Made by a program: the position numbers and the translations under genes. Below, piece by piece: positions 1 to 64,000 of a stretch of 64,000 bases of DNA. The notes below the pieces were generated by a model. That model was not told where the DNA came from and did no database searches. It was given only the letters and a program-made list of their open reading frames with translations. How positions within the stretch are numbered: position 1 is the stretch's first letter; each line of letters begins with the position of its first letter. This DNA is from an uncultured Chloroflexota bacterium (GTDB taxonomy: Bacteria; Chloroflexota; Anaerolineae; UBA4142; SHND01). The stretch is taken from positions 1 to 64,000 of the forward strand of contig CALMZO010000256.1 in NCBI GenBank assembly GCA_937870825.1, written 5' to 3'.

Positions 1-342
1 GCCGAAAAGATTTTCAAATCCAGAGTGCAAATATCAGACTTGGAACGCGGCAGAACAGAGATTAGCGCATCAGAGTTGATTGTTCTGGCAATGGCATTAC
101 ACAAACCAATCATGTTTTTTTATCCTTTTAAAGCACCAACCGAGAAGGAATTGCGCGAGGAAGAACAAGAATTAATACACCACTTTAGAGGAATCAAAAA
201 CGGAGCGATGCAAAAATATGCAATCAAACTTATTCGAGATTTAGCCGATGCAGCATACGAGGCACAGATTCAAGAAATCGTTAAAGAGCAAGACGAAGAA
301 GAACTGAACGAAGAAACGAAACCCCGCAAAAAGAAGAAATAG
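1..342 (+). CDS. XRE-family transcriptional regulator, N-terminus cut by window edge
   Basis: The frame is open from base 1, so the gene starts outside the window. The first visible residues read like the second half of a Cro/C1-type helix-turn-helix (QISDLERGRTEIS, followed by a stretch that reads ASELIVLAMAL). A helical segment and a charged, lysine-rich C-terminal tail (PRKKKK) follow. Proteins of this type bind operator DNA and are frequent in phages and integrated elements. The DNA is more AT-rich than most of the window, and a tRNA fragment lies 0.7 kb downstream. Both suggest it belongs to an integrated element. The regulated target is unknown. Confidence 0.75.
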   Translation, partial: AEKIFKSRVQISDLERGRTEISASELIVLAMALHKPIMFFYPFKAPTEKELREEEQELIHHFRGIKNGAMQKYAIKLIRDLADAAYEAQIQEIVKEQDEEELNEETKPRKKKK

Positions 343-399
343 CGCGCGGCGTGCGTTCGGTCCCCCTACGGGCTACCCCCGAACGCTACGCACGCGCGC
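342..399. repeat. Imperfect hairpin between the first two genes
   Basis: A GC-rich arm at 342-360 is matched by an inverted arm at 379-399. The best part is an 8-bp stem (GCGTTCGG / CCGAACGC) around an 18-nt loop, and the outer arms pair imperfectly. It starts at the stop codon of the XRE gene. No T-run follows, so a classical terminator is doubtful. Confidence 0.5.
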
Positions 400-442
400 A
401 ACTTGCATTCGAGAACAAATTAAGGACGTTGGAGACAAGACA

Positions 443-1024
443 ATGACCAAACTTGATAGATTTACACTACTCACGGGGTCTGTAGGGCTAATCGGAGACA
501 CGATTACGATACTGACATTTGTTGGTGCGGGATTAATCTTTCCCAATCTAACTGGCTTTGAGAATACACCTAGCGGAGTTTTGCTCTTTACGGGTCTCGT
601 GGGTTTGTATTCGTTAACAATGCTCATTTGGTTCATGCTTAGGCGAAAACAACTAAACCCGACGGCATCCCAACTCGGCTTTGATGAACTTCAAGTTCGG
701 ACATATGATGCTAGAAGATATCTCAGTGATGAGCCCATCATCAGGACGAAAGACAGTGCCTTGGAACTTGTCCTCAATTTGGTCCCCTTCTTTGGAGCAT
801 TTCCGCATATTCTGAATCACAAATCCGCCCGCGTCATTTTTTGGATTGCAGTATTCATTTCACTATTCCCCACAGTATTTTGGCTTTACCTTCTTACAGC
901 AAACGCGCTAACTGCTGGAATCTTGGGGGGGGCTTTGAGTTTTCTGCTCGCTCAGTACTCAACCTTTTTTGCGTTAGCCCTCGACAAGTTCCAAAGGTCT
1001 GTTTATACAGATTTCTCCCAATAG
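443..1024 (+). CDS. Hypothetical membrane protein, about four TM segments
   Basis: A 193-residue protein I do not recognise. It has two hydrophobic segments near residues 10-32 and 45-67, a polar cytoplasm-like stretch with many charged residues (about 68-115), and two further hydrophobic segments near 130-175. A GGAG-like ribosome site lies just upstream of the ATG. Codon use is more AT-rich than in the genes after 1.7 kb. It ends 18 bp before a tRNA-Ser fragment, so it is probably the last gene of an integrated element. An 8-bp G run lies at 925-932. Confidence 0.6.
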   Translation: MTKLDRFTLLTGSVGLIGDTITILTFVGAGLIFPNLTGFENTPSGVLLFTGLVGLYSLTMLIWFMLRRKQLNPTASQLGFDELQVRTYDARRYLSDEPIIRTKDSALELVLNLVPFFGAFPHILNHKSARVIFWIAVFISLFPTVFWLYLLTANALTAGILGGALSFLLAQYSTFFALALDKFQRSVYTDFSQ

Positions 1025-1041
1025 TTATGCAAGCGCACTGA

Positions 1042-1096
1042 TTGGAAGTCGTGTGTAGTCGCAAGATTACCGGGGGTTCAAATCCCCCCCTCTCCG
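1042..1096 (+). other. tRNA-Ser(GGA) 3' fragment, putative attachment site
   Basis: The sequence matches a class II tRNA from the anticodon loop to the discriminator. It has loop TTGGAAG (1042-1048, anticodon GGA at 1044-1046), 3' anticodon strand TCGTG, variable arm GTAGTC-GCAA-GATTAC (1055-1070), T arm GGGGG-TTCAAAT-CCCCC (1072-1088), acceptor 3' strand CCTCTCC and discriminator G at 1096. The expected acceptor 5' strand GGAGAGG and the D arm are absent upstream, where a protein gene lies instead. This is the classic footprint of integration with a crossover in the anticodon loop. The orientation predicts that the intact gene and integrase lie left of the window. Confidence 0.8.
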
Positions 1097-1107
1097 TATC
1101 CTTGGAG

Positions 1108-1151
1108 ATTAGAGACTTGGAACTGCATGTTTCCGGTCTCTAATTTTTTTT
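1108..1151 (+). terminator. Rho-independent terminator after the tRNA-Ser fragment
   Basis: ATTAGAGAC (1108-1116) pairs with GTCTCTAAT (1136-1144), and the stem continues as GGAA/TTCC. A T-run reaches about 1151. It would have ended the original tRNA transcript. Confidence 0.75.
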
Positions 1152-1251
1152 GTGCGCGTCTGTGTCCCTCCCCTTCACGTATCGCCTCTCTCACTCATGC
1201 GTGAGTGCTTGCAGAGCATTACCTTGTGTAACTATCTCCACATGCAAACTC

Positions 1252-1279
1252 TTGACAAACCCTTCCATTTCTATACACT
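1252..1279 (+). promoter_or_regulatory. Sigma70-type promoter of the SRP RNA
   Basis: TTGACA (1252-1257) and TACACT (1274-1279) are separated by 16 bp. The predicted transcription start, near 1286-1287, coincides with the 5' end of the SRP RNA deduced from its terminal helix. Confidence 0.7.
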
Positions 1280-1286
1280 ACTCGCC

Positions 1287-1568
<282 letters not shown>

Positions 1569-1620
1569 TTTTTTCATTTCTACAGTCTTGGACTCTCGGT
1601 CAGGAATCATTCGCTCTCAT

Positions 1621-1728
1621 GCGGTATCGCAACCAAATGCGTTCCATACCGCAAAAATATAGAATCCGCCCACCATGTTCGCGTTGAACCCCCTTGATTG
1701 TTTCACCAGGGTGGCGCGAATTCTATAT
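1621..1728 (+). other. Structured leader upstream of the G5/3D gene
   Basis: Two nested signals are visible. GCGGTAT (1621-1627) pairs with ATACCGC (1646-1652). An 18-19 bp near-perfect inverted repeat follows (1657-1674 against 1710-1728), starting ATATAGAAT and ending ATTCTATAT. The second arm stops 5 bp before the ATG at 1734. It could be an RNA leader or a palindromic repeat. I do not recognise it as a known riboswitch class. Confidence 0.45.
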
Positions 1729-1733
1729 CACCC

Positions 1734-3398
1734 ATGAAGTCTGATCACGCTGTACCCCCGGGCACCTCGCGTCGACCCTTGCCGCCTGCACCGCCTACGC
1801 GCGCGAGTACGACTTTGCGCCCCAGTCTTCCACCGCCGCCCCGTCCCGCGCCTCCGCGTGCGAATCGGCGGTACTTGAATCGCTCTCCTGTCGCCACGCG
1901 TCATTCGGCAGTTCCAACCTCCGCCTTCCGATTTTTCCTTAATGGGAACCTGTGGTTGCTTGCGTTTGTTGCGTGCGCGCTTGCGGGCATGATTTACTTG
2001 TTTGTCGCGGGGCGCGAACGCGTTACCATTCGCATCAATGAACAAGAGACCACGATTTGGACGCGCCAACAGACGGTGCGCGACGCGCTGGTCGAAGCAG
2101 GCATCATGTGGAATGCCGAAGACATCGTACGTCCCGCGCTGCATGAACCCATTCCTGCCGATGGAAACATTTCGATTCGACTCGCCACGCCGATTGTCTT
2201 GACGGCTGATGGTTCCGTGAGGGAACGCCGCACACAAGCAACGCTCATTCAACAGGTCCTCAAAGAAAACAACATCACACTCAAACCGCATGACCAAGTG
2301 TTTCTCGATGGACGTCTCGTCCGTGCCGATGCCTCACTTCCGCGCTTTGCCGCCAGCGCGGGAGAACCTGCGTTGTTTGCACCGGGCAGCGGCGCCGTGC
2401 ACATTTCGGTGACGCGTGCCCTGCCCATTACGGTCAATGACAACGGCACGATTTCGACATTGTTCACAACCGAGAATACGCTGGGAACCGCACTCGCGCG
2501 CGCCGGCGTTCAAGTTTACGTTGGCGATTCGGTCACACCCGATTTAACCACGCCCGTCACAACCGGCGCATCCATTTTCATTCGCCGATCGCGTCCTGCT
2601 CTCATTACGGTTGACGGCAAAACGATTCGCACCCGCACACGCGCCAAAACGCTTGACGATTTGTTGGAACAAGAGGGCGTGAAACTCGAAGGCAAAGACT
2701 ATGCAGTCCCACCGTTGACGAGTCCCGTTGTAGATTACGTGAATGTGAGCATCACGCGCGTGCGCGAAGAATTCATTACCGAGACCGAGCAGCTGACCTT
2801 CAAAACCCTGTGGCAGCCAAATTCCGAACTCGAGCTCGACCAACGACTCGTCGCGCAAACAGGGCAAAAGGGCGAAAAGCATCGCCTCTTTAAATCGGTC
2901 TTTGAAAATGGAAAATTGATTTCGACCGGATTGGAACGCGAGTGGATTGAAACGCCGCCGCAAGACCACATTATCAACTATGGCACCAAAGTCGTCGTTC
3001 GTGAATTGACCCTTCCCGACGGCAAGGTCGTGCAGTATTGGCGCAAGGTGCGTTTGTTGGCGACGGCGTATTCGGCGGCAACGTCCGGCAAAACACGCGA
3101 CCATCCCCAGTATGGAAGGACGCGCTTGGGTTTGCAAGCCGGACGCGGAATTGTTGCCGTTGACCCGCGCGTGGTGAATTTGGGTTCGACGTTGTATGTG
3201 CCGGGTTATGGCGAAGCGTTGGCAGGAGATACGGGTGGACGCATCAAAGGCAAGCGCATTGACCTCGGCTTTCCCGAAGACGCGATTGAAGACTGGTATC
3301 GCTGGGTGGATGTGTACTTGCTGACGCCTGTTCCGCCGCAGTCCCAAATTACGCAAGTTCTGCCTGATACGCCAGTTGAACGCAAAACCAATCGTTAA
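1734..3398 (+). CDS. Cell-wall protein with DUF348 repeats, G5 and 3D domains (YabE/Rpf-like)
   Basis: About 554 residues: a proline-rich cytoplasmic N-terminus, one membrane anchor near residues 80-100, three DUF348-type ubiquitin-like repeats, a G5 domain, and a C-terminal 3D domain with its conserved aspartates (LATAYSA, VAVDP, GDTGG, IDLGF). The 3D domain is the MltA-like catalytic fold, and such proteins remodel peptidoglycan outside the cell. In Bacillus the homologue yabE lies close to ksgA, as here. I chose the ATG at 1734. An in-frame TTG at 1698 would start inside the upstream inverted repeat. There is no clear Shine-Dalgarno sequence. A terminator follows directly. Confidence 0.88.
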   Translation: MKSDHAVPPGTSRRPLPPAPPTRASTTLRPSLPPPPRPAPPRANRRYLNRSPVATRHSAVPTSAFRFFLNGNLWLLAFVACALAGMIYLFVAGRERVTIRINEQETTIWTRQQTVRDALVEAGIMWNAEDIVRPALHEPIPADGNISIRLATPIVLTADGSVRERRTQATLIQQVLKENNITLKPHDQVFLDGRLVRADASLPRFAASAGEPALFAPGSGAVHISVTRALPITVNDNGTISTLFTTENTLGTALARAGVQVYVGDSVTPDLTTPVTTGASIFIRRSRPALITVDGKTIRTRTRAKTLDDLLEQEGVKLEGKDYAVPPLTSPVVDYVNVSITRVREEFITETEQLTFKTLWQPNSELELDQRLVAQTGQKGEKHRLFKSVFENGKLISTGLEREWIETPPQDHIINYGTKVVVRELTLPDGKVVQYWRKVRLLATAYSAATSGKTRDHPQYGRTRLGLQAGRGIVAVDPRVVNLGSTLYVPGYGEALAGDTGGRIKGKRIDLGFPEDAIEDWYRWVDVYLLTPVPPQSQITQVLPDTPVERKTNR

Positions 3399-3403
3399 GG
3401 ATG

Positions 3404-3432
3404 CTGACAGGTGTACGCCTGTCAGTTTTTTT
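3404..3432 (+). terminator. Terminator touching the rsmA start codon
   Basis: A perfect 8-bp stem CTGACAGG / CCTGTCAG (3404-3411, 3418-3425) with a 6-nt loop is followed by seven T (3426-3432). The rsmA ATG begins at 3433. Confidence 0.85.
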
Positions 3433-4281
3433 ATGCCACGTTCTCAAAAAATTTCCGACACAGCGGTTTCTTTTCCGCACACGCCGCGAAAACGCTTTGG
3501 GCAAAATTTTCTCGCCGACAGAAATATCTTGAAAAAGATTGCGGCTGCGGCGGAGCTCGCAACCACTGACGTTGTTTTAGAAATCGGACCCGGGCTTGGA
3601 CATCTCACGCGCGCATTGGCGGAATCGGGTGCGCGAGTAGCCGCCGTCGAGGTGGACCGCGACTTGTTTCATACTTTGCAAAGAGAATTCGAAAACACGC
3701 GCAACGTTCATGTTCTCGAAGGTGATGTGCTGCAGGTTCCGCCGAGTGAGTGGCTCGCGCGCGCGGGACTTGAACCTCCTTACGCGGTTGTTGCAAACAT
3801 TCCGTACTATATCACTTCGGCAATCCTGCGCTACTTGCTTGAGGCGGACATTCCGCCCACACGGATTGTGGTGCTGGTACAGCGGGAAGTGGCGCAGCAA
3901 CTCGTCGCGCAGCCGCCGCATGCCAATTTGTTGGGCGTGAGTGTGCAGTACTATGGCACGCCGCGCATCGTCGGCGTGGTTCCCGCAGGCGCGTTTCATC
4001 CGCGCCCGAAAGTAGATTCCGCAATTGTGCGCGTAGATGTCTCACCGGCGCGCTCACGCGAACATGCCGGGCATTTTTTCCGGGTCGTGCGCGCAGGGTT
4101 TGGCGAAAAACGCAAACAACTCGGCAACGCGCTGGCACACGGACTCAAACTCACTTCGGCGCGTGCCCAGTGGCTGCTTGCGCGCGCACACATTGACCCG
4201 ACGCGCCGCGCGGAAACGCTTGCGCTGGGCGAATGGGAAATGTTAGCGCGTGTGTGGAGCGAAAATTTTTCCGAGCGCTAG
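3433..4281 (+). CDS. rsmA: 16S rRNA dimethyladenosine transferase
   Basis: RsmA/KsgA uses S-adenosylmethionine to dimethylate two adjacent adenines near the 3' end of 16S rRNA, a late step in 30S maturation. Visible motifs are the N-terminal RFGQNFL, SAM motif I EIGPGLGHLTRAL, the catalytic NIPYYIT (normally N-L/I-P-Y), and RPKVDSAIVRV in the C-terminal half. Length (282 residues) is normal. I chose the ATG at 3433 because it leaves the usual short extension before RFGQNFL. A TTG at 3376 would overlap the previous gene and translate the terminator. No Shine-Dalgarno sequence can exist, because a T-run directly precedes the ATG. Confidence 0.95.
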   Translation: MPRSQKISDTAVSFPHTPRKRFGQNFLADRNILKKIAAAAELATTDVVLEIGPGLGHLTRALAESGARVAAVEVDRDLFHTLQREFENTRNVHVLEGDVLQVPPSEWLARAGLEPPYAVVANIPYYITSAILRYLLEADIPPTRIVVLVQREVAQQLVAQPPHANLLGVSVQYYGTPRIVGVVPAGAFHPRPKVDSAIVRVDVSPARSREHAGHFFRVVRAGFGEKRKQLGNALAHGLKLTSARAQWLLARAHIDPTRRAETLALGEWEMLARVWSENFSER

Positions 4282-4298
4282 ATTTTTTTGTACCGATT

Positions 4299-4326
4299 TT
4301 GGAGAGAGTGTCTCTCGTTGTAAAAT
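4299..4326 (+). promoter_or_regulatory. Promoter of the response-regulator gene
   Basis: TTGGAG (4299-4304), 16-bp spacer, TAAAAT (4321-4326). The predicted start near 4333 gives a leader of about 58 nt, with GGAG just before the ATG at 4391. Confidence 0.6.
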
Positions 4327-4390
4327 GCGCGTCGTGCTCAAATCTACAAAGTTTCCGCTCAAATGCGGCGCGGCGCATGGAGCATAAACA

Positions 4391-5365
4391 ATGCACCCTG
4401 TTGCTACACCCGGGGAACGGTTTCGCTCCCCCGAAATCAAACCCAAGATTTTGGTGGTGGATGATGACCCGCTGATGCGGCGCATCGTTACCCAAAGTTT
4501 GGAGCGTTCCGCATACGAATTGCTGGAGGCGGAATCCGGCGTGTCGGGCATCCAGTGCGCAATTGAGCAACACCCCGATTTGATTTTGCTCGATGTGATG
4601 ATGCCTGAAATGGACGGTTTTGAAGTCATTCGCCGCCTGCGCGTGCATCCCATGACACAGGGTGTCCCCATCATCCTTCTCACCGCGCTCGGCGAGATGA
4701 GCGAAAAAGTGTATGGGATGCAGTTGGGCGCGGACGATTACATGACAAAACCATTCGACCCGCGCGAGCTGCGCGCGCGGGTGCAAGCGCATCTCAATCG
4801 CGCCGAGCAATATCTCCAAAGCAGTCCGCTGACCAATTTACCGGGCAATCATGCAATTCAGCAAATTATTGCGGGACGCATTGCGGCGCGCGAACCGATT
4901 GCGGTCATTTATTTCGACCTCAACAACTTTAAATCGTACAACGACCGGTACGGATGGCTGGCGGGTGATGAAATTATCAAACGTTTGAGCCAAATCATTG
5001 TCAATGCTGTCATCAACGCAGGCGACAAGGATATTTTTATCGGACATGTCGGCGGTGATGATTTTGTCGTTGTCACGCGTCCGGAATTTGCGGAACGAAT
5101 CGGACAGGAATCCGTGAGCCAGTTCGATATTATGATTTCCGCTTTTTATGCAGAAGAGGACAGAACGCGCGGCTATATTGAAATGGTGGACCGCCAGGGC
5201 GAATTGCGCCGCGTGCCTATCATCAGTCTTGGCGCCGCAATCGTTACCAATGAGCATCGCCCGCTTGAACACCCACTCCAGGTAGCACAGATTGCGGCAG
5301 AAGTGAAACGATATCTCAAAACACTCCCCGGCAGTCAAGTCGCCTTCGACCGCAGGCGTCAATAA
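4391..5365 (+). CDS. Response regulator with atypical GGDEF-like output domain
   Basis: 324 residues. Residues about 18-135 form a receiver domain (acidic pocket VVDDD, phospho-acceptor Asp in LILLDVMMPEMDG, Thr in LLTA, Lys in TKPFDP). The C-terminal half is a nucleotidyl-cyclase fold with FDLNNFKSYND and GGDDF in place of the cyclase signature GGDEF/GGEEF. Active GGDEF domains make c-di-GMP. The signature change and the DLNN motif make catalysis doubtful, and the domain may instead bind a nucleotide. No partner kinase is adjacent. Confidence 0.85.
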   Translation: MHPVATPGERFRSPEIKPKILVVDDDPLMRRIVTQSLERSAYELLEAESGVSGIQCAIEQHPDLILLDVMMPEMDGFEVIRRLRVHPMTQGVPIILLTALGEMSEKVYGMQLGADDYMTKPFDPRELRARVQAHLNRAEQYLQSSPLTNLPGNHAIQQIIAGRIAAREPIAVIYFDLNNFKSYNDRYGWLAGDEIIKRLSQIIVNAVINAGDKDIFIGHVGGDDFVVVTRPEFAERIGQESVSQFDIMISAFYAEEDRTRGYIEMVDRQGELRRVPIISLGAAIVTNEHRPLEHPLQVAQIAAEVKRYLKTLPGSQVAFDRRRQ

Positions 5366-5780
5366 ATCCATTGGGAATTTTTGGCGTACTGCCTCGACAG
5401 TTTGCTGTTCCCCCACGTTTACCGAAACGTTCGCGGCGTTTCTCAAACTCGCAACCGGAGCCACGTTCCAGAGCGCCATTTGGATTCGCCATCATGCACT
5501 GCTGACCGGTTTCAGCCAACGCATTTCCAGAACAAGGAATGTGGCAGGTCAATCGCGGGCTGAGGGCGAGCGGGGTCAAAGCGGCACTCGACTTTTTGGC
5601 ATGTCGCCAATTTCTCTGTTCACCACCCAAGATGAACATCTCGCCTCTCTTTGTGGGAGAGGAGTTGGGGGTGAGGTCTATTTTCGAATTAGAGTGCTGC
5701 CGCGCCCGCTGCGCTCGCGCCCGAAACAATCGCGGACTTGGCGTCAATGCAGTGCCGGATGAAATCGAGCGCAAGTGAGA
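5366..5780. other. Intergenic region without a convincing gene
   Basis: About 415 bp. Short open frames on both strands have no recognisable domain and run through repeat sequence. The only structure I see is the hairpin-type repeat at 5647-5671. I found no signature of tmRNA, RNase P or 6S RNA. Confidence 0.5.
5647..5675. repeat. CTCTC...GAGAGG dispersed palindrome
   Basis: CCTCTCTTTGTGGGAGAGG followed by a GGGGGTGAGG tail. Related units occur at 21568-21660 and 59749-59815. All are intergenic. Confidence 0.6.
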
Positions 5781-5808
5781 TTGACGCGGCAAGACAATGC
5801 GCTAGAAT
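5781..5808 (+). promoter_or_regulatory. Promoter of the FmdB-type gene
   Basis: TTGACG (5781-5786), 16-bp spacer, TAGAAT (5803-5808). A strong ribosome site, GAGGAGC, follows before the ATG at 5842. Confidence 0.65.
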
Positions 5809-5841
5809 TGCACCGCATTATTTCTGTAGAGGAGCTGCACT

Positions 5842-6159
5842 ATGCCCATTTATGAATATGAGTGTGAACAAAAGCATCGTTTTGAAAAATGGCAGTCCAT
5901 GAAGGACGACCCCATCAAAGAATGTCCCGAATGCGGGAGCAGCGTTCGCAAAATTTTGCATCCCGCCGGAATTATTTTCAAAGGTTCGGGCTGGTACATC
6001 ACCGACAGCCGCAAATCAACCGGCGATGCCAAAGAATCGAAATCGGAAACCAAGAGCGAAGGCAGCGAAACGAAATCGGATGCGAAAGCGGATACCAAGA
6101 GCGAAGCAAAAGGTGAAACGAAAAGCGATTCAAGCGCGAGCAAAACATCATCCGAATAG
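5842..6159 (+). CDS. FmdB-family zinc-ribbon protein with low-complexity tail
   Basis: The first 55 residues match the FmdB putative regulatory family: MPIYEYEC start, a zinc ribbon (the N-terminal Cys at residue 8 plus CPECG), and IIFKGSGWYITD. The last 45 residues are a repetitive Lys/Glu/Ser/Asp tail (TKSE-like units), probably disordered. The family is widespread and its function is unclear; a role in regulation or metal-dependent assembly has been suggested. The gene is monocistronic between its own promoter and a perfect palindrome. Confidence 0.88.
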   Translation: MPIYEYECEQKHRFEKWQSMKDDPIKECPECGSSVRKILHPAGIIFKGSGWYITDSRKSTGDAKESKSETKSEGSETKSDAKADTKSEAKGETKSDSSASKTSSE

Positions 6160-6163
6160 AAAA

Positions 6164-6189
6164 GCGGCAGGTGCAATTGCACCTGCCGC
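6164..6189. terminator. Perfect 26-bp palindrome after the FmdB-type gene
   Basis: GCGGCAGGTGCAA joined to its exact reverse complement. Only a weak T-rich tail (TCTATT) follows, so it may act as a bidirectional terminator between convergent genes. Confidence 0.65.
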
Positions 6190-6285
6190 TCTATTGCATA
6201 GAGACGAATGTTCTTTCGCGCTGTGGCTGCGAAAAACCCATATTTATAAAACCGGAATTTCGCGCTGCGTTCGAGATGACGCATC

Positions 6286-6585
6286 CTACAATTGAAAATT
6301 CCCCGTATGCTGCACGATTTTGTAATTGAAATTCGTCACGTACGTCAGCATTTTCTTTTTCAACCGCGCCCATTCGTCACTCGCCAAAATTTTGTCCAAC
6401 GTCGCGCGGTCTTCGGTGACGCCGCCCGCCAAAATCTGCGGACCATTGCCGTACACGGTGTACCACGCTTCCGTCGGTTGAATTCCAAGCCGCAGCAATT
6501 TCGGCGCAAACTCTTGCACCGAAAATTCAAAGTACTCCGATTCTTTGCCCTGCCGAATATCCCACGACATTAACAGTTTGACCAT
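6286..6585 (-). CDS. Small conserved-type hypothetical protein, possible dimeric alpha/beta barrel
   Basis: 99 residues, soluble, with alternating strands and helices. It opens [21 protein letters not shown] and continues with an [22 protein letters not shown]-like core (split here to stay short: EFAPKL, then [10 protein letters not shown]). This resembles the ferredoxin-like dimeric barrels of the NIPSNAP/antibiotic-monooxygenase class, but the assignment is by pattern only. It is divergent from dtd with 73 bp between the two start codons, so the promoters overlap. No catalytic residues can be named. Confidence 0.65.
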
Positions 6586-6658
6586 ATACTCCTCTGTAGG
6601 ACAATTTCACGAATTGTCAGAAAAAATCATAGCAAAGGAAAGGGGAATTTGCAAACCT

Positions 6659-7114
6659 ATGCGCGCTCTCGTTCAGCGCGTCACCTATGGCGCGGTTACC
6701 GTAGCTAACGAAATCGTCGGAAAAATCGAACGCGGACTCGTCGTGTTCGTCGGTGTGACGCATACCGACACAAACGAAACCGCCGCATTTCTCGCGCAAA
6801 AAATTGCAAACCTTCGCATCTTTGAGGACGACGCAGGCAAATTCAACTTGTCCGCGCTCGATGTGGGCGCGGAATTTTTGGTTGTTTCCCAATTCACCTT
6901 GTACGCGGATGCGCGTCGCGGACGCCGCCCTGATTTCATCGCCGCCGCGCGTCCCGAAGCCGCCGCGCCGCTGGTAGAATCCTTCGCGCAGGAATTGGCA
7001 GGAATGGGTCTATACGTTGCGCGCGGACAATTTCAGGCAAAAATGCTCGTCGAAATCCGGAACGACGGACCCGTCACCGTCTGGCTAGACACGGACGAAT
7101 TGCGCAAGAGGTAA
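6659..7114 (+). CDS. dtd: D-aminoacyl-tRNA deacylase
   Basis: DTD hydrolyses D-amino acids from mischarged tRNAs, and also removes glycine wrongly attached to tRNA-Ala. The 151-residue protein has the family start MRALVQRV, the catalytic-pocket motif SQFTLYAD, and the C-terminal NDGPVT motif that supplies the cross-subunit Gly-Pro. The ATG at 6659 is preceded by AGGAAAGGGG. An upstream in-frame start at 6545 would overlap the divergent gene and add 38 residues unlike the family. Confidence 0.95.
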
Positions 7115-7146
7115 CCGGCACATTTCCCTTCGTTCGCTCATTTCCT

Positions 7147-8031
7147 TCAGTCCTCTCGTTTCCGTCCCATCGCCGCCGCCAATTCCGCGCCAAACAAAAC
7201 TATCGTCGCCGAGAGATACCCCCACAACAACAGCCCGATGATGGCGCCAACCGAACCATACACCAAATTCAATCGCGCAAACGATTCCACGTACAACCCG
7301 TAAAGAAATTTCGCGCCTTGCCACAACAACGCGGCAACGAGCGCGCCGCGCAGAGCGACATTCCACGACACCTGCACATGCGGAAACGTTTTGTACAAAA
7401 TCGCAAAGCCGAAAAATGCAAACACGAAACCGGTGAGCGTGCCGAGCCAGCGCGTGGCTTGACGCGCAAAATCGGAAACGCCAAGCATGGTGTACACAAA
7501 CTCTTGCGAAAGCAGCACCGTCAGCGCGCTGATAAAAAACAAAATTCCCAAAACAAACACAACAACCATAGAGAACAGTCGCTGCAGCCAAAACGCGCGG
7601 GTCTCGGCAACGCGCCACGCGCGGTCCAACGCGTACTGCAAAACATCAAACACACTCGACGCGGACCATACCAACGCCACCAGCCCGAACAGTGTCGCCG
7701 AACCGCGCGAGTCCACGACTTGCCGTAGAATCTCGCGCAATTCTTTTTCTGCGCCGGGCAAATACGCTCGCGCGGCGCGCAACACGGTATCGAACGCGGT
7801 TTCCGGATTGATGAAAAACGTTGCGACCGAAATGAGCAGCAGCAGCAACGGAAAAAGTGAGAGCAAGGTATAGTAGGAAAGGGACGCCGCAAAAAACCCC
7901 ATATTGTCGCGTGTAAACGCGTCTACGGCGTCCAGCACCAACGCCGCAATAGAAAACCGTCGCAGCGATGCGTTCCACCGCGCGACGGTTTTTTCCAATT
8001 GCATTTGCCACCGTTCCAGCCAGGGGCGCAT
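7147..8031 (-). CDS. YihY/BrkB-family inner-membrane protein
   Basis: 294 residues with six predicted membrane helices. Family features are DNMGFFAASLSYYTLLSLFPLLLLL near residues 40-65 (key part AASLSYY-LLSLFPL), GLVALVWSASSVF, and a C-terminal VYGSVGAIIGLLLWGY region (key part GSVGAIIG-LLWGY). The family was once confused with RNase BN and is of unsettled function, possibly transport or envelope related. Its start codon overlaps the stop of the upstream gene (TAATG), so the two are translationally coupled. Confidence 0.88.
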   Translation of the reverse strand: MRPWLERWQMQLEKTVARWNASLRRFSIAALVLDAVDAFTRDNMGFFAASLSYYTLLSLFPLLLLLISVATFFINPETAFDTVLRAARAYLPGAEKELREILRQVVDSRGSATLFGLVALVWSASSVFDVLQYALDRAWRVAETRAFWLQRLFSMVVVFVLGILFFISALTVLLSQEFVYTMLGVSDFARQATRWLGTLTGFVFAFFGFAILYKTFPHVQVSWNVALRGALVAALLWQGAKFLYGLYVESFARLNLVYGSVGAIIGLLLWGYLSATIVLFGAELAAAMGRKRED

Positions 8032-8444
8032 TACGCTTGCACCTCTTCAACTTCCACACGCAAACGCCCCGTCGCATTGTAAAACATTCCGAGCAGCGTC
8101 GTCACCCCCGCGCCAAACAGTCCGAGCACTGCCGCAATCAACAACGCAAGTAGAAAAATTCCAAACACGCCGTAACCTGTAATGTCTGTCAAGGTTTTCA
8201 GCGCGTCTTGTAAATTCAACATCTCGACCAAATTAAAACGGATGCGCTGCCCCAACACTTCAAACCCCGCGTCGCGCCAACTCGCAATCAAGCCGCGCAA
8301 CGCTTGCGTTACAGTAAAAAAAAGCCAACTGCAAACGAACGCAGGCAAACACGCCACCAACGCGCCCGCGACAAATCCCCACTGCGCGAGCGGACCGAGT
8401 GCGAAACGTGTGACAATGAGCGCGCGTGATTTTCCCTTACTCAA
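8031..8444 (-). CDS. Membrane protein, DUF3566-like
   Basis: 137 residues with two or three membrane segments. The C-terminal pattern LLGMFYNATGRLRVEVEE resembles the end of the actinobacterial DUF3566 family (a small transmembrane domain often near gyrA), as does the central GYGVFGIF-LLALLIAAVLGLFGAG stretch. The assignment is by eye and tentative. The gene is coupled to the downstream yihY-like gene. Confidence 0.6.
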   Translation of the reverse strand: MSKGKSRALIVTRFALGPLAQWGFVAGALVACLPAFVCSWLFFTVTQALRGLIASWRDAGFEVLGQRIRFNLVEMLNLQDALKTLTDITGYGVFGIFLLALLIAAVLGLFGAGVTTLLGMFYNATGRLRVEVEEVQA

Positions 8445-8460
8445 TTCATCCTCTCATCCA

Positions 8461-8520
8461 AAGTAACGTTTGACGTTTCTCGTTTCTCGTCTTGGGCAGG
8501 CACAAGGCGCTGCCCCTACT
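8461..8520. repeat. Short tandem repeat plus GGGGCAGGC-type palindrome
   Basis: TTTCTCG-type heptamers (8471-8490) are followed by GGGCAGGCACAAGGCGCTGCC (arms GGGCAG / CTGCCC) and CCTACTCC. The palindrome resembles the unit at 32294-32323. It ends at the stop codon of the next minus-strand gene. Confidence 0.55.
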
Positions 8521-11500
8521 CCATCGTCTCTTGCCGCGCGCTCACGCCCAACTCTCCCGCCGCCATTGCGCGGACATAATACACACAGTATTCGCGCAAC
8601 ATGCGGCGCGTGGAATACATGGGGGCAAGGGTGACAATGCTTTCTTTGCATCGTTCCAGCCACGCGTGCGGAATTTGGTCCTCGTCTCGCTGAAAATACA
8701 ACGGGACAATTTCATTTTCGAGCGTTTCGTAAAACGAACGGGCATCGTCGGCGTCCTGTTCGGCTTCCGACGCGTATTCTTTTTTCGGGTCGCCGATTGC
8801 CCAGCCGTTTTTGCCGTTAAAGCCTTCCGCCCACCATCCGTCGAGAATACTAAAATTGAGGACGCCGTTCAACGCCGCTTTTTCGCCGCTCGTGCCGCTC
8901 GCCTCCAAGGGCCGACGCGGATTGTTGAGCCAAACATCCACACCGGCAACCAACATGCGCGCATCGTCCATCCCGTAATCTTCGAGCAACACAACTTTTC
9001 CTTCCAACTCTGCGTCGAGGGTCGCTTGATACACCGCGCGAATAAACGATTGCCCGGGCATATCCGCCGGATGCGCCTTGCCCGCAAAAATAATTTGCAC
9101 CGGACGCTGTGCGTCATTCACAAGGCGTTTCAAGCGCGCGGGGTCGGCGAGAAACAACGTCGCGCGCTTGTAGGTCGCAAAACGACGCGCAAAACCAATC
9201 GTCAACGCGTTCGGGTCGAGCGCGCGTTTCGCGCGTGCCAGCGCGGCATCGTTCGCGCCCAGGCGTTTCAACTGTTTCGTCCACACATTGCGCGCAAATT
9301 CAATCAGCGCGCGTTTCCGCGCCTTTTGAATCGCCCACATTTTTTCATCCGACCCGTTTCGCAGCGGTTCCCACATTTTCGGGTCGTCGAGCCGCGCTTG
9401 CCATTCTGCGCCAAGCACCTCTTGGAAAAATTCGTGCCGTTCGGGCGCAAGCCACGTCGCGGTGTGTACGCCGTTTGTGATGTGACCGATGGGTGTTTCT
9501 TGTACGCCCGTTTTAAAAACGTGCGCCCACATGTTGCGTGAGACCTGTCCGTGCAGGGCGCTCACGCCATTGCGCTGGTTCGAGAATCTCATTCCCAAAA
9601 CCGTCATGCTGAACAAACCATTGTCGTGCGCGAGCGACAAAAATGTTTCGCGCGCGATGCCGAGTTTGGGATAGAACGCGCCAAAGTACTTGTCCATCAA
9701 ATCAAAGCCGAACGCGTCATTCCCGGCAGGCACGGGCGTATGCGTCGTGAAAATGGAATGTTCGGCGACCTCGTTCCTCGCGTCCTCGAACGACATGCCT
9801 TTTGCAATCAATTCGCGCGCGAGCTCCAACACCAAAAACGCGGAATGTCCTTCGTTCATGTGAAACGCGGTGGGATTCAGGCCGAGCGCGCGCAGCACGC
9901 GCACGCCGCCGATACCCAACACGATTTCTTGCATGATGCGAATTTCATGGTCGCCGCCGTACAAGCGCGCAGTCAACACGCGGTCTTGTTCCGCATTCAA
10001 TTCCAAATCGGTGTCCATCAAATACAGCGTGACGCGCCCGACCTGGATTTGATACACTTTGGCGTAAATCGTTCGTTCCGGCAATTCCACATTGACAATG
10101 ATGTCGTTGCCTTGTTTGTCTTTGGCGGCGAGCGCAGGGGCTTGGGAAAAATCGAGTTTGTCGTAGCGCGCGATTTGATTGCCGTGCGCGTCAATCTCTT
10201 GGCGAAAATATCCTTGCGGATACAAAAAGCCGATGCCGATGAGCGGAATGCCCATGTCACTCGCTTCTTTCACATGGTCACCCGACAAAATGCCGAGACC
10301 GCCCGAATAAATCGGCAGCGACTCGTGAATGCCAAACTCGGCGGAAAAATACGCGACGGATTGTCCTTCGGCATACGGATACGTTGCGTCGAACCATGTC
10401 GTCTCTGCGCGCATGTAATCATTAAATGCTTGCAACACGCGGTCATACTGCTTGAGAAAATCATCCGTGTTGGCGAGTTGCTGCAAACGCTGCGACGATA
10501 CGCGGCGCAGCACTTGTACGGGATTGTGTCCCGTAGCTTCCCACAACAGATGGTCAATGCGTTCGAGCAGCGCCGTCGCGTCGGGATTCCAACACCACCA
10601 CAGGTTGTACACCAGCTCCGCCAGTCCGTGAATGCGCGGCGGCAACGTTTCCATGATTTGTTCGGTGCGTTGGATTTCGCGCGCGAGTTCCGCCTCACGC
10701 GCGACGACGCGCAATTTTTCTTGACGCGCGAAATCGTACATCGCCACGTACTCGTGCGCGGAATGCGTCCATGAAATGTCTTGGCGCATTCCGCGTTCCT
10801 GCAGCGCGCGCCATTCCGCTTTGCGCGCAAACGTTTCAAACGCGCGCACCATCGCGCCATACAATGCAAAGGGGTTCGCGTGCGCAAACACAAAGCCCGT
10901 CCCCGTCTGTGTTTGCGCGTCGTAATTTTCAACCGAGTCCGCCAGCCCGCCGACGCGCCGCACCACCGGCACACAGCCATAATGCATCGCCAACAATTGG
11001 GTTGTGCCGCCGGGTTCAACGCGCGAGGGCATCAACAACATGTCGCCGCCCGCGACAATTTGGCGGCGCAAACGTTCGTCAAACGTTTGAAAGAACCGCA
11101 CACGGCGCGGATGTTTCGCTTCAAGGACCTGGAGCGCTTCGTGATATTTGTCTTCGCCCGCGCCCATCACGACGAACTGCGCGCCGAGCGCGAGCAGCGG
11201 CTCAATCGTCTGCATCACGAGGTCAAGACCTTTGTTCTCATTCAGGCGCGAAATCATGGCGACGAGCGGCGCATCGGATTCATCCAGATTGGCGCGCTGC
11301 TGGAGCGCGCGTTTGTTGAGCGAACGCGCGTCGAGATGAGCGGCATCGAACGGACTCGCCAGCGCGGAATCGCTCGCGGGATTGGTCTGCGCGTAATCAA
11401 TCCCGTTCAAAATTCCGCGCAAGCGCGCCGCGCGCATTCGCAAAATCGGGTCGAGTCCTTCACCAAATTCGGGCGTTTGAATTTCTTGCGCGTAGGTCGG

Positions 11501-12160
11501 GCTGACGGTGTTGATGGCGTCCGCGAACAAAATGCCGCGCGCCATAAAATTTAATTCGCGATTGATTTCATTGGAAACGTTCGGATGCGCGATGAAACCA
11601 AACTGCGCGAGTCCGGAAATTTCTAGAATGCGCTGACCGAAGGTGCCAAAATACGCGAGGTTGTGAATCGTGTACACGGACGCGATGTTGTGAAAAAATG
11701 GATTGTTGGCATACAGCGTCTTGAGCCAATTCGGAATGAGCGCGGTCTGCCAGTCGTTGACGTGAATGACATCGGGCTGCCATTGCAAATGCGGCAGCAT
11801 TTCCAAGGCGGCGCGCGAAAAAAGCAAAAAGCGTTCCGCGTCGTCGGGATACATGTAAATCCCCTCGCGGTCGAACAAACGCGCATTGTCAATAAAATAC
11901 ACGGGCACGGACGGGTCGAGTTGCCCTTGAATGACGCTGACATTTTCGCCAAGCCCGTCGAGATGCACGGGAAACGAGTCCACCACGCGCGGCGAGCCGT
12001 TCGTTTGAATCACGCGATAACGCGGCAGCGCGACGCGCACATCATGTCCCAATCCTTTTAGCGCGCGCGCCAATTCACTCACCACGTCGGCAATGCCGCC
12101 GGTCTTGACAAACGGAGATACTTCGGAAGCGAGCAACAAGATTTTTAACGCTGTGGTCAT
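8516..12160 (-). CDS. Glycogen synthase (GT5) - alpha-glucan phosphorylase (GT35) fusion
   Basis: A single 1214-residue frame. Residues 1-490 are a complete GT5 starch/glycogen synthase: SEVSPFVKTGGIADV, the VIHVNDWQTALIP region, and the C-terminal RVEPGGTTQL donor-site motif. It would transfer glucose from ADP- or UDP-glucose to alpha-1,4-glucan. Residues about 510-1214 are a short-type alpha-glucan phosphorylase (LVYNLWWCWNPDA, YFSAEFGIHESLPIYSGGLG core, HMNEGHSAF, PLP-lysine motif ASGTSGEKAALNG). It would release glucose-1-phosphate. No stop or frameshift separates them. The two are normally separate genes, and the fusion joins synthesis and breakdown of the same polymer. The isoleucine in KTGGI is a minor change from KTGGL. 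Confidence 0.93.
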   Translation of the reverse strand: MTTALKILLLASEVSPFVKTGGIADVVSELARALKGLGHDVRVALPRYRVIQTNGSPRVVDSFPVHLDGLGENVSVIQGQLDPSVPVYFIDNARLFDREGIYMYPDDAERFLLFSRAALEMLPHLQWQPDVIHVNDWQTALIPNWLKTLYANNPFFHNIASVYTIHNLAYFGTFGQRILEISGLAQFGFIAHPNVSNEINRELNFMARGILFADAINTVSPTYAQEIQTPEFGEGLDPILRMRAARLRGILNGIDYAQTNPASDSALASPFDAAHLDARSLNKRALQQRANLDESDAPLVAMISRLNENKGLDLVMQTIEPLLALGAQFVVMGAGEDKYHEALQVLEAKHPRRVRFFQTFDERLRRQIVAGGDMLLMPSRVEPGGTTQLLAMHYGCVPVVRRVGGLADSVENYDAQTQTGTGFVFAHANPFALYGAMVRAFETFARKAEWRALQERGMRQDISWTHSAHEYVAMYDFARQEKLRVVAREAELAREIQRTEQIMETLPPRIHGLAELVYNLWWCWNPDATALLERIDHLLWEATGHNPVQVLRRVSSQRLQQLANTDDFLKQYDRVLQAFNDYMRAETTWFDATYPYAEGQSVAYFSAEFGIHESLPIYSGGLGILSGDHVKEASDMGIPLIGIGFLYPQGYFRQEIDAHGNQIARYDKLDFSQAPALAAKDKQGNDIIVNVELPERTIYAKVYQIQVGRVTLYLMDTDLELNAEQDRVLTARLYGGDHEIRIMQEIVLGIGGVRVLRALGLNPTAFHMNEGHSAFLVLELARELIAKGMSFEDARNEVAEHSIFTTHTPVPAGNDAFGFDLMDKYFGAFYPKLGIARETFLSLAHDNGLFSMTVLGMRFSNQRNGVSALHGQVSRNMWAHVFKTGVQETPIGHITNGVHTATWLAPERHEFFQEVLGAEWQARLDDPKMWEPLRNGSDEKMWAIQKARKRALIEFARNVWTKQLKRLGANDAALARAKRALDPNALTIGFARRFATYKRATLFLADPARLKRLVNDAQRPVQIIFAGKAHPADMPGQSFIRAVYQATLDAELEGKVVLLEDYGMDDARMLVAGVDVWLNNPRRPLEASGTSGEKAALNGVLNFSILDGWWAEGFNGKNGWAIGDPKKEYASEAEQDADDARSFYETLENEIVPLYFQRDEDQIPHAWLERCKESIVTLAPMYSTRRMLREYCVYYVRAMAAGELGVSARQETME

Positions 12161-12166
12161 GTAATT

Positions 12167-12931
12167 CTACTTTTCTCCATTCATTGCCTCAATCACATCA
12201 GGCAGTTCGGATAGTTGCGAAATCATTGCGTCGGGTTGCAGCAGAGGTTCATCATTACCTTGGAGTTGTGGTTTGAAATGCGACGCGCCCGTCGGCTCAC
12301 GACCCTCAATCAAAACACCGCGCAGTCCCGCGCGATGCGCGCCGAGAATATCAAAACTCGGCGCATCGCCAACCATCACGATTTCGTGCGCGGGAATTTG
12401 CCACGCGTCGAGAATCGGTTGAAACGCGCGCGGGTCAGGTTTGCGATGCAAAATTTTCGCGCTGGACAAGAGCGGGTCAAAAAATTCCGCGAGCTCTGCA
12501 TTGCGTGTCATGCGTTCAATCAACGCGTGGTCGGTTGCATTCGACAGCAGCGCGAGTTTTAATCCGCGCGCGCGCAAAATTTCCAACAGCGCGCGCGCGT
12601 CCTCATACGCGCGCCACAGCGCCTCTTCGCCGTCAAAATATTTTTTAACCGCGTACGGCAGCACGCCATCGGGAATCCAACAAATGTTGTGCTGCGTCAA
12701 GGTGTCGTTCAGCGCCTGCTCCGCTGTGTATTCGAAATGCGTTTCTGTCGCGCGTTTGCGTCCCGCTTCGCGCAGCGCGCGAAAATTTTCCGCAAACGAA
12801 ACCGGCAGCGGATAGCCGCGCGAATCGAAATACGCGCACATCTCGGCGTCACCGCGCGCACTAACCGCGTCCCAGTCGCCGTCGAAATACATTAAGGTGC
12901 CGCCCAAATCGAAAACAACGCCGCGAATCAT
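12167..12931 (-). CDS. HAD-superfamily hydrolase
   Basis: 254 residues. Motif I is VVFDLGGTL, motif II LLSNAT, motif III Lys in LHRKPDPR, and motif IV VGDAPSFDILGAHRAG, so this is a complete Rossmann-type phosphatase. Substrate unknown. Asp replaced by Gly at the second motif I position is common in this subfamily. I chose the ATG at 12931 because it lies directly before motif I and overlaps the upstream stop as ATGA. A longer frame to 13018 would only translate the end of the lipoprotein gene. Confidence 0.88.
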   Translation of the reverse strand: MIRGVVFDLGGTLMYFDGDWDAVSARGDAEMCAYFDSRGYPLPVSFAENFRALREAGRKRATETHFEYTAEQALNDTLTQHNICWIPDGVLPYAVKKYFDGEEALWRAYEDARALLEILRARGLKLALLSNATDHALIERMTRNAELAEFFDPLLSSAKILHRKPDPRAFQPILDAWQIPAHEIVMVGDAPSFDILGAHRAGLRGVLIEGREPTGASHFKPQLQGNDEPLLQPDAMISQLSELPDVIEAMNGEK

Positions 12932-13314
12932 TTGTCGAGGAGCTCCAATTTTTGTTCGGCGCGGCGCGCGGGATTTTTTTTGCTTCGCACATGCGCCACA
13001 TATTGCCCCGGCTGCCAATCGGGCATCACATCAATTTCGTACGCCGCGCCGCCCGTCGTATCTGCGCGCGTTTCGCCTTCGGACGTTTTGCTGCCGTCGG
13101 GACGGATTAAATAGAACGCGACGGGTTCGCCGGTCTCAAAGCCAACCCCCACCATCACGGCGCGAATACCCGGCTTTAATTTTTTCGGAACGACGCGCAA
13201 CTGTACGGGGAGGTCGAGCGTCGCGGTTGGCGCGGGCGTACGCGTCGCCGCTTGCCCACACGCGGCAAATAGAAAAATACTGAGCATGAAAAACGCAAAG
13301 CAAAGTTTTTTCAT
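12928..13314 (-). CDS. Small lipoprotein, unknown function
   Basis: 128 residues. A lipoprotein signal peptide (MKKLCFAFF, hydrophobic core, lipobox LFAAC with Cys at residue 19) is followed by a Thr/Pro linker (TRTPAPTATLD) and a small beta-rich domain. The domain has alternating strands and looks Ig-like (VGFETGEPVAFYLIRPDG, GGAAYEIDVMPDWQPGQY). Probably anchored on the outer face of the membrane. Translationally coupled to the HAD gene. Confidence 0.75.
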   Translation of the reverse strand: MKKLCFAFFMLSIFLFAACGQAATRTPAPTATLDLPVQLRVVPKKLKPGIRAVMVGVGFETGEPVAFYLIRPDGSKTSEGETRADTTGGAAYEIDVMPDWQPGQYVAHVRSKKNPARRAEQKLELLDK

Positions 13315-13325
13315 AGCGAGTCCGC

Positions 13326-14345
13326 TTAATACTGTAAATCGTGTGCTACCACATTCAATAACGGGAGTCCGGTGAGATAGCGACGCAGATTTTCCGCGAA
13401 CAAGGTTGCCGCGCGGTCATCATATTTCCCCGTCGCGCCCGACACATGCGGCGAAATGATTACATTGTCCATGTGCCACAATTGATGTCCGCGCGGCAGC
13501 GGTTCAATTGTGAACGCGTCGAGTCCCGCGCCTGCAATCCATCCGTCCTTTAACGCGGTCACCAACGCGCGGTCGTCAATCAATTCGCCGCGCGCGATAT
13601 TGATTAACAGCGCGTGGGGTTTCATTGCGCGCAGTTGTTCTTCGCCCAACATCGCGCGCGTTTCATTCGTCGCGGGCGCGGCGAGGACCACCATATCACA
13701 CTCACTCACAAGCGCGGTGATTTCATCCGGCGCGAACCATTTTTCAGGAATGCGCCCTTCGGGGTCGCCGACGCCGGGTTCATTGTAACGCCGACGCGGC
13801 GGCTGCGTGGTGCGGCGCATCGCGACGACGCGCATGTGAAAACCATATTTGGCAATGCGCGCGATTTCGCGTCCGATGCTGCCGTAACCGACAATCCCAA
13901 TCGTCTTGCCGCGCAATTCGAGTCCGCTCAAAATTTCCCAACGGTTTCGGGGCCATTCGCCGCGTTCTTGCAAGCGCACCATTTTTGGGATTTTGCGCGC
14001 GAGCGCGAGAATTAACGCGAACGCAAATTCACCAATCGGCACGGCATGAATGCCGCTCGTCGTCGTCACGGTAATGTCCGTGTTCCAAATCGGATGTTCG
14101 CGCAAATGGTCAACGCCTGCCGAATGCAATTGCACCCATTTCAATTTTGGCGCGCGCGCCAAATCGCGCGGCGGCGCAAAACAATACACAATTTCTTCGT
14201 TGCCGTCGAGAAAGGCGGAAATTTCTTCGCGGTCCTCACGGACCGATTGTTGGCGAATATCGAGGCGTGGTGAAACGGTGCGGAGCTCGTCCAGGAGCGC
14301 ATCGCGAAACCGCATCGTCATCAATACAGGAATCGTGTGACTCAT
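13326..14345 (-). CDS. D-isomer-specific 2-hydroxyacid dehydrogenase
   Basis: 339 residues. The NAD-binding fingerprint is GIVGYGSIGREIA. The catalytic triad positions of the family are visible as Arg in INIARGELID, Glu in FTIEPLP, and His in ISPHVSGAT. Such enzymes reduce 2-keto acids to D-2-hydroxy acids, and related members act on phosphoglycerate, glyoxylate or hydroxypyruvate. No ACT domain is present, so it is not a standard SerA. The ATG at 14345 starts MSHTIPVLM; an in-frame ATG seven codons upstream is possible. Confidence 0.9.
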   Translation of the reverse strand: MSHTIPVLMTMRFRDALLDELRTVSPRLDIRQQSVREDREEISAFLDGNEEIVYCFAPPRDLARAPKLKWVQLHSAGVDHLREHPIWNTDITVTTTSGIHAVPIGEFAFALILALARKIPKMVRLQERGEWPRNRWEILSGLELRGKTIGIVGYGSIGREIARIAKYGFHMRVVAMRRTTQPPRRRYNEPGVGDPEGRIPEKWFAPDEITALVSECDMVVLAAPATNETRAMLGEEQLRAMKPHALLINIARGELIDDRALVTALKDGWIAGAGLDAFTIEPLPRGHQLWHMDNVIISPHVSGATGKYDDRAATLFAENLRRYLTGLPLLNVVAHDLQY

Positions 14346-14477
14346 GCCGGGAAAACGTTTTTCCAAAATGGCTGTGCGAGTACGATTTTGAAATACGTTT
14401 GAACCGATCGAGGAATGGAAACGCGGCGCAATTATAACGGATGGTGAGGGAATAGAGAAACAGGAATTGGAGCGTCA

Positions 14478-14486
14478 TGCTATAAT
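14478..14486 (+). promoter_or_regulatory. Extended -10 promoter of the coaX-coaBC operon
   Basis: TGCTATAAT is a TGn-extended -10 box (core 14481-14486). I see no good -35. The predicted start at about 14493 gives a leader of only about 8 nt before the ATG at 14501. Confidence 0.55.
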
Positions 14487-14500
14487 CGTTTTTGATTTCT

Positions 14501-15313
14501 ATGCAAAAAGCAATTGATTCTCCGATTATTCGCTTTGGCTCCATTGTCGGCGTCGCGTTTCTCGCCACATGTATCGCCATCTTTTCATTTAATTTATTCG
14601 CGCCCCCGCGTCCCCTCGCGCAATTGCTGCCTACGCGCACCGCGACACGTCGTCCGCCGCCGACAATTACACCCGTCGCGTATCCGCCGACGCCGCAACT
14701 GTATTCAAAAGATGATTTGCGCGCGCAGAAAAATTTTCCCAAAGCGAGCGGCGTGAACCTCGGCTACGAGTACACGCAAGACGGATATCTGTTGACCCCA
14801 CCGCTGGACCCGGGCTTTGTGCGCGTGCTGGATATGTCGTTCACCAATCCCGATTATCGCAATCTTTCGCTCGATGCCGTCGCCGCACCGGCAGAAAATT
14901 CGTCGAATGTCGAGTATGGGCTCGTGTTTTGGCATGGTGAAAACGAACAAGGACGCGAATCGTTTCTCGCGTTCACCCTCAATACGAAAGGAAATTTTCG
15001 GCTGCTGGCATACGAACCTGTCGAGGACAAACCGGACGTGTACCAATTTAGAGAAGTGACGCCAGCTGCGTTTTCTGCAGCGATTCGCCAAGACAAATCG
15101 CCGCAAAAAATTCGCGTGGATGTTCACCCGCGTCGGCTGCTCGGGTACGTGAATGACCAACTCGTTCTCGACACAAATGCGGAAATCATCAACGACTGGC
15201 GTTTGCGCCGCGAGTGGGACGGCAAGGTTGGAATCATCGCGCTCACAATGGACGCGCCCGGCGCGCAAGCTGTCTTTTCACAATTCGATATTTACGCGGA
15301 CGTAAAAGAATGA
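14501..15313 (+). CDS. Membrane-anchored extracytoplasmic protein, possible lectin-like fold
   Basis: 270 residues. One N-terminal membrane anchor (about 12-35) is followed by a Pro/Thr-rich linker with RTATRRPPP and a soluble domain of about 180 residues. The linker suggests that the soluble part is outside the cell. The domain has a beta-rich pattern (VEYGLVFWHGENEQG, FLAFTLNTKGNFRLL, KIRVDVHPRRLLGYVNDQ core, GKVGIIALTM) typical of concanavalin-like laminarinase/DUF1080 folds, but no catalytic residues are clear. It is the first gene of an operon. Its stop overlaps the coaX start (ATGA). Confidence 0.65.
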   Translation: MQKAIDSPIIRFGSIVGVAFLATCIAIFSFNLFAPPRPLAQLLPTRTATRRPPPTITPVAYPPTPQLYSKDDLRAQKNFPKASGVNLGYEYTQDGYLLTPPLDPGFVRVLDMSFTNPDYRNLSLDAVAAPAENSSNVEYGLVFWHGENEQGRESFLAFTLNTKGNFRLLAYEPVEDKPDVYQFREVTPAAFSAAIRQDKSPQKIRVDVHPRRLLGYVNDQLVLDTNAEIINDWRLRREWDGKVGIIALTMDAPGAQAVFSQFDIYADVKE

Positions 15314-16092
15314 ACGCGACGCGCCTGCTTGCCATCAAAATCGGCAACACGAATCTCGCGTGGGGAATTTTTCAGGGCGACGCGCTGATTCACACATGGC
15401 GCGCCGAAACGCGCGCGGAAAAAACGGCCGACGAATACGCGGCATTGTTGCTTGAATTGCTTCAAGATGTTCAGGTCCCGCCGCGTTCCATCACCGCCGC
15501 CGCGCTCGTTTCCGTCGTCCCCGCGTTGAATGAAACCATACGCGACTTGTGCAACAAGTATCTTGACGTTGAACCCTTTGTCGCCGCGTCGGGCATGAAA
15601 AGCGGAATGCGCATTCGCTACGATGACCCGCGCACGTTTGGCGCAGACCGCCTCGTGTCGCTCGTCGCCGCAAAACAAAAATATGGTGCGCCGTTAATCC
15701 TGCTCGATTTGGGGACGGCAACCACCTTCAACGCGCTCGACGCACACGGCGATTTCGTCGGCGGCGCGATTGCGCCGGGACTCAACATGTCCGCCGACGC
15801 GCTGCATCAATTCACCGCGAAACTGCCGCGCATCGAAATCGCGCCGCCCCCTCACGCGCTCGGCACGAATACGCGCGACGCGCTGCGTTCGGGAATTTTT
15901 TTCGGCTATGTCGGGTTGGTGGACGGCATACTTGCGCGGATGAAACAAGAAATGAACGAGCCAAAGGCGCGCGTGATTGCGACAGGCGGCATGTCCCAAT
16001 TGCTCGCGCCGCATTGTGCGGCGATTGATGTTGTGGATGGCGACTTGGCGTTGGAAGGATTAAGAATTTTGTACGAGTTGAATCACGAATGA
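15310..16092 (+). CDS. coaX: Type III pantothenate kinase, first motif altered
   Basis: CoaX phosphorylates pantothenate, the first step of CoA synthesis, without feedback inhibition by CoA. At 260 residues it has the ASKHA features FGADRL (catalytic Asp region), ILLDLGTATTFNAL and GGAIAPGL. The N-terminal phosphate motif normally reads D-x-GNT, but here it is AIKIGNTN, so the conserved Asp is Lys (codon AAA at 15337-15339). The gene is overlapped by ATGA at both ends and sits in one operon with coaBC, which supports the CoA role. Whether it is still active is open. Confidence 0.88.
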   Translation: MNATRLLAIKIGNTNLAWGIFQGDALIHTWRAETRAEKTADEYAALLLELLQDVQVPPRSITAAALVSVVPALNETIRDLCNKYLDVEPFVAASGMKSGMRIRYDDPRTFGADRLVSLVAAKQKYGAPLILLDLGTATTFNALDAHGDFVGGAIAPGLNMSADALHQFTAKLPRIEIAPPPHALGTNTRDALRSGIFFGYVGLVDGILARMKQEMNEPKARVIATGGMSQLLAPHCAAIDVVDGDLALEGLRILYELNHE

Positions 16093-16721
16093 TTGACGCG
16101 ATTTTTTTTGATTTGGGCATGGTGCTGGTGACGTTCGATTGGGAGATTGCCGTACCGCGATTCGCCGCGCACAACGGCGGTGACACCGAACGCGTAAAAA
16201 CCTTTCTCGCGCATCCGTTGCATGACGCGTTTGAGCGCAACGAAATCAGCGCGGCAGAATTCTTTCAGCATGGATGTACGTTGATGGGCTTTCAAGGTAC
16301 GCCATCGGAATTTCAAATGTACTGGAACGAAATTTTTACCGCGATTCCGGCGAGCATCGAAATCCTCCGCGGGCTCGCGAATGAATTTCCGCTTTACACA
16401 CTATCCAACACCAATCTCTGGCACGCGACGTATTTGGAGGAAAAATTTGATTGGATGAATTTGTTCACGCAGCGTTTTTATTCCTTCACGCTCGGCGTTC
16501 GCAAACCGGATACGCGCATTTATGAATTGGCGCTCGCGCGCGCAAACGTCCCGCCGCAGCGCGCGCTGTTGATTGATGACCGCATCGAAAATATCAACGG
16601 CGCGCGAGCCGTTGGCATGAATGCGCTGCACGCACCAACGCCCAAGGAATTGCAAGAACAAGTGTCGGACATTTTTCCGCACTTGTACGAATTACAATCC
16701 ATCACGGAAGCGCGCAGATGA
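16089..16721 (+). CDS. HAD-superfamily hydrolase
   Basis: 210 residues. Motif I FFDLGMVLV, motif II TLSNTN, motif III Lys in GVRKPDTRIYELAL, motif IV LIDDRIENINGARAVGM. This is the YihX-like / epoxide-hydrolase-N type of HAD phosphatase. It lies between coaX and coaBC with ATGA overlaps on both sides, so it is co-translated with the CoA genes. A phosphatase acting on a CoA intermediate or damaged metabolite is possible but unproven. Confidence 0.88.
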   Translation: MIDAIFFDLGMVLVTFDWEIAVPRFAAHNGGDTERVKTFLAHPLHDAFERNEISAAEFFQHGCTLMGFQGTPSEFQMYWNEIFTAIPASIEILRGLANEFPLYTLSNTNLWHATYLEEKFDWMNLFTQRFYSFTLGVRKPDTRIYELALARANVPPQRALLIDDRIENINGARAVGMNALHAPTPKELQEQVSDIFPHLYELQSITEARR

Positions 16722-17929
16722 ATCTTTTTCAAAACAAAACCATCGTTCTCGGCGTCACGGGCAGTATCGCGGCGTACAAAGCCGCAACGCTTGCGAGTCG
16801 TCTGCATCAACTCGGCGCGCACGTACATGTGGCAATGACGGACGCGGCAACGCATTTCATTACACCTCTGACATTTGAAAGTTTGACGCATCGCCGCGTT
16901 TTACGCGACGTACTTGCGCTCGGCGCGGATTCGGAAATCGAACATGTTTCGTTTGCGAAACGCGCGGACATGGTTCTCATCGCGCCCGCGACGGCAAACA
17001 CCCTCGCCAAACTCGCGCACGGTTTTACGGATGATGTCATCAGCGCGATTTGTCTCGACACACGCGCGCCGATTTTGCTCGCGCCCGCGATGGAGACAGG
17101 CATGTGGGAAAACGCGGCGACACGGGACAACCTTAAAATTTTGACACAGCGCGGCATGTTCCTCGTCGAACCGAACGCGGGGCATCTCGCGTCCGGCGCA
17201 AGCGGCAAAGGGCGCATGGCAGAGCCGCAAGAAATTCTTGACGCGGCGCGTCATGTTTTTGCGCGCGATGGGTCGCTGGCAGGCAAACGCGTGGTGATTA
17301 CCGCAGGCGGCACGCGCGAAGCCATTGACCCCGTGCGCGTGATTTCCAATCATTCCTCGGGGAAAATGGGGTACGCGCTCGCGGAGGAAGCATTGTCGCG
17401 CGGCGCGAACGTTTCGCTGATTACGAGTGTGGACGAGTTGCCGAATCCGTACGGTGCAGAGATTACGCGCGTGGTTTCGACACAAGACTTGTACGATACA
17501 GTTTTGGGTGAGATGCGCGGCGCGGATGTTTTAATCATGGCAGCCGCGCCCGCCGATTTTCGTCCCGCGTCAATGGCGGACAGGAAAATCAAAAAAGAAG
17601 AGATGGCGGAATGGAATATCGAGTTGATTCGCAACCCCGATATTTTGGGAGAGGTGGCGCGCGTCCGCGCAAACGACCCGGCGAACGCGCCCCGCGTTGT
17701 GGTGGGCTTTGCCGCCGAAACAAATGATTTGATTCAACATGCGCGCGGAAAGTTGGAACGAAAAAATTTGGACATGCTTGTGGCAAATCCTGTGCCGCAA
17801 ACATTCGGCAGTGACAATGTCAAAGCGACGTTGCTTTTTAAAAATCGGAATGAGATGGACTTGCAACCAATGACCAAAGAAAATTTGGCGGAAGTGATTT
17901 TTGCTCAAGTGGAAAAATTACTGAAATGA
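16718..17929 (+). CDS. coaBC: Bifunctional phosphopantothenoylcysteine synthetase/decarboxylase
   Basis: 403 residues with the two expected domains. The N-terminal flavoprotein decarboxylase (CoaC) shows GVTGSIAAYKA, the active-site His in EIEHVSF, and IAPATANTLAKLAHG. The PxMNxxMW motif reads PAMETGMW, with Glu at the Asn position. The C-terminal CTP-dependent ligase (CoaB) shows VITAGGTREAIDPVR and NHSSGKMG, then FAAETND. It converts phosphopantothenate plus cysteine to phosphopantetheine. Last gene of the operon, followed at once by a strong bidirectional terminator. Confidence 0.95.
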   Translation: MNLFQNKTIVLGVTGSIAAYKAATLASRLHQLGAHVHVAMTDAATHFITPLTFESLTHRRVLRDVLALGADSEIEHVSFAKRADMVLIAPATANTLAKLAHGFTDDVISAICLDTRAPILLAPAMETGMWENAATRDNLKILTQRGMFLVEPNAGHLASGASGKGRMAEPQEILDAARHVFARDGSLAGKRVVITAGGTREAIDPVRVISNHSSGKMGYALAEEALSRGANVSLITSVDELPNPYGAEITRVVSTQDLYDTVLGEMRGADVLIMAAAPADFRPASMADRKIKKEEMAEWNIELIRNPDILGEVARVRANDPANAPRVVVGFAAETNDLIQHARGKLERKNLDMLVANPVPQTFGSDNVKATLLFKNRNEMDLQPMTKENLAEVIFAQVEKLLK

Positions 17930-17930
17930 A

Positions 17931-17965
17931 AAAACCTGCGAGGATTCGGAATCCTCGCAGGTTTT
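17931..17965. terminator. Bidirectional terminator
   Basis: A perfect 16-bp stem (AAAACCTGCGAGGATT and its complement) with a 3-nt loop, with A and T runs at the ends. It serves coaBC and the convergent gene whose stop begins at 17967. Confidence 0.85.
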
Positions 17966-18312
17966 CAATAGTCATCGCGCCGTCGCCTGCGCCTTTCGCT
18001 TCCAATAATCCCCTGCCCGATTTTACGCTGCCAATAATCGCGGCGGAGATAGCGCGTAAAGTTTGTATAAATTGCGCTGCGAATGCCGCCCAAGATGTAT
18101 CGCCCCACAATCACGACAACACTTGCCGCAGTGCCGACGAGCAGCGCGATTTGCATTTCAAAAAACGCGAATGCCGAGACGAAAATCAAAATTGCAATCA
18201 CGAGCGCGACAATGGTTTGATTCACTTTGCGTTTGCTGACGGGCATGTAAATCGTCAGCACGCCTGCCAGAATCGCCGCCACAATGCCGATGAGGGTTGG
18301 GTCAAGACTCAT
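17965..18312 (-). CDS. Small membrane protein, unknown
   Basis: 115 residues with three hydrophobic segments (about 6-22, 33-52 and 55-75), then a basic tail rich in Arg (RRDYWQRKIG, ERRRRRRDDY). The tail is probably cytoplasmic. I do not recognise the family. It lies downstream of nadK on the same strand with about 106 bp between, so it could be co-transcribed. Confidence 0.6.
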   Translation of the reverse strand: MSLDPTLIGIVAAILAGVLTIYMPVSKRKVNQTIVALVIAILIFVSAFAFFEMQIALLVGTAASVVVIVGRYILGGIRSAIYTNFTRYLRRDYWQRKIGQGIIGSERRRRRRDDY

Positions 18313-18418
18313 GCAAACACCTCACTATTGGAATGGCCCGATAGTAGCACAAATTTTCTACTCCGACAAACCTTCCGGTGTCTCGTGCATTGTAACCAAC
18401 GTCGACCTTGCAGATTTG

Positions 18419-19261
18419 CTAATCCCCATCATCACTCTCACGCAGACGATTCACCAGCGTGCGATAAAAATAGCCGCGCGTTTCGAGGCGCGCAAAACGC
18501 GCGCGATGAGGGCTCGCCGTGGTTTCGACAACATCGCCGTCTTGCAATTCATAATCCGCCTGTCCGTCAATCGTAAGAATCGGATTGTTCTGCGAATGCA
18601 CTTGCAAGGACACGGTTGCGCCTTCGGGCATCACAAGCGAATTGATGGGCGACAAGTACGGGGAAATCAAAGTAAGAACCAGCGTCCGCACCGTCGGCGC
18701 GAGAATCGGTCCGCCCGCCGCGAGCGAATACGCGGTGGAACCCGTCGCCGTCGAAATAATGGCGCCGTCTGCGGCAAAGAGCTGCAGCACTTCGCCATCA
18801 ATCGCCGCTTCAATCCGAATCACACGCGCGAGTTTGCCGCGACTGACGACGACATCGTTGATGGCTTGATATACGCCCATTTCTTGTTCCTCGCGCAGCC
18901 AACGCGCTTGCACCATCGTCCGTTCCTCGATCCAATAGTCCCGCTTTAACAAACGTTCCAAATTTTCAGAAAACATTTCGGGACGCAAACCCGAGAGAAA
19001 GCCGACGTTACCCAGTTTGACGCCCATCACCGGCACACCACACGTCGCACCGACACGCGCAGCGCGCAAAAGTGTTCCATCACCGCCGAGCGTGAGAATC
19101 AAATCCACACTGTGACAAATTTTGTCAACGTCTTCCTCTTGCCACGCATTTGCGATGATGGGTTCGGGCGCACCGCGCTGCAAAATTTCCATGCGCCATT
19201 CTTCTGCCAACGCGCGCGCGATTTCTTTGTGCGGGTGATATAGGAGGGCGAGACGATTCAT
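18419..19261 (-). CDS. nadK: NAD kinase
   Basis: NadK phosphorylates NAD to NADP using ATP or polyphosphate. At 280 residues it shows the family motifs LTLGGDGTLLRAAR, GVKLGNVGFLSG, the NE/D motif as INDVVVSRG, and the glycine-rich ISTATGSTAYSLAAGGP. The start at 19261 is supported by a promoter whose predicted transcription start lies 2 nt upstream of the ATG. No Shine-Dalgarno sequence is present. Divergent from the agmatinase-like gene. Confidence 0.95.
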   Translation of the reverse strand: MNRLALLYHPHKEIARALAEEWRMEILQRGAPEPIIANAWQEEDVDKICHSVDLILTLGGDGTLLRAARVGATCGVPVMGVKLGNVGFLSGLRPEMFSENLERLLKRDYWIEERTMVQARWLREEQEMGVYQAINDVVVSRGKLARVIRIEAAIDGEVLQLFAADGAIISTATGSTAYSLAAGGPILAPTVRTLVLTLISPYLSPINSLVMPEGATVSLQVHSQNNPILTIDGQADYELQDGDVVETTASPHRARFARLETRGYFYRTLVNRLRESDDGD

Positions 19262-19269
19262 AGAAAACG

Positions 19270-19298
19270 ATTATAATGGGTGTGCATTTTTTCTCCAA
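19270..19298. promoter_or_regulatory. Shared bidirectional promoter of nadK and the agmatinase-like gene
   Basis: The palindrome ATTATAAT (19270-19277) provides a TATAAT on both strands. For nadK, reading right to left, TTGGAG (19298-19293) and TATAAT (19275-19270) are 17 bp apart, and the start falls near 19263. For the plus strand the -10 is 19272-19277, with no good -35. Confidence 0.6.
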
Positions 19299-19321
19299 CG
19301 CATTTCAAGTTTGAGGTCACA

Positions 19322-20266
19322 ATGAATTATCCACTCGACCCGCAAGTCACTCCCCGCTTTTCAGGCAGCCCAACTTTTTTTCGATTGCCGCAGCAGCAAA
19401 GTTTAGAGGGACTCGACGTCGCGCTGCAAGGCATCCCGTTCGATAGCGCGGCATCGTTTCGCCCCGGCGCGCGTTTTGGTCCGCGCGCGGTGCGCGAAAT
19501 GAGTTCGCTGCTTCGTCCGTACAATCGCGTCCTCGACATTGACCCGTACAGATTTTTGAATTGCGCGGACGTCGGCGATTGTTCGGTGAATCCTTTCAAT
19601 ATCATGGAATCGCTCGATTTCATGGCGAAACGGTACGAAGAAATCGCGCGCGCGAAAATTTTTCCGCTCTCGTACGGCGGCGACCATCTCATCGCGTTGG
19701 GCGTACTGCGCGGGTTGACCGCCGCGCGCGGTTCTGTCGCCGTCTTGCAAGTGGACGCGCATCTCGACACCTGGGACACGTACTTTGGCAGCCAGTACAC
19801 ACACGGCAGTTTCATGAAACGCGCGATTGAAGAAGAACTGGTAGACGTGAATCATTCCTTGCAAGTCGGGATTCGCGGTCCATTGTTTTCACCGCAAGAC
19901 ATGGACGACGTGCGCGCGCTGGGCATGGAAATTTTGCCGATGGACGCGATTGTGGATTGGAAAGTGGATGAAATCGCAAACGCGATTCACAAAAAAATTG
20001 GCGATGCGCCTGTGTACATCACCTTTGACGTGGACGGCGTTGACCCCGCGTTTGCACCCGGCACCGGCACACCGGAAATTGGCGGATTCACTTCGCAGCA
20101 AATGATGGCACTATTGCATCGCTTGCGCGGCTTGAACATCGTCGGCGCGGATATTGTCGAAGTGTCGCCCTCGTACGACAACGCGGGGATTACCGCGTTG
20201 CTTGCCGCGCGCGTGGGGTATGAAATTTTGGGACTGGTGGCAATGCAGAAAAAATTGTATCGGTAA
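19322..20266 (+). CDS. speB: Agmatinase-family ureohydrolase
   Basis: 314 residues. All manganese-ligand motifs of the arginase/agmatinase family are present: GGDHLIALG, DAHLDTWD, and FDVDGVDPAFAPGTGTPE. Agmatinases hydrolyse agmatine to putrescine and urea. Closely related enzymes act on guanidinobutyrate, guanidinopropionate or guanidine, so the substrate is not certain. The start at 19322 gives the usual N-terminus with SFRPGARFGPRAVRE-like signature (SAASFRPGARFGP). A GAGG-type ribosome site precedes it. Confidence 0.9.
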   Translation: MNYPLDPQVTPRFSGSPTFFRLPQQQSLEGLDVALQGIPFDSAASFRPGARFGPRAVREMSSLLRPYNRVLDIDPYRFLNCADVGDCSVNPFNIMESLDFMAKRYEEIARAKIFPLSYGGDHLIALGVLRGLTAARGSVAVLQVDAHLDTWDTYFGSQYTHGSFMKRAIEEELVDVNHSLQVGIRGPLFSPQDMDDVRALGMEILPMDAIVDWKVDEIANAIHKKIGDAPVYITFDVDGVDPAFAPGTGTPEIGGFTSQQMMALLHRLRGLNIVGADIVEVSPSYDNAGITALLAARVGYEILGLVAMQKKLYR

Positions 20267-20294
20267 TTGAATGCAGTGTAACAAGCGAACGTGT

Positions 20295-20300
20295 TATAAT
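20295..20300 (+). promoter_or_regulatory. -10 box of the 20330 gene
   Basis: TATAAT, about 30 bp before the ATG, with a good GGAGG ribosome site at 20321-20325. No convincing -35 is visible. Confidence 0.45.
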
Positions 20301-20329
20301 CCTCGCAGAATCCTCACGCGGAGGCAAAC

Positions 20330-21565
20330 ATGACCTTTCTCGAAAAAAATCGCAACGTCGAACCACACGACGAAAGCATTTTGTTTTTGTATTTGCAAGA
20401 TGCGAACGGCGCGCCTGCCACGAACAAAAAAGTAAAAATTTTTGCAGGTCCGCCGCCGACCGGCGAGCCGCCGTACTTTGTGGACGACGACCCGAACAAT
20501 CCGAATCGCCGCACCGACGGCAACGGCAAATTTCAATTTATCGTCGCAAACGGCGCGCCCGCGCAGCGTCTCGATTTTTGGGTGCAGGTTTTGGGCAGCG
20601 ATGGTTCGCCCGAAAGCAAACCGTTCCAATTTCCCTTCCCCGCCGGCGAAGCGCGTTGGGTCATTGTCACTGCCGCGCCCGAAGGTTCCGCGACGCCGAA
20701 TCCTGACAATCCAAACGCGCCGATTCCCGCACCCGATTTGCAACTCGACCCGCGTCTTGCGAGTCAAGTCAATGTGCAAGTGAAACCCGTACAGCTCGCG
20801 CCGAACACGCGCTATTGGAAATTGATTTCCGCGCAATATCAAGACCCGGACGAATCCGGCGGCAACGTCAACATTGTCGTGTTTGTTCAAGACGAACGCG
20901 GCGCGCCAATTCCCGGACAACGCGTGTTTCAAACCTTTCCCGGCGACCGCGCGCCCGGCACGACTGACGAACGCGGGCATATTGAATTTCCAATGTCGGG
21001 TGATTCGTCTTTCGCGCCGGAACGCGGCGAGAGCGGTCCGTACTCGATTGTCATTGATGGATTGCCCTGTGACCAACTTGTCGGCATGGGCTTGCCGCTG
21101 CGTCGTCACGTGCAATATATTTTGACCTATCGGCGCGCGATTTTTTCACCGCAGCCGGCGCCTGCACCCGCGCCCACTCCACCACAGCCCCCACCCACGC
21201 CGCCCGTTACACCTCCCGCGCCCACGCCTACGCCGCCGGTCACACCGCAGCCCGCGCCCGCGCGTAAAGTATTGAAACATTATTTGTTGTTCGGTCCCGG
21301 CTCGCAGCCGGGCACCATGACGAATCTCATTCTCGCGCTCGATTACATCATTCACTTTACACCCACAGTTGGTTTTTCTGCGGACGAAGCGCTGCACGCG
21401 GAACGCGTGACGATTGTCGGCGGCATGAACGCGGTCAGCGCGCAGGAGGAACAACGCTTGCGCGACGGCGGCTGCCAGGTCGCGCGCTTGCAAGCCCAAG
21501 ACAGTTACGCGTTAGAGAATTTGTTTCAACAGCTTCTCGCGTCCGGCTCTCCATTCTTGGCATGA
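20330..21565 (+). CDS. Ig-like repeat protein with proline linker and a CWB2-like C-terminus
   Basis: 411 residues. Two beta-sandwich modules (about 15-125 and 175-265) carry the DxNGxP...G.F pattern of bacterial Ig-like (Big_1-type) domains (LQDANGAPATNKKV and VQDERGAPIPGQRV). A linker of Pro/Thr/Ala repeats spans about 280-315. The last 90 residues contain VTIVGGMNAVSAQEEQRLRDG, which resembles one unit of a cell-wall-binding repeat 2 (CWB2) domain. No signal peptide is visible, which is odd for such domains. The 21666 gene follows, with only a palindromic element between. The domain calls are by eye. Confidence 0.65.
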   Translation: MTFLEKNRNVEPHDESILFLYLQDANGAPATNKKVKIFAGPPPTGEPPYFVDDDPNNPNRRTDGNGKFQFIVANGAPAQRLDFWVQVLGSDGSPESKPFQFPFPAGEARWVIVTAAPEGSATPNPDNPNAPIPAPDLQLDPRLASQVNVQVKPVQLAPNTRYWKLISAQYQDPDESGGNVNIVVFVQDERGAPIPGQRVFQTFPGDRAPGTTDERGHIEFPMSGDSSFAPERGESGPYSIVIDGLPCDQLVGMGLPLRRHVQYILTYRRAIFSPQPAPAPAPTPPQPPPTPPVTPPAPTPTPPVTPQPAPARKVLKHYLLFGPGSQPGTMTNLILALDYIIHFTPTVGFSADEALHAERVTIVGGMNAVSAQEEQRLRDGGCQVARLQAQDSYALENLFQQLLASGSPFLA

Positions 21566-21567
21566 AC

Positions 21568-21660
21568 CATTCCCTCTCCTTGTGAGGGAGAGGGCGACAT
21601 GTCATCACGCATACTGTTTTCGAGTGGCGGGTGCGTGGTGACATGTCGAGGGTGAGGGTA
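21568..21660. repeat. Composite nested palindrome
   Basis: An outer CCCTCTCCTTGTGAGGGAGAGGG hairpin (key arms CCCTCTCC / GGAGAGGG) is followed by an inverted pair CGACATGTCATCACGCAT / GTGCGTGGTGACATGTCG around about 20 nt, then a GAGGGTGAGGG tail. It fills the 100-bp gap between two genes and is related to units at 5647 and 59749. Confidence 0.65.
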
Positions 21661-21665
21661 TTCCC

Positions 21666-23060
21666 ATGAGCAAGCTTTCTCTTCACATCAGCGATTGGCT
21701 TGACCCCGACATTGCGTACGATTTCATCGGCGACACGCGTCCACCCGTGGTGAAGGTGTTTGGCAATGTCGCATTGAATGACACCAAAATCGCAGTGGCA
21801 AAGCAGCGTTCGCCGACGACCACGTTTGTGGGGCGCATGTATTTTGAGCATCAAGAAATCGAGCGCGATGAACTTGCGCCGCGCGACAGCGTATTCAATT
21901 ACAATGCCGTCGCCGACGCCCGCAACGCGTTCAACCAAATGCGCGAAATCGTGGACAAGCTGCGCGGGCTGGTGGATGTGTGGGAGGGCTATAACGAAAT
22001 TCCGATTGACACACCGGAACCGCTCACCGAACGCGAATTTCAAAAAGCGCGCAACTACAACGCGTTCACGGTAGAGATGGCGCGGCTCATGCATGATGCC
22101 GGAATGAAATATGCCGCGTATTCGTTCAGCACAGGCAATCCGGTGCATGTGGAACTGTGGGACTTGCTTGTAGATGGATTGCGCGCGAGCGATTATCTCG
22201 CGCTGCATGAATACATCGCGCCGAATCAAGCCTTTACCGAATTCAATACCACGATGTGCAACAAGTATCGCGAAGCGTATGCGCGCATTCCTGCCGACGC
22301 GCGCAAACCGATTTTGATTACCGAGTGCGGCGTGGACTATAACGGCGAACGCGGTTTCAAAGACCGCGTGCCGCTGCCCGAATATCTACGAATGCTCGGC
22401 GACTATGACCGCGAATTGATGCGCGATTCGTACGTCGTGGGTGCAACCATTTTTTGCTACGGCATTGACAACAAACGCTGGCAAACGTACGACATCGGCG
22501 GACCGTTCACGCGCGTCTTGCGCGAATATATTTTGGCAACGCCGACGCCGCCGCTCGAAACGCCGGTTATCGTCGAACCGCCGCCAACGAGACCTGCCGA
22601 ACCCGCGTTGTTGCGTTTGGTCGAAGTGTTTGGTCTGGCGAAACAGGCGCGCGACAAATTGGAGCAAGGTGACGGCGAAGGGGCGCGCGCGATTCTAAAA
22701 GATTCGGTTGTGCCGTGGTTCTATGCAACGGCGGCGCAGCACTCGCCGGACCTGCCCAACGCACACGCGCACACCACCGCGCGTTGGTTTGGCGAAGAAG
22801 CAAGCCGCCGAATCGAAGCGGGCAAGAACCAAGAGGCGCGCGACTTGATAGATTCTGAGGTTTTGACGTGGCTGCAATCGCCCGGTCCGCGCGCGTTGGG
22901 TATCCTCTCCGCGACAGCCCCCGCGCGCAAGCTAAAAGCCGTCGTGAAAAAGGCGCGCGCGAAAACAGGACTCGGCGTCCTATCCGCCTCTGCGAAACCA
23001 AAACGCTCCGCAGCCAAAAAGAAAACGGCGGCGAAACCCAAACGCCGCAGTACGAAATAA
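21666..23060 (+). CDS. Putative (beta/alpha)8 glycoside-hydrolase-like protein with basic tail
   Basis: 464 residues. Residues 1-285 resemble a clan GH-A barrel. EGYNEIP carries an Asn-Glu pair typical of the acid/base position, and ILITECGVD carries a Glu at the expected nucleophile position. A Pro-rich linker follows (about 290-315), then a helical repeat-like region with DGEGARAILKD and NQEARDLIDSEV, and a tail of Lys/Arg/Ala (KRSAAKKKTAAKPKRR). There is no signal peptide. It may act on an internal glycan or leave the cell by an unusual route. The family and substrate are not identified. Confidence 0.65.
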   Translation: MSKLSLHISDWLDPDIAYDFIGDTRPPVVKVFGNVALNDTKIAVAKQRSPTTTFVGRMYFEHQEIERDELAPRDSVFNYNAVADARNAFNQMREIVDKLRGLVDVWEGYNEIPIDTPEPLTEREFQKARNYNAFTVEMARLMHDAGMKYAAYSFSTGNPVHVELWDLLVDGLRASDYLALHEYIAPNQAFTEFNTTMCNKYREAYARIPADARKPILITECGVDYNGERGFKDRVPLPEYLRMLGDYDRELMRDSYVVGATIFCYGIDNKRWQTYDIGGPFTRVLREYILATPTPPLETPVIVEPPPTRPAEPALLRLVEVFGLAKQARDKLEQGDGEGARAILKDSVVPWFYATAAQHSPDLPNAHAHTTARWFGEEASRRIEAGKNQEARDLIDSEVLTWLQSPGPRALGILSATAPARKLKAVVKKARAKTGLGVLSASAKPKRSAAKKKTAAKPKRRSTK

Positions 23061-23066
23061 ATTCCG

Positions 23067-25118
23067 TTGACGGTCTCACATAACTCTATCGCTCCGCACA
23101 ACAGAACTCGTCCTGAGCAAAGTCGAAGGAACGGCGCAGCCCTTGCGCCGTTTTTGACGCGCCCGCGCGTGCGCCGCACAGTTCTGATGATTCTGATTTT
23201 GTGGCTCGCGCTCTTTTTGCGCGTGTGGCAGTTGGACACGCTTCCGCCGGGCTTGCATTATGACGAAGCGTTCAACGGCACAATGGCGCGCGAGGTTTTG
23301 CGCGGCATCAATCGCCCGATTTTTTTTACACCCAATTTTGGTGAAGAGCCGCTGCACATTTACACCGAAGCGATTTTGTTTGCCGGACTCGGCGAATCAC
23401 CGTGGACGATTCGGTTGGTGTCGGCGATTTTTGGCGTGATTTTTGTTGCGGCAATGTACGCGTGTGCACGCGCATTTTTTCCGCGCGCCGATTTGCTTGC
23501 GCTTGTCGCCGCGTTCATTGGCGCGACGCTGTACTGGGCAATCAATTTTTCGCGCATCGGCATCGAGACAAATGGTTTGCCGATGCTGTTGACGCTTTCA
23601 GCCGCCGCGCTTGCACACGCCTTTCGCAAAATGGAATGGCGGTGGTTCATCGGCGCGGGATTTCTAATCGGCGCGACGGTGTACACGTACCTCGCGTCGC
23701 GTTTGTGGCTCGTCGCGATTTTTCTCTGGTTTCTTTATCTTGTCGCGTTTCATCGCGAAACGATTCGCGCGCAGTTTTCAAAATGGGTTGTGATGGGATT
23801 TGTCGCGCTGTTGACGCTCGCGCCGCTCATTCTCTTTTTTGTATTGAATCCCGTTGCGTTCACCGGAAGAAGCGGAACGGTGTTTACGCCGGAGATTTTT
23901 CTAACGAACGTCGCGCGCACGGCAGGCATGTTTTTTTTCGCGGGCGATATTGACCCGCGCGACAATTTGCCGGGACGCCCCGGGCTCGATATCGTTCTCG
24001 CGATTTTTTTTGTGCTTGGACTTGGCATTTCGCTCGCGCGTCTTCGCCAACCGCTTTACGCGCTGCTCGCGATTTGGTTCGTCGTCATGTGCTTGCCCTC
24101 GGCGCTTACGGAATTTGCGCCGAACTTTCGCCGCGCGATTGGCGCGATGCCCGCGATGATTTTGTTTTGTGGGCTCGGGGTCGAATGGATTTGGAATCGC
24201 GTTTCGAATGTCGAATGTCGAATGTCGAATGTCGAATGTCGAATGTCGAATTTCGAATTCAGACGCGTGGGGCAATTTCTGTTGCTCGTCGCGCTTGTCA
24301 CCAGCGCGTTTTGGAGCGCACGCGCGTATTTTGTGGAATGGGCAAGTGGAACAGGATTGTTTTATTCGTTCGACGCGGGATTGCTTCAGGTCGCGCGCGC
24401 GTTGGCGGCACGTCCCGCGAATGAAAATTTGTATCTCACACCCGATTACGATGAACATTACACCGTAATTTGGGCGTTGGACGGGCGCAGAATTTCGTCG
24501 TTTGACGGCAGGCGCGCGCTTGTGCTGCCCGATTCAAGCCGCGCGGCGAGTTATGGTATTATCACGCGCGAGGACACCCTCACCGCGCAATCATTCGCAG
24601 AACATCGCGTACACGCAACGCCGCGCGAACAGTTTTTTGCGCTTGATGGCGTTCCGTACGCAACGGTGTACGATTTCGCGGCAGCGTCGTCGGACGCGTT
24701 GGGCGATGTGACACGCGCAGGCGACTTTGGTGCGTTGCACTCGCCACGTGTTGCGCCAATCAGCGATGAAACGATTCGGGTTGACTTGGAGTGGGCTGCC
24801 CTGAAACCCGCAGACAAAAATTACACCGTATCAGTGCAACTCGTCGGACCGGTAAATCCTGCCACAGGCTCACCGTTGTGGGCACAAGAGGACAAACAAC
24901 CTGCCGGCGGGACGTATCCGACAAGCGATTGGCGCGCAGGCGAACGGATTCTTGAAACTTTTACCTTAAAGATTCCGCGCGATGTGCCGCCGGGTGAGTA
25001 CAGCATTCAGGTGAATTTGTATTTTTTGGAAACTGGTGAACGTGTGCCTTTGTACCAGCAAAATGGCGCACGGCTTGAACACGACGCGTTGACGGTTGAA
25101 ACGTTTCATTTGAAATGA
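23067..25118 (+). CDS. GT39/ArnT-like membrane glycosyltransferase with repeat-invaded sequence
   Basis: Up to 683 residues. After the first membrane helix comes the GT-C signature LHYDEAFNG with its Asp-Glu pair, then about ten more membrane helices and a soluble C-terminal domain (about 490-683). Members transfer sugars from polyprenyl-phosphate carriers outside the membrane. The start is uncertain. The TTG at 23067 makes an N-terminus partly encoded by a dispersed palindrome (23104-23130); GTG 23169 or ATG 23187 would start directly before the first helix. A heptamer array at 24204-24259 adds a repetitive segment (VECRMSN units) in frame. The stop overlaps the next start (ATGA). Confidence 0.82.
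   Translation: MTVSHNSIAPHNRTRPEQSRRNGAALAPFLTRPRVRRTVLMILILWLALFLRVWQLDTLPPGLHYDEAFNGTMAREVLRGINRPIFFTPNFGEEPLHIYTEAILFAGLGESPWTIRLVSAIFGVIFVAAMYACARAFFPRADLLALVAAFIGATLYWAINFSRIGIETNGLPMLLTLSAAALAHAFRKMEWRWFIGAGFLIGATVYTYLASRLWLVAIFLWFLYLVAFHRETIRAQFSKWVVMGFVALLTLAPLILFFVLNPVAFTGRSGTVFTPEIFLTNVARTAGMFFFAGDIDPRDNLPGRPGLDIVLAIFFVLGLGISLARLRQPLYALLAIWFVVMCLPSALTEFAPNFRRAIGAMPAMILFCGLGVEWIWNRVSNVECRMSNVECRMSNFEFRRVGQFLLLVALVTSAFWSARAYFVEWASGTGLFYSFDAGLLQVARALAARPANENLYLTPDYDEHYTVIWALDGRRISSFDGRRALVLPDSSRAASYGIITREDTLTAQSFAEHRVHATPREQFFALDGVPYATVYDFAAASSDALGDVTRAGDFGALHSPRVAPISDETIRVDLEWAALKPADKNYTVSVQLVGPVNPATGSPLWAQEDKQPAGGTYPTSDWRAGERILETFTLKIPRDVPPGEYSIQVNLYFLETGERVPLYQQNGARLEHDALTVETFHLK
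23104..23130. repeat. Dispersed palindrome, CCTGAGC-AAAGTCGAAGG type
   Basis: The core reads TCCTGAGCAAAGTCGAAGGA. Related units lie inside the biotin carboxylase gene at 45568-45586 and 45844-45860. This one overlaps the possible N-terminus of the GT39-like gene. Confidence 0.7.
24204..24259 (+). repeat. Heptamer array inside the GT39-like gene
   Basis: Six TCGAATG units and two TCGAATT units, 56 bp. Because 7 is not a multiple of 3, gain or loss of one unit shifts the reading frame. At the present copy number the frame is open. Confidence 0.9.
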
Positions 25119-25438
25119 GCCAACCCGCGTCCGACCATTCACACGCGCACAGGCGCGGTTTGGTTGACCCATCGCACGATTCCACCGAACGCGGCATTTG
25201 GACTTTTTTTTCGTTCGCGGCGTTGCTTGTGACCGCGCCGAGATTGTTGAACCCGCAGCCCATTCAGAACGTTTTGATTGTAGCAGTTGCGGCGGCGATT
25301 GGATTCATCGGGAATCAAGCATTCGCACTGAATTTTCATGATGAGGAATTCGTTTCCTTGATTTCCCTGATTTCCCCTTTTGCAACAAACCGAAGGGAAA
25401 CAAGGGAAATGAGGGAAATCGTTGGCGACAATGGATGA
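25115..25438 (+). CDS. Small hypothetical protein with membrane segment, doubtful
   Basis: 107 residues. The start overlaps the preceding stop as ATGA. A His-rich polar N-terminus is followed by two hydrophobic stretches (about 30-43 and 50-65). The last 30 residues (SLISLISP, RRETREMREI) are encoded by an inverted tandem-repeat array at 25353-25420. It overlaps the start of the next gene by 8 bp. No family recognised. The coupled start argues that it is translated. Confidence 0.4.
   Translation: MSQPASDHSHAHRRGLVDPSHDSTERGIWTFFSFAALLVTAPRLLNPQPIQNVLIVAVAAAIGFIGNQAFALNFHDEEFVSLISLISPFATNRRETREMREIVGDNG
25353..25420. repeat. Facing tandem-repeat arrays at a gene junction
   Basis: TTTCCTTGA-TTTCCCTGA-type units (25353-25380) face AAGGGAAACAAGGGAAATGAGG-type units (25393-25420), giving a long imperfect stem with a 12-nt loop. 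It covers the end of one gene and lies just before the next start. Confidence 0.8.
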
Positions 25439-26081
25439 TTTAGGAAGTTATCGCATTCCGCGTGAAGCGGAGCTGGGACGGGAAGTCCGTTTGGAGAGTC
25501 GGCGCGCAGTAAATCGTACGACGCTGTTCGCCGTAGGAGGAATTTTTGCCCTGTGCGTTTGTTTGTGCGTTGGCATTGCCGGGTTGGCTATGGCGACAGG
25601 AAACAATCCTGTCGGCGGCATCACCATCAACCTCTTTGACGAGCCGACAGCAGCCGCGCCGACGCGCGCAGCCGCGCGTGGGACACCTACGCTGGTGCCT
25701 TTTGCGCGTTCCGCGCGCAGTGACAATGGCTTGCGCGTCACCGTCACCGCGTTTCAACGCCCCCTGCCGACCGAGGACGTGCAAATTCCGGATGGGCAAG
25801 AATTGGCACTCGTGACCGTTCGCATTGACAATTCGCGCACGACGGGCGCGCCGCTCAAGTATTCGCCTGAAGATTTCGCGCTGGTTTCCGAAGAAGGCGA
25901 CCACTTTCCGGTGAACATTGGCGGTATTACGACGGGCGAAAACCTCGCGGCGGGCGAAGTGGCGCCGGGACAAAATCTCAAAGGGGATTTGATTTTCTTT
26001 GTGTATACCGACGCGCCGGAACTGCATTTGCAGTGGACCTCGGCGGACGGCAAGACGCGCTTGTTTCGCTTGACGCGTTAA
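25431..26081 (+). CDS. Membrane-anchored DUF4352-type protein
   Basis: 216 residues. A cytoplasmic N-terminus of about 35 residues is followed by a membrane anchor near 36-58 (ALCVCLCVGIAGLAMATG), an Ala/Thr linker, and a beta-sandwich domain of about 120 residues. That domain has the DUF4352 features GLRVTVTAFQRP and ELALVTVRIDN, with a late GDLIFFVY strand. Such telokin-like domains face outward and their function is unknown. ATG 25431 is preferred over the upstream TTG 25422. It lies between two large membrane proteins, probably in one transcript. Confidence 0.75.
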   Translation: MDDLGSYRIPREAELGREVRLESRRAVNRTTLFAVGGIFALCVCLCVGIAGLAMATGNNPVGGITINLFDEPTAAAPTRAAARGTPTLVPFARSARSDNGLRVTVTAFQRPLPTEDVQIPDGQELALVTVRIDNSRTTGAPLKYSPEDFALVSEEGDHFPVNIGGITTGENLAAGEVAPGQNLKGDLIFFVYTDAPELHLQWTSADGKTRLFRLTR

Positions 26082-26087
26082 AACGCA

Positions 26088-28442
26088 ATGATTCTCGTCG
26101 CCGCCGTTTTCGTCTGGCTGCTGATTTTTTTATACATCACCTTTGCGCCGCGCTGTGCGACATCACCGACAGCGCGGCGTAACGCGCAGTACGACGCGCT
26201 CGCGTTCGGCGCGTTGGGCGTTCTCACCGCCGGATTTTTTTGGCAGCTGCTTTTTACGCCCAACACATTTATGCCTGCGGGGGGAGGTGACCTCGCGGGC
26301 TTTTTGTATCCCACGTACCATTTCGCGCAAGAATGGTTGACGCGCGGCGTAATCCCGTTGTGGAATCCGCACATTTTCGGCGGCGCGCCGTTTGTCGGCG
26401 ATATTCAAAGCGCGCTTTTTTATCCCTTTAATCTCCTCACGTATTTCCTCTCGAATCCGCTTCAATATCGCGATTTGCAGTATCTGTCCGTTTTGCATTT
26501 TTACATCGCGGGCGCGGGAATGTTTGCGCTGCTGCGGTACGGATGGCTAACGGATGACAGACAACTGAATCGTGTTGCCTGTTTGGCAGGCGCGCTCGCG
26601 TTCGCGTTTTCGGATTTATTCATCACCCATTTTGGAAATTTGAATTTGATTGCGAGCGCGGCGTGGCTGCCGCTGGTGTTTTTGTTTTTTCTATGGGCGA
26701 CTCGAGCCGCCGCAACGAAAACGCCAGCGTCTGCGGCGAATCACACAGATTCGCGATTGCAAACTCGCACAGCGATTGTATTTGCAACACTAAGCGGAAT
26801 CTTTCTGGCGATTTCCTTTTTCGCCGGACACATTCAACCGTTTCTGTTCATCGTTCTTACCCTCGCGCTGTACGCGGGATATGGCATCGTCACGAATCGC
26901 GCGCGGTGGCAGCACATTGCGTTTGTTTTCATTCTCACGCTCGGCGTCGGCATCGGCTTGAGCGCGCTCACGTTTTTGCCCGCGTTGGAACTGACGCAAC
27001 AATCCGTACGCAGCGCGTTCACATACGAGAATGCCGCTCAGTTTTCACTGCCGCCGCTGCAACTCGTGGGCATGTTGGTGCCGGGTTTTTTTGGGCGCGG
27101 ACCGGAAAACGCGTGGGGACCTTGGTCACGCGTCGAGGTTGGCTATCTTGGAATTTTTCCGCTGCTGCTCGCGTTCTTCGCCGTCGTTTTGCGACGGAAT
27201 GCAAAGACAATGTTTTTTGTTTTCATCGCGCTGGTGGGACTGCTGCTCGCGCTCGGCGGGTACGCGATTTTGCACGGCTGGCTGTTTCAATTCGTGCCGG
27301 GTTTTGGACAATTGCGCGCGCCCGCGCGGTTTGTGTTTTTGTTCGATTTCGGATTGGCGGTGTTGGCGGCGATTGGGTTCGACGCGCTTGTTTCGCCGAT
27401 GAATGACGCGCAGCGTGAAACTTTTCGCCGTGTTGTGCGCGCGGGCGCGTGGGTTGCGTTATGCGTCGCGTTGGTCAGCGGCGCGCTCGCGTTGGGCATC
27501 TTGATTCTCGGTCAGGGGCAAGACCCCGCGTTGTTTCAACGCATCGCAAACGCGGCGAACGGCATCGGTTTTTTTATTTTGCTGCTCGCGTTTTCGTTCG
27601 CGCTGTTGCTCATCCGCGCGCGGGAATGGCTTGACACGCGCGTCTGGTCATTGCTCGCCGTCGCGTTGATTTTTTTCGATTTGTTTTCGCTCGGCGCGTA
27701 CGTTGATGTCGGACACAGTGACCCGACGCTCGGCTATCAGCGCGCGGACATTGTGGAGTTTTTGAAAAACAATACGGGACTCGCGCGCATCGATTCGCGC
27801 ACAGATGTCGAAGGATTGTGGCGTCCGGATACGGGCTTGCTGTATCGCTTGCAGGATGTGTACGGCGACAATCCGCTGGTGCTGAATGATTTCAACACCT
27901 ATTGGGAGAATGTCGGCGGGCGCGATTCGAACGCGTACCAATTGCTAAATGTGAAATACGTGTTGACGCGACGCGGGACGCCGATGCCGCCGAATTTTTT
28001 GAATGTGTTTGAGGGGGGGGGTGGAATCACCGTTTGGGAAAATCGCACTGCCGCGCCGCGCGCGTGGATAGCGACGGATGCGAACGTAAGCGGAGATGCG
28101 ATTCAAATTTCCAACGTACCAACATCGGGTCCCGAAATTACCATTACGGGATACGGACCCAACGAAATTGTCGCGCAGGTGAACGCATCACAAAACAGCT
28201 ATTTGATTTTTAGTGAAGTGTTTGTTTCGGGTTGGCGCGCGTTCGTGGATGGACGAGAGGTGACCATTGTGCGCGCGAACAATTTGTTCCGCGCGATTCC
28301 AATTTCCGCAGGCGCGCATCAGGTGCGAATGGTGTACGAGCCGCTTTCGTTTCGTGTTGGCGCGACAATCAGCGCAATCACGGCGCTTATAATTATTACA
28401 ACGTTCGGCGTTATGTTTTTCCAAAGGCGAAATAAAAAATGA
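26088..28442 (+). CDS. YfhO-family large membrane protein
   Basis: 784 residues with about twelve membrane helices and a C-terminal periplasmic-like domain (about 565-745), then a final helix. The first loop has the family pattern GGDLAGFLYP and IPLWNPHIFGGAPF. YfhO proteins are GT-C-fold relatives implicated in glycosylation of lipoteichoic acid and other envelope polymers. It follows the GT39-like gene in the same direction, which suggests joint envelope glycan work. A 9-bp G run (28013-28021) lies in the coding sequence (EGGGG). Confidence 0.85.
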   Translation: MILVAAVFVWLLIFLYITFAPRCATSPTARRNAQYDALAFGALGVLTAGFFWQLLFTPNTFMPAGGGDLAGFLYPTYHFAQEWLTRGVIPLWNPHIFGGAPFVGDIQSALFYPFNLLTYFLSNPLQYRDLQYLSVLHFYIAGAGMFALLRYGWLTDDRQLNRVACLAGALAFAFSDLFITHFGNLNLIASAAWLPLVFLFFLWATRAAATKTPASAANHTDSRLQTRTAIVFATLSGIFLAISFFAGHIQPFLFIVLTLALYAGYGIVTNRARWQHIAFVFILTLGVGIGLSALTFLPALELTQQSVRSAFTYENAAQFSLPPLQLVGMLVPGFFGRGPENAWGPWSRVEVGYLGIFPLLLAFFAVVLRRNAKTMFFVFIALVGLLLALGGYAILHGWLFQFVPGFGQLRAPARFVFLFDFGLAVLAAIGFDALVSPMNDAQRETFRRVVRAGAWVALCVALVSGALALGILILGQGQDPALFQRIANAANGIGFFILLLAFSFALLLIRAREWLDTRVWSLLAVALIFFDLFSLGAYVDVGHSDPTLGYQRADIVEFLKNNTGLARIDSRTDVEGLWRPDTGLLYRLQDVYGDNPLVLNDFNTYWENVGGRDSNAYQLLNVKYVLTRRGTPMPPNFLNVFEGGGGITVWENRTAAPRAWIATDANVSGDAIQISNVPTSGPEITITGYGPNEIVAQVNASQNSYLIFSEVFVSGWRAFVDGREVTIVRANNLFRAIPISAGAHQVRMVYEPLSFRVGATISAITALIIITTFGVMFFQRRNKK

Positions 28443-28480
28443 AACCCGAATTCTGGCAGAATTCGGGTTTCATTTTTTAT
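28435..28480. terminator. Bidirectional terminator between convergent genes
   Basis: GAAACCCGAATTCTG (28441-28455) pairs with its complement through 28471, around a tiny loop. It is flanked by A6 on the left and T6 on the right. Confidence 0.88.
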
Positions 28481-29061
28481 TGCTTCAAAAGTTCTTCAAT
28501 CCGCGCAATCAACGCGTCTTCGGGAATCGGTCCAATCCAATTTGCTTTGACGCGCCCGTTTTCGTCAATCCCCTGTAATAACTTGCCGTTGCGGTCAATG
28601 AAATAGGTTTCGGGAACGCCGCTGATGCGAAATGCTTGCGAAATGCGTGTGCCCAAATCCGCGCCGTTCGGATACGTTTGCCGAAATTCCGCGATGAATT
28701 TTTTCGCGTCCGCTTCCGTATCCACATAGTCCACGCCGAGAATGAACAGTCCGCGTTCGCGATAATTTTCCCACGCGCGCTGAAAGGCAGGCGCTTCCTC
28801 GCGACAAGGAATACACCATGACGCCCAAAAATTTACGACGACCACTTTGCCCTTGAGGTCGGACAATTTGTACGTTTGTCCGTCAAACGTGGTCAAGGAA
28901 AAATCGGGCGCGGAACCGGAAGCCAATGGCGGCGCGCCGCGTGTGCGCACGGCAATTGCCAAAAGCGTGAGCAAGCCCAGAACGGTGAGAACGATTGCGC
29001 CAAACACGACAAATGTGAACGTGCGACGCTTGGGCGTTGGTTCCAAAACGGATTCAGTCAT
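28477..29061 (-). CDS. TlpA/ResA/CcmG-type membrane-anchored thioredoxin
   Basis: 194 residues. A membrane anchor lies near residues 18-38. The thioredoxin fold follows with the active site WASWCIPCREE and the cis-Pro in SGVPETYFID. Such proteins reduce apocytochrome or CcmH disulfides on the outer face of the membrane. I chose the ATG at 29061, giving MTESVLEP, because a longer frame would translate the end of ccmH. The two genes overlap by 8 bp, so the redox partner assignment is well supported. Confidence 0.9.
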   Translation of the reverse strand: MTESVLEPTPKRRTFTFVVFGAIVLTVLGLLTLLAIAVRTRGAPPLASGSAPDFSLTTFDGQTYKLSDLKGKVVVVNFWASWCIPCREEAPAFQRAWENYRERGLFILGVDYVDTEADAKKFIAEFRQTYPNGADLGTRISQAFRISGVPETYFIDRNGKLLQGIDENGRVKANWIGPIPEDALIARIEELLKQ

Positions 29062-29560
29062 TTTCTTGTATCTCGCGTTCAATACGCGCGCGATAGGAAT
29101 TGTCGCCCGGCGCGGAAGTGAGAGGAACTTGGAGCGCTTGCCGCGTGCGGCTTTGGGCAAAGAGATAAAGAATCGCCGCGCCGGCGGACACGGCGAACGC
29201 GGGCAGCGCGTAAACGAGTAAATTGATGCCCTGTGCGCGCGGCGCGCCCAATACGCGTTCGCCGTACTGTTCGACAAAGTACGCTTCAATTTGCGCGGCG
29301 CTTTGTCCTTGACTCAATTTCTGTTTTATCAATTCGCGCCACTGTTGACACGCCTGCGTATCGCATACATCGAGCGGCACGCCGGGACAAACGGGACAAT
29401 ACAAACCTTTCGCGACGCGCAACGTTTCCGCGTCCAAATCCGTGCCCGTCGTCGCGCTGCCATAACTCGCGCTTGGCGCGACAAAAATCGCCAGCAATGC
29501 AAACAGCGCGCCGCCGACGACGAGAAAAATTCCCAAAGCAATCAAATAGTGCTTGCTCAA
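29054..29560 (-). CDS. ccmH: Cytochrome c biogenesis protein, CcmH/CycL-like
   Basis: 168 residues. An N-terminal membrane helix (about 5-28) is followed by the family domain with the redox pair in LYCPVCPGVPLDVCDT and QACQQWRELIKQKLSQGQS-like helices (key QWRELIKQKL, Gly-Glu-Arg-Val-Leu near YGERVLGAP). A second helix lies near 115-135. CcmH holds apocytochrome c during heme attachment in system I. The other ccm genes are not in the window. A cytochrome c domain needing heme attachment is encoded in coxB at 56703. Confidence 0.88.
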   Translation of the reverse strand: MSKHYLIALGIFLVVGGALFALLAIFVAPSASYGSATTGTDLDAETLRVAKGLYCPVCPGVPLDVCDTQACQQWRELIKQKLSQGQSAAQIEAYFVEQYGERVLGAPRAQGINLLVYALPAFAVSAGAAILYLFAQSRTRQALQVPLTSAPGDNSYRARIEREIQEND

Positions 29561-29638
29561 TCGCGTCTGATTTCCTCAAGTTCCTTTGGTTCCCAACAAC
29601 TTGTCAATCGCGCAGGTTGAAAAAAAAAGGAAATAAAA

Positions 29639-30904
29639 TTATCGGACTCCCTCCCACGCCCACGGCACGTACGTTTGCCACAAATGGACGAGGTACGGTT
29701 TTTCGATGGCAAATTGTTTCGCCTGTTCTTGTACTGCCATCTCGACGGCAGCCGGTTCGAGCGCGGTCTCACGCATCAGCGTCGCACAACGCGCATAGTA
29801 CAAAGGCAAGAGCGCCGCGACAATTTTGTCGGGGTCGCCTTCGCCTTGATTGTACACGGTCGCGAAATCGTACACCGTGCGCGCCCACAGTTTCGCGCCA
29901 AAACGCGTCGCGCCTTCGGGACTTTCGCTCAATTCGCGAATGGCGTTGCGCGTGGAGGGCGTCAGCGCCGTGCGCCACAACCGCGCATAACGCCGCGAAC
30001 CCGCGACAAACGCGTCGCTCAATGCGGCAGAGGTGACACTCGGAATCCATTGCCGCTCGGGATTGGCAACCGCGCCATTGCCGAAAAACGGCGCGGCGCG
30101 CGCTTGCTGCGCGTCTTGCCAGCGCCGTTTGTAAATGTCCATCATGCGAAACAGGGTGCCAATCGCCTGCACGAATGTCGGGTCGAACGACAATAACAAT
30201 TCGCGGCTGTCGTCAATTTTTACGCCGAGCCGCACCTGACATGTTTTTACATTTTCGTTAATCGCAACGGTGGTGAGCCAAATATCAATCCCGTGTCGCG
30301 CGACATCCGTTTCCCACACATCGCGCGCCGTGATGCGCTGCGCGAGTTCGGCAGAGAGCGCGTATTCGCCGCCCATCGGCTGCCGCACGTCCGCGCCGTA
30401 CAATAATTTGGTCAAAGGATACGCGAGCAAATCGGTCATCGCGCCGTCAGGCAACGGGCGCGCGTAATGTGGAATTGCCAGCTGATATTGATTTTCCAAA
30501 ATCGGGCGCGCGAGTTTTGCCACCCAATCTGCCGTGATAGATTTCAAGTCGGCTTCGAGAATCACAATCACACGCGCCCGCACACTGCGCGCAATTTCAA
30601 AAATCGCGCGGACCGCGCTGCCCTTGCCTTGCACGCCTTGATACGCGGTGACGAGACGTTTGACACTTGCGGGCAAGACGACTTGATTCGCAACTCCCAC
30701 CGTGTCATCGGGCGAACCACCATCAACGATGGTGATGACGGTTTTCATTCCGGGAAAATCGCGCGCCAAGCCCTCCGCAACCGTTTTCATCACGGGCGCG
30801 AGAGTGCGCGCATGCTTATACGTGGGAATACCGACGACAACATCTGCCACGCCAACATCGGCAAGGCGTCGCTGCGCGTCAAGTCGAAGAGAGGTTTCAA
30901 TCAT
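29639..30904 (-). CDS. GT-A glycosyltransferase, mannosylglycerate/glucosylglycerate-synthase-like
   Basis: 421 residues. The N-terminal half is a GT-A fold (VVVGIPTYKHARTL, VDGGSPDDT, ILEADLKSITADWV). The metal-binding DxD is EAD. The segment from EADLKS through RQPMGGEYALS has the same order of features as mannosylglycerate synthase (GT78) and glucosyl-3-phosphoglycerate synthase (GT81), and the C-terminal half is helical as in those enzymes. A product such as glucosyl- or mannosylglycerate, a compatible solute, is plausible but not proven. The start could also be 30916. It follows the sugar-binding lipoprotein gene by about 15 bp. Confidence 0.75.
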   Translation of the reverse strand: MIETSLRLDAQRRLADVGVADVVVGIPTYKHARTLAPVMKTVAEGLARDFPGMKTVITIVDGGSPDDTVGVANQVVLPASVKRLVTAYQGVQGKGSAVRAIFEIARSVRARVIVILEADLKSITADWVAKLARPILENQYQLAIPHYARPLPDGAMTDLLAYPLTKLLYGADVRQPMGGEYALSAELAQRITARDVWETDVARHGIDIWLTTVAINENVKTCQVRLGVKIDDSRELLLSFDPTFVQAIGTLFRMMDIYKRRWQDAQQARAAPFFGNGAVANPERQWIPSVTSAALSDAFVAGSRRYARLWRTALTPSTRNAIRELSESPEGATRFGAKLWARTVYDFATVYNQGEGDPDKIVAALLPLYYARCATLMRETALEPAAVEMAVQEQAKQFAIEKPYLVHLWQTYVPWAWEGVR

Positions 30905-30919
30905 GTTCAATATCACACA

Positions 30920-32227
30920 TCATTGTGTAATCATTTGCACTGCGCGAAAGGCGGCATCTTCGGGCGCGAGTTCTCCATTTAATACTGCTTGCACCGCTTG
31001 ATGCCATGCCTGCGCGTACACTGCTTGTTTTGCAAAATCCGGTGCGACGCGTCCATTGTGAAATAAATTCCACAGCACATCCGCGTATGCACTCGCGTCC
31101 AACGCTTGCGCGAACGCGCTCTTGCTGGCGGGAATCAAACGCGCGGCGTTCGCCCATTCGCCCATTCGCGCCGGGTCAATGAGCCAGAGCAAATAGTTGG
31201 ATGCGGCGGATTGTTTCGCGGGTTCATCGGTTAGGATAACAAAAGTCCAACTTGACACCAGCGTCGTGGCGCGTCCATCGCGTGTGGGAATCGGCGCGGC
31301 GAGCGTATCGGACAAACGCGCTTGCTCAATCAAAAAATCACGCGCGCGGACTTGCGCCAAAGGCGTTTGTCCCGAAACAAATAACGGCATTACTTCGCGC
31401 GCGGATTTCATCACGGCAACACTTTCATTCAAAATTCCACTTGCGCGCAAGCGCGCGTAATAGTCCAACACAATTTGCATCACGCTCGCGTCCGTTGCCG
31501 GATGCGCGGTGGTGGCGAACGAACCGCCGTTTGCAAGATAGTGCAGCAAAAACGATTCCGTACTGTCCGCCGCGAATGCGTATTGATTTTTTTCGGCGAC
31601 GACGCTTTCCCACGAACTTGGCGGCGTCGTCACGCGTCGCGTATCAAAAACGAGATGTTCCGTTTCCAAAATCAACGGCTGGTTGTCCCATTGTCCGTTG
31701 TGCCGGGCGATTGTTTGCGCGGGCGGAAATAAATCCCAAAACGCGCCCGAAGGCAACCGGCGTTGAAGCGGCTGCAAGAGTCCGAGCGCGTGAATCTGTT
31801 CGAGTTCGCGCGAATCCACAATCGCCGCGTCGGGCAAACGCTCCGGCATCATTTCTTGCAGCTGCGTAAGCCAATCCAGCGTGCCGCCTTTGCCGTACGG
31901 GGCTTTTAACACGTAATTGATTTGAATGTTCGGATGCGCGAGTTGAAATTCGGCAATCTGCCGTTCGAGAATGTCACCACCGCGTTCGGCGCCGGTTGCA
32001 AATTCTTCGGGGACCCAAATCGTCAAAACCATCGGCTTTGACGGGTCGGGAGGAGCGTTGCGCGTCGGCGTAGGGACGCGTGTAAACAGGTCAATGGATT
32101 CGGTTGCGACCGGCAAAGCGACAGTCGGTATTGAGGCGCGGGGCGAAGGGGGGGGGGGATTCGTTGCGCCGCACGCCGCAAGCCAGAAAAAAAATCCAGC
32201 CAGCAAAATTCCAGACCACGCGCGCAT
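30920..32227 (-). CDS. Extracellular solute-binding lipoprotein (sugar ABC type)
   Basis: 435 residues. A lipoprotein signal peptide ends in lipobox LAAC (Cys 19). A Pro/Ser/Thr linker follows, then a family 1 extracellular solute-binding fold (VLTIWVPEEFA near residue 65, TQLQEMMPERLPDAAIVD, NQYAFAADS, ATTLVSSWTFVIL). No permease or ATPase genes are adjacent, so it is an orphan binding protein. Right after the lipobox the coding strand has 11 consecutive C (32158-32148 read backward), encoding PPPP. A one-base slip there would abolish the protein. Confidence 0.88.
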   Translation of the reverse strand: MRAWSGILLAGFFFWLAACGATNPPPPSPRASIPTVALPVATESIDLFTRVPTPTRNAPPDPSKPMVLTIWVPEEFATGAERGGDILERQIAEFQLAHPNIQINYVLKAPYGKGGTLDWLTQLQEMMPERLPDAAIVDSRELEQIHALGLLQPLQRRLPSGAFWDLFPPAQTIARHNGQWDNQPLILETEHLVFDTRRVTTPPSSWESVVAEKNQYAFAADSTESFLLHYLANGGSFATTAHPATDASVMQIVLDYYARLRASGILNESVAVMKSAREVMPLFVSGQTPLAQVRARDFLIEQARLSDTLAAPIPTRDGRATTLVSSWTFVILTDEPAKQSAASNYLLWLIDPARMGEWANAARLIPASKSAFAQALDASAYADVLWNLFHNGRVAPDFAKQAVYAQAWHQAVQAVLNGELAPEDAAFRAVQMITQ

Positions 32228-32235
32228 TGCACGCG

Positions 32236-32263
32236 ATTATAGCATGGACGTTTGGGGGGGCAA
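32236..32263 (-). promoter_or_regulatory. Leaderless promoter of the solute-binding protein gene
   Basis: On the minus strand, TTGCCC (32263-32258) and an extended -10 TGCTATAAT (core 32241-32236) are 16 bp apart. Transcription would start 1-2 nt before the ATG at 32227. There is no ribosome site. Confidence 0.6.
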
Positions 32264-32293
32264 AAAAAATTTCGATTTCGGATTTCAGATTGT

Positions 32294-32323
32294 AGGGGCA
32301 ATGGCTCGTCCTTGCCCTGATGA
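32294..32323. repeat. TAGGGGCA...TTGCCCT palindrome
   Basis: TAGGGGCAATGG and CCTTGCCCTGA arms with a short loop. Related in sequence to the unit at 8493-8518. Intergenic between two minus-strand genes. Confidence 0.5.
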
Positions 32324-32340
32324 GGAACGAGAATCGAGAT

Positions 32341-35037
32341 TTATTTCTCACGGATGAGGAATGGCAGCCACACACGCGGTATCGTTCGATTTTGCCCGAA
32401 AAATATGGTGGAAACCGCGTCGGCAGAGACGTTGCCTGCGCCGTCGAGGAATTTGGCAATGACGCGCTTTTCGCCGTGTCCGTTGGAGAGCGTCCAGTTT
32501 GTCGTGGGCGCGTACTCTACCGGGTAACGCGCGACGAGAATGCGGTCAAGCCACAGCGACGCATTGGCGCGATATGCCACGCGAAATTCCAACGCGTTCG
32601 TCGAAAATCCCGTGTAATAAAAATCCACGTAAAATTCTTGATACTCGTTCGCGTTTTTCAAATCCGCGCCGCGCACGCGTTTCAATCCCAAAATGTTCGC
32701 GCCGCCGTCGGTGACGACATCGAGCATTGCAATTTCATCTGTCGTATTCACATCATCGGTCTTGATACGAAAATACGCGCGATAGGGTTGGTTGCTCGGC
32801 AGCGCGTTCGCGTACGGTCCATACCACACTCCCGCGATATTTGTGCCGACGAGTCCGCGCAACGCACCGCCGTTCAATGCATCTGCATCGCCGACAACAG
32901 ACCCGCTGTCTGCTTGAACCTGCTGCGCTTCGCCCTGCCATTCCCAATCATTGCTAAACATCATGCCCGCGAGCGCACTGCCGCCCGCATCGGACGCGTT
33001 GAGATTCAGGGTGATTGTTTGTTGTGCTGTTGTCGCGGGCGCTGTCATTGTGCCGTTCGGCTTGCGGCGGTCCAGATTAAATGTGATGCTCGCGCCGAAC
33101 GTTGTATTGCCACTCGCATCGCGCGCAATGGGCGTGAGTACAATGTCCGTTTGATTTGGCAGCGCAGACACATCCCACACAAATTCGCGGTCACTGCCGA
33201 CGAGCGTCGCGATGATTTCATTGCGCGCGCCATTCAGTTCATATTGCGCGTTCAAATCAATTGTGGCAATTCCCGAAGAATCATCACTCGCATTGACGAT
33301 GATGTGTACACGATTTGACGTGACGCCCCAATTGTTCCATGGTGAAATGATTGCGGCAATTGGTGGTGTGACATCCTGAGCGTTGCCCAATGCCGATTCA
33401 AGTGTGACGTTGGAATAATAGTGCAGCAAAATTTGTTGGTAATTCCAAGCGTACTGCGTCGCCCAACGCTGCGCGCCCCACTGCGAATAACCGATGCCGT
33501 TGCCCGCGCGCGTTTTCATAAATCCCACAGGGTCATCTACGCCGAGCAAATACGGATTGCCCCACGAATTGGTCAGCGTCGGGTCGCCATTCTCCGCGCC
33601 GTACGCGGCAAAGACCATGAATCCTTGATAGTCAAGATATTGCCCGCGCGTTGCTTCCACCGCGTTGTCCGTTGACGCGTATTGCGCATCACACATGTAT
33701 TGATACGCGGTGGTGTCGGTGACGTCGAACGATGACATGACATGCTGAAGAATCCAAAACCACGCGTACGTGCGCGCGGCAACCGCTTGTGTTTTCAACA
33801 CGTCGTCGTCCCACGAGCGAAACACTTCGGCAGGCACGACACGTTTTACATACGTTTCAAAATCGAACGTATCAATCTGTCCAAGCGGCACACTGCGACA
33901 AGAATTTCCCGCGTCGTGGCGCACGCGAATCGTCGGCGGCGCGGCGCGTTGTGCATTCACCGCGCGCGTGGTTTCAAAATCGGGCGCGCTGTTTTGCGAA
34001 TCATGCTCGTCGTTTTGCGGCAGTCCCTCCACGTTCAAATCAAACACCCACACATCGCCGTCGCGCAAAAACGCGATTGAATTTCCGTCAGGTGAATACT
34101 GCGCCAGTGTTTCTTCCGCGTTGTTGTGCGTGAGCGCGCGAGTGTCCGAACCGTCCGCGCGGGCGCGCCAAATTTCAGAACGATTCGCGCTTGAACTGCC
34201 CGTCGGCGCGCGCGTAAAAATCACAAACGCATCATCGGGAGACCACGCGAGATTTGCAAAGTGTTCCAGTCCATCACCTTGCGCGATTTTTTTCGTCGTT
34301 CCGTTCGCCGCATCAAAAATCGAAACTGTGGGACTGAATCCCTCGCGTGTGCTGATGTATGCGAGCTTGTCGCCTGCGTGTGACCAAACAAATTGCGGCA
34401 GCAGGCGCAACTCGTTTTCATTTCGCGCGATGTTTTGTCGAGAGTTTCCTTGTGTAACCCATAAACCCTCCGCGTCGAGAAACGCCACTCGCTCACCATT
34501 CGGCGAAATGCGCGCGTTGTTCGGGAACGTTTGTGATTGGAACAACGTGCCGCGTTCACGCTTGGTCGCGCGCCGCAGTTTTCCATCTTGCGCGAAAAAC
34601 AGCGTCCCCCCTTCCCGATTCCATTGCAGAGTTGCGCCGAAAGTGATTTCGCCCATGTCCATTTCGCGCTTCGCGCGCGGGTCAAAAATTATCGCGCGCG
34701 CAGAGCCGTCGTCATTCAAACGCGCGAACGCGATTTCGTCGCCGACAATTGGCGCGCGTGTACCATTCGCATTGCGCGCCAACAGTTCACTCGCGCCGTC
34801 CGAGATGTTCACGCGATACAAGTCGCCTGTGATTTGTTGGCGTGTTTGCGAAAGAGAAAAAATTTTGCCTTCACGCGTCACATACAATTCATCTCCGCGC
34901 GGCGCCCAAATAAATTCCAAAACATCGCGCGTCGTGGTAAGGCGGCGCGTCGGGTTTTGCGCGTGAGCGGGTGACAAGAATTGGAAGGCGCAGAACGCGA
35001 ACATTGCGCCAAGCGCAAGCAAAAAGCGACGAATCAT
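32341..35037 (-). CDS. SpoIID/LytB-domain protein with TolB-like beta-propeller
   Basis: 898 residues. A signal peptide (MIRRFLLALG, cleavage near SPAHA-Q) is followed by a TolB/WD40-like propeller (about 35-340) with repeated blades such as IAFLRDGDVWVFD and LAWSPDDAFVIFTR. A SpoIID/LytB domain (about 370-560) follows, with TFDFETYVKRVVPAEVF, KTQAVAARTYAW and the late GNGIGYSQWGAQRWA. After that come an Ig-like module (about 565-670) and a C-terminal beta domain. SpoIID is a peptidoglycan lytic transglycosylase. The propeller plus SpoIID combination suggests a secreted wall enzyme with a binding platform, or a structural role. Confidence 0.88.
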   Translation of the reverse strand: MIRRFLLALGAMFAFCAFQFLSPAHAQNPTRRLTTTRDVLEFIWAPRGDELYVTREGKIFSLSQTRQQITGDLYRVNISDGASELLARNANGTRAPIVGDEIAFARLNDDGSARAIIFDPRAKREMDMGEITFGATLQWNREGGTLFFAQDGKLRRATKRERGTLFQSQTFPNNARISPNGERVAFLDAEGLWVTQGNSRQNIARNENELRLLPQFVWSHAGDKLAYISTREGFSPTVSIFDAANGTTKKIAQGDGLEHFANLAWSPDDAFVIFTRAPTGSSSANRSEIWRARADGSDTRALTHNNAEETLAQYSPDGNSIAFLRDGDVWVFDLNVEGLPQNDEHDSQNSAPDFETTRAVNAQRAAPPTIRVRHDAGNSCRSVPLGQIDTFDFETYVKRVVPAEVFRSWDDDVLKTQAVAARTYAWFWILQHVMSSFDVTDTTAYQYMCDAQYASTDNAVEATRGQYLDYQGFMVFAAYGAENGDPTLTNSWGNPYLLGVDDPVGFMKTRAGNGIGYSQWGAQRWATQYAWNYQQILLHYYSNVTLESALGNAQDVTPPIAAIISPWNNWGVTSNRVHIIVNASDDSSGIATIDLNAQYELNGARNEIIATLVGSDREFVWDVSALPNQTDIVLTPIARDASGNTTFGASITFNLDRRKPNGTMTAPATTAQQTITLNLNASDAGGSALAGMMFSNDWEWQGEAQQVQADSGSVVGDADALNGGALRGLVGTNIAGVWYGPYANALPSNQPYRAYFRIKTDDVNTTDEIAMLDVVTDGGANILGLKRVRGADLKNANEYQEFYVDFYYTGFSTNALEFRVAYRANASLWLDRILVARYPVEYAPTTNWTLSNGHGEKRVIAKFLDGAGNVSADAVSTIFFGQNRTIPRVWLPFLIREK

Positions 35038-35178
35038 GTTTAGAACATACGGCAGAGCATGTGCCGTGTCAAGGACGTTTTCAAATCCGCATTCGTTCCA
35101 CAGGACAATATAGCATAGTCACATTGAACATGAGGTTTCGTTATACAAAGTAACGTTCTGAACATGGAGGTTTCTACA

Positions 35179-36078
35179 ATGCAGCGCGATTTGGATGAGC
35201 GGATTGATACGGCAGTCGCGAATCTAGCAGGCATCCGCAGTACCGCCAAGGGCGTGCGGAAATGGTTGACGGGCGCGTTTTTGGAGATGCCCACGCTGCG
35301 CCCGCTCAAAAATTTTTTGAACGGCACGTGGTTGGAACATCCTCTCCATCCCGTGCTGACCGATGTCCCCATCGGCGCGTGGACAACCGCGATGGTCCTC
35401 GATATCGCGACGGCTGTGTTCGGCGCGCGCAATCTGGGCAAAGCGAGTGGGATTGCGATTGGCATCGGCGTTCTCGGCGCATCGGGTTCCATTGCGACGG
35501 GGATGATGGATTTTACCGACACCGACGAACCGGAAGACTCGATGATTTTCACACATGCTCTGGTAAACGCGGCGGCGACACTGCTCTTTACGACATCGTA
35601 CGTTTTGCGTCAACGGAACAATTGGCGCACGGAACCCTCGCATGTCGCGCTTTCTTTGCTGGGCTACGCGGCGGTGACGTTTGGCGGATTTCTCGGCGGC
35701 TCGCTCGTCTATCGGCGCGGCGTCATGGTAAATCGCAACGCGTACCGTGCAACGCCAAAAGATTTCACGCCCGCGATTGCGCTCGCCGAGTTGCCGGAGG
35801 ACAAACCGACGCTCGTCGAGGTGCAGGGCGAACCGATTTTGTTTGTCAGACGCGGCGAGCGTGTCTACGCCGTCGGCGCGGTGTGTTCGCACTATGGCGG
35901 ACCTTTGGAAAAAGGGAAACTCAACGGCACTACGGTTGAATGTCCGTGGCACTATTCTGTTTTCTCGATACGAGATGGAAGATATTTGCGCGGTCCCACG
36001 ACATCCCCGCTGCCCCTGTATGAAACGCGCGTCCACGACGGACAGGTTCATGTGAAATTGCAGCAACGCCAAAACTAA
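35179..36078 (+). CDS. DUF2231 membrane domain fused to Rieske [2Fe-2S] domain
   Basis: 299 residues. The N-terminal DUF2231 part has about four membrane helices (PLHPVLTDVPIGAW signature with two His-containing motifs). The C-terminal Rieske domain (about 200-295) has both cluster-binding boxes, CSHYGGPL and CPWHYSVF. It is probably a membrane redox protein that accepts or donates electrons. The ATG at 35179 follows GGAGG with 8-nt spacing, so I prefer it to 35164. Two small genes follow closely. Confidence 0.9.
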   Translation: MQRDLDERIDTAVANLAGIRSTAKGVRKWLTGAFLEMPTLRPLKNFLNGTWLEHPLHPVLTDVPIGAWTTAMVLDIATAVFGARNLGKASGIAIGIGVLGASGSIATGMMDFTDTDEPEDSMIFTHALVNAAATLLFTTSYVLRQRNNWRTEPSHVALSLLGYAAVTFGGFLGGSLVYRRGVMVNRNAYRATPKDFTPAIALAELPEDKPTLVEVQGEPILFVRRGERVYAVGAVCSHYGGPLEKGKLNGTTVECPWHYSVFSIRDGRYLRGPTTSPLPLYETRVHDGQVHVKLQQRQN

Positions 36079-36092
36079 AAAAGGAGCAACTC

Positions 36093-36377
36093 ATGGCTAC
36101 CAGAGAATCAAAGCAAACAAATCCCGAAAAACTTGCCGGCAATAACGCCGCGCGCCAAACGGAAATGCGCGATGCGAGCGTCGCGCCCCCCAAAGGCACA
36201 AACGACATTGACGAAAAAGTGGATGATGAAACGAGTCCGGCGCCAGCGCAAGAATTTGATGACCAAGAATTGGACGACGAAGACGAGATTGACGACGAGG
36301 ACGAACTTGAGGACGAAGATGAGGACGAGGACGATGAAGATGACAACGAAGATGAGGTAAGGAATGTCTCGTCTTGA
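36093..36377 (+). CDS. Highly acidic low-complexity protein
   Basis: 94 residues. The second half is nearly all Asp and Glu (DDEDEIDDEDELEDEDED and similar), so it is certainly disordered. A strong ribosome site (AAGGAGC) precedes the ATG. It lies 14 bp after the Rieske gene and overlaps the next gene by 14 bp. Such tails can bind divalent metals or basic proteins. Function unknown. Confidence 0.6.
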   Translation: MATRESKQTNPEKLAGNNAARQTEMRDASVAPPKGTNDIDEKVDDETSPAPAQEFDDQELDDEDEIDDEDELEDEDEDEDDEDDNEDEVRNVSS

Positions 36378-36747
36378 CCGTCACATCGAACACCCGGATC
36401 TGGGTATCATTTCAACGGACCTCTTTATCTATGATGAGAGCAAGCCCGGCACAGGCGGGTTGGCAACGATTGTGATTCCGCGCGAGTTGGATGAGCGCGT
36501 GACCACATTTGTAGAAACAGACGATTTAGAAATCACTTTTCACCTCTCACGGATGGACAATACCGCGCTCGTTACCATCAAAAAAAGGAGCGAGCCGCGC
36601 AGTCAAGATGAAGCCGCCTTTCTGCTCACACCGGAATTTCAGTTCAGTCCAAAAGTGACCGTGACGATTTTGTTCAGCGATTGGAAAATTGTTACGATGA
36701 TTGACGGGAAACCGCTGAAAATGATTACAGAAAAACCTCGAAGGTGA
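36364..36747 (+). CDS. Hypothetical soluble protein
   Basis: 127 residues with a beta-rich pattern (LGIISTDLFIYDES, LATIVIPRELDERVTTF, VTVTILFSDWKIVTMIDG core). No motif recognised. The start lies inside the end of the acidic gene (14-bp overlap), so translation is coupled. A terminator follows within the stop region. It probably works with its two upstream neighbours. Confidence 0.65.
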   Translation: MSRLDRHIEHPDLGIISTDLFIYDESKPGTGGLATIVIPRELDERVTTFVETDDLEITFHLSRMDNTALVTIKKRSEPRSQDEAAFLLTPEFQFSPKVTVTILFSDWKIVTMIDGKPLKMITEKPRR

Positions 36748-36759
36748 TTCGAGGTTTTT
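36731..36759 (+). terminator. Rho-independent terminator
   Basis: AAAACCTCGA / TTCGAGGTTTTT with a 6-nt loop, partly inside the end of the upstream coding region. Confidence 0.8.
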
Positions 36760-36786
36760 GTTTGCGCGCGCATGTTCAGTCGCGCA

Positions 36787-36815
36787 TTGTCATTCCAATT
36801 TGATTATGCTAATAT
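36787..36815 (+). promoter_or_regulatory. Leaderless promoter of the amidohydrolase gene
   Basis: TTGTCA (36787-36792), 17-bp spacer, TAATAT (36810-36815). The predicted start at about 36822 is one base before the ATG. There is no Shine-Dalgarno sequence. Confidence 0.6.
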
Positions 36816-36822
36816 CCCGCCG

Positions 36823-38409
36823 ATGGCTCACCGCTTGATTCTCTTCAATGGCAATCTTGCCACGTTTGATTCCTCACAACCGCACGCAAGCGCAATCGTC
36901 ATGCGCGGAGACGAAATTTTATACGTTGGCGATGATGCTGCCGCGCACACCTTTCGCGAACGGGACAGCGAAACCATTGACCTGCAAAAAAAATTAACGC
37001 TGCCTGCCTTTACCGACGCGCACCTGCATTTCACCGGATTCGCGCAAACACTCGAAAATGTAAATCTTGAGGGCTGTCGTTCGTTGGAAGAAGCGGTGGA
37101 ACGCGTGCGCGCGCGCGTGGGGCAAACCCCGCGCGATGTTTTGATTTGGGGCGGCGGGTGGAACAACGCGGAATGGACGGACAGCGCGTTTCCAAACAAA
37201 CGCGCGCTCGATGCCGTTGCGCCGAACAATCCCGTGATTCTCACGCGCAAAGACGGACACAGTATTTGGCTCAATTCGCGCGCGCTGGAAAATGCCAATA
37301 TCACGCGCGAAACGATTTCGCCCGAAGGCGGCGTGATTGATTACGATGACGAAGGCGAACCGTCGGGCATCTTGCGCGAGAATGCGATGGAATTGTTGGG
37401 CGGAGGCGTCGGCGCGTTCGCTTTCGAGATTCGCGAGGAAACAGTGCTGCGCGCAATTCAATACGCGCACGCGACGGGCATCACCACCGTCCACAGCATC
37501 GAAGGGTCGAACGCCTTGCGCGCGTTTCAAAAACTGCGCGCGCAAGACAAATTGACCTTGCGGGTCGTTCACACAATTCCCGGAGAAAAAATTGAACTCG
37601 CCGCGAACATTGGCATCATGCGCAGATTCGGCGACGAATGGCTCAAGTTGCAAGCGATAAAAATTTTTGCGGATGGTTCGCTCGGTTCGCATACGGCGGA
37701 ATTGCGCGAGCCGTTTTTGGACGCGCCGGACAATCGCGGCGTGGCGACGACGACATCGGAAACGATGTACGCGCAAGCGCGCCAAGCGTGTGAAGCGGGA
37801 TTGGATGTTTGGATTCACGCGATTGGCGATTATGCGATTACGCGCGTGCTGGATGTTTTCGCAACACTGCGCGCAGAGGGTTTTCACGACGCGATTTTTC
37901 GCGTGGAGCACGTACAGCATTTGCATCCGTCCGATGTGAATCGTTTTCGCGAACTGAACGTGATTGCTTCGATGCAGCCGATTCATCAGCCGAGCGATAT
38001 GTTTGTCGCGGATGCCGTGTTGGGACGCGAGCGCGCGGCGTGGACGTACGCGTTCAAATCCTTGCAAGACGCGGGCGCGACCCTCGCATTCGGTTCGGAT
38101 GCGCCCGTCGAAAAAATGGACCCGCTGCCCGGAATTTATGCGGCGGTGACGCGTCAAAACACGCAAGGAATTCCCGAAAACGGTTGGTATCCTGAACAAA
38201 AACTTTCGGTACTCGACGCGGTGCGCGCGTACACGTTAGGCGCGGCAAAAGCATGCGGCGATGAAACGCGCGCGGGTTCCTTGACAGTCGGCAAACGCGC
38301 GGACGTGATTGTTTTGTCGGAAAACATTTTCGAAATTCCCCCGCGCGAGATTTTGAATACAAAGGTCGTTTCTACCATCAGCGGCGGACAAGTGGTTCAT
38401 TCTGCATAA
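36823..38409 (+). CDS. Amidohydrolase family 3 (YtcJ-like)
   Basis: 528 residues. The metal-binding His pair is in FTDAHLHFTG. Other family features are VRVARHTIPGEK-type central region (here LRVVHTIPGEK), KIFADGSLGSHTA, WIHAIGDYA, RVEHVQH, and the late FGSDAPVE with a catalytic Asp. YtcJ-like enzymes hydrolyse amide or carbamate bonds in poorly known substrates. A predicted leaderless promoter supports the ATG at 36823. A small gene follows after 12 bp. Confidence 0.9.
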   Translation: MAHRLILFNGNLATFDSSQPHASAIVMRGDEILYVGDDAAAHTFRERDSETIDLQKKLTLPAFTDAHLHFTGFAQTLENVNLEGCRSLEEAVERVRARVGQTPRDVLIWGGGWNNAEWTDSAFPNKRALDAVAPNNPVILTRKDGHSIWLNSRALENANITRETISPEGGVIDYDDEGEPSGILRENAMELLGGGVGAFAFEIREETVLRAIQYAHATGITTVHSIEGSNALRAFQKLRAQDKLTLRVVHTIPGEKIELAANIGIMRRFGDEWLKLQAIKIFADGSLGSHTAELREPFLDAPDNRGVATTTSETMYAQARQACEAGLDVWIHAIGDYAITRVLDVFATLRAEGFHDAIFRVEHVQHLHPSDVNRFRELNVIASMQPIHQPSDMFVADAVLGRERAAWTYAFKSLQDAGATLAFGSDAPVEKMDPLPGIYAAVTRQNTQGIPENGWYPEQKLSVLDAVRAYTLGAAKACGDETRAGSLTVGKRADVIVLSENIFEIPPREILNTKVVSTISGGQVVHSA

Positions 38410-38421
38410 AACGGAGGAGAC

Positions 38422-38730
38422 ATGGAACGCGTTAGTTTACGCACGGCATTTCACGGCGAACCCGACAATCTGGAAGATGGCGCACGCGCGGCGGATACGG
38501 GTCCGGACCAGGTGACCCTTCAAGTCAAAGGCGGCAAAGTGCTTTTGCGCGTGCCGAATACAACGCCGGATGATAAAGTCATTTCCAAAGAATTCATGGA
38601 TGATTTTATGCAGCTGATTTTGGAATTGGAAGATGGCAGCGAATTGAATGTCACGCTCGATTCGAGTACAGACATGGCAAACACGCAACTCATTCCTGCG
38701 AACGAACGCGGACGCGAAAGTGAAGGATAA
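38422..38730 (+). CDS. Hypothetical small protein
   Basis: 102 residues, soluble, acidic in its second half (FMQLILELEDGSELNVTLD). ACGGAGGAGAC precedes the ATG, an excellent ribosome site. It lies 12 bp after the amidohydrolase and 6 bp before the degenerate kinase gene, so all three are probably one transcript. No family recognised. Confidence 0.65.
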   Translation: MERVSLRTAFHGEPDNLEDGARAADTGPDQVTLQVKGGKVLLRVPNTTPDDKVISKEFMDDFMQLILELEDGSELNVTLDSSTDMANTQLIPANERGRESEG

Positions 38731-38736
38731 CGCGCC

Positions 38737-39861
38737 TTGAGTCGTTCGCGTTCGCCTCGTACACTTTCCCGCGCGTCCGGTGCGCGTCCTGCGCCTGTCA
38801 CGCGCGGGTTGCTTGTACGCCTCGGTTTGTATTGGGGTTCGCTGTTCGTCCTCGCCGTCGGCAGCTGTACGCTGACGTTTTGGATTTTGGCGACGACAAC
38901 AGGGGCGTTCAATATCGCCGCGCAAGAATTGTTTTTTATCCGCGCGGTGGGACTGATTGCGCTGGGACTCGGCGCGGCGGGAATTTTTTTTATTGTCGGC
39001 GCGCTGCGGCGCGTGACGCTGCCCATTCGAGAAATGATGGAGAGCGCGGAACGCATCGCGCACGGCGATTATTCTGCGCATGTGCGCGAACAAGGTCCGC
39101 GCGAACTGCGTTCGCTCGCGCGTTCGTTCAATCACATGGCGGAGCAATTAAAGAACAACGATGCCGCGCGCCGCACGCTGATTGGCAACATCGCCAATGA
39201 ATTACGGACGCCGTTGACGATGCTGCAAGAAAATATCGAAGGACTGCTCGACGGCAACTTTGCGCGCGATGACGCGCACTTGAATTTGATTTTGGGCGAA
39301 ACGATTCGCCTCTCGCATCTGGTCGAGGAAATGCGGATGCTGGCGCTGGCGGAAAGCGGTGGGCTGATTTTGCAGCGCACGGAAACGGCTTTGAACGCGT
39401 TGGTGCGCGACACCGTCGCGTTGTATCATCGCAACGCGTCGGCGCGGAATGTCGCGCTGCACGCGATTGTGCCGGAACAAATTCTTGCGGCGAACGTTGA
39501 TGCCGCGCGCATTCAGCAGGTCATCGGCAATTTGATTGAGGATGCGCTCCGCTCGAATTTAAAAAGTGATATTCGCGTCGAACTCTCGAAAACAATTCCA
39601 CTCGACAAAAACGCGCCCGCGTTCGCGCAAATCGAAATCGCGTACCGCGCGGCGGTGATTGCCCCCGAACGCTTGCGCGGCTATTTTGACCAGTTTTATC
39701 AACGCGATGAAAACCGCGAAACGAAAAGCGAAAACGGAATTGGTTTGGCGATTGCCAAATTGTTGGTGAACGCGCACGGCGGCGACATTTCCATCGCAAG
39801 CGACGCGCGGCGCGGGACACTGGTTAAATTTACACTGCCGATGATGGAGACTGGGGATTAG
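38737..39861 (+). CDS. Degenerate histidine kinase (HAMP, HisKA-like, HATPase-like)
   Basis: 374 residues. Two membrane helices (about 25-50 and 68-90) are followed by a HAMP domain (LPIREMMESAERIAHGDYS), then an H-box that reads IANELRTPL, with Asn where the phospho-acceptor His should be (codon AAT). In the ATPase part the N box is NLIEDAL, the G1 box (DxGxG) is missing (IEIAYRAAV), and only GIGLAIAK of G2 remains. It has kept the kinase architecture but should not autophosphorylate. The start is TTG at 38737 with AAGGA 9 nt upstream. Confidence 0.85.
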   Translation: MSRSRSPRTLSRASGARPAPVTRGLLVRLGLYWGSLFVLAVGSCTLTFWILATTTGAFNIAAQELFFIRAVGLIALGLGAAGIFFIVGALRRVTLPIREMMESAERIAHGDYSAHVREQGPRELRSLARSFNHMAEQLKNNDAARRTLIGNIANELRTPLTMLQENIEGLLDGNFARDDAHLNLILGETIRLSHLVEEMRMLALAESGGLILQRTETALNALVRDTVALYHRNASARNVALHAIVPEQILAANVDAARIQQVIGNLIEDALRSNLKSDIRVELSKTIPLDKNAPAFAQIEIAYRAAVIAPERLRGYFDQFYQRDENRETKSENGIGLAIAKLLVNAHGGDISIASDARRGTLVKFTLPMMETGD

Positions 39862-39920
39862 AGATTGGAGATTGGAAATTGGAGATTCGAATTTCGAATT
39901 TCGAATTTTTAAATTTTTCA
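39846..39920. repeat. Heptamer array at the kinase/GNAT junction
   Basis: GATTGGA/ATTTCGA-type heptamers from the last codons of the kinase gene to just before the GNAT start. It shares GATTAGAGATTGGAGATTG with the array at 48410. Confidence 0.8.
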
Positions 39921-39929
39921 TCCTTTACT

Positions 39930-40532
39930 ATGAATCCGATTCTGCGTGATTTTCCTGACCGGTTTGAAACCGAACGTTTGTTGATTCGTGCGCCGCGGCC
40001 GGGTGATGGACCGATGGTGTACGAAGCGGTGATGGAATCGCTGGAACAGTTAAAGTTGTGGATGCCGTGGGCGCATCAAGAAATGTCGCCTGAAATTCAA
40101 GAGGGCATCTCGCGGCAGATGCACGTCCATTTTCTGGCGCGCGAGGATTTGCCGCTGCGTCTTTTAATAAAAGACACCGGCGAACTCGTCGGCGGCAGCG
40201 GTCTGCATCGTTTTGATTGGGACGTGCCGCGTTTTGAAATTGGCTATTGGGTGCGAACCAAATTTGAGGGACAGGGTTATATTACAGAAGCCGTCATTGG
40301 CATTGCAAATTTCGCTTTTGAAAAATTGTTCGCGGAACGCGTCGAAATTCGCATGGACGAAAACAACACGCGCAGTTGGCGCGTCGCCGAGCGCACGGGA
40401 TTTACACTGGAAGGTGTTTTGCGAAACGAGGCGCGCGCGGTAGACGGGAAATTACGAAATACGCGCGTGTATTCGATGATTCGCGCGGAATGGCTGGAGA
40501 AGAACACAAGACGCACGACGAACGACGAATGA
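39930..40532 (+). CDS. GNAT N-acetyltransferase, RimJ/RimL-like
   Basis: 200 residues. N-terminal FETERLLIRAPRPGD is typical of the RimJ/RimL group. The acetyl-CoA site region reads FEGQGYITEAV (R/Q-x-x-G-x-G/A), followed by VEIRMDENNTRSWRVAERTGF. Such enzymes acetylate ribosomal protein N-termini, small amines or antibiotics. The last residues (TRRTTNDE) are encoded by a tandem repeat array. The ATG at 39930 was chosen because upstream in-frame codons are repeat sequence. Confidence 0.88.
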   Translation: MNPILRDFPDRFETERLLIRAPRPGDGPMVYEAVMESLEQLKLWMPWAHQEMSPEIQEGISRQMHVHFLAREDLPLRLLIKDTGELVGGSGLHRFDWDVPRFEIGYWVRTKFEGQGYITEAVIGIANFAFEKLFAERVEIRMDENNTRSWRVAERTGFTLEGVLRNEARAVDGKLRNTRVYSMIRAEWLEKNTRRTTNDE

Positions 40533-40575
40533 GATTCGACTTTTATTCGTCCTTTGTCGTTCGTCGTCCGTCGTT
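40511..40575. repeat. Facing tandem-repeat arrays at the GNAT/dehydrogenase junction
   Basis: ACGACGAACGACGAAT on one side faces ATTCGTC...GTCGTTCGTCGT on the other, around an 18-nt centre. It covers the stop of one gene and ends at the base before the next ATG (40576). Confidence 0.85.
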
Positions 40576-41610
40576 ATGAAGGCAAACATTTTCTACAAAC
40601 GCGGTGATTTGGATGTATTGCAGTATCAAGATGTTGATGAGCCAAAATTAAACGCGGGCGAAATTTTAATTCGCGTGCGGGCGTGCGGCGTGAATCATTT
40701 GGACATTTATACGCGCGAAGGTTCGCACGGGGTCAAAGCACCCCTGCCCCATATCGGCGGACTTGAACCGTCGGGCGAAATCGCGGCGCTCGGCGCGGGC
40801 GTGTACGACTGGCAAGTCGGCGAACGCGTTCTCGTCGGCGCGTTCACGTCGGATGGGACGTGCGAATTTTGTTTGGCGGGGCATGACAATTTGTGCGCGA
40901 ATCGAAAAATTGTCGGCGTACAAGTGGACGGCGGTTTCGCCGAGTATGTCAAAATTCCAGCGAGCGCGGCTGTCCGTTTGCCTGAAAACATTTCGTTCGT
41001 CGAAGCATCCGCGATTCCTGCCGCGTTCGGAACGGCGTGGCACATGTTGAATTTTCGCGCAAAAGTAAAAGCGGGCGAATGGGTTTTGGTGCTCGCGGTG
41101 GGTTCGGGCGTCGGCAGCGCGGCAGTCCAAGTCGCAAGACATCTTGGCGCGCGCGTGATTGCGACGTCGAGTTCGGATGACAAATTAGAGATGGCGAAAC
41201 AATGGGGCGCGGATGCGGTTATCAATTACAGCAAGCATCCGAATTTTCAACATGAGGTTCGCAACATTACGAATGGGCGCATGGTGGACGTGGTGTTTGA
41301 GCATGTGGGACAAACAACGTGGAAATCTTCCATCGCCTCACTGCGTTACACGGGGCGCTTGGTGACGTGCGGCGGCTCGTCGGGACGCTGGGGCGAGACG
41401 GACATCTGGGGAGTGTTTTGGCAGCAACTAACACTGCTCGGCTCGAACGGCTGCACGCATCGCGAATTTTATCAAGTGCTCGATTTGTACGCGCAAGGAA
41501 AATTTCGCGCGGTGATTGACCGCACGTTTCCATTGGCGGAATTAAAAGACGCGCAGAGACATTTGATTGAGCGCAAGCAATTTGGAAAAGTGGTGGTTGT
41601 GCCTGAATAG
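40576..41610 (+). CDS. Zinc-type medium-chain dehydrogenase/reductase
   Basis: 344 residues. The GroES-like N-terminal domain has [10 protein letters not shown]. The structural-zinc loop [14 protein letters not shown] has three Cys instead of four. The Rossmann domain has [20 protein letters not shown]. The catalytic-zinc Cys and the GHE motif are not preserved (GLEPSG), so it may act as a quinone oxidoreductase or reductase rather than a classical alcohol dehydrogenase. Its ATG abuts the repeat array and lacks a good ribosome site. Confidence 0.85.
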
Positions 41611-41657
41611 ATGACGGGTGTAGAATCACTGTTGCAGTGGGAATGGAGAGGACGAAC

Positions 41658-42233
41658 ATGATTCAAACCGCAACACCAATCTCGAAACGGCGTCGCGTTC
41701 ATTTGTGGACGTATGATGAAATGTCGGCGAAATTACCAGAGACAAATCAACCCATTGAACTTTGGGATGGAGAACTCGTTATGGGTGACGCGCCAACACC
41801 GAAACATCAAGCATCTGTCGGCGAACTTTTTGTCGCACTGCGTAATTTCGTCAAAGCAAACAAATTGGGGCGAGTGTTTCCTTCTCCAATTGATGTCGTT
41901 CTTTCGCAGCGACGCGTTGTTCAACCCGATATCGTCTTTGTTTCCATTGCGAAACAATCCATCATCCAAGACGCCATTCGCGGCGTTCCCGACCTCGTTG
42001 TCGAAATTATTTCCACGGGCAGTTGGCGGCGCGATACGATTGACAAACGCGCGTTGTATCAGCAACATGGCGTACAAGAGTACTGGATTGTTGACCCCGA
42101 AGCCGCGAGTGTTGAAGTGTTGACATTAAAGGACGGCGAGTTTCAATTGCTTGGACGTTTTGGCAAAACGCAAACCGCGCGTTCGGCGTTGCTGAAAGGG
42201 TTCAAGATTCGCGTCGCGGATATTTTGGAATAA
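41658..42233 (+). CDS. Uma2-family endonuclease-like protein (DUF820)
   Basis: 191 residues. It has the restriction-endonuclease-like core of the Uma2 family: [28 protein letters not shown] and EYWIVDPE. These proteins form large families in Cyanobacteria and Chloroflexota and are often seen in accessory regions. Their function is unsettled. The ATG at 41658 starts MIQTATP; two further in-frame ATGs lie 12-21 bp upstream. It is a single gene flanked downstream by a terminator. Confidence 0.88.
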
Positions 42234-42271
42234 AGATTCATTATGAAATTGCAGAACGCGCGCACGCCGCA

Positions 42272-42310
42272 AAAAGACCTCTGAGAAATAGCCAGAGGTT
42301 TTCTTTTTTT
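42272..42310 (+). terminator. Rho-independent terminator after the Uma2 gene
   Basis: ACCTCTG (42277-42283) pairs with CAGAGGT (42293-42299), followed by a long T-rich run. Confidence 0.75.
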
Positions 42311-42372
42311 TCTTGTGCTACAATTCCCTCACGAGTCACCTGTCACCTTACCGCTTTGCAAAGGAGTCGCGC

Positions 42373-43005
42373 GTGGCATCCATCCCACTTGAACCGCGTG
42401 TACTTGCCAATCAACGGTTGCATTGGAATCGTCTCGAAACGCTTTGGCAAATTCTGCCGCACGCGCTCGTGCTTCTCATTTTCATCGTTGGCGCATTTTT
42501 CGCGCACGAATTGGGACACGCCCTCGTCGCGCAATTTTTCGGCGCGCGCGTCGTCATGTTTAATGTGTTGGGCATGCAGTGGTATCCGAAATTGGAATGG
42601 ATGCCGCAATTCGGTTTTGGCGGCTATGTGTACTGGTTCGCGCCGGTGAATTTAACGAATCATCGCTTGATTATGCTGTCAGGTTCGACGACGATGCTCC
42701 TTGTTTCGATTGCGGCAGTCAGCGCATTGAGTCTTTTGCCGCTGCGCGCGTGGACGCGCACGGCATGTATCGTGATGTCGTTGTATTTCTTGGACGGGCT
42801 TTTCAAGATTCTGCCGGTTCTTGGCTGGATGCCGTTGGGATGGAATAGTCGTTTTACCCGTTCATTTTCCGAAGCGTACTTTGCCGCCGTGGGCTTGGGC
42901 ATTTCGCGCGAAATATACATTGCCGCGATTTTTGTTTCTTCCGCGTTGATTCTCATTCTGCTCGCGCGCGCCCTCACGCGTTCGCGCACAACCGCGCGCC
43001 TTTGA
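42373..43005 (+). CDS. M50-like zinc metalloprotease
   Basis: 210 residues with about five membrane helices. The zinc motif HELGH lies in the first helix (AFFAHELGHALVAQFFGA), followed later by LYFLDGLFKILPVLG, which resembles the second metal site (N/D-x-x-x-x-x-x-P) of intramembrane proteases. No PDZ domain is present. Substrate unknown. The GTG at 42373 is 6 nt after AAGGAG, so I chose it over 42313. Confidence 0.78.
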   Translation: MASIPLEPRVLANQRLHWNRLETLWQILPHALVLLIFIVGAFFAHELGHALVAQFFGARVVMFNVLGMQWYPKLEWMPQFGFGGYVYWFAPVNLTNHRLIMLSGSTTMLLVSIAAVSALSLLPLRAWTRTACIVMSLYFLDGLFKILPVLGWMPLGWNSRFTRSFSEAYFAAVGLGISREIYIAAIFVSSALILILLARALTRSRTTARL

Positions 43006-43031
43006 AATTCAACAGAAAAAAAGTGTAGGAT

Positions 43032-44642
43032 ATGTCCATTCTCCATTCGCATCTCAATACAAACAGTCCAGAGTTTCAAGCCAACGCGGAATTTCACCGC
43101 GCGCTCGCGCAAGAATTACGCGCGCGTCTCGACGCCGCGCGTCAAGGCGGGGGTGAAAAATATCGCGCGCGGCATGAGGCGCAAGGCAAAATTTTCGTGC
43201 GTGAACGCATTGACCGCTTGCTCGACGACGGTTCGCCGTTTTTGGAACTGTCGCCGCTTGCGGCTTTTGAAGTGTATGACGACGAAACGCCGAGCGCGGG
43301 AATTGTCACGGGCATCGGGCGCGTGAGCGGGCAGCAAGTGCTGATTGTGGCAAACGACGCGACAGTGAAAGGCGGTTCGTACTATCCACTCACGGTGAAA
43401 AAACATTTGCGCGCGCAAGAAATCGCGCAAGAAAATTTTTTGCCGTGCATTTATCTCGTGGACTCGGGCGGCGCGTTTTTGCCGTTGCAGGACCAAGTGT
43501 TTCCCGACGCCGACCATTTCGGCAAAATTTTTTACAATCAAGCGCGCATGAGCGCGTTGGGCATTCCGCAAATCGCGGTGGTCATGGGTTCGTGTACCGC
43601 AGGCGGCGCGTACGTTCCCGCAATGAGCGATGAAACCATTATTGTGCGCGGAACAGGGACCATTTTTCTCGGCGGTCCGCCATTGGTCAAAGCCGCGACG
43701 GGCGAAGTTGTCACCGCCGATGAATTGGGCGGCGCGGATGTGCATACGCGCAAAAGCGGCGTGGCTGACCATTTCGCAGAAGACGACGAACACGCGCTGG
43801 AACTCGCGCGCGGAATTGTGGAAACGCTAAATCGTCAAACGCAATTGTCCGTCACCGTCGAACCACCCGAAGAACCTCTTTACGACGCGCGCGAAATGTA
43901 TGGAATTTTGCCGCGCAGTTTTCGCGAAGCGTACGATGTGCGTGAAATGATTGCGCGCCTTGTGGATGGTTCGCGTTTTCGTGAATTCAAAGCGCGGTAC
44001 GGCACGACACTCGTGTGCGGTTTCGCGCGCATTCACGGTTATCCCGTCGGCATCATTGCAAACAACGGCGTACTGTTTTCCGAGAGTGCGCTCAAGGGAA
44101 CGCACTTTATCGAATTGTGTTCGCAGCGCGGCATTCCCCTTTTGTTTTTGCAAAACATCACGGGCTTTATGGTGGGCAAACAGTACGAGGCGGGCGGCAT
44201 CGCCAAAGACGGCGCGAAATTGGTGAACGCGGTGAGCAACGCGTCCGTTCCAAAACTCACCATTATCGTCGGCGGCTCGTTCGGCGCGGGCAATTACGGC
44301 ATGGCGGGACGCGCGTATCAACCGCGTTTTTTGTGGATGTACCCGAACGCGCGCATTTCCGTGATGGGCGGCGAACAAGCGGCGAACGTTTTGCTCACGA
44401 TTAAACAAGAACAACTCGAACGCGAAGGCAAAGCATTGTTGAACGCGCAAGAACAGCAAGAATTCATGCGTCCGATTTTGGAAAAATACGAACACGAAGG
44501 CAGCCCGTACTATTCCACCGCGCGCTTGTGGGATGACGGCGTGATTGACCCTGCGGATACGCGAAAGGTGTTGGCGCTCGCGTTGAGCGTTGTCTTGAAC
44601 GCGCCGCCGGTGAAAAATAATTTTGGCGTGTTTCGCATGTAG
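43032..44642 (+). CDS. mccB: Acyl-CoA carboxylase beta subunit (methylcrotonyl-CoA type)
   Basis: 536 residues, normal for MccB/AccD1. Both crotonase-like carboxyltransferase halves are present: [39 protein letters not shown], and in the second half [15 protein letters not shown] and [16 protein letters not shown]. It transfers carboxyl from biotin to 3-methylcrotonyl-CoA or a related acyl-CoA. With the next four genes it reproduces the order known in mycobacteria (accD1-accA1-maoC-citE), which supports leucine breakdown. There is a 182-bp gap to the biotin carboxylase gene. Confidence 0.92.
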
Positions 44643-44824
44643 GTGTTCGAATATCACACAAGGACAGAGGCGCGAACCAACCCGAGAGGACTTTATCATT
44701 CGGCTATTGAAAATTTGATGCTTTGGGCTGCCGTAAAAAGGCGCAGGGTGATGTTTCAAAAATTTTATTCCAAGAATCCTGCGCCCACACTCGAACAACC
44801 AAGCGAGTTGGCATTACGCGAAAA

Positions 44825-46441
44825 ATGAAATTCAAAAAAATCCTCATTGCCAATCGCGGCGAAATTGCGGTACGCATCATGCGCGCGTGCCGCGAGATGA
44901 ATATCGCGACTGTCGCCGTCTATTCCGACGTAGACCGCGCGGCGTTGCACACGCGCGTCGCGGATGAAGCGATTTCCATCGGCGCGCCGCCGCCGCGCGA
45001 GTCGTATTTGAACATTGAAAAAATTATTGACGCGGCAAAAAAAACGAATGCCGACGCGATTCATCCCGGGTATGGCTTTCTCGCCGAAAATGCCGAGTTC
45101 GCGCAGGCGGTGAATGACGCGGGGATTGTGTTTATCGGACCGTCGCCGTTTTCAATTCGCGCGATGGGCGATAAAGCGGAGGCGCGCGCGCGCATGATGG
45201 CGAGCGGCGTGCCGGTGGTGCCGGGTTTTCAAGATGCGGACGACGATGAAGCGTTGGCGCGCGCAGCACGCGAACTTGGTTTTCCGGTTTTGATTAAAGC
45301 GGCGGCGGGCGGCGGAGGAAAAGCGATGCGCGTTGTGCATGAGGCGCTGGAATTTTCGGAATCGCTTGCCGGCGCGCGGCGGGAGGCGCTGAACGCGTTT
45401 GGCGACGCGCGCGTGATTTTGGAAAGGTATGTTGAGAACGCGCGGCACATCGAGTTTCAAATTCTCGCGGATAAATTTGGCAACACCATTCATTTGTTTG
45501 AACGCGAGTGTTCGATTCAGCGAAGGCATCAGAAAATTATTGAAGAGACGCCGTCCCCTTTGCTTGACCCTTCGACAAGCTCAGGGCTGCGCGAAAAAAT
45601 GGGCAACGCCGCAGTCGCCGCCGCGCGCGCGGTGAATTATGAAAACGCGGGAACGATTGAATTTATTGTTGACCCTGAAACGCGCGAATTTTATTTTTTG
45701 GAAATGAATACGCGCTTGCAGGTAGAGCATCCGATTACAGAAGTGACGACGGGACCGGATATTGTGAAATGGCAATTGCGAATTGCGAATGGGGAACAGT
45801 TAGTAATGAACAGTCATCAGTCATCAGCAACCGGTCTCCAGTCCCTCGACTTTGCTCGGGCCAAGTCTCCAGTCTCCACGAATCAACGCGGACATGCGCT
45901 CGAGTGCCGCATTTATGCCGAAGACCCGTCAAATCATTTTCTGCCGTCCACAGGACGCGTGTTGGCTTTGGAGTTGCCGAACATGCCGGGCGTGCGCGCG
46001 GATTCGGGGATTGCGACGGGCGACGAGGTGAGCGCGTTTTATGACCCGCTGCTGGTGAAATTGATTGCGCAAGCGGAAACCCGCGACGCGGCGATTGCGA
46101 AAATGCAAACCGCGCTGCGTGAATTTGTTTTGCTCGGTGTGACGACGAATGTGGAATTTTTGCAAGCCGTGTTATCGCATCCGACCTTTCGCGCGGGCGC
46201 GGCGACGACGCGGTTTATTGAAAGTGAAATGCAATACCTGGGACGGACGACGGAGGACGAACGACGGAGGACGAACGATGAACGACGGAGGACGGGATTA
46301 ATTGCGGCAGCATTGATGGAATTGTTGGAGAAGAAGAGTGCAAGTGTCGAGGTATCGAATGTCAACGACCCGTATAGTCCTTGGAGAAACACGAATCAGT
46401 TTCGCGGGGGAGAGGAATGCCAGCGGATAAAAAGCGGATAA
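44825..46441 (+). CDS. Acyl-CoA carboxylase biotin carboxylase chain, repeat-invaded and cut short by a stop
   Basis: 538 residues. The biotin carboxylase domain is complete: ILIANRGEIAVRI, IHPGYGFLAEN, AAGGGGKAMR, ERECSIQRRHQKIIEE and EMNTRLQVEHPITEVT. It carboxylates biotin with ATP and bicarbonate. Four repeat-derived insertions keep the frame: residues STSSGL (45568-45586), about 20 extra residues before RGHALECRI (45797-45884), TTEDERRRTNDERRRT (46241-46297), and the end QRIKSG (46422-46448). The stop TAA (46439-46441) lies inside the last repeat, and the frame then continues open into the biotinyl gene. In MccA/AccA1 these parts form one chain. Confidence 0.9.
   Translation: MKFKKILIANRGEIAVRIMRACREMNIATVAVYSDVDRAALHTRVADEAISIGAPPPRESYLNIEKIIDAAKKTNADAIHPGYGFLAENAEFAQAVNDAGIVFIGPSPFSIRAMGDKAEARARMMASGVPVVPGFQDADDDEALARAARELGFPVLIKAAAGGGGKAMRVVHEALEFSESLAGARREALNAFGDARVILERYVENARHIEFQILADKFGNTIHLFERECSIQRRHQKIIEETPSPLLDPSTSSGLREKMGNAAVAAARAVNYENAGTIEFIVDPETREFYFLEMNTRLQVEHPITEVTTGPDIVKWQLRIANGEQLVMNSHQSSATGLQSLDFARAKSPVSTNQRGHALECRIYAEDPSNHFLPSTGRVLALELPNMPGVRADSGIATGDEVSAFYDPLLVKLIAQAETRDAAIAKMQTALREFVLLGVTTNVEFLQAVLSHPTFRAGAATTRFIESEMQYLGRTTEDERRRTNDERRRTGLIAAALMELLEKKSASVEVSNVNDPYSPWRNTNQFRGGEECQRIKSG
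45568..45586. repeat. Palindromic element inside the biotin carboxylase gene
   Basis: CCCTTCGACAAGCTCAGGG, in frame, adds about six residues (STSSGL) to a loop after LLDP, where relatives read straight into the REKMG helix. Confidence 0.8.
45797..45884. repeat. Heptamer array plus palindrome inside the biotin carboxylase gene
   Basis: CAGTCAT, CAGTCAT, CAGCAAC and CGGTCTC-type heptamers, interrupted by CCTCGACTTTGCTCGGG (45844-45860), and continued by AGTCTC-CAGTCTC. It looks like a palindrome that landed inside a tandem array. Confidence 0.8.
46241..46297. repeat. GACGGAGGACGAAC array inside the biotin carboxylase gene
   Basis: Nearly three copies of a 14-16 bp unit built from GACGGAG and GACGAAC heptamers, in frame. 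It encodes an Asp/Glu/Arg-rich insert. Confidence 0.85.
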
Positions 46442-46448
46442 GCGGATA
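46422..46448. repeat. AGCGGATA octamers that contain the splitting stop codon
   Basis: Three AGCGGATA units (46422-46429, 46433-46440, 46441-46448). The TAA formed by units two and three ends the biotin carboxylase frame. Confidence 0.85.
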
Positions 46449-46498
46449 GACAACACTTGGCCGTTTTCCAAATCCGTTGTCCCGCGCCGACAACAATC

Positions 46499-47005
46499 AT
46501 GAAACTCGTTTATAAACACAACGCGCAAACTAACACGCTCGACATTGAACGCGCGGGAGATGATTTTGAAATCGAAATTAACGGCGAACGCGCGCAGGTC
46601 CAAGTAATTTCGTTCGTGCCGCCGCGCGTTACATTTTTGTACAATGGCAAGATAGTTGATGCGCGCGTTGCGGACGAGGGAAAAAAACGTTGGGCGCATG
46701 TGGACGGCGCGACGTTCGTACTCGAACGCGTGGACGCGCGAACACCGCGCGGACATTCTCACGGCGCGCGTGAGGGAACGGGTTCGGGCATTGTCGTCGC
46801 GCCGATGCCGGGACAGGTGCGCGGTGTCTTGGTGAGCGAAGGCGCGGCAGTGGCAGAAGGTCAGCCGCTCGTAATTTTGGAAGCGATGAAGATGGAGGTA
46901 AAGGTGAGCGCGCCGCATGATGGAGTCGTCGCAAGACTGTTTGTAACGCAAGGGCAGAGTGTGGAGAGAGAACAGGTATTGGGAGAGATTCAGAGTAGTC
47001 AGTAG
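46499..47005 (+). CDS. Biotinyl-domain protein of the acyl-CoA carboxylase (BT-like plus BCCP)
   Basis: 168 residues. The first 75 residues are beta-rich (DDFEIEINGERAQVQVI) like the BT/linker region of MCC alpha chains. The last 75 form a lipoyl/biotinyl domain with APMPGQVRGVLV and the biotin-accepting lysine in EAMKMEV. It carries the carboxyl group between the two catalytic subunits. It is in the same reading frame as the biotin carboxylase gene, with only one stop between them. The final residues (QSSQ) come from a tandem repeat array. Confidence 0.9.
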   Translation: MKLVYKHNAQTNTLDIERAGDDFEIEINGERAQVQVISFVPPRVTFLYNGKIVDARVADEGKKRWAHVDGATFVLERVDARTPRGHSHGAREGTGSGIVVAPMPGQVRGVLVSEGAAVAEGQPLVILEAMKMEVKVSAPHDGVVARLFVTQGQSVEREQVLGEIQSSQ

Positions 47006-47052
47006 TCAGTAATCAGTAATCAGCAATCAGACTGAACACTGATTACTGATTG
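46991..47052. repeat. AGTAATC heptamer array at the biotinyl/MaoC junction
   Basis: AGTAGTC, AGTAGTC, AGTAATC, AGTAATC, AGCAATC, then an 8-nt centre and the inverse CTGATTACTGATTGC. It spans the stop codon and ends about 20 bp before the next start. Confidence 0.85.
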
Positions 47053-47073
47053 CGGTTCACTGTCCACCGGACA

Positions 47074-47538
47074 ATGACACACGGAAAATATTTTCAAGAG
47101 TTGAATGTCGGCGACAAATTTTTGCATGACCAACGCCGCACGATTACGGAAATGGACAATGTGTTGTTTTGCGCGTTGACGATGAATGACCAGCCGCTGC
47201 ACATTGACGCCGAGTTTGCAAAAGGCACACAATTCGGGCAGCGCGTCGTCAACGGAATTTTTGTGCTGGGGCTCGTCGTCGGACTTTCGGTCAGTGGTTT
47301 GAGTGAGGGGACGATTGTGGCGAATTTGAGTTTTGAAAATGTGTTGCAACCGAATCCGGTTTTCCACGGCGATACGATTTCGTGCGAGACGGAAATTTTG
47401 GAGAAACGCGAATCGAAAACAAAAAGTGACAGGGGCGTTGTGAAATTGAAACATCTTGGACGCAAGCAAGATGGAACAATTGTGTGTGAGTGTACGCGGA
47501 TGGTGATGTTTCGGAGACGAATGACGAATGACGAATGA
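47074..47538 (+). CDS. MaoC-like hot-dog hydratase
   Basis: 154 residues. The hydratase region reads NDQPLHIDAEFAKGTQFGQRV with the Asp/His pair, then NGIFVLGLVVGL and NPVFHGDTISCETEIL, all typical of the MaoC family. In M. tuberculosis the neighbouring maoC (Rv2499c) lies between the carboxylase and citE. By analogy this enzyme could hydrate 3-methylglutaconyl-CoA in leucine breakdown. The last residues (RMTNDE) are encoded by ATGACGA repeats that also form the next start codon. I chose ATG 47074 over 47050, which lies near the array. Confidence 0.85.
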   Translation: MTHGKYFQELNVGDKFLHDQRRTITEMDNVLFCALTMNDQPLHIDAEFAKGTQFGQRVVNGIFVLGLVVGLSVSGLSEGTIVANLSFENVLQPNPVFHGDTISCETEILEKRESKTKSDRGVVKLKHLGRKQDGTIVCECTRMVMFRRRMTNDE

Positions 47539-47539
47539 C
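47518..47539. repeat. ATGACGA array at the MaoC/CitE overlap
   Basis: Three units of CGAATGA. They encode the end of MaoC and, in another frame, the MTND start of the CitE-like protein. Confidence 0.75.
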
Positions 47540-48418
47540 AGACAACAAATGCGCGCGCGGCGATGTGTTTTGTACGTGCCCGGCAGCGACACGCGCAAAA
47601 TGGAAAAGGCAGTGACGCTCGGCGCGGATTGCGTGTGTTTTGATTTGGAAGACGGGGTTGCGTCGAGTCAAAAAGAAAACGCGCGTCCGCTGGTGGCGAA
47701 CGCGCTGCGCGATTTGAATTTTGGCGCGAGTGAAAGATTGGCGCGCATCAATGCGATTGGTTCGGGCATGGCGGAAGAGGATTTGGAGTTTGTCGTGCCT
47801 GCGCGTCCCGATGCCATTGTGATTCCCAAAGTGGGTGACGCGGAACAGGTGAAATGGGTGAGTGACAAGATTGGAGAACTGGAGACGAGAGACTCGATAG
47901 AGCTTGGGACCATCGGGTTGATTGGAATGATTGAGAGTGCGCGCGGGCTGCTGAATTTGCGCGATATTGTTTCCGCCGACGCGCGGTTGCAGGCATTGAT
48001 TTTTGGGGCGGAAGATTACGCGGCGGATGTGGGCGCGACGCGCACGCGCGAGGGCATGGAGGTCTTGTACGCGCGCAGCGCGATTGTTGCCGCGTGCGCG
48101 GCGTTCGGCTTGCAGGCGATTGATTTGTTGTATTTGGATTTTCGTGACGCCGAAGGGTTGCGCGCAGAAGCAACACGCGGCGCGCAACTCGGTTACGCGG
48201 GGATGCAGGTGATTCATCCGAATCAGGTGCCAATCGTGCAAGCGGTGTTTTCGCCGAGCGCCGATGCAATTGCGAACGCGCAACGTATTGTGGATGCGGC
48301 GCGCGAAAAATTACGAGAAGGGCGCGGCGCGTTCGCCTTGGACAACAAGATGGTGGACATGCCGGTCATCAAAGCGGCGGAGAGGGTGTTGGCGCGGGCG
48401 GGGATAAAGAGAGATTAG
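47528..48418 (+). CDS. CitE/HpcH-family acyl-CoA lyase
   Basis: 296 residues. Family motifs are VLYVPGSDTRKMEKA, CVCFDLEDGV (Mg-binding), GMIESARGLLN, IFGAEDYAADVGA, and the C-terminal DNKMVDMPVIKAAERVL typical of the CitE-like subfamily. The mycobacterial counterpart Rv2498c is described as a (3R)-specific beta-hydroxyacyl-CoA lyase acting on HMG-CoA. The same role fits this cluster. An alternative start at 47549 (MRARRCVLY) avoids the repeat-encoded residues and may be the real one. The end runs into a tandem array. Confidence 0.88.
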   Translation: MTNDRQQMRARRCVLYVPGSDTRKMEKAVTLGADCVCFDLEDGVASSQKENARPLVANALRDLNFGASERLARINAIGSGMAEEDLEFVVPARPDAIVIPKVGDAEQVKWVSDKIGELETRDSIELGTIGLIGMIESARGLLNLRDIVSADARLQALIFGAEDYAADVGATRTREGMEVLYARSAIVAACAAFGLQAIDLLYLDFRDAEGLRAEATRGAQLGYAGMQVIHPNQVPIVQAVFSPSADAIANAQRIVDAAREKLREGRGAFALDNKMVDMPVIKAAERVLARAGIKRD

Positions 48419-48507
48419 AGATTGGAGATTGAGGGATGGAGTGATGGAGTGATGGAGTGATGGAGTGATGGAGTGAGAGAGTGAACGGGTGACAAGGTGA
48501 CAGGGTG
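48410..48507. repeat. Octamer array at the CitE/FAD-oxidoreductase junction
   Basis: GATTAGAGATTGGAGATTG, then five GATGGAGT octamers, then degenerate GAGTGA/GGTGACA units up to the next ATG. Similar low-complexity sequence continues into the first 20 codons of the next gene. Confidence 0.9.
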
Positions 48508-49872
48508 ATGAGCGAGAAACGCGAAACGAGAGACGAACAACGAAAAACCAACAACGAACAACGTTATGATGCAATCATCGTCGGCGCGCGGGCGGCGGGC
48601 GCGGTGATGGCGGCGCTGATGGCGCAAGAAAATTTTCGTGTGCTTGTGGTTGACCGCGTGACGTTTCCAAAACCGACGCTTTCGTGTCCGATAACGTTCG
48701 GGAACACGTTCGATGTCCTGAACCGAATCGGCGTGTTGGAAAAAATTGAAGCGCTCGGCGCGCCGAAATTGCGTTTGTATCGGACCCAGATGCGCGACAT
48801 TCAGATGCATGGACGGATGCTGCCGTATGCGGGCTTTGATTACGCGTATCAAATACGACGCGAGTTGTACGATGAAGCCATTTTCAATCACGTCGCGCAA
48901 ATGCCGAATGTCGAAACGCGTTTGGGATTCAATGTCACCGATTTGATTTGGGAGAATGCACGCGTGGTGGGTGTGCGCGGCAGTGAGGGGGGGGGACAGG
49001 CGCAAGAAATTCGCGCGGACGCGGTAATTGGCGCGGACGGGATTTTTTCGACGATTGCGGAAAAAGTGAACGCGAAAAAATACAACGTTATCGCAGGACA
49101 CACATGCATTTATTATGCGTATTATGAAAATGTAAAACCCGCGACGACAGAGCCGACGGCGACGATTTATTATGACGCCGACGAACATTTCGCATTCGTC
49201 ACGGCGAACAGCGACAGTGATTTGACGGTGGTTTCGATTTCGCTGCCCGCTTCCCAATTTGAACGCGTGCGCCAAAATTACGAGAACGTGCATTTCGAGT
49301 ACGCGCAGAAAATTCCCGAAATGAGCGAACGGATGCGCGAGGCGAAACGCGCGACGCCCGTGTACGGCGTGAGTCCGCGCGAGTCGTTTTATCGCGAGCC
49401 GTTCGGCAACGGCTGGGTGTTGATTGGCGACGCGGCGTATTACAAAGACCCGCTGCCGGGACAGGGCATTCACGACGCGCTGCGTTCAGCGGAATTGGCA
49501 ACACAGGCGTTCGTCAAATATCGCGCGCTGGGGAAAAGCGCGCGCGCGTGGAACGACGCGTTTTCCGTTTATCACAAGACGCGTGACCGTGAAACGAAAG
49601 CGATGTATGAACTCACGGATTTTTACGCGAATTTGGAACGTCCGCGCACGGCGCAAGAGTTGGATTTTTTCCGCGCGATTGCGGAACAGCCGAAATGGTC
49701 AAACATTTACGTCAGCATGTTCAACGGCGTGACGAGCGTCAGTTGGTTTCGACGATTCGATACGGTGATGCGGATTTTGTTGGAATGGCGGTGGGGACAG
49801 TTGAAGGAAAAATTGTTTGGAACGCGCGCATCGCGTGAAACGAATTCTGCGCTCGGCGCGCCGACGCAGTAA
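48508..49872 (+). CDS. FAD-dependent oxidoreductase (geranylgeranyl-reductase/monooxygenase-like)
   Basis: 454 residues. The FAD fingerprint is DAIIVGARAAGAVMA, then ADAVIGADGIFS, and the late GDAAYYKDPLPGQGIHDAL, as in aromatic hydroxylases and prenyl reductases. Substrate unknown. The first 19 residues (EKRETRDEQRKTNNEQ) are low-complexity and encoded by repeat DNA, so the enzyme proper begins at YDAIIVG. A 9-bp G run at 48987-48995 encodes SEGGG. Terminated by a strong hairpin at 49913. Confidence 0.85.
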   Translation: MSEKRETRDEQRKTNNEQRYDAIIVGARAAGAVMAALMAQENFRVLVVDRVTFPKPTLSCPITFGNTFDVLNRIGVLEKIEALGAPKLRLYRTQMRDIQMHGRMLPYAGFDYAYQIRRELYDEAIFNHVAQMPNVETRLGFNVTDLIWENARVVGVRGSEGGGQAQEIRADAVIGADGIFSTIAEKVNAKKYNVIAGHTCIYYAYYENVKPATTEPTATIYYDADEHFAFVTANSDSDLTVVSISLPASQFERVRQNYENVHFEYAQKIPEMSERMREAKRATPVYGVSPRESFYREPFGNGWVLIGDAAYYKDPLPGQGIHDALRSAELATQAFVKYRALGKSARAWNDAFSVYHKTRDRETKAMYELTDFYANLERPRTAQELDFFRAIAEQPKWSNIYVSMFNGVTSVSWFRRFDTVMRILLEWRWGQLKEKLFGTRASRETNSALGAPTQ

Positions 49873-49912
49873 CGTGATTTTTTGAATTTGGAGTTTGTTC
49901 AGAACTAGAGAG

Positions 49913-49956
49913 GACGACGCGAACGCGTGACAGCGTTCGCGTCGTCTTTTTTTTTC
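49913..49956 (+). terminator. Strong Rho-independent terminator
   Basis: GACGACGCGAACG (49913-49925) pairs perfectly with CGTTCGCGTCGTC (49934-49946), followed by ten T. Confidence 0.92.
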
Positions 49957-50209
49957 ACTCATGGAAACGTGAATCCGCGCGAATCGTTCGCCAAACTACG
50001 GTTTGGCACGAATCTGCACGAATCAGGAAGGAAACAAAAAATTCGCGTAAATTCGTTGAAATTTGCATAGATTCGCGTTTCTTTTTTTTAACCCCATCCC
50101 GATTTCAGCGAATGAAACAGGATTGGCGTCTTTTGGCGATACAAGCACTTGAGTTGGCGGTGCGCGAGTGGTTTGATGCCAGCATCAGAACGAAAGGAGA
50201 ACGGGAATT
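49957..50209. other. Intergenic region with GAATCxxCGCGAAT-type simple repeats
   Basis: Between the terminator and the first PspA gene, several degenerate copies of ACGAATC / AATTCGCG occur on both strands (49970-50080). No gene is visible. The promoter of the PspA module must lie here, but I cannot place it. The ribosome site is AAAGGAG at 50194-50200. Confidence 0.5.
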
Positions 50210-50971
50210 ATGAGTTTATGGTCTCGCATTATGCTGTTGTTTCAAGCCAAGAGCCACGCCGCGCTGGACCGCGCTGAAGACCCGCGCGAAATGCTGGACT
50301 ATGGCTATACCCAACAACAGGAGTTGCTCCGCAAAGTCAAACAGGGGCTGATTGAAGTCAGCACGTCCAAAGCGCAGCTGCAACAGCAAGTTGAAAAATT
50401 GCGGACGCGAATTCCGCAATTGGAGGAACAAGCGCGGCGCGCGGTTGCGTTGGAACGCACTGACCTCGCGCGCGCGGCGTTGGAGCGAAAACAGACTGCG
50501 CTCGCGGAACTTGCAGGACTTGGGCAGCAGGTTGGCGTTGTAGCGCAAGAAGAAGAAAAACTGACACGCGCAGTACAGCAATTGTCCGCGCGCATTGAAG
50601 AATTTCGCACGCGTCGCACAGTGATGTCCGCGCGGTACTCTGCGGCAGAGGCGAAAATCCGTGTGAGTGAATCGCTTTCGGGAGTTTCCAACGAACTCGC
50701 GGACTTGAGCATGGCGCTCGGGCGCGCGGAAGAAAAAACGGAACGTTTGCAAGCGCGCGCGGCGGCGCTCGACACGTTGATTGAAGGCGAAAGTTTGGCG
50801 ATGAACGGACAATCCGGTGACCGCGTGGAACAAGAGCTGCGCGTGTTCATCACCAAACAAACTGTCGAACAAGAACTCGCCGCGCTCACGGCAGAATTGC
50901 AAGCAGGCAACGCGCGCGCGGCGATTGCTAGTCAAAGTGAGGGCTCGCACACGTCATTTCGAACAGAGTGA
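50210..50971 (+). CDS. PspA/IM30-family membrane-associated protein 1
   Basis: 253 residues, almost entirely coiled-coil. N-terminal MSLWSRIMLLFQAK with an amphipathic helix, then DPREMLDYGYTQQQELLRKVK, matches the PspA/IM30 pattern. These proteins form ESCRT-III-like assemblies on the inner face of the membrane and protect it under stress. The C-terminal residues (SEGSHTSFRTE) are encoded by a dispersed palindrome. It opens a four-gene module with a paralogue at 52493. Confidence 0.88.
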   Translation: MSLWSRIMLLFQAKSHAALDRAEDPREMLDYGYTQQQELLRKVKQGLIEVSTSKAQLQQQVEKLRTRIPQLEEQARRAVALERTDLARAALERKQTALAELAGLGQQVGVVAQEEEKLTRAVQQLSARIEEFRTRRTVMSARYSAAEAKIRVSESLSGVSNELADLSMALGRAEEKTERLQARAAALDTLIEGESLAMNGQSGDRVEQELRVFITKQTVEQELAALTAELQAGNARAAIASQSEGSHTSFRTE

Positions 50972-51020
50972 CAAGTCTCGGGCTTTCCGCGCGAGATTTC
51001 TCGCCTCCGCTCGAAATGAC
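50953..51020. repeat. GTCATTTCGA...TCGAAATGAC dispersed palindrome
   Basis: 10-bp outer arms (50953-50962, 51011-51020) and inner arms (GACAAGTCTCG / CGCGAGATTTCTC). It includes the stop codon of the upstream gene. Confidence 0.75.
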
Positions 51021-51055
51021 AGTTGCGCAGCGCTTGATGAACAAGGAGGAGTGCA

Positions 51056-51676
51056 ATGAACAAAAAGGATAATGTTCCGAATGTTTTGTCAGAACAAGCG
51101 CAAGACCTCGCGCACGGACAAGTTGTCGTGGTCATTGCGCGCTGGATTCTCGTCGTCGCGGGACTCGTGCTGATGTTATGGCTGCCCGCGCCGATTGAAC
51201 AACTGCGTGTGCAAATTTTGTTTATCCTGCTTTTGGCAATCGCGAACTTTTATTTGCACGCGCAGCTGCTTATCAAACGCCCGACGGTGGAATTGGTGGC
51301 GTATGGCGCGAGCGCGGCAGACATGACGTTGATAACGATTCTCATTCTGCTCAATGGCGGATTGAAATCGGACCTGTACATTTTTTATTTTCCCGCGCTG
51401 CTCGCGGTCTCTGTCGCGTTTTCCACGCGCGCGGCATTCGCTTTTGGCGGCGTGGTGCTTGTCTACTATGCCGCGTTGTGTTTCGTGAGCGGAATTGCCG
51501 CGCGTGATTTGAACGAAGCAAATTTGCAAATCATTCTGACGCGTTTGTTGATGCTGGCAGCAGTGGTGTTTTGCGGCAATTTGTATTGGCGTATCGAACA
51601 AAATCGTCGCCAAGCGGCGCAAGAAGCGAATCAAGCATTGCCCATCGAAACGTTGGGCGCAGTGACTGGAAAATAA
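51056..51676 (+). CDS. Six-helix membrane protein 1 of the PspA module
   Basis: 206 residues. A short cytoplasmic N-terminus (NVLSEQAQDLAHGQVVV) is followed by six membrane helices and a cytoplasmic tail of about 25 residues. Helices 4-5 (LYIFYFPALLAVSVAFSTR) and the overall plan look like the sensor half of a histidine kinase whose kinase domain is absent. AAGGAGG lies before the ATG. It is a paralogue of the protein at 51877 (shared AQ-N/D-A...GQVVL-IARW start, FYLHA-LI-KP, IFY-P-LL pattern). Confidence 0.75.
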   Translation: MNKKDNVPNVLSEQAQDLAHGQVVVVIARWILVVAGLVLMLWLPAPIEQLRVQILFILLLAIANFYLHAQLLIKRPTVELVAYGASAADMTLITILILLNGGLKSDLYIFYFPALLAVSVAFSTRAAFAFGGVVLVYYAALCFVSGIAARDLNEANLQIILTRLLMLAAVVFCGNLYWRIEQNRRQAAQEANQALPIETLGAVTGK

Positions 51677-51698
51677 AAATCAAAAGCGAAAAGAGTCG

Positions 51699-51870
51699 AG
51701 GATGTACGACACACACAGGCGCGAAATGAAAACGCAGGTGTGGTAAAACAAATTTCAAATTTGTCGCACATCTTCAAGGAGTTGAAGATGTGCGACCCGC
51801 ACACCCACGCCGAATGAAAATGTGGGCGCGGTAGGACAAATTTGAAATTTGTCGTACATTTTCAAGGGAG
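51699..51870. repeat. Tandem duplication of a palindrome-bearing unit
   Basis: Two copies of about 85 bp with period 88. Each carries ACAAATTT(C/G)AAATTTGT (51748-51764, 51836-51852). At the junction a perfect 15-bp stem, GTCGCACATCTTCAA and its complement, spans 51763-51796. Confidence 0.85.
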
Positions 51871-51876
51871 CGAATC

Positions 51877-52482
51877 ATGGAACAGGTACGCACTCTCGCG
51901 CAAGAAAACGCAGAGGACATTTTTTTCGGACAAGTGGTGCTGATTTGGGCGCGCTGGTTTTTCATTCTCGCAGGCATCGTGCTCACACTTTGGACGGCAA
52001 CCTCGACGAATGAAATCACGTTCAGTGTTTTGTTTGTCGTCGCGTTGATGGCAATGAATTTCTTTTTGCACGGACGCCATCTGATTGAAAAACCTGCGAA
52101 CGCGAAATTGATTCTCGTCGCGGCGATTCTTGACCTCCTCATCATCACCGCGATTGTCGCGACATGGGGCATTCGCATCGGTCTGCAGAGTCAATTCTTT
52201 ATCTTTTACTATCCGATGCTGCTCGGCTTTGCGTTCGTTTTTCCGCGACGCGCCACAGTCCTCTACACAACAGTCACACTCATCGCGTATGCGGCAATTT
52301 GCATCGTCGTCTCACCGGAAATTCTTGGCAGCATGGGCGACATCAAACTGCTCATCATGCGGCTCATCACGCTCGCGGCGATTGGCGGCTTGGGAACATA
52401 CTATTGGCGCATTCAACGCGAACGCCGACGTATGACACGCAATCAAGATGTGACAGGATTTCGAAATCCTGTCACGTCTTGA
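51877..52482 (+). CDS. Six-helix membrane protein 2 of the PspA module
   Basis: 201 residues with the same layout as the protein at 51056: N-terminal TLAQENAEDIFFGQVVLIWARW, six helices, and a basic tail (YYWRIQRERRRMTRN). The last residues (DVTGFRNPVTS) are encoded by a perfect palindrome. It lacks any catalytic domain. Together with its paralogue it could anchor or signal to the flanking PspA proteins. This role is inference. Confidence 0.72.
   Translation: MEQVRTLAQENAEDIFFGQVVLIWARWFFILAGIVLTLWTATSTNEITFSVLFVVALMAMNFFLHGRHLIEKPANAKLILVAAILDLLIITAIVATWGIRIGLQSQFFIFYYPMLLGFAFVFPRRATVLYTTVTLIAYAAICIVVSPEILGSMGDIKLLIMRLITLAAIGGLGTYYWRIQRERRRMTRNQDVTGFRNPVTS
52445..52480. terminator. 36-bp palindrome at the end of the second membrane gene
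   Basis: AAGATGTGACAGGATT, TCGA, and the complement (one G-T pair). It ends at the stop codon. Without a T-run it may act as a processing site or weak terminator before the second PspA gene. Confidence 0.6.
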
Positions 52483-52492
52483 CCGAACGCGC

Positions 52493-53206
52493 ATGGCTTC
52501 TCTTTTCAAACGCGTTGGAAAGATGACAAAGGTCTGGCTGAACGATTTGCTCGAACCCGCCGAGGACCCGCGCCAGACCTTTGCCAATTCAACCCAACGT
52601 CCACCAGAACTCTTGGAAAAGGTTCGGCACGCGCTCGGCACACTTGCCGAATCGAAAACACGTTTGCAAACTCGAATGGACGAATTGCGCGCGCTGCTGC
52701 CACAGTTGCAGGAACAGGCGCGGCGCGCGTTGATGCAAGAACGCGAAGACTTGGCGCGTCGCGCGCTCCAACGCCGCCAACTCGCCATCGTCGAACTCGC
52801 CGCGTTGGAACAACAATGGAATGAGCTCGCGCGTGAAGAACACAGTCTCGCGCGCATCGAGCAGCGGCTTGCCACACAAGTGGAAAGCATCAAAGCGCGA
52901 CAACAATTGCTCGCCGCGCGTTATTCGGCGGCGCAAGTGCAGGTGCAGATTAACGAAGCGATGGCGGGATTGTCTGATGAACTCGCCACATGGGGGAACG
53001 CGTTGGAACACGCCGAACAAAACACGGAGCGAATGCAGGCGCGCGCGGCGGCGATGGAGCAACTCGTCGAAACTGGCGCGCTCGACGTTTCAAACTTGCA
53101 ACTGCCCGACATGCTTGAAAAGCAGCTGACGAATCTGAACATGGAGCAAAACGTTCAAGCACAGCTCGCATCGTTGCGGCAAGAGTTGAGCGACGAATTG
53201 CAATAA
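52493..53206 (+). CDS. PspA/IM30-family membrane-associated protein 2
   Basis: 237 residues, coiled-coil throughout, aligned with the protein at 50210. It has the shared blocks LPQLQEQARRAL, DLARRALQRRQLAIVEL, RYSAAQVQVQINEAMAGLS and AEQNTERMQARAAAMEQL. The N-terminus MASLFKRVGKMTKVWLNDLLEPAEDPR differs and keeps the amphipathic helix plus EDPR (key LLEPAEDPR). The pair of PspA proteins may form mixed polymers. It is the last gene of the module. The next gene has its own promoter. Confidence 0.85.
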   Translation: MASLFKRVGKMTKVWLNDLLEPAEDPRQTFANSTQRPPELLEKVRHALGTLAESKTRLQTRMDELRALLPQLQEQARRALMQEREDLARRALQRRQLAIVELAALEQQWNELAREEHSLARIEQRLATQVESIKARQQLLAARYSAAQVQVQINEAMAGLSDELATWGNALEHAEQNTERMQARAAAMEQLVETGALDVSNLQLPDMLEKQLTNLNMEQNVQAQLASLRQELSDELQ

Positions 53207-53224
53207 ATCATTCGTGCGTATAAT
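53198..53224 (+). promoter_or_regulatory. Near-leaderless promoter of the epoxide-hydrolase-like gene
   Basis: TTGCAA (53198-53203), 15-bp spacer, TATAAT (53219-53224). The predicted start is about 3 nt before the ATG at 53234. The -35 lies in the end of the PspA gene. Confidence 0.5.
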
Positions 53225-53233
53225 GCAAGAGTA

Positions 53234-54082
53234 ATGAATACGCCTGCCCACGCATTCGTCCGCGCAAACGGTCTCCAATTTCATGTCGCGCAAATCGAAA
53301 AAGACGCGCCGTTGATTTTGTTTTTGCATGGGTTTCCGGAATGTTGGTATTCGTGGCGCAAACAGCTTGCGTTTTTTGCGGACGCGGGATTTCGCGTGTG
53401 GGCGCCCGATTTGCGCGGCTATAATTTGAGCGACAAGCCGCGCGGGATAGACGCGTATCATTTGAACGTACTCGCGTTGGATGTGGAAGAATTGTTGGAC
53501 GCGGCGCGCGTGGAAAAAGCAATCATTGTCGGACACGATTGGGGCGGTTTGATTGCGTGGCGTTTCGCGATGGATTACCCCGAACGCGTTTCCAAGTTGG
53601 TGATTCTGAATGCGCCGCATCCCGCGCGTTGGCGCGCGGGATTTTTTATGCCGCAGCAATGGCTTCACAGTTGGTACATTCTCGCGTTTCAACTGCCGCG
53701 TTTGCCTGAAAGAATTCTCGCGCGAAACGCGCTGCGCGTCGCGAAAGGGATTCGTCGGAGCGCGGTGCGCAAGAACGCGTTCACCGACGCGGATGTTGAA
53801 ATGTACGCGCAAGCGATTGCGCAGCCGGACGCGATGCGCGCGGGACTGGATTATTATCGCGCGTTGGTGCGGTGGGGTTTTTGGCTGCCGGTGAAACGGA
53901 TTGATGTCCCGACGCAGATGTTGTGGGGCGAAAACGACATTGCGTTGACGAAACCGCTGACCTATCACACGGAAAAATGGGTGAGTGATTTTCGGATTCA
54001 GTACATTCCAAACTGCGGGCATTGGGTTCAGAACGAGGCGGCAGAGCAAGTGAATCGCGCGATACTTGAATTCATCACATAG
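53234..54082 (+). CDS. Alpha/beta hydrolase, epoxide-hydrolase type
   Basis: 282 residues. HGFPECWYSW carries the oxyanion motif HGFPE. The nucleophile is Asp in VGHDWGG, which marks epoxide hydrolases and haloalkane dehalogenases rather than serine esterases. The acid is in WGENDIAL and the base in NCGHWVQ. A helical lid lies between about 130 and 215. It probably opens epoxides of lipids or xenobiotics. The CmpB-like gene follows after 8 bp. Confidence 0.9.
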   Translation: MNTPAHAFVRANGLQFHVAQIEKDAPLILFLHGFPECWYSWRKQLAFFADAGFRVWAPDLRGYNLSDKPRGIDAYHLNVLALDVEELLDAARVEKAIIVGHDWGGLIAWRFAMDYPERVSKLVILNAPHPARWRAGFFMPQQWLHSWYILAFQLPRLPERILARNALRVAKGIRRSAVRKNAFTDADVEMYAQAIAQPDAMRAGLDYYRALVRWGFWLPVKRIDVPTQMLWGENDIALTKPLTYHTEKWVSDFRIQYIPNCGHWVQNEAAEQVNRAILEFIT

Positions 54083-54090
54083 GAGCGACA

Positions 54091-54522
54091 ATGTTGATTC
54101 GCTTTTTCATTTATGGGCTGCTCGGTTGGGCGGCGGAAATTTTGTGGACGGGATTGCCCAAGAAACGTCCGATTGATTGGAATCTGGAAGCGCATACACA
54201 GTGGTGGACGTTTCCGATTTACGGACAAATGGCGACGCTGTACGAACCACTGCACAATCGCATTCGCCATCATCCGTGGTGGGTGCGCGGATTTTTGTAC
54301 GGCTGTGGCTTTATCGGCGTGGAATTTATTTCGGGTGAAATCGCGCGCGCGTTGATTGGAAAAATTCCGTGGGACTATACACCGAAAACGCGTTGGCATT
54401 TTCGCGGTTCGACGCGCGTGGATTATTTTCCGTTGTGGTTCGGATTCGGGCTTTTGATGGAACCGATTCACGATTATTTGGTGCGATTGACACCATTGTT
54501 GAAACGCGCCAAGGATGAATAA
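54091..54522 (+). CDS. CmpB-like membrane protein (putative ABC-transporter type IV family)
   Basis: 143 residues with three or four membrane segments. It shows the family pattern RFFIYGLLGWAAEILWTG, then QWWTFPIYGQMATLYEPLH, and FIGVEFISGEIARAL. Members are annotated as transporter-related without proof. It is coupled to the upstream hydrolase by an 8-bp gap with a GGAG ribosome site. Confidence 0.78.
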   Translation: MLIRFFIYGLLGWAAEILWTGLPKKRPIDWNLEAHTQWWTFPIYGQMATLYEPLHNRIRHHPWWVRGFLYGCGFIGVEFISGEIARALIGKIPWDYTPKTRWHFRGSTRVDYFPLWFGFGLLMEPIHDYLVRLTPLLKRAKDE

Positions 54523-54556
54523 AAAAAAACTGCGCTGAACATCAGCGCAGTTTTTT
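54522..54556 (+). terminator. Rho-independent terminator
   Basis: ACTGCGCTG (54529-54537) pairs with CAGCGCAGT (54543-54551), with an A-run before and T6 after. Confidence 0.85.
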
Positions 54557-54674
54557 GTCTGACATTGAAATGTCAATCTCACGCAAAAGCGCAAAGGGTG
54601 TGACAGTTTCTTGACGATGCGCCTTGAGACTGCCTCGCGCGACAACAACCATCGTCTCGCCATGACAAATTCAT

Positions 54675-56372
54675 TTACGGAATGAATCCCGTTTGTAAAA
54701 ATGCGTCGAGCGCGATGCCGATGCCGAGGAGGGCGACAAAGAACGCGCCGACGATGGGAACGTAACGCATAAAAGTTCCCACGCGATTTCCGCCAAACAT
54801 GCGCCCCGCGAATTTTCCCGCATAAAGCAAGGCAAGCCCCGTGAGTACCAGTACGCCCGCGAGTCCGAGCGAAAAGCCGAGAATCAAGAACAATCCGTAC
54901 AGGACGCGTCCCAGCGCAATCGCGCTCAGCATGACGACCAGCGCAGAGGGACACGGCAAGAGGCCGCCGGAAATTCCGAGCGAGAGTAAATTTTGCCAAG
55001 ACGGTTTTTCAAACGTTTCAATCTTGGCGAGATGTTCGCGCGCGTGGGCGGCTTCTTCTTCAGCTGAGGCAAAGTTATGAGAGTGATGTTCGTGATGGGA
55101 TGTCTCGGTGATTGGGTGATTCGGTGATTCGTCGTGCGCGTGCGAGTGTGTTGTGCCGTCAGCGTGAATGTGAACGTGTTCCGTTTCGTGAGGATGCTCG
55201 TGATGAGAATGTTCGTGCGCGTGTTCGTGAGGATGTTCGTGCTTGTGATTGTCATCGTGCGCGTGAAAATGTTTGCGCGCTTTATCATATGAGGTGGTTT
55301 GTGAACGCGCGGCGCGAACGCGTTGGATGAAAAGTTGCGCGCCAATAATGGCGACGAGCAGACCCGAAATGAATCCGAGCCATGGAAAAAGTTGTTCGGG
55401 CAAAACGTACGCGGACAAAAAGAGGGTGACGAAACCGAGCGCGTACACACCTGCCGTATGCGTCAGCGTGACGATGGCGCCGAGAAAAACGGCGTGCTGC
55501 CAATTGCCGCGCGAGCCGACGAGATACGCGCCGACGACGGCTTTGCCGTGCCCGGGCGAAAAGGCGTGAAGCGCGCCCAGCGCCATTGCCGCGAAAAAGG
55601 AAATGAGCAAGACGAGCGGCGAGAGTTCCTGATTCGTCGTGAGCAGTTTTCCAAATTCGTCGCGCGTGCGGTCAAACGCGCCGAGTGCGCCCGTTGTAAT
55701 CGGGTTGGCAGGAGAAACAGGCGTTGTGGTGCCGCCGCCGCGGAACACCGTAAAGGTTGCCTGGCGAACGTTGGCAGGATTGTTCAAAAGATTTTCGGGG
55801 TACGCGGTCAGTTCTTGGCTCACATCTTGCGCGGGAGCTGTCGAGTCTTGGATTGCGACCCCGCTTTCGCCCTGCACAATGATTTCGCGCCAGCCGAGTC
55901 GCTCGCGATAATTTTCATCACGAAATTCTACGTTGTCGCCACTCGCCGCGAGTTGGTACGGCGCATCGAGCCACATCGCAATCCGCATCACTTGCAAACC
56001 GCCCTGCCCCGGCAAGAATTCCAACTGCGCGGAATTCTTTTCCAGCGCGAGTGGGACGGTTTGATTGTTGATGGTGAGATGGAGATTCGTCAGGAGAGTT
56101 GGGACGAGCGCGTCAAGATAGGCAGCTCGTTCGGCAGCAGAAATGTCGCCGTTGCCGTCCGCGTCCATTTTTTGTTTTTCTTGAAACGTCGGGATTTCGG
56201 CAAGGTCCAGAACATACCGAACGCGAATTTGGTCGGCGGAAACTTGGAGGCGCGCGTAATGATTGATGGTGAAATTGCCGAGTGGATGTGCAAAGGCGGC
56301 AACAGGGGCAGCCAACATCAAGACGAGGGCAAAAAGTGCCGCAAAAATTTTTTTGTGTTCTGATAAAACCAT
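54675..56372 (-). CDS. NicO/HupE-type nickel/cobalt transporter with EF-hand and His-rich loop
   Basis: 565 residues. A signal peptide ends before HPLGNFT. The extracytoplasmic domain (about 30-245) contains an EF-hand-like calcium loop, DADGNGDISAAE. The membrane part has the NicO signatures HAFSPGHGKAVVGAYLVG and LGISGGLLPCPSALVV. Between them a cytoplasmic loop has dozens of His residues (HEHPHEHAHEHSHHEHPHE), as in metal exporters of the RcnA group. Import or export cannot be decided. The ATG at 56372 starts MVLSEHKK, directly before the signal peptide core. Confidence 0.9.
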   Translation of the reverse strand: MVLSEHKKIFAALFALVLMLAAPVAAFAHPLGNFTINHYARLQVSADQIRVRYVLDLAEIPTFQEKQKMDADGNGDISAAERAAYLDALVPTLLTNLHLTINNQTVPLALEKNSAQLEFLPGQGGLQVMRIAMWLDAPYQLAASGDNVEFRDENYRERLGWREIIVQGESGVAIQDSTAPAQDVSQELTAYPENLLNNPANVRQATFTVFRGGGTTTPVSPANPITTGALGAFDRTRDEFGKLLTTNQELSPLVLLISFFAAMALGALHAFSPGHGKAVVGAYLVGSRGNWQHAVFLGAIVTLTHTAGVYALGFVTLFLSAYVLPEQLFPWLGFISGLLVAIIGAQLFIQRVRAARSQTTSYDKARKHFHAHDDNHKHEHPHEHAHEHSHHEHPHETEHVHIHADGTTHSHAHDESPNHPITETSHHEHHSHNFASAEEEAAHAREHLAKIETFEKPSWQNLLSLGISGGLLPCPSALVVMLSAIALGRVLYGLFLILGFSLGLAGVLVLTGLALLYAGKFAGRMFGGNRVGTFMRYVPIVGAFFVALLGIGIALDAFLQTGFIP

Positions 56373-56484
56373 TTTGTTTTTTTCCGGCTGGAGTGGAGAC
56401 ATTATAAAGCAATTGGTATTACGTGAAAATTGAGTACGCAAATGCAATGCGATTGAGACGGTTCTAATACCTTTCTAAGGTCGT

Positions 56485-56512
56485 TTGCATTGGAAAAGGT
56501 TTTGAATATAAT
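56485..56512 (+). promoter_or_regulatory. Promoter of the cytochrome oxidase operon
   Basis: TTGCAT (56485-56490), 16-bp spacer, TATAAT (56507-56512). It implies a leader of about 185 nt before coxB. Confidence 0.6.
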
Positions 56513-56540
56513 TGTCCCGTTTGTTAAAAATATCACGTTT

Positions 56541-56562
56541 GATTCCGCCAATCGGCGGAATC
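56541..56562 (+). other. Leader hairpin upstream of coxB
   Basis: A perfect 9-bp stem GATTCCGCC / GGCGGAATC with a 4-nt loop, followed after 13 nt by a pyrimidine-rich run (56576-56600). It could be an attenuator. Confidence 0.5.
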
Positions 56563-56702
56563 ATCGTCACACGCACTTTTTCTTTTTCCCCTTTTTTTCC
56601 GCAAGGTTTTTGCACGACGGCGTGTGATGATTCACCGATGTTTCGGTGCGGTTATTTGAAGCGATGCCATTCGCTCAATCGTTCCGCACGCGAGGAGGCG
56701 TA

Positions 56703-57773
56703 ATGCGTTTGTTTCGGGTCAAGTGGAATCGGTGGTTCGCGGGACTCATCATCTCTCTTGCATTTTTTGCCCTGACCGGGTGTGCATCGGAATACATTCC
56801 GCAAAATTTCCTGCAATCCAATTCGCGTGCGGCGCAGGCAGCGGCTGACCTGTTCTACTGGATTTTTTGGGTAGCCACTGTCATTTTTATTTTGGTCGAA
56901 GGATTGTTGGTGTATTTTGTCCTGCGTTATCAACGCCGCGCGCCGGAGGAACATCCCGAACAGTATCACGGGAATACGCGCCTGGAAGTGACATGGACCC
57001 TTATTCCGGCGTTGATTCTGGTTGTGGTCTTTGCGGCAACGATTCGGACGATGGGCGAAACGGGACCGACGAACCCGCCGGGCGAGGGGATCAAGATTGA
57101 CGTGTTCGGGCACCAATGGTGGTGGGAAATGCGCTACAACGACGGGCAGGTCTCGACGGCAAGCGAATTGCACATGCCGCCGAACCAAGTGATGAATATC
57201 ACGCTGCGGTCGGAGAATGTAATTCACAGTTTTTGGGTGCCGCGCATCATGGGCAAAACTGACACGATGCCCGGACATGAAAATGTAACCTGGCTGATGA
57301 CAGACCAGCCGGGTACCTATGACGGACAGTGCGCCGAATTCTGCGGCACGCAGCATGCCAACATGTTGTTCCGCGTGATTGTTCACAACACGCCCGAAGA
57401 TTTTCAGACCTGGTTGAGGAATCAATCGGCTCCGCCCGTCGAACCGGCGTCAGGTTCGCTCGCCGCGCGCGGCAAAGAAATCATTACAAACCCCAAGTAT
57501 TTTTGCACAACGTGTCATACGATTCAAGGCACGACTGCCGTTGGGGTCACGGGTCCAAATCTCACCCACTTTGCCTCGCGGACTTGCTTTGCCGGATGTA
57601 TGTTTGAAAACAACAAAGAGAATTTGAGGAACTGGCTTTCCAGCCCGGGGACAATGAAACCGGGGAATATCATGGCGCAAGTGTTGAGCCAATTGAATCC
57701 CGGCGACCCGCTGCATCCGCTCAAGCCCGATGAAGTCGAAGCGCTCACGGCGTATTTGGAGAGTCTTAGATAG
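56703..57773 (+). CDS. coxB: Cytochrome c oxidase subunit II with fused cytochrome c domain
   Basis: 356 residues. A lipoprotein-like signal (LTGCAS) is followed by two membrane helices, the WTLIPALIL segment, and the CuA domain with HQWWWEMRY, a conserved His in IHSFWVPRI, and the copper ligands in CAEFCGTQHANM. The last 100 residues are a cytochrome c domain with heme motif CTTCH and a likely distal Met in MKPGNIM. This makes the enzyme a caa3 type: electrons pass from heme c to CuA to subunit I. The ATG at 56703 is preceded by GAGGAGG. Confidence 0.95.
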   Translation: MRLFRVKWNRWFAGLIISLAFFALTGCASEYIPQNFLQSNSRAAQAAADLFYWIFWVATVIFILVEGLLVYFVLRYQRRAPEEHPEQYHGNTRLEVTWTLIPALILVVVFAATIRTMGETGPTNPPGEGIKIDVFGHQWWWEMRYNDGQVSTASELHMPPNQVMNITLRSENVIHSFWVPRIMGKTDTMPGHENVTWLMTDQPGTYDGQCAEFCGTQHANMLFRVIVHNTPEDFQTWLRNQSAPPVEPASGSLAARGKEIITNPKYFCTTCHTIQGTTAVGVTGPNLTHFASRTCFAGCMFENNKENLRNWLSSPGTMKPGNIMAQVLSQLNPGDPLHPLKPDEVEALTAYLESLR

Positions 57774-57866
57774 TCTTATGGTCGGATAGTCGGACAGCCG
57801 GATTGTCAACGTATGTCGCGTTTGACCAACCGACCAGCCGACGAACAGACGAGCCGACTACAGGAG
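57770..57866. repeat. Facing octamer arrays between coxB and coxA
   Basis: GTCGGATA-GTCGGACA-GCCGGATT units on the left face GACCAACC-GACCAGCC-GACGAACA-GACGAGCC units on the right. It begins at the coxB stop and ends at the coxA ribosome site. Confidence 0.85.
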
Positions 57867-57871
57867 AATGT

Positions 57872-59743
57872 ATGGCGACGAATGTGATGACGCTGCCGCG
57901 AACCTCTCAGCCAAGCGGCTTGTGGAGTTGGATTACCACAGTTGACCACAAGCGATTGGGCGTGATGTACTTGATTACGGCAGTCGCGTTCTTTTTGATA
58001 GGCGGCATTGAAGCGCTGCTGATTCGAACTCAACTCGCAACGCCCGACGGGCAAATTCTTAACCCCGAACTGTACAATCAGATTTTTACGATGCACGGCA
58101 CGACGATGGTGTTTCTCGCGGTCATGCCGTTGAACAGTGGTTTCGGCAACTATATCGTGCCATTGATGATTGGCGCGCGGGATATGGCATTCCCGCGTCT
58201 GAACGCATTCGGCTACTGGTTGTATTTGTTCGGCGGCATTCTTTTGTATTCGAGTTTCCTGATTGGCGACGCGCCGAACGCGGGCTGGTTCGGTTACGCG
58301 CCATTGACCGAGCTGCCGTTCAATCCCACGCTCGGCGTTGACTTTTGGGTGTTGTCACTTCAACTGCTTGGCATATCGTCGCTGGCGGGCGCACTGAATT
58401 TCATCGTAACGATTTTGAACATGCGCGCGCCGGGAATGACAATCAATCGACTGCCCTTGTTCGTGTGGGGTACGTTGGTCACGTCGCTGCTCATCATTTT
58501 CGCCGTGCCGAGTATTACGGTTGCGCTCATCCTCTTGTTGTTTGACCGCCATTTCGGCACCATGTTTTATTTGCCGTCCGCGCAAGGCGACCCGCTGTTG
58601 TGGCAGCATTTGTTCTGGTTCTTTGGACATCCCGAAGTCTATATCATGATTATGCCCGCGTTCGGAATTATTTCCGAAGTGCTGGCAACCTATTCCCGTA
58701 AACCGATTTTTGGATATGCCGCGATGGCATTTGCGTTCGCAGGCATTTCGTTCGTCAGCTTTACGGTGTGGGCGCATCACATGTTTGCGACCGGCATCTC
58801 GCCGGTGGCGGATATTGTTTTCGCGGGTACGAGTTTTCTCGTCGCCGTTCCCACGGGCATTAAAATTTTCAATTGGCTCGGAACCATCTGGAAAGGTTCC
58901 GTCCACATTACGACCGCGTTCCTCTTTGCCGCGGGCTTTATCGGACAATTCACCATCGGGGGGCTTGGCGGCGTGATGCTGGCAACCGTTCCGGTGGATT
59001 GGCAAATCACCGATACATATTTCGTCGTCGGTCACTTTCACTACACGTTGTTTTCGGGCGCGATTCTTGGGCTCTTTGCCGGAACATATCACTGGTTCCC
59101 GAAAATGACCGGGCGCTTTATGAATGAACGACTCGGTCAAATCCATTTTTGGTTAACCATGATTGGCATGACAATGGTCTTTTTGACCATGCACTATGTG
59201 GGTGTGTTGGGAATGCCGCGCCGCATTTACACGTATTCGAGCGGTCAAGGTTGGGACTTGTGGAATTTAATCGAGACCGTCGGCGCGTATATCATTGCCG
59301 TTGGCATTGTTATTTTTGTTTACAACATTATCGTCAGTCTGCGCCAACCCAAAACGGCGGGGGATGACCCATGGGACGGGCAAACGCTGGAATGGGCAAC
59401 CTCGTCACCGCCACCCGTTTACAATTTCGCGTCCATGATTCCGGTGAATAGTCCGCGTCCGTTGTGGGATGCCAAGTATGGCGCGCACAGTGAATTTGCG
59501 GACAATCCCAAAACAGTCGAATTGTCCGGCGGAGGCACAGCGCACGTGCATTTGCCCAATCCGAGCTTGTGGCCCTTGTTGCTTTCGTTGGCACTCACAG
59601 TCTTTGCGGCAGGTATGATTTTTAATCGAGCCGTCGCCCAAATGTTCGGAGGCGAACCGGTTCTCGGATATTCCGTTGCGATTGTCGGCGTCGTCGCAAT
59701 TTTTGTAACGTTTATCGGTTGGCTCCAACAGCCCGCGGGATAA
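57872..59743 (+). CDS. coxA: Cytochrome c oxidase subunit I
   Basis: 623 residues with twelve or more membrane helices, the catalytic core of the heme-copper oxidase. It has the first heme a ligand region MHGTTMVFLAVMPL, the CuB-His/Tyr motif WFFGHPEVYIMIMP, the His pair VWAHHMF, and heme ligands in VVGHFHYTLFSG. The GHPEVY sequence places it with A1-type oxidases that pump protons. A C-terminal extension of about 110 residues includes an extra membrane pair, as in other caa3 enzymes. AGGAGA precedes the ATG at 57872. Confidence 0.96.
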   Translation: MATNVMTLPRTSQPSGLWSWITTVDHKRLGVMYLITAVAFFLIGGIEALLIRTQLATPDGQILNPELYNQIFTMHGTTMVFLAVMPLNSGFGNYIVPLMIGARDMAFPRLNAFGYWLYLFGGILLYSSFLIGDAPNAGWFGYAPLTELPFNPTLGVDFWVLSLQLLGISSLAGALNFIVTILNMRAPGMTINRLPLFVWGTLVTSLLIIFAVPSITVALILLLFDRHFGTMFYLPSAQGDPLLWQHLFWFFGHPEVYIMIMPAFGIISEVLATYSRKPIFGYAAMAFAFAGISFVSFTVWAHHMFATGISPVADIVFAGTSFLVAVPTGIKIFNWLGTIWKGSVHITTAFLFAAGFIGQFTIGGLGGVMLATVPVDWQITDTYFVVGHFHYTLFSGAILGLFAGTYHWFPKMTGRFMNERLGQIHFWLTMIGMTMVFLTMHYVGVLGMPRRIYTYSSGQGWDLWNLIETVGAYIIAVGIVIFVYNIIVSLRQPKTAGDDPWDGQTLEWATSSPPPVYNFASMIPVNSPRPLWDAKYGAHSEFADNPKTVELSGGGTAHVHLPNPSLWPLLLSLALTVFAAGMIFNRAVAQMFGGEPVLGYSVAIVGVVAIFVTFIGWLQQPAG

Positions 59744-59748
59744 CACCT

Positions 59749-59815
59749 CACCCCTGCACCTCTCCTTCCAGGAGAGCTGAGAAGCAAAACTCTCCATCAA
59801 GGAGAGGGGGAGATA
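59749..59815. repeat. Double CTCTCC...GGAGAG hairpin between coxA and coxC
   Basis: CTCTCCTTCCAGGAGAG and CTCTCCATCAAGGAGAG side by side. The second provides the purine-rich ribosome site of coxC. Confidence 0.7.
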
Positions 59816-59820
59816 AAACT

Positions 59821-60561
59821 ATGTCAGCAGTCCGAAATTTAGAACAGGCAGGGCATCGCGTTGGGGAAGCGCTTGAACATGTCGTTGATGAAGCGCACGC
59901 GCAAGCAGAACACGCTGAAACATCAACAGGACTTGACCATCGCAAGCTCGTGATGTGGATTTTCATCGCGTCCGAGTGTATCTTTTTCGCCGCGCTCATG
60001 GCGACATTTCTCGTATACAAGGGCAAGACCCCGCTAACGGAAGGAGCGGAACATCTCGACCTGTGGGTTGCTTCTTCCAATACGTTCATTCTCCTCTTTA
60101 GCAGTTTGACGATGGTGCTTTCGCTTCAATCCATCGAACAGGGCAAACGCGGCCGCATGATTTTCTTTCTCATTGCGACGGCGCTGCTCGGTCTGGTGTT
60201 CTTGGGCGCACCTCTCGCGCTGCTTCTCGCCTTGAGTAATCCGCTGGGTCTGAATACAGAAGCGATTGCCGCGTTTTTCGGGCAAATCTTTTTGGGCGGG
60301 CAAACGTTTGAATACTACGAGTTGCTCGTCAACGGCGTTTCACTCGACACGAATTTGTTCGGTGCGACGTTCTTTACTCTGACCGGCTTTCACGGGGCGC
60401 ACGTTGCGGTTGGCGTCGTGTGGATTATCATGTTGATTGTGCGCGCGCTGCGCGGCGGCATCACCGAACACAATCATCTCGCCGTCGAACTTGGCGGTTT
60501 GTATTGGCACTTTGTGGACCTCGTGTGGGTCGTACTGTTCACGATAATTTATCTCATCTGA
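59821..60561 (+). CDS. coxC: Cytochrome c oxidase subunit III
   Basis: 246 residues. A soluble N-terminus of about 40 residues is followed by five or six membrane helices. Family motifs are MWIFIASECIFFAALM, SSNTFILLFSSLTM, FFTLTGFHGAHVAVG and GGLYWHFVDLVWVVLF. It stabilises subunit I and helps proton uptake. GGGGGAG precedes the ATG at 59821. The in-frame start at 59719 would overlap coxA and translate the hairpin repeat, so I reject it. Confidence 0.95.
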   Translation: MSAVRNLEQAGHRVGEALEHVVDEAHAQAEHAETSTGLDHRKLVMWIFIASECIFFAALMATFLVYKGKTPLTEGAEHLDLWVASSNTFILLFSSLTMVLSLQSIEQGKRGRMIFFLIATALLGLVFLGAPLALLLALSNPLGLNTEAIAAFFGQIFLGGQTFEYYELLVNGVSLDTNLFGATFFTLTGFHGAHVAVGVVWIIMLIVRALRGGITEHNHLAVELGGLYWHFVDLVWVVLFTIIYLI

Positions 60562-60647
60562 TAGAAAAACCGACGAGGTCACCAATTCTGGCGATGGCTT
60601 CCGTTGCATGAATTGCTTGAGACGCTCGTAGGTTTCGTATCCAACGC

Positions 60648-61412
60648 ATGGAACACGGACAAGCTCTTCCCAAAGTTACTGCTGACCCGCATCATGACCC
60701 CGGCGATTTTGTCGCGGAAGAACAGCGCATCAAAAAAGCACAGCCGAATTACATCGGCGTGTTTTTGGTGTTGGGCGTTTTGACTGCGATTGAAATTGCC
60801 ATCTCGGTACTCTTTCCGCACCGCGAAGGCGTTGCCGTTCTCGGTACCGTCCCCATCCTCTTGTTTCTCACGGTCGCAAAAGCGATGCTCGTCATCCTGT
60901 ACTATATGCACTTGAAATTTGACAACCGCATTTACAGTTTCTTTTTTGGTGCAGGGATTCTCGCGTTCGCGCTGCCGTTTGTAATTTCGATGATTTTTCT
61001 TATGGCGCCGCCCGCGCTGCATGGCTCGCTTGCCGGAGAAGGCGGCGAGCCGTCGAGCGGCGAACCGCGCCCGACGCCGAACCCGAACGCGGGACCCCCG
61101 GTCACGTTCCGCCTGGATGGAACGGAATTTTCTTTTACTCCGGCAGACCTCGCCGCCAATTCGGGCCAAGTGGTACGCATCGAATTAAAGAACGTCGGCA
61201 GTGTCGAACACACGTTTGTTATGCCGAACAAGACCAAAGCCGAAGATGCCCAACCATGGGTTACGCATGATGGCAAGCAGGTTGCGAAAGCGGGCGCGGC
61301 GGCTACAGGCAGAGGGAATTTCGTCGCACCGAGTCCGGGCGAATATGTGTTTTACTGCGATGTGCCGGGGCACGCGCAATCGGGCATGTTCGGCACGATT
61401 GTTATCAAATAA
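60648..61412 (+). CDS. Cytochrome oxidase subunit IV fused to a cupredoxin
   Basis: 254 residues. Residues 1-120 form a CtaF/COX4-type subunit with three helices (PNYIGVFLVLGVLTAIEI, AKAMLVILYYMHLKFD, ALPFVISMIFLMAPP). A Pro/Gly linker follows. Residues about 150-254 are a plastocyanin-like domain with all four type 1 copper ligands: His in EHTFVMP, and Cys, His and Met in YCDVPGHAQSGM. The cupredoxin would sit outside the membrane next to the CuA and heme c of subunit II, and could deliver electrons. A fusion of this kind is unusual. Confidence 0.88.
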   Translation: MEHGQALPKVTADPHHDPGDFVAEEQRIKKAQPNYIGVFLVLGVLTAIEIAISVLFPHREGVAVLGTVPILLFLTVAKAMLVILYYMHLKFDNRIYSFFFGAGILAFALPFVISMIFLMAPPALHGSLAGEGGEPSSGEPRPTPNPNAGPPVTFRLDGTEFSFTPADLAANSGQVVRIELKNVGSVEHTFVMPNKTKAEDAQPWVTHDGKQVAKAGAAATGRGNFVAPSPGEYVFYCDVPGHAQSGMFGTIVIK

Positions 61413-61490
61413 CACCAGCTTGCGGGTTTCGTCATACTCTTTGCGCGTTGAGCAGCTCACTCGCTCAGCGCGCAATTCATTTCAACAGAC

Positions 61491-62315
61491 GTGAACGTTT
61501 ATTTTCCGCCGCCGGATTTTTGGTGGACCGCGTGGACCTTTGAGCCGAGCATTTGGTTAAGCATTGTCATTTTGCATGGGAGTTACCTGCTCGTCGTGGG
61601 TCCGCTGCGCGGGATGTTTGGCACCAGTCAACCGATTACGTCAAAACAATTGACGTACTGGACGCTCGGCATTTTGAGCTTGATTGTGGCATTGATAACG
61701 CCGCTTTCGCTGCTGTCCGACCAATATCTTTTCAGCGCGCACATGCTGCAACATATTTTGCTGACTCTTGTTGCACCGCCCCTCCTGTTGTTGGGCTTGC
61801 CGAGTTGGTTGTTTGACCCGCTCAAGAACTATCCCGCGTTGGTGGGATTGGCGCGCGCGTTGTGCAATCCGTTTTTCGCGTTTGCCGCATTCAACGTAAC
61901 GTTCGTGGCGTGGCACATTCCTTCGCTTTACAATCTCGCGCTGTATTCGCCCCCAGTGCATCTGTTTGAACATTTTTCGGTGGTCGCCACCGCGTTGTTG
62001 ACGTGGATGCCGGTGCTTTCGCCGACAAAATTGATTCCGCGTTTGCCCCTGCCCCTCCAAGTATTTTATGCGTTTCTCCAAAGCATCATCGGCACGGGAC
62101 TAGGCGGCATTCTCACTTTGGCAAAAGAGCCGATTTATCTTTTTTATACGCAAGCGCCGCGCATTTGGGGCATTCCGGTTTTGGAGGACCAGGTGTGGGC
62201 AGGATTGTTGATGTGGGTCGGCGCGGCGATGCTTTGGCTCGTGGTGTTGACGTTTCGATTTTTTCGCTGGTTCAGCGCCAAAGGACCGATTGAAGGCGAA
62301 CACGGATTCGTATAA
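61491..62315 (+). CDS. ctaG: Cytochrome oxidase assembly factor CtaG (caa3 type)
   Basis: 274 residues with seven predicted membrane helices. It has the caa3_CtaG family pattern LTYWTLGILSL, FSAHMLQHILLTLVAPPLLLLG (key SAHMLQH) and EHFSVVATALLTW with conserved His residues. The family is needed for assembly, probably copper insertion, in caa3 oxidases of Bacillus. The start is a GTG at 61491; no ATG is nearby. It is joined directly to ctaB. Confidence 0.9.
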   Translation: MNVYFPPPDFWWTAWTFEPSIWLSIVILHGSYLLVVGPLRGMFGTSQPITSKQLTYWTLGILSLIVALITPLSLLSDQYLFSAHMLQHILLTLVAPPLLLLGLPSWLFDPLKNYPALVGLARALCNPFFAFAAFNVTFVAWHIPSLYNLALYSPPVHLFEHFSVVATALLTWMPVLSPTKLIPRLPLPLQVFYAFLQSIIGTGLGGILTLAKEPIYLFYTQAPRIWGIPVLEDQVWAGLLMWVGAAMLWLVVLTFRFFRWFSAKGPIEGEHGFV

Positions 62316-63233
62316 ATGAAAATGTCTCACCTCTCACCTCCCATTCCAATTTCCAAAAGTTGGCGTGACACCATCACCGATTATGTGATGCTCACCAAGC
62401 CAACCATCGTCGCGCTGTTGTTGACGACGACATTGGGTGGCATGTTAATCGCCGCGCATGGTTTGCCGCCAATCCCGATTTTGATTCTCACGCTCCTCGG
62501 CGGCGCGTGTTCGGCAGGCGGCGCGAACGCGTTGAATTCGTACATTGACCGCAACACAGACAGAGCGATGGGGCGCACTTCCCGGCGTCCTCTGCCAAGC
62601 GGAAAAATTTCGCCGCGCAATGCGTTGTTCTTTGCGCTGACGCTTTGTGCGGCGTCGGTGTTTATTTTTGGATTCGGCGTGAATTGGTTGGCGGCGACAC
62701 TTTCGACGACGGGGATTGTGTATTACGCGTACGTGTACACGGTGCTGTTGAAACGCATGACGCCGCAGAATATCGTCATCGGCGGCGGTGCGGGGGCAAT
62801 TCCGCCGTTGGTCGGCTGGGCGGCGGTGACGAATGAACTGAGTTTGTTGTCACTCTATTTGTTTGCGATTATATTTTTGTGGACGCCGCCGCATACGTGG
62901 GCATTGATGCTGTTGCTCGAAAAAGATTATCGCAAAGTTTTGATTCCGATGCTGCCCGCGGCGTGGGGTGAACTTGAAGCGCGGCGTCACATTATTTTGT
63001 ATTCGATTTTGTTGGTGATTGTGACGCTGATGCCGTTTTTGTTTCGCGGCTTGAGTTGGCTTTATTTGATTGGCGCAGTGGTGCTCGGCGCGTATTTTCT
63101 TGCGCGGGCACTGCGTTTGTGGTTCGCGCGCGGCGAGGTAAAACCGCTAGCGAAAAAATTGTATCACTATTCCAATGCCTACCTCGCGCTGTTGTTTGCG
63201 CTGATGGTCGCGGACACCATTCTTTTGCGCTGA
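62316..63233 (+). CDS. ctaB: Protoheme IX farnesyltransferase (heme O synthase)
   Basis: 305 residues, nine membrane helices. The first aspartate-rich motif is NSYIDRNTDRAMGRT followed by RRPLPSG. The second conserved region is LWTPPHTWALMLLLEKDY (key PPHTWALM, EKDYRKV). It adds a farnesyl group to protoheme to give heme O, the precursor of heme A in the oxidase. The ATG begins at the base after the ctaG stop. No heme A synthase gene (ctaA) is in the window. Confidence 0.95.
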   Translation: MKMSHLSPPIPISKSWRDTITDYVMLTKPTIVALLLTTTLGGMLIAAHGLPPIPILILTLLGGACSAGGANALNSYIDRNTDRAMGRTSRRPLPSGKISPRNALFFALTLCAASVFIFGFGVNWLAATLSTTGIVYYAYVYTVLLKRMTPQNIVIGGGAGAIPPLVGWAAVTNELSLLSLYLFAIIFLWTPPHTWALMLLLEKDYRKVLIPMLPAAWGELEARRHIILYSILLVIVTLMPFLFRGLSWLYLIGAVVLGAYFLARALRLWFARGEVKPLAKKLYHYSNAYLALLFALMVADTILLR

Positions 63234-63239
63234 TCGTTT

Positions 63240-63701
63240 ATGGAACGTCTCCTTCTCTCTACACGTTTCATCGTTCTTATTGGCGTCATTGGTTTGGTCG
63301 TCGCCGCGCTTGCCGGATTTCTCTTGGCAGTGTACGAAACGGGACAGCTCGTCTGGTACATCATTACGCATCTCGCCGACCCGAATCTCGAAGTCGAAGA
63401 AGTGAATTTTATCAAATTGGTGGACGGCTTTTTGGTCTCCACCGGACTTTTGATTTTTGGTCTCGGACTGTACGAACTGTTTATTCGCGAATTGGAGCTG
63501 CCGCGCGTGCTGCGTTTTACAACCATCGGACAGTTGAAAACTTCGCTTGCCAACATTATCGTCCTCACGTTGGCAGTCACCTTCCTCGCGTCACTTCAAG
63601 AGCATGAAGATGCCGCGAGCGTCTTGCTCAAAGGTGCGGCGGTCGCCGTCGTAATTGTTGCCTTGGTATTTTTTACCCGCAACGACAGAGAACCCCATTA
63701 G
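63240..63701 (+). CDS. YqhA/UPF0114-family membrane protein
   Basis: 153 residues, four membrane helices. Family patterns are FLVSTGLLIFGLGLYELFI and LKTSLANIIVLTLAVTFL. Function unknown. The ATG is 6 bp after the ctaB stop, so it is likely the last gene of the oxidase transcript. It ends 5 bp before the end of a convergent gene. Confidence 0.85.
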   Translation: MERLLLSTRFIVLIGVIGLVVAALAGFLLAVYETGQLVWYIITHLADPNLEVEEVNFIKLVDGFLVSTGLLIFGLGLYELFIRELELPRVLRFTTIGQLKTSLANIIVLTLAVTFLASLQEHEDAASVLLKGAAVAVVIVALVFFTRNDREPH

Positions 63702-63706
63702 CGCGT

Positions 63707-64000
63707 TCATTCTACAGGCACTTGCGCCACCACAAATTCTTCCGGCACAATCTCTCCCGCGTCCGGCTCAACCTCGTCGCGCGTGCGCGTCAACAAGCCC
63801 AAACTCGCAATCATCGCCACCGCGCCGAGCAAAAATGGCGCGGCGAGGGATGTAAGCGCCGCGCTCCACGCGCCCACTGCCGGACCTGCCGCCGTTGTAA
63901 ATCCCGCAATGGTGGTTTGCAAACCAAAGACAGAGCTGCGTGTCGCGCGCGTGCTGTGCTGCGCCAACATGGTTTCGGCGACGATAAAAATGGTTTCGTA
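63707..64000 (-). CDS. MFS transporter, C-terminal part (cut by window edge)
   Basis: The frame is open to base 64000, so the N-terminal part lies outside. Visible residues include AETMLAQHSTRATRSSVFGLQ, GPAVGAWSAALTSLAAPFLLGAVAMIASLGLL (the last two helices, key GPAVGAWS) and an acidic tail. This matches the end of a 12-helix major facilitator protein. The substrate cannot be told. Confidence 0.7.
   Translation of the reverse strand, partial: YETIFIVAETMLAQHSTRATRSSVFGLQTTIAGFTTAAGPAVGAWSAALTSLAAPFLLGAVAMIASLGLLTRTRDEVEPDAGEIVPEEFVVAQVPVE

Follow-up and report, generated by a model that had tools for sequence, protein, structure and literature searches.

The Rickettsia palindromic elements (RPEs), as excerpted in later reports, are elements of ~ 150 bp that form defined families and lie in frame within genes (Ogata et al. 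2000/2002, via PMC10969869 and PMC6649704). The REPs of the GTAG and CGTC superfamilies are found mostly near the 3' ends of genes, where their termini supply stop codons, while intragenic REPs occur in core genes, those of DNA repair included, and two related species share approximately the same site in one instance (PMC3733652). A third type is known from the Beggiatoaceae, in which direct repeats of the heptamer TAACTGA are abundant, mainly intergenic and present in scattered genomes (PMC4679880).

The locus analysed here has features in common with each of these. As with the RPEs, short repeats, some of them palindromic, lie in frame in unrelated housekeeping genes and are apparently tolerated by the protein, and in some inserts both arms are coded (TNDERRTT...RPSSSV); the in-frame inserts are found in core protein genes, and homologs free of inserts exist. 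The RPEs, which were compared by description, are nevertheless defined families of ~ 150 bp, whereas the repeats described here are arrays of 7-8 nt units that belong to several interchangeable families in a genus of the Anaerolineae. The likeness to the REPs consists of array-borne stop codons and of copies both near 3' ends and inside core genes, although REPs are single elements of 20-40 bp and the present repeats are heptamer or octamer arrays (with an insert of CCTTCGACAAGCTCAGG that is, again by description, closer to a REP). In the Beggiatoaceae a single heptamer prevails and lies mostly ahead of start codons (PMC4679880), while here several families occur, their abundance peaks just after stop codons and many copies lie inside genes. 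By analogy, the combination (i.e. heptamer arrays inside genes, in several families, in Anaerolineae) could be regarded as a heptamer-array variant of the RPE/intragenic-REP type, which would extend coding repeats from Rickettsia and the REP-rich Proteobacteria to the Anaerolineae. A full-text search of the available papers returned neither the CCTTCGACAAGCTCAGG string nor an account of such heptamers in Chloroflexi, which is no proof that none exists.

The window, i.e. the whole stretch of 64,000 nt that was analysed, lies on contig C256 of a draft genome that comprises 7.2 Mb and 446 contigs (completeness 95%, contamination 5%), and the relatives of which are Anaerolineae. On its forward strand, a gene for a carboxyltransferase (beta) subunit of the 3-methylcrotonyl-CoA carboxylase (MCC) type (43032-44642; Pfam Carboxyl_trans, E 2e-157) is followed by a biotin carboxylase (BC) gene with a short C-terminal tail (44825-46441, 538 aa; Pfam Biotin_carb_N/CPSase_L_D2/Biotin_carb_C), a gene for a BT-like plus biotinyl (BCCP) subunit (46499-47005; Pfam Biotin_lipoyl, E 1e-17), a MaoC-like hydratase gene (47074-47538; Pfam MaoC_dehydratas) and a CitE/HpcH-like lyase gene (47528-48418; Pfam HpcH_HpaI). 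The best solved relative of the carboxyltransferase is MCC beta (3u9r, E 2e-246, full length), compared to an E of only about 1e-75 to 1e-82 for classical PCC beta chains, and that of BC is human MCC alpha (8j4z). Because of these relatives the operon is read as a putative MCC of leucine or isovalerate breakdown, a substrate that we infer. It resembles MCC in that a BC domain and a biotinyl domain are both present (the second gene combining a BT-like region with BCCP) beside a carboxyltransferase of the MCC beta type, and it differs in that BC and BCCP are not placed on one alpha chain. Instead, two adjacent ORFs are found, as in nearly all Chloroflexota homologs read, and BC is, as predicted from the genes, a separate subunit in this lineage.

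At the end of the BC gene, the octamer array at 46422-46448 (AGCGGATAAAAAGCGGATAAGCGGATA, with AGCGGATA as its unit) forms the TAA stop codon at 46439-46441, as the sequence-only reading had noted. It had also been noted correctly that the same frame stays open past this single stop, through 46499 into the biotinyl protein: no further stop occurs in the BC frame from 46442 up to 47002, across the BCCP ORF, with BCCP in the frame of BC and a spacer of 57 nt between the TAA and the BCCP ATG. From this it had been proposed that the octamer repeat, by introducing the TAA, divided a fused alpha chain of the MccA/AccA1 type, which, if true, would mean that repeat DNA had remade a central enzyme. This was found to be untrue. 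One frame open on both sides of a single stop does agree with such a history, as do the fused chains known in other phyla and one fused Chloroflexota locus (L105, 53% identity), but BC and BCCP are two ORFs in all five genus-level copies that were compared (L006 in genome G005, L007/L035 in G003, L008 in G002, L009 in G004, and L036; 65-80% identity to the window over the aligned BC), of which L036 was taken from another collection and is assigned to the vicinity of the genus on identity only. The two-gene form is also found in each of 23 further Chloroflexota BC loci that have a BCCP downstream, and in L006, L007, L008 and L036 the separate BCCP gene is 70-80% identical. In L009, which among the genus copies that have a BC/BCCP pair is the most diverged, the junction reads ...NFRV-TGA-ccatcccgc-ATG, which is a two-gene split with a 9-nt spacer and without any repeat, an arrangement that the sequence-only reading had itself named as a sign of ancestry. 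Moreover, the frame of BCCP relative to BC is 2, 1, 0, 0 and 2 in L006, L007, L008, L009 and L036, respectively. Since this relation differs among congeners, including repeat-bearing ones, the common frame in the window is a matter of chance (roughly a one-in-three event) and no scar of a fusion, and a fused chain broken by the repeat is highly improbable. BC and BCCP were already separate before the repeats came, so that the repeats were added to a gene pair that was already old and split no gene; going by these gene arrangements, the split is ancestral in the lineage.

The repeat at this junction is, in an ancestral spacer between two cistrons, a putative hairpin element that supplies the stop codon of BC. 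It is an octamer inverted repeat (about 46420-46482) with a left arm of (AGCGGATA)n and a decayed right arm (ATCCGTTG), and the BC stop lies inside it as TAG, TAG, TAA and TAA in L006, L007, L036 and the window, respectively. Its predicted hairpin is strong in L006 (-42.8 kcal/mol, z -6.9), L007 (-40.5 kcal/mol, z -8.3) and L036 (-20.7 kcal/mol, z -3.1); the copy in the window is decayed and its hairpin is no stronger than those of shuffles (z -1.2), that in L008 is short (z -0.8), and L009 is without the element. The idea that unit loss or gain at this array would restore or break a fusion found no support. Slippage is possible in principle for arrays with units of 7-8 nt, and two or three units are present here, but in silico the loss of one octamer or the gain of one to four leads to the same stop (codon 539), the loss of two leads to a stop in another frame, and the BC and BCCP frames fuse only after a loss of ~ 24 nt, which is about the whole array. 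With the downstream gene also out of frame in L006, L007 and L036, it is extremely improbable that the array acts as a phase-variation switch that alternates between fused and split products. Low-level read-through of the TAA, by which a minor fused chain would be made beside the separate subunits, would have to pass only the 57 open nt up to the BCCP ATG; given that neither the frame nor the type of stop is conserved among relatives, however, this too seems very unlikely. Finally, the many contigs and the contamination of the draft genome could raise the suspicion that errors of assembly or sequencing created the BC stop or the inserts, were it not that a related element recurs at this junction in independent genomes, as do inserts in the same loops, and that the net insert lengths remain in frame, which makes such errors hardly credible as an explanation.

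Elsewhere, relatives of the junction element are found on contig C299 of this genome (two copies) and in genome G001. As a large exact family, the element had to be dropped, the pattern GCCARCGGAT...ATCCGYTGGC matching two places each in G000 (this genome) and G001 only.

Four in-frame inserts had been reported for BC, of which three indeed lie inside the conserved BC, while the fourth, one arm of the junction element, covers the 3' end of the gene and the BC-BCCP spacer. Insert 1 (45569-45585) is a CCTTCGACAAGCTCAGG repeat that adds a net 12 nt in frame (PSTSSG) to the loop preceding helix 249-269. The site is empty in all five genus-level copies, where the segment measures 51 nt compared to 63 nt in the window, and the loop has exactly 7 residues in 85 of the 87 BC loci read; only this genome's own two BC genes depart from that number, and both have a CCTTCG..GCTCAGGG-type insert at this site. 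CCTTCGACAAGCTCAGG has five exact copies in the genome. The paralogous BC gene (L002, on contig C269) has its own insert, CCTTCGGCACGCTCAGGG, exactly at this loop. Insert 2 (45797-45887), which falls in a low-confidence loop (residues about 325-355), is a composite of CAGTCAT and AGTCTCC heptamers and of a CCTCGACTTTGCTCGGGCCAAG-type repeat of 24 nt that is nested among them at about 45843-45865 and is absent from L006 and L007. Of the relatives, L006 and L007 have an insert at site 2 whereas L008, L009 and L036 have none, with segments of 126, 123, 102, 72, 69 and 63 nt in the window, L006, L007, L008, L009 and L036, respectively. Insert 3 (46242-46298, detected with TRF), in the linker that follows the C-terminal domain of BC, is an array of GACGGAG/GACGAAC heptamers. 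At this site L006, L007 and L036 have GGAGATT/GGAGACT heptamers (GDWRLET) and L009 has none, the segments measuring 180, 198, 156, 159, 159 and 156 nt in the same order. The inserts thus turn over within the genus, and all length differences at sites 1-3 among the compared copies are multiples of three.

An AlphaFold model of BC (27 sequences, mean pLDDT 81) has the biotin carboxylase fold. Its pLDDT is below 50 at residues 329-352, 474-476, 478-482, 504-516 and 522-538, which covers inserts 2-4, so that in the model these appear to lie in loops or tails of low confidence, while for insert 1, placed where a loop passes into a helix, the pLDDT is moderate (about 76-82). The alignment to solved structures has gaps as well, and the earlier view that the inserts occupy loops or linkers is supported. 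What had been observed in the sequence was mostly right and its reading as gene splitting was wrong, while the loop insertion is right and broader than was first noted.

Not only the stop of BC but also those of the BCCP, MaoC and CitE genes are all within arrays. The TAG of BCCP lies in a CAGTAGT/CAGTAAT array, and an array-borne BCCP stop is shared by the window with L006 and L036 only. At the 3' end of BCCP and in the spacer to the MaoC gene, a CAGTAAT heptamer palindrome (46994-47062, forward strand, TRF) has a predicted hairpin of -28.1 kcal/mol (z -5.35), which may play an intercistronic role; the CAGTAAT array after BCCP is present in L006 and L036 and absent from L007, L008 and L009. 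The TGA of the MaoC gene is inside a GACGAAT array (47516-47539) and the TAG of the CitE gene inside an AGAGATT/GGAGATT array (48410-48431). Genome-wide, strict arrays overlap the stop codon in only 3 of 231 genes, and the arrays peak 20-40 nt past stops; array-borne stops are therefore frequent in this operon, but they are no general rule.

That the repeats are real follows from their numbers, which are far above chance in both the window and a larger sample. In the window, 13 exact period-7 arrays of at least 15 nt were found versus 1.5 expected (7 of them within 44825-47538), as well as 4 exact period-8 arrays of at least 15 nt versus 0.2 expected (1 within 44825-47538), and a sample of 294 kb gave 41 period-7 arrays versus 4. 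Genome-wide repeat counts come from pattern searches and selected sequence stretches; GACGAACGACGAACGAC, for instance, matches 65 times in this genome and 16 times in G005, with few or no matches in the other genomes. Clustered GACGAAC arrays were found in long ORFs, with at least 100 open codons on both sides, in 22 of 43 cases, which is like random positions (288 of 600), compared to 3 of 23 for GACGAAT, a heptamer with one base changed and with a stop in the sense orientation (Fisher p 0.003). As the ORFs were defined by simple open-frame rules, and as taking the best of six frames favours arrays that are open on both strands, this contrast (51% vs 13%) is partly built in and indicative only.

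Of 20 scanned ORFs with GACGAAC arrays, 14 have Pfam domains, while the 6 without a Pfam match may in some cases be spurious. Among the array-bearing ORFs are a Mur ligase, a GlmS-like protein, MutS, TopA, ThyX, a histidine kinase and a DUF1385 protein, and besides the 14 an aconitase-like protein (L125) also carries a GACGAAC array. In several ORFs (e.g. L160, L162, L163 and L183) the array sits between two Pfam domains. For MutS, TopA and the aconitase-like protein, the three that were aligned, the same loop holds other repeat families or is short in congeners.

Taken together, it is very probable that this is an MCC operon with ancestrally separate BC and BCCP, that the repeats spread and turn over in the genus, and that families with and without stops persist in different places. 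Several families of 7-8 nt arrays, along with short palindromes, would spread through slippage or through transposase-driven, REP-like mobility. Each of the six genus genomes has Y1 transposase (Y1_Tnp) genes, for which a part in the spread would be conceivable. Stop-containing families or orientations (AGCGGATA in sense, CAGTAAT, and GACGAAT in sense) would persist mainly in spacers and at the 3' ends of genes, where they could supply the stop codon, whereas those open in all frames (GACGAAC, GGAGACT, GACGGAG) would be tolerated within genes if placed in a loop, linker or tail and if their net length is a multiple of three, presumably as the outcome of selection. BC would exemplify both outcomes, with three in-frame loop inserts and a junction element that replaced its end. 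The likely effect would be limited to a few extra disordered residues and an intercistronic hairpin, which might alter the relative translation of the two cistrons, and neither a fused product nor a switch would be required.

A broader reading, which we put forward tentatively and think somewhat more likely to fail than to hold, is that short heptamer-array palindromes are, in this genus, an ongoing source of in-frame insertions, with the same tolerant loops of core enzymes (BC, TopA, MutS and the aconitase-like protein) being refilled or rewritten by differing families in each species and the stop content of the heptamer deciding its entry into genes. Comparable natural in-frame loop insertions in core enzymes of close species could be used as a natural experiment on insertion tolerance. 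For annotation, it should be kept in mind that in genomes of this kind a repeat can supply the stop codon and the C-terminus of a gene product.

Whether the inserts form hairpins was considered at the DNA level, and the notion that all inserts are palindromes was dropped. Folding of the intragenic inserts gave z values of -1.4 to +1.5 and did not reveal hairpins in general, and the BC inserts and the MutS insert fold no better than shuffles. Inverted arms are clear in L125, L163, L165 and L177, while none were found in L172 and L180. In L125 the aconitase-like gene (13998-15332, minus strand) contains, besides another array of octamers, a palindrome that is translated as TNDERRTT...SIRPSSSVLR. 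The MutS gene (L171, 1066-3654, minus strand) has its in-frame GACGAAC array in domain III, which is of interest for repeat stability, and its congeners have other inserts or short loops at this site. A TopA loop in G001 (L202) contains GERESGRAGERESGRASLHHSITLSLYHSFTPSQ, in which two inverted copies from a different repeat family are probably paired. Within the window itself, a TCGAATG heptamer array of approximately eight copies (24202-24259) codes for SNVECRM repeats in an ORF (23067-25118) with a PMT_2 mannosyltransferase domain.

Follow-up and report, generated by a model that had tools for sequence, protein, structure and literature searches.

Four open reading frames on the + strand of the window (the whole 64,000-nucleotide stretch of DNA analysed here, from an uncultured Chloroflexota bacterium) form two paralogous pairs, in the order PspA1 (50210..50971), TM1 (51056..51676), TM2 (51877..52482) and PspA2 (52493..53206), with lengths of 253, 206, 201 and 237 aa in the ORF list. 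PspA1 and PspA2 belong to the PspA/IM30 family (PF04012, ESCRT-III superfamily), matched over the whole domain and above the cut-off in both proteins (E 6e-26 and 3e-19, respectively); they share 42% identity (E 1e-52), PspA2 being the more diverged. TM1 and TM2 (33% identity, E 3e-38) are stand-alone, sensor-like membrane proteins, each with six hydrophobic segments in the hydropathy profile. The module of two duplicated pairs described in the initial annotation is confirmed by the coordinates, strand, Pfam matches and identities, and the four-gene observation is both real and conserved across genomes.

A terminator-like hairpin with a T run, found by consensus scan upstream of PspA1 (49925..49942, + strand), may end the preceding gene and so give the module its own transcription start, but this is weak evidence, since the region holds nine terminator-like sites against 6.8 expected by chance. 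The region contains no Rfam element. The intergenic region between TM1 and TM2 (51677..51876) carries tandem palindromes, which the initial annotation suggested might set expression ratios. They are dispersed genomic repeats, since matching sequences occur on ten further contigs of the genome (three of about 100 bp and 85-99% identity), and the TM1-TM2 gap in all other modules is only -20 to 81 nt; the palindromes are therefore rejected as a regulatory part of the system. Further palindromic repeats lie at 50946-51027.

The window genome (7.2 Mb, 446 contigs) encodes a third PspA on another contig, and a profile search of it found no further relative of TM1 or TM2. The third PspA (L032:6344-9236, on G000:C209) adjoins an ORF that appears SPFH-like by eye, and constitutes a separate, more usual PspA neighbourhood.

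The PspA family profile matches Vipp1 and PspA chains of solved structure (E down to 8e-20). The AlphaFold model of PspA2 (pLDDT 76.7) has the alpha0 helix, long helical hairpin and C-terminal helix of the family, and each of its 12 PDB matches at E <= 0.001 is a Vipp1 or PspA structure (best E 6e-7). The alpha0 of PspA is its membrane-binding helix (PMC12358876). Its amphipathic moment in the window is 0.29 for PspA1, whose helix is only weakly amphipathic, and 0.56 for PspA2; the same order, PspA2 above PspA1, holds in 12 of 12 four-gene modules, which are related and not phylogenetically independent.

The nearest relatives of TM1 and TM2 are the six-helix sensors of HisKA_3 histidine kinases, and by sequence the two proteins are classed as stand-alone relatives of that sensor, with a match below the Pfam cut-off. 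Against 6TM_PilS (PF25323), TM1 scores 17.0 bits (E 0.005) where the cut-off is 27, and even a weak match is seen in only three of the 16 family members. Pfam searches of TM1 and TM2 found no HisKA, HATPase or other kinase domain, and the proteins end soon after helix 6; their description in the initial annotation as sensor halves of histidine kinases that lack the catalytic domain is borne out. Among solved structures the TM proteins have no match by sequence, and by fold the best E is 0.8. In the AlphaFold model of TM1 (mean pLDDT 75.7, a moderate value) the helices span residues 10-42, 48-72, 79-99, 106-119, 124-149 and 154-194, and helix 6 is predicted, at that moderate confidence, to run about 20 residues into the cytosol; TM2 has a basic tail after helix 6.

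Several residues are invariant across TM1 and TM2, namely an Arg-Trp before helix 1, an Asn-Phe, and a Tyr and a Pro after the turn between helices 3 and 4. The segment before helix 1 of TM2 carries the motif ED[ILV][FY][FY]GQ in 17 of 17 orthologues, and the corresponding segment of TM1 in the four-gene modules keeps [DE]L in 12 of 12 and [YFH]GQ in 10 of 12. In two TM1 proteins of family f77 (L084 and L087) the N-terminus is extended by a segment that contains a W.WDG..W-like pattern. The homologous six-helix membrane part is shared with the HisKA_3, PilS and RegB kinase sensors, and the kinases also have the RW before helix 1, but TM1 and TM2 differ from them in having no phosphorylation or ATPase domain. 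RegB senses quinones through a GGXXNPF heptapeptide (PMC10525716). At these positions TM1 mostly keeps the GG and has S in place of N, and TM2 lacks the first G; the motif thus lends no support to RegB-type quinone sensing as the input.

The TM pair is present in 17 genomes including that of the window, in a search that covered the window's relatives, its class and phylum, one other family and the phylum of one match, together with a scan of named genomes (in which the two window TM proteins gave no match as queries, but the TM2 family alignment did). The carriers belong to the Chloroflexota families coded f1 (the window's), f37 (three genera), f72 and f77 (two genera), and further include the Chloroflexota MAGs KW1-S05_108 and B38T1B5 and a genome labelled Candidatus Neomarinimicrobiota TS1B10-1. 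As judged by tblastn annotation and gene spacing, the order PspA1-TM1-TM2-PspA2 occurs in twelve loci including the window. Four genomes, all of one genus (g160), have TM1-TM2-PspA2 only, without PspA1, and in one genome (G652) a contig break falls inside the module, so that TM2-PspA2 lie on one contig and another contig terminates in a PspA. PspA2 directly follows every TM1/TM2 pair except where the contig ends, and the genes abut or overlap in four loci (L083, L084, L087 and L088). The arrangement is thus conserved in 17 genomes, well beyond chance expectation. Had the membrane proteins occurred mostly without PspA neighbours, the proposed association would have failed; the opposite was found, no pair on a long enough contig being without PspA2. 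The TM profile has 36 matches in the carrier genomes: 35 fall within such modules, and the remaining one is the sensor of a kinase adjoining a module.

The genome G764, which holds locus L036, has a second copy, PspA1-TM1-TM2 (L160 = G764:C72, L095), whose contig ends shortly after TM2 and whose TM1 has an N-terminal extension of roughly 90 residues. The module on a contig of a Neomarinimicrobiota-labelled genome (L034) is the only one among 245 genomes searched in that phylum, and reflects either horizontal transfer or a mis-binned contig.

The TM proteins are missing from the window genome's five relatives in the same genus, so the function of the module is not universal in the lineage. The gene flanking the window module is not conserved in the genus. 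In seven genomes (G501, G646, G652, G664, G676, G762 and G763) the pair in the module constitutes the only PspAs; five of these belong to f77 and lack a PspC match.

In the maximum-likelihood tree, TM1 (support 94/94) and TM2 (100/98) each form a clade, the two joined with support 97/98 and placed beside the sensors of HisKA_3 kinases (94/92). Three rows labelled as kinases (L036_HK2, L095_HK and L095_HK2) are TM proteins, and relabelling them gives clean TM1 and TM2 clades. In the PspA tree, PspA1 (99/98, including the second copy in G764) and PspA2 (100/99) are sister clades. With a separate clade for each of the four proteins, the trees place both duplications far back, show the genes to be co-inherited and contradict a recent local duplication. 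One duplication predating the split of these lineages best explains each pair. The missing TM proteins in the genus mates and the patchy distribution make subsequent loss or horizontal transfer likely.

The initial annotation reported that the usual Psp partners are missing. This stands for the module, which contains no PspB, PspC or PspF and so does not pair PspC with PspA as the classical PspABC-PspF system does. For PspC it also stands for the window genome, where no match lies above the cut-off (22.1 bits versus 25), and for seven of the 16 other module genomes (six of family f77, and G764), in which PspC was not detected; it does not stand for the rest, which encode PspC away from the module. 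The window neighbourhood has no histidine kinase or response regulator of the LiaFSR type, and no SPFH gene of the PspA-YdjGHI type is found in the module or among the window neighbours. Directly upstream of one module only, and on the same strand (L036:4091-6014), are genes for a HisKA_3 kinase whose six-helix sensor is a homologue of TM1 and for a regulator of the NarL type, which leave room for an added transcriptional branch.

Compared with known systems, the module resembles E. coli PspA/PspB/PspC-PspF in combining a PspA effector with membrane partners reporting on the envelope, but shares none of PspB, PspC and PspF. LiaS, the kinase of the Lia system, and the relatives of TM1 and TM2 are of one general type. 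B. subtilis LiaIH-LiaGFSR also combines a PspA homologue with a membrane anchor, LiaI (PMC9239133), but LiaI is small and there is one PspA, and the window module lacks a kinase, LiaF and a regulator. In B. subtilis pspA-ydjGHI, PspA is likewise encoded with two different membrane proteins, YdjG and YdjH, which interact with one another and are required for PspA to reach the membrane (PMC8581546). That system has one PspA only and needs the SPFH protein YdjI, which has no counterpart in the module, and YdjG contains a zinc ribbon (PMC9239133), whereas TM1 and TM2 have none. The PspA/Vipp1 dyads and triads of cyanobacteria place diverged PspA paralogues in one neighbourhood (PMC11237479), but adjacent or fused, whereas here a conserved membrane pair lies between them. 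Surveys of PSP systems cover PspA dyads and band-7, CesT/Tir, PspAA and two-component partners, and the available parts of both do not mention this arrangement, which their supplementary material may list (PMC11237479, PMC9239133). Searches of the open literature likewise brought up no description of it, though subscription papers may list it, and the module is apparently an undescribed variant of PSP systems.

How PspA learns where and when to assemble is understood only in a few model bacteria. The unit described here is compact and conserved, joins a pair of PspA paralogues to a pair of sensor-like membrane proteins in common inheritance, and is the sole source of PspA in several genomes. 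Gene order, co-inheritance, the missing kinase domain and the precedents of YdjG/YdjH and LiaI lead us to favor the reading that TM1-TM2 is a membrane sensor/anchor for the kinase-independent recruitment of a PspA polymer with two subunits, at a probability of about 0.5. The interpretation in the initial annotation is supported in part: the conserved module and the sensors without a kinase hold up, the regulatory palindromes do not. The module would then be a self-contained PSP-type unit for membrane maintenance. Like the sensors of kinases, TM1 and TM2 would pair within the membrane. Their ends on the cytosolic side (the ED..[FY]GQ motif and the basic extension of helix 6) would drive no kinase and would serve as docking sites for PspA1 and PspA2. 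In response to a change in the bilayer, a composite two-subunit polymer would be recruited or released; within it PspA2 would bind the membrane more strongly, and PspA1 would be the better conserved of the two. Contact between the TM proteins and the PspAs is suggested by gene order, and the TM1-TM2 pairing, the composite polymer and the nature of the stimulus are likewise what we infer.

The genus without PspA1 offers a lead on which partner docks where. Its TM1 has DEASGQ or GLADGQ before helix 1, while the TM2 motif is kept, and this joint loss of PspA1 and the TM1 motif points to possible docking of TM1 with PspA1 and of TM2 with PspA2. As a single evolutionary event, it is a lead and not proof; in two loci (L083 and L036) PspA1 is kept although the TM1 motif is partly changed.

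Eukaryotic and archaeal ESCRT-III proteins build composite polymers, and the module makes it testable whether bacterial PspAs do so too, and whether PspAs can be acted upon by a sensor domain that has no kinase. We entertain only tentatively the further possibility that a receptor pair derived from kinase sensors directly controls a two-subunit, ESCRT-III-like polymer, so that sensing would lead to membrane repair without any intervening kinase, regulator or step of transcription.

TM1 and TM2 might instead be static anchors of PspA, with a likeness to kinase sensors that is inherited and nothing being sensed. Plain membrane anchors suffice elsewhere, as with LiaI (PMC9239133) and YdjG/YdjH (PMC8581546), and the departure from the RegB quinone motif fits this as well, but the invariant residues in the membrane part of both paralogues seem more than anchoring needs, and we consider it somewhat unlikely that they only anchor. 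That TM1 and TM2 are accessory to a separate kinase whose sensor is homologous to them, and so report PspA status with transcription as the main output, is suggested by the kinase and regulator at L036. The 16 other module genomes have no further protein bearing the sensor domain (E <= 0.001), so such a partner kinase does not belong to the system in general, which makes this role unlikely. It is improbable that the pair binds or moves a lipid or quinone while the PspAs protect or shape the surrounding membrane, an activity that would suit the conserved residues inside the membrane part and an ORF ending two bases before PspA1 in one locus (L089:4998-5963, glycerophosphodiester phosphodiesterase-like by eye), since TM1 and TM2 match no enzyme or transporter family and have kinase sensors as their closest relatives.

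Other genes are found upstream of some modules. Five loci of family f37 (L030, L031, L035, L038 and L089) have a long ORF upstream on the opposite strand, with a similar N-terminus in each; that in L089 has an AAA/NACHT-like match below the cut-off. At L088:9349-12195, the divergent region upstream of the module encodes AAA_16 plus a LuxR-type regulator, a candidate for local control.
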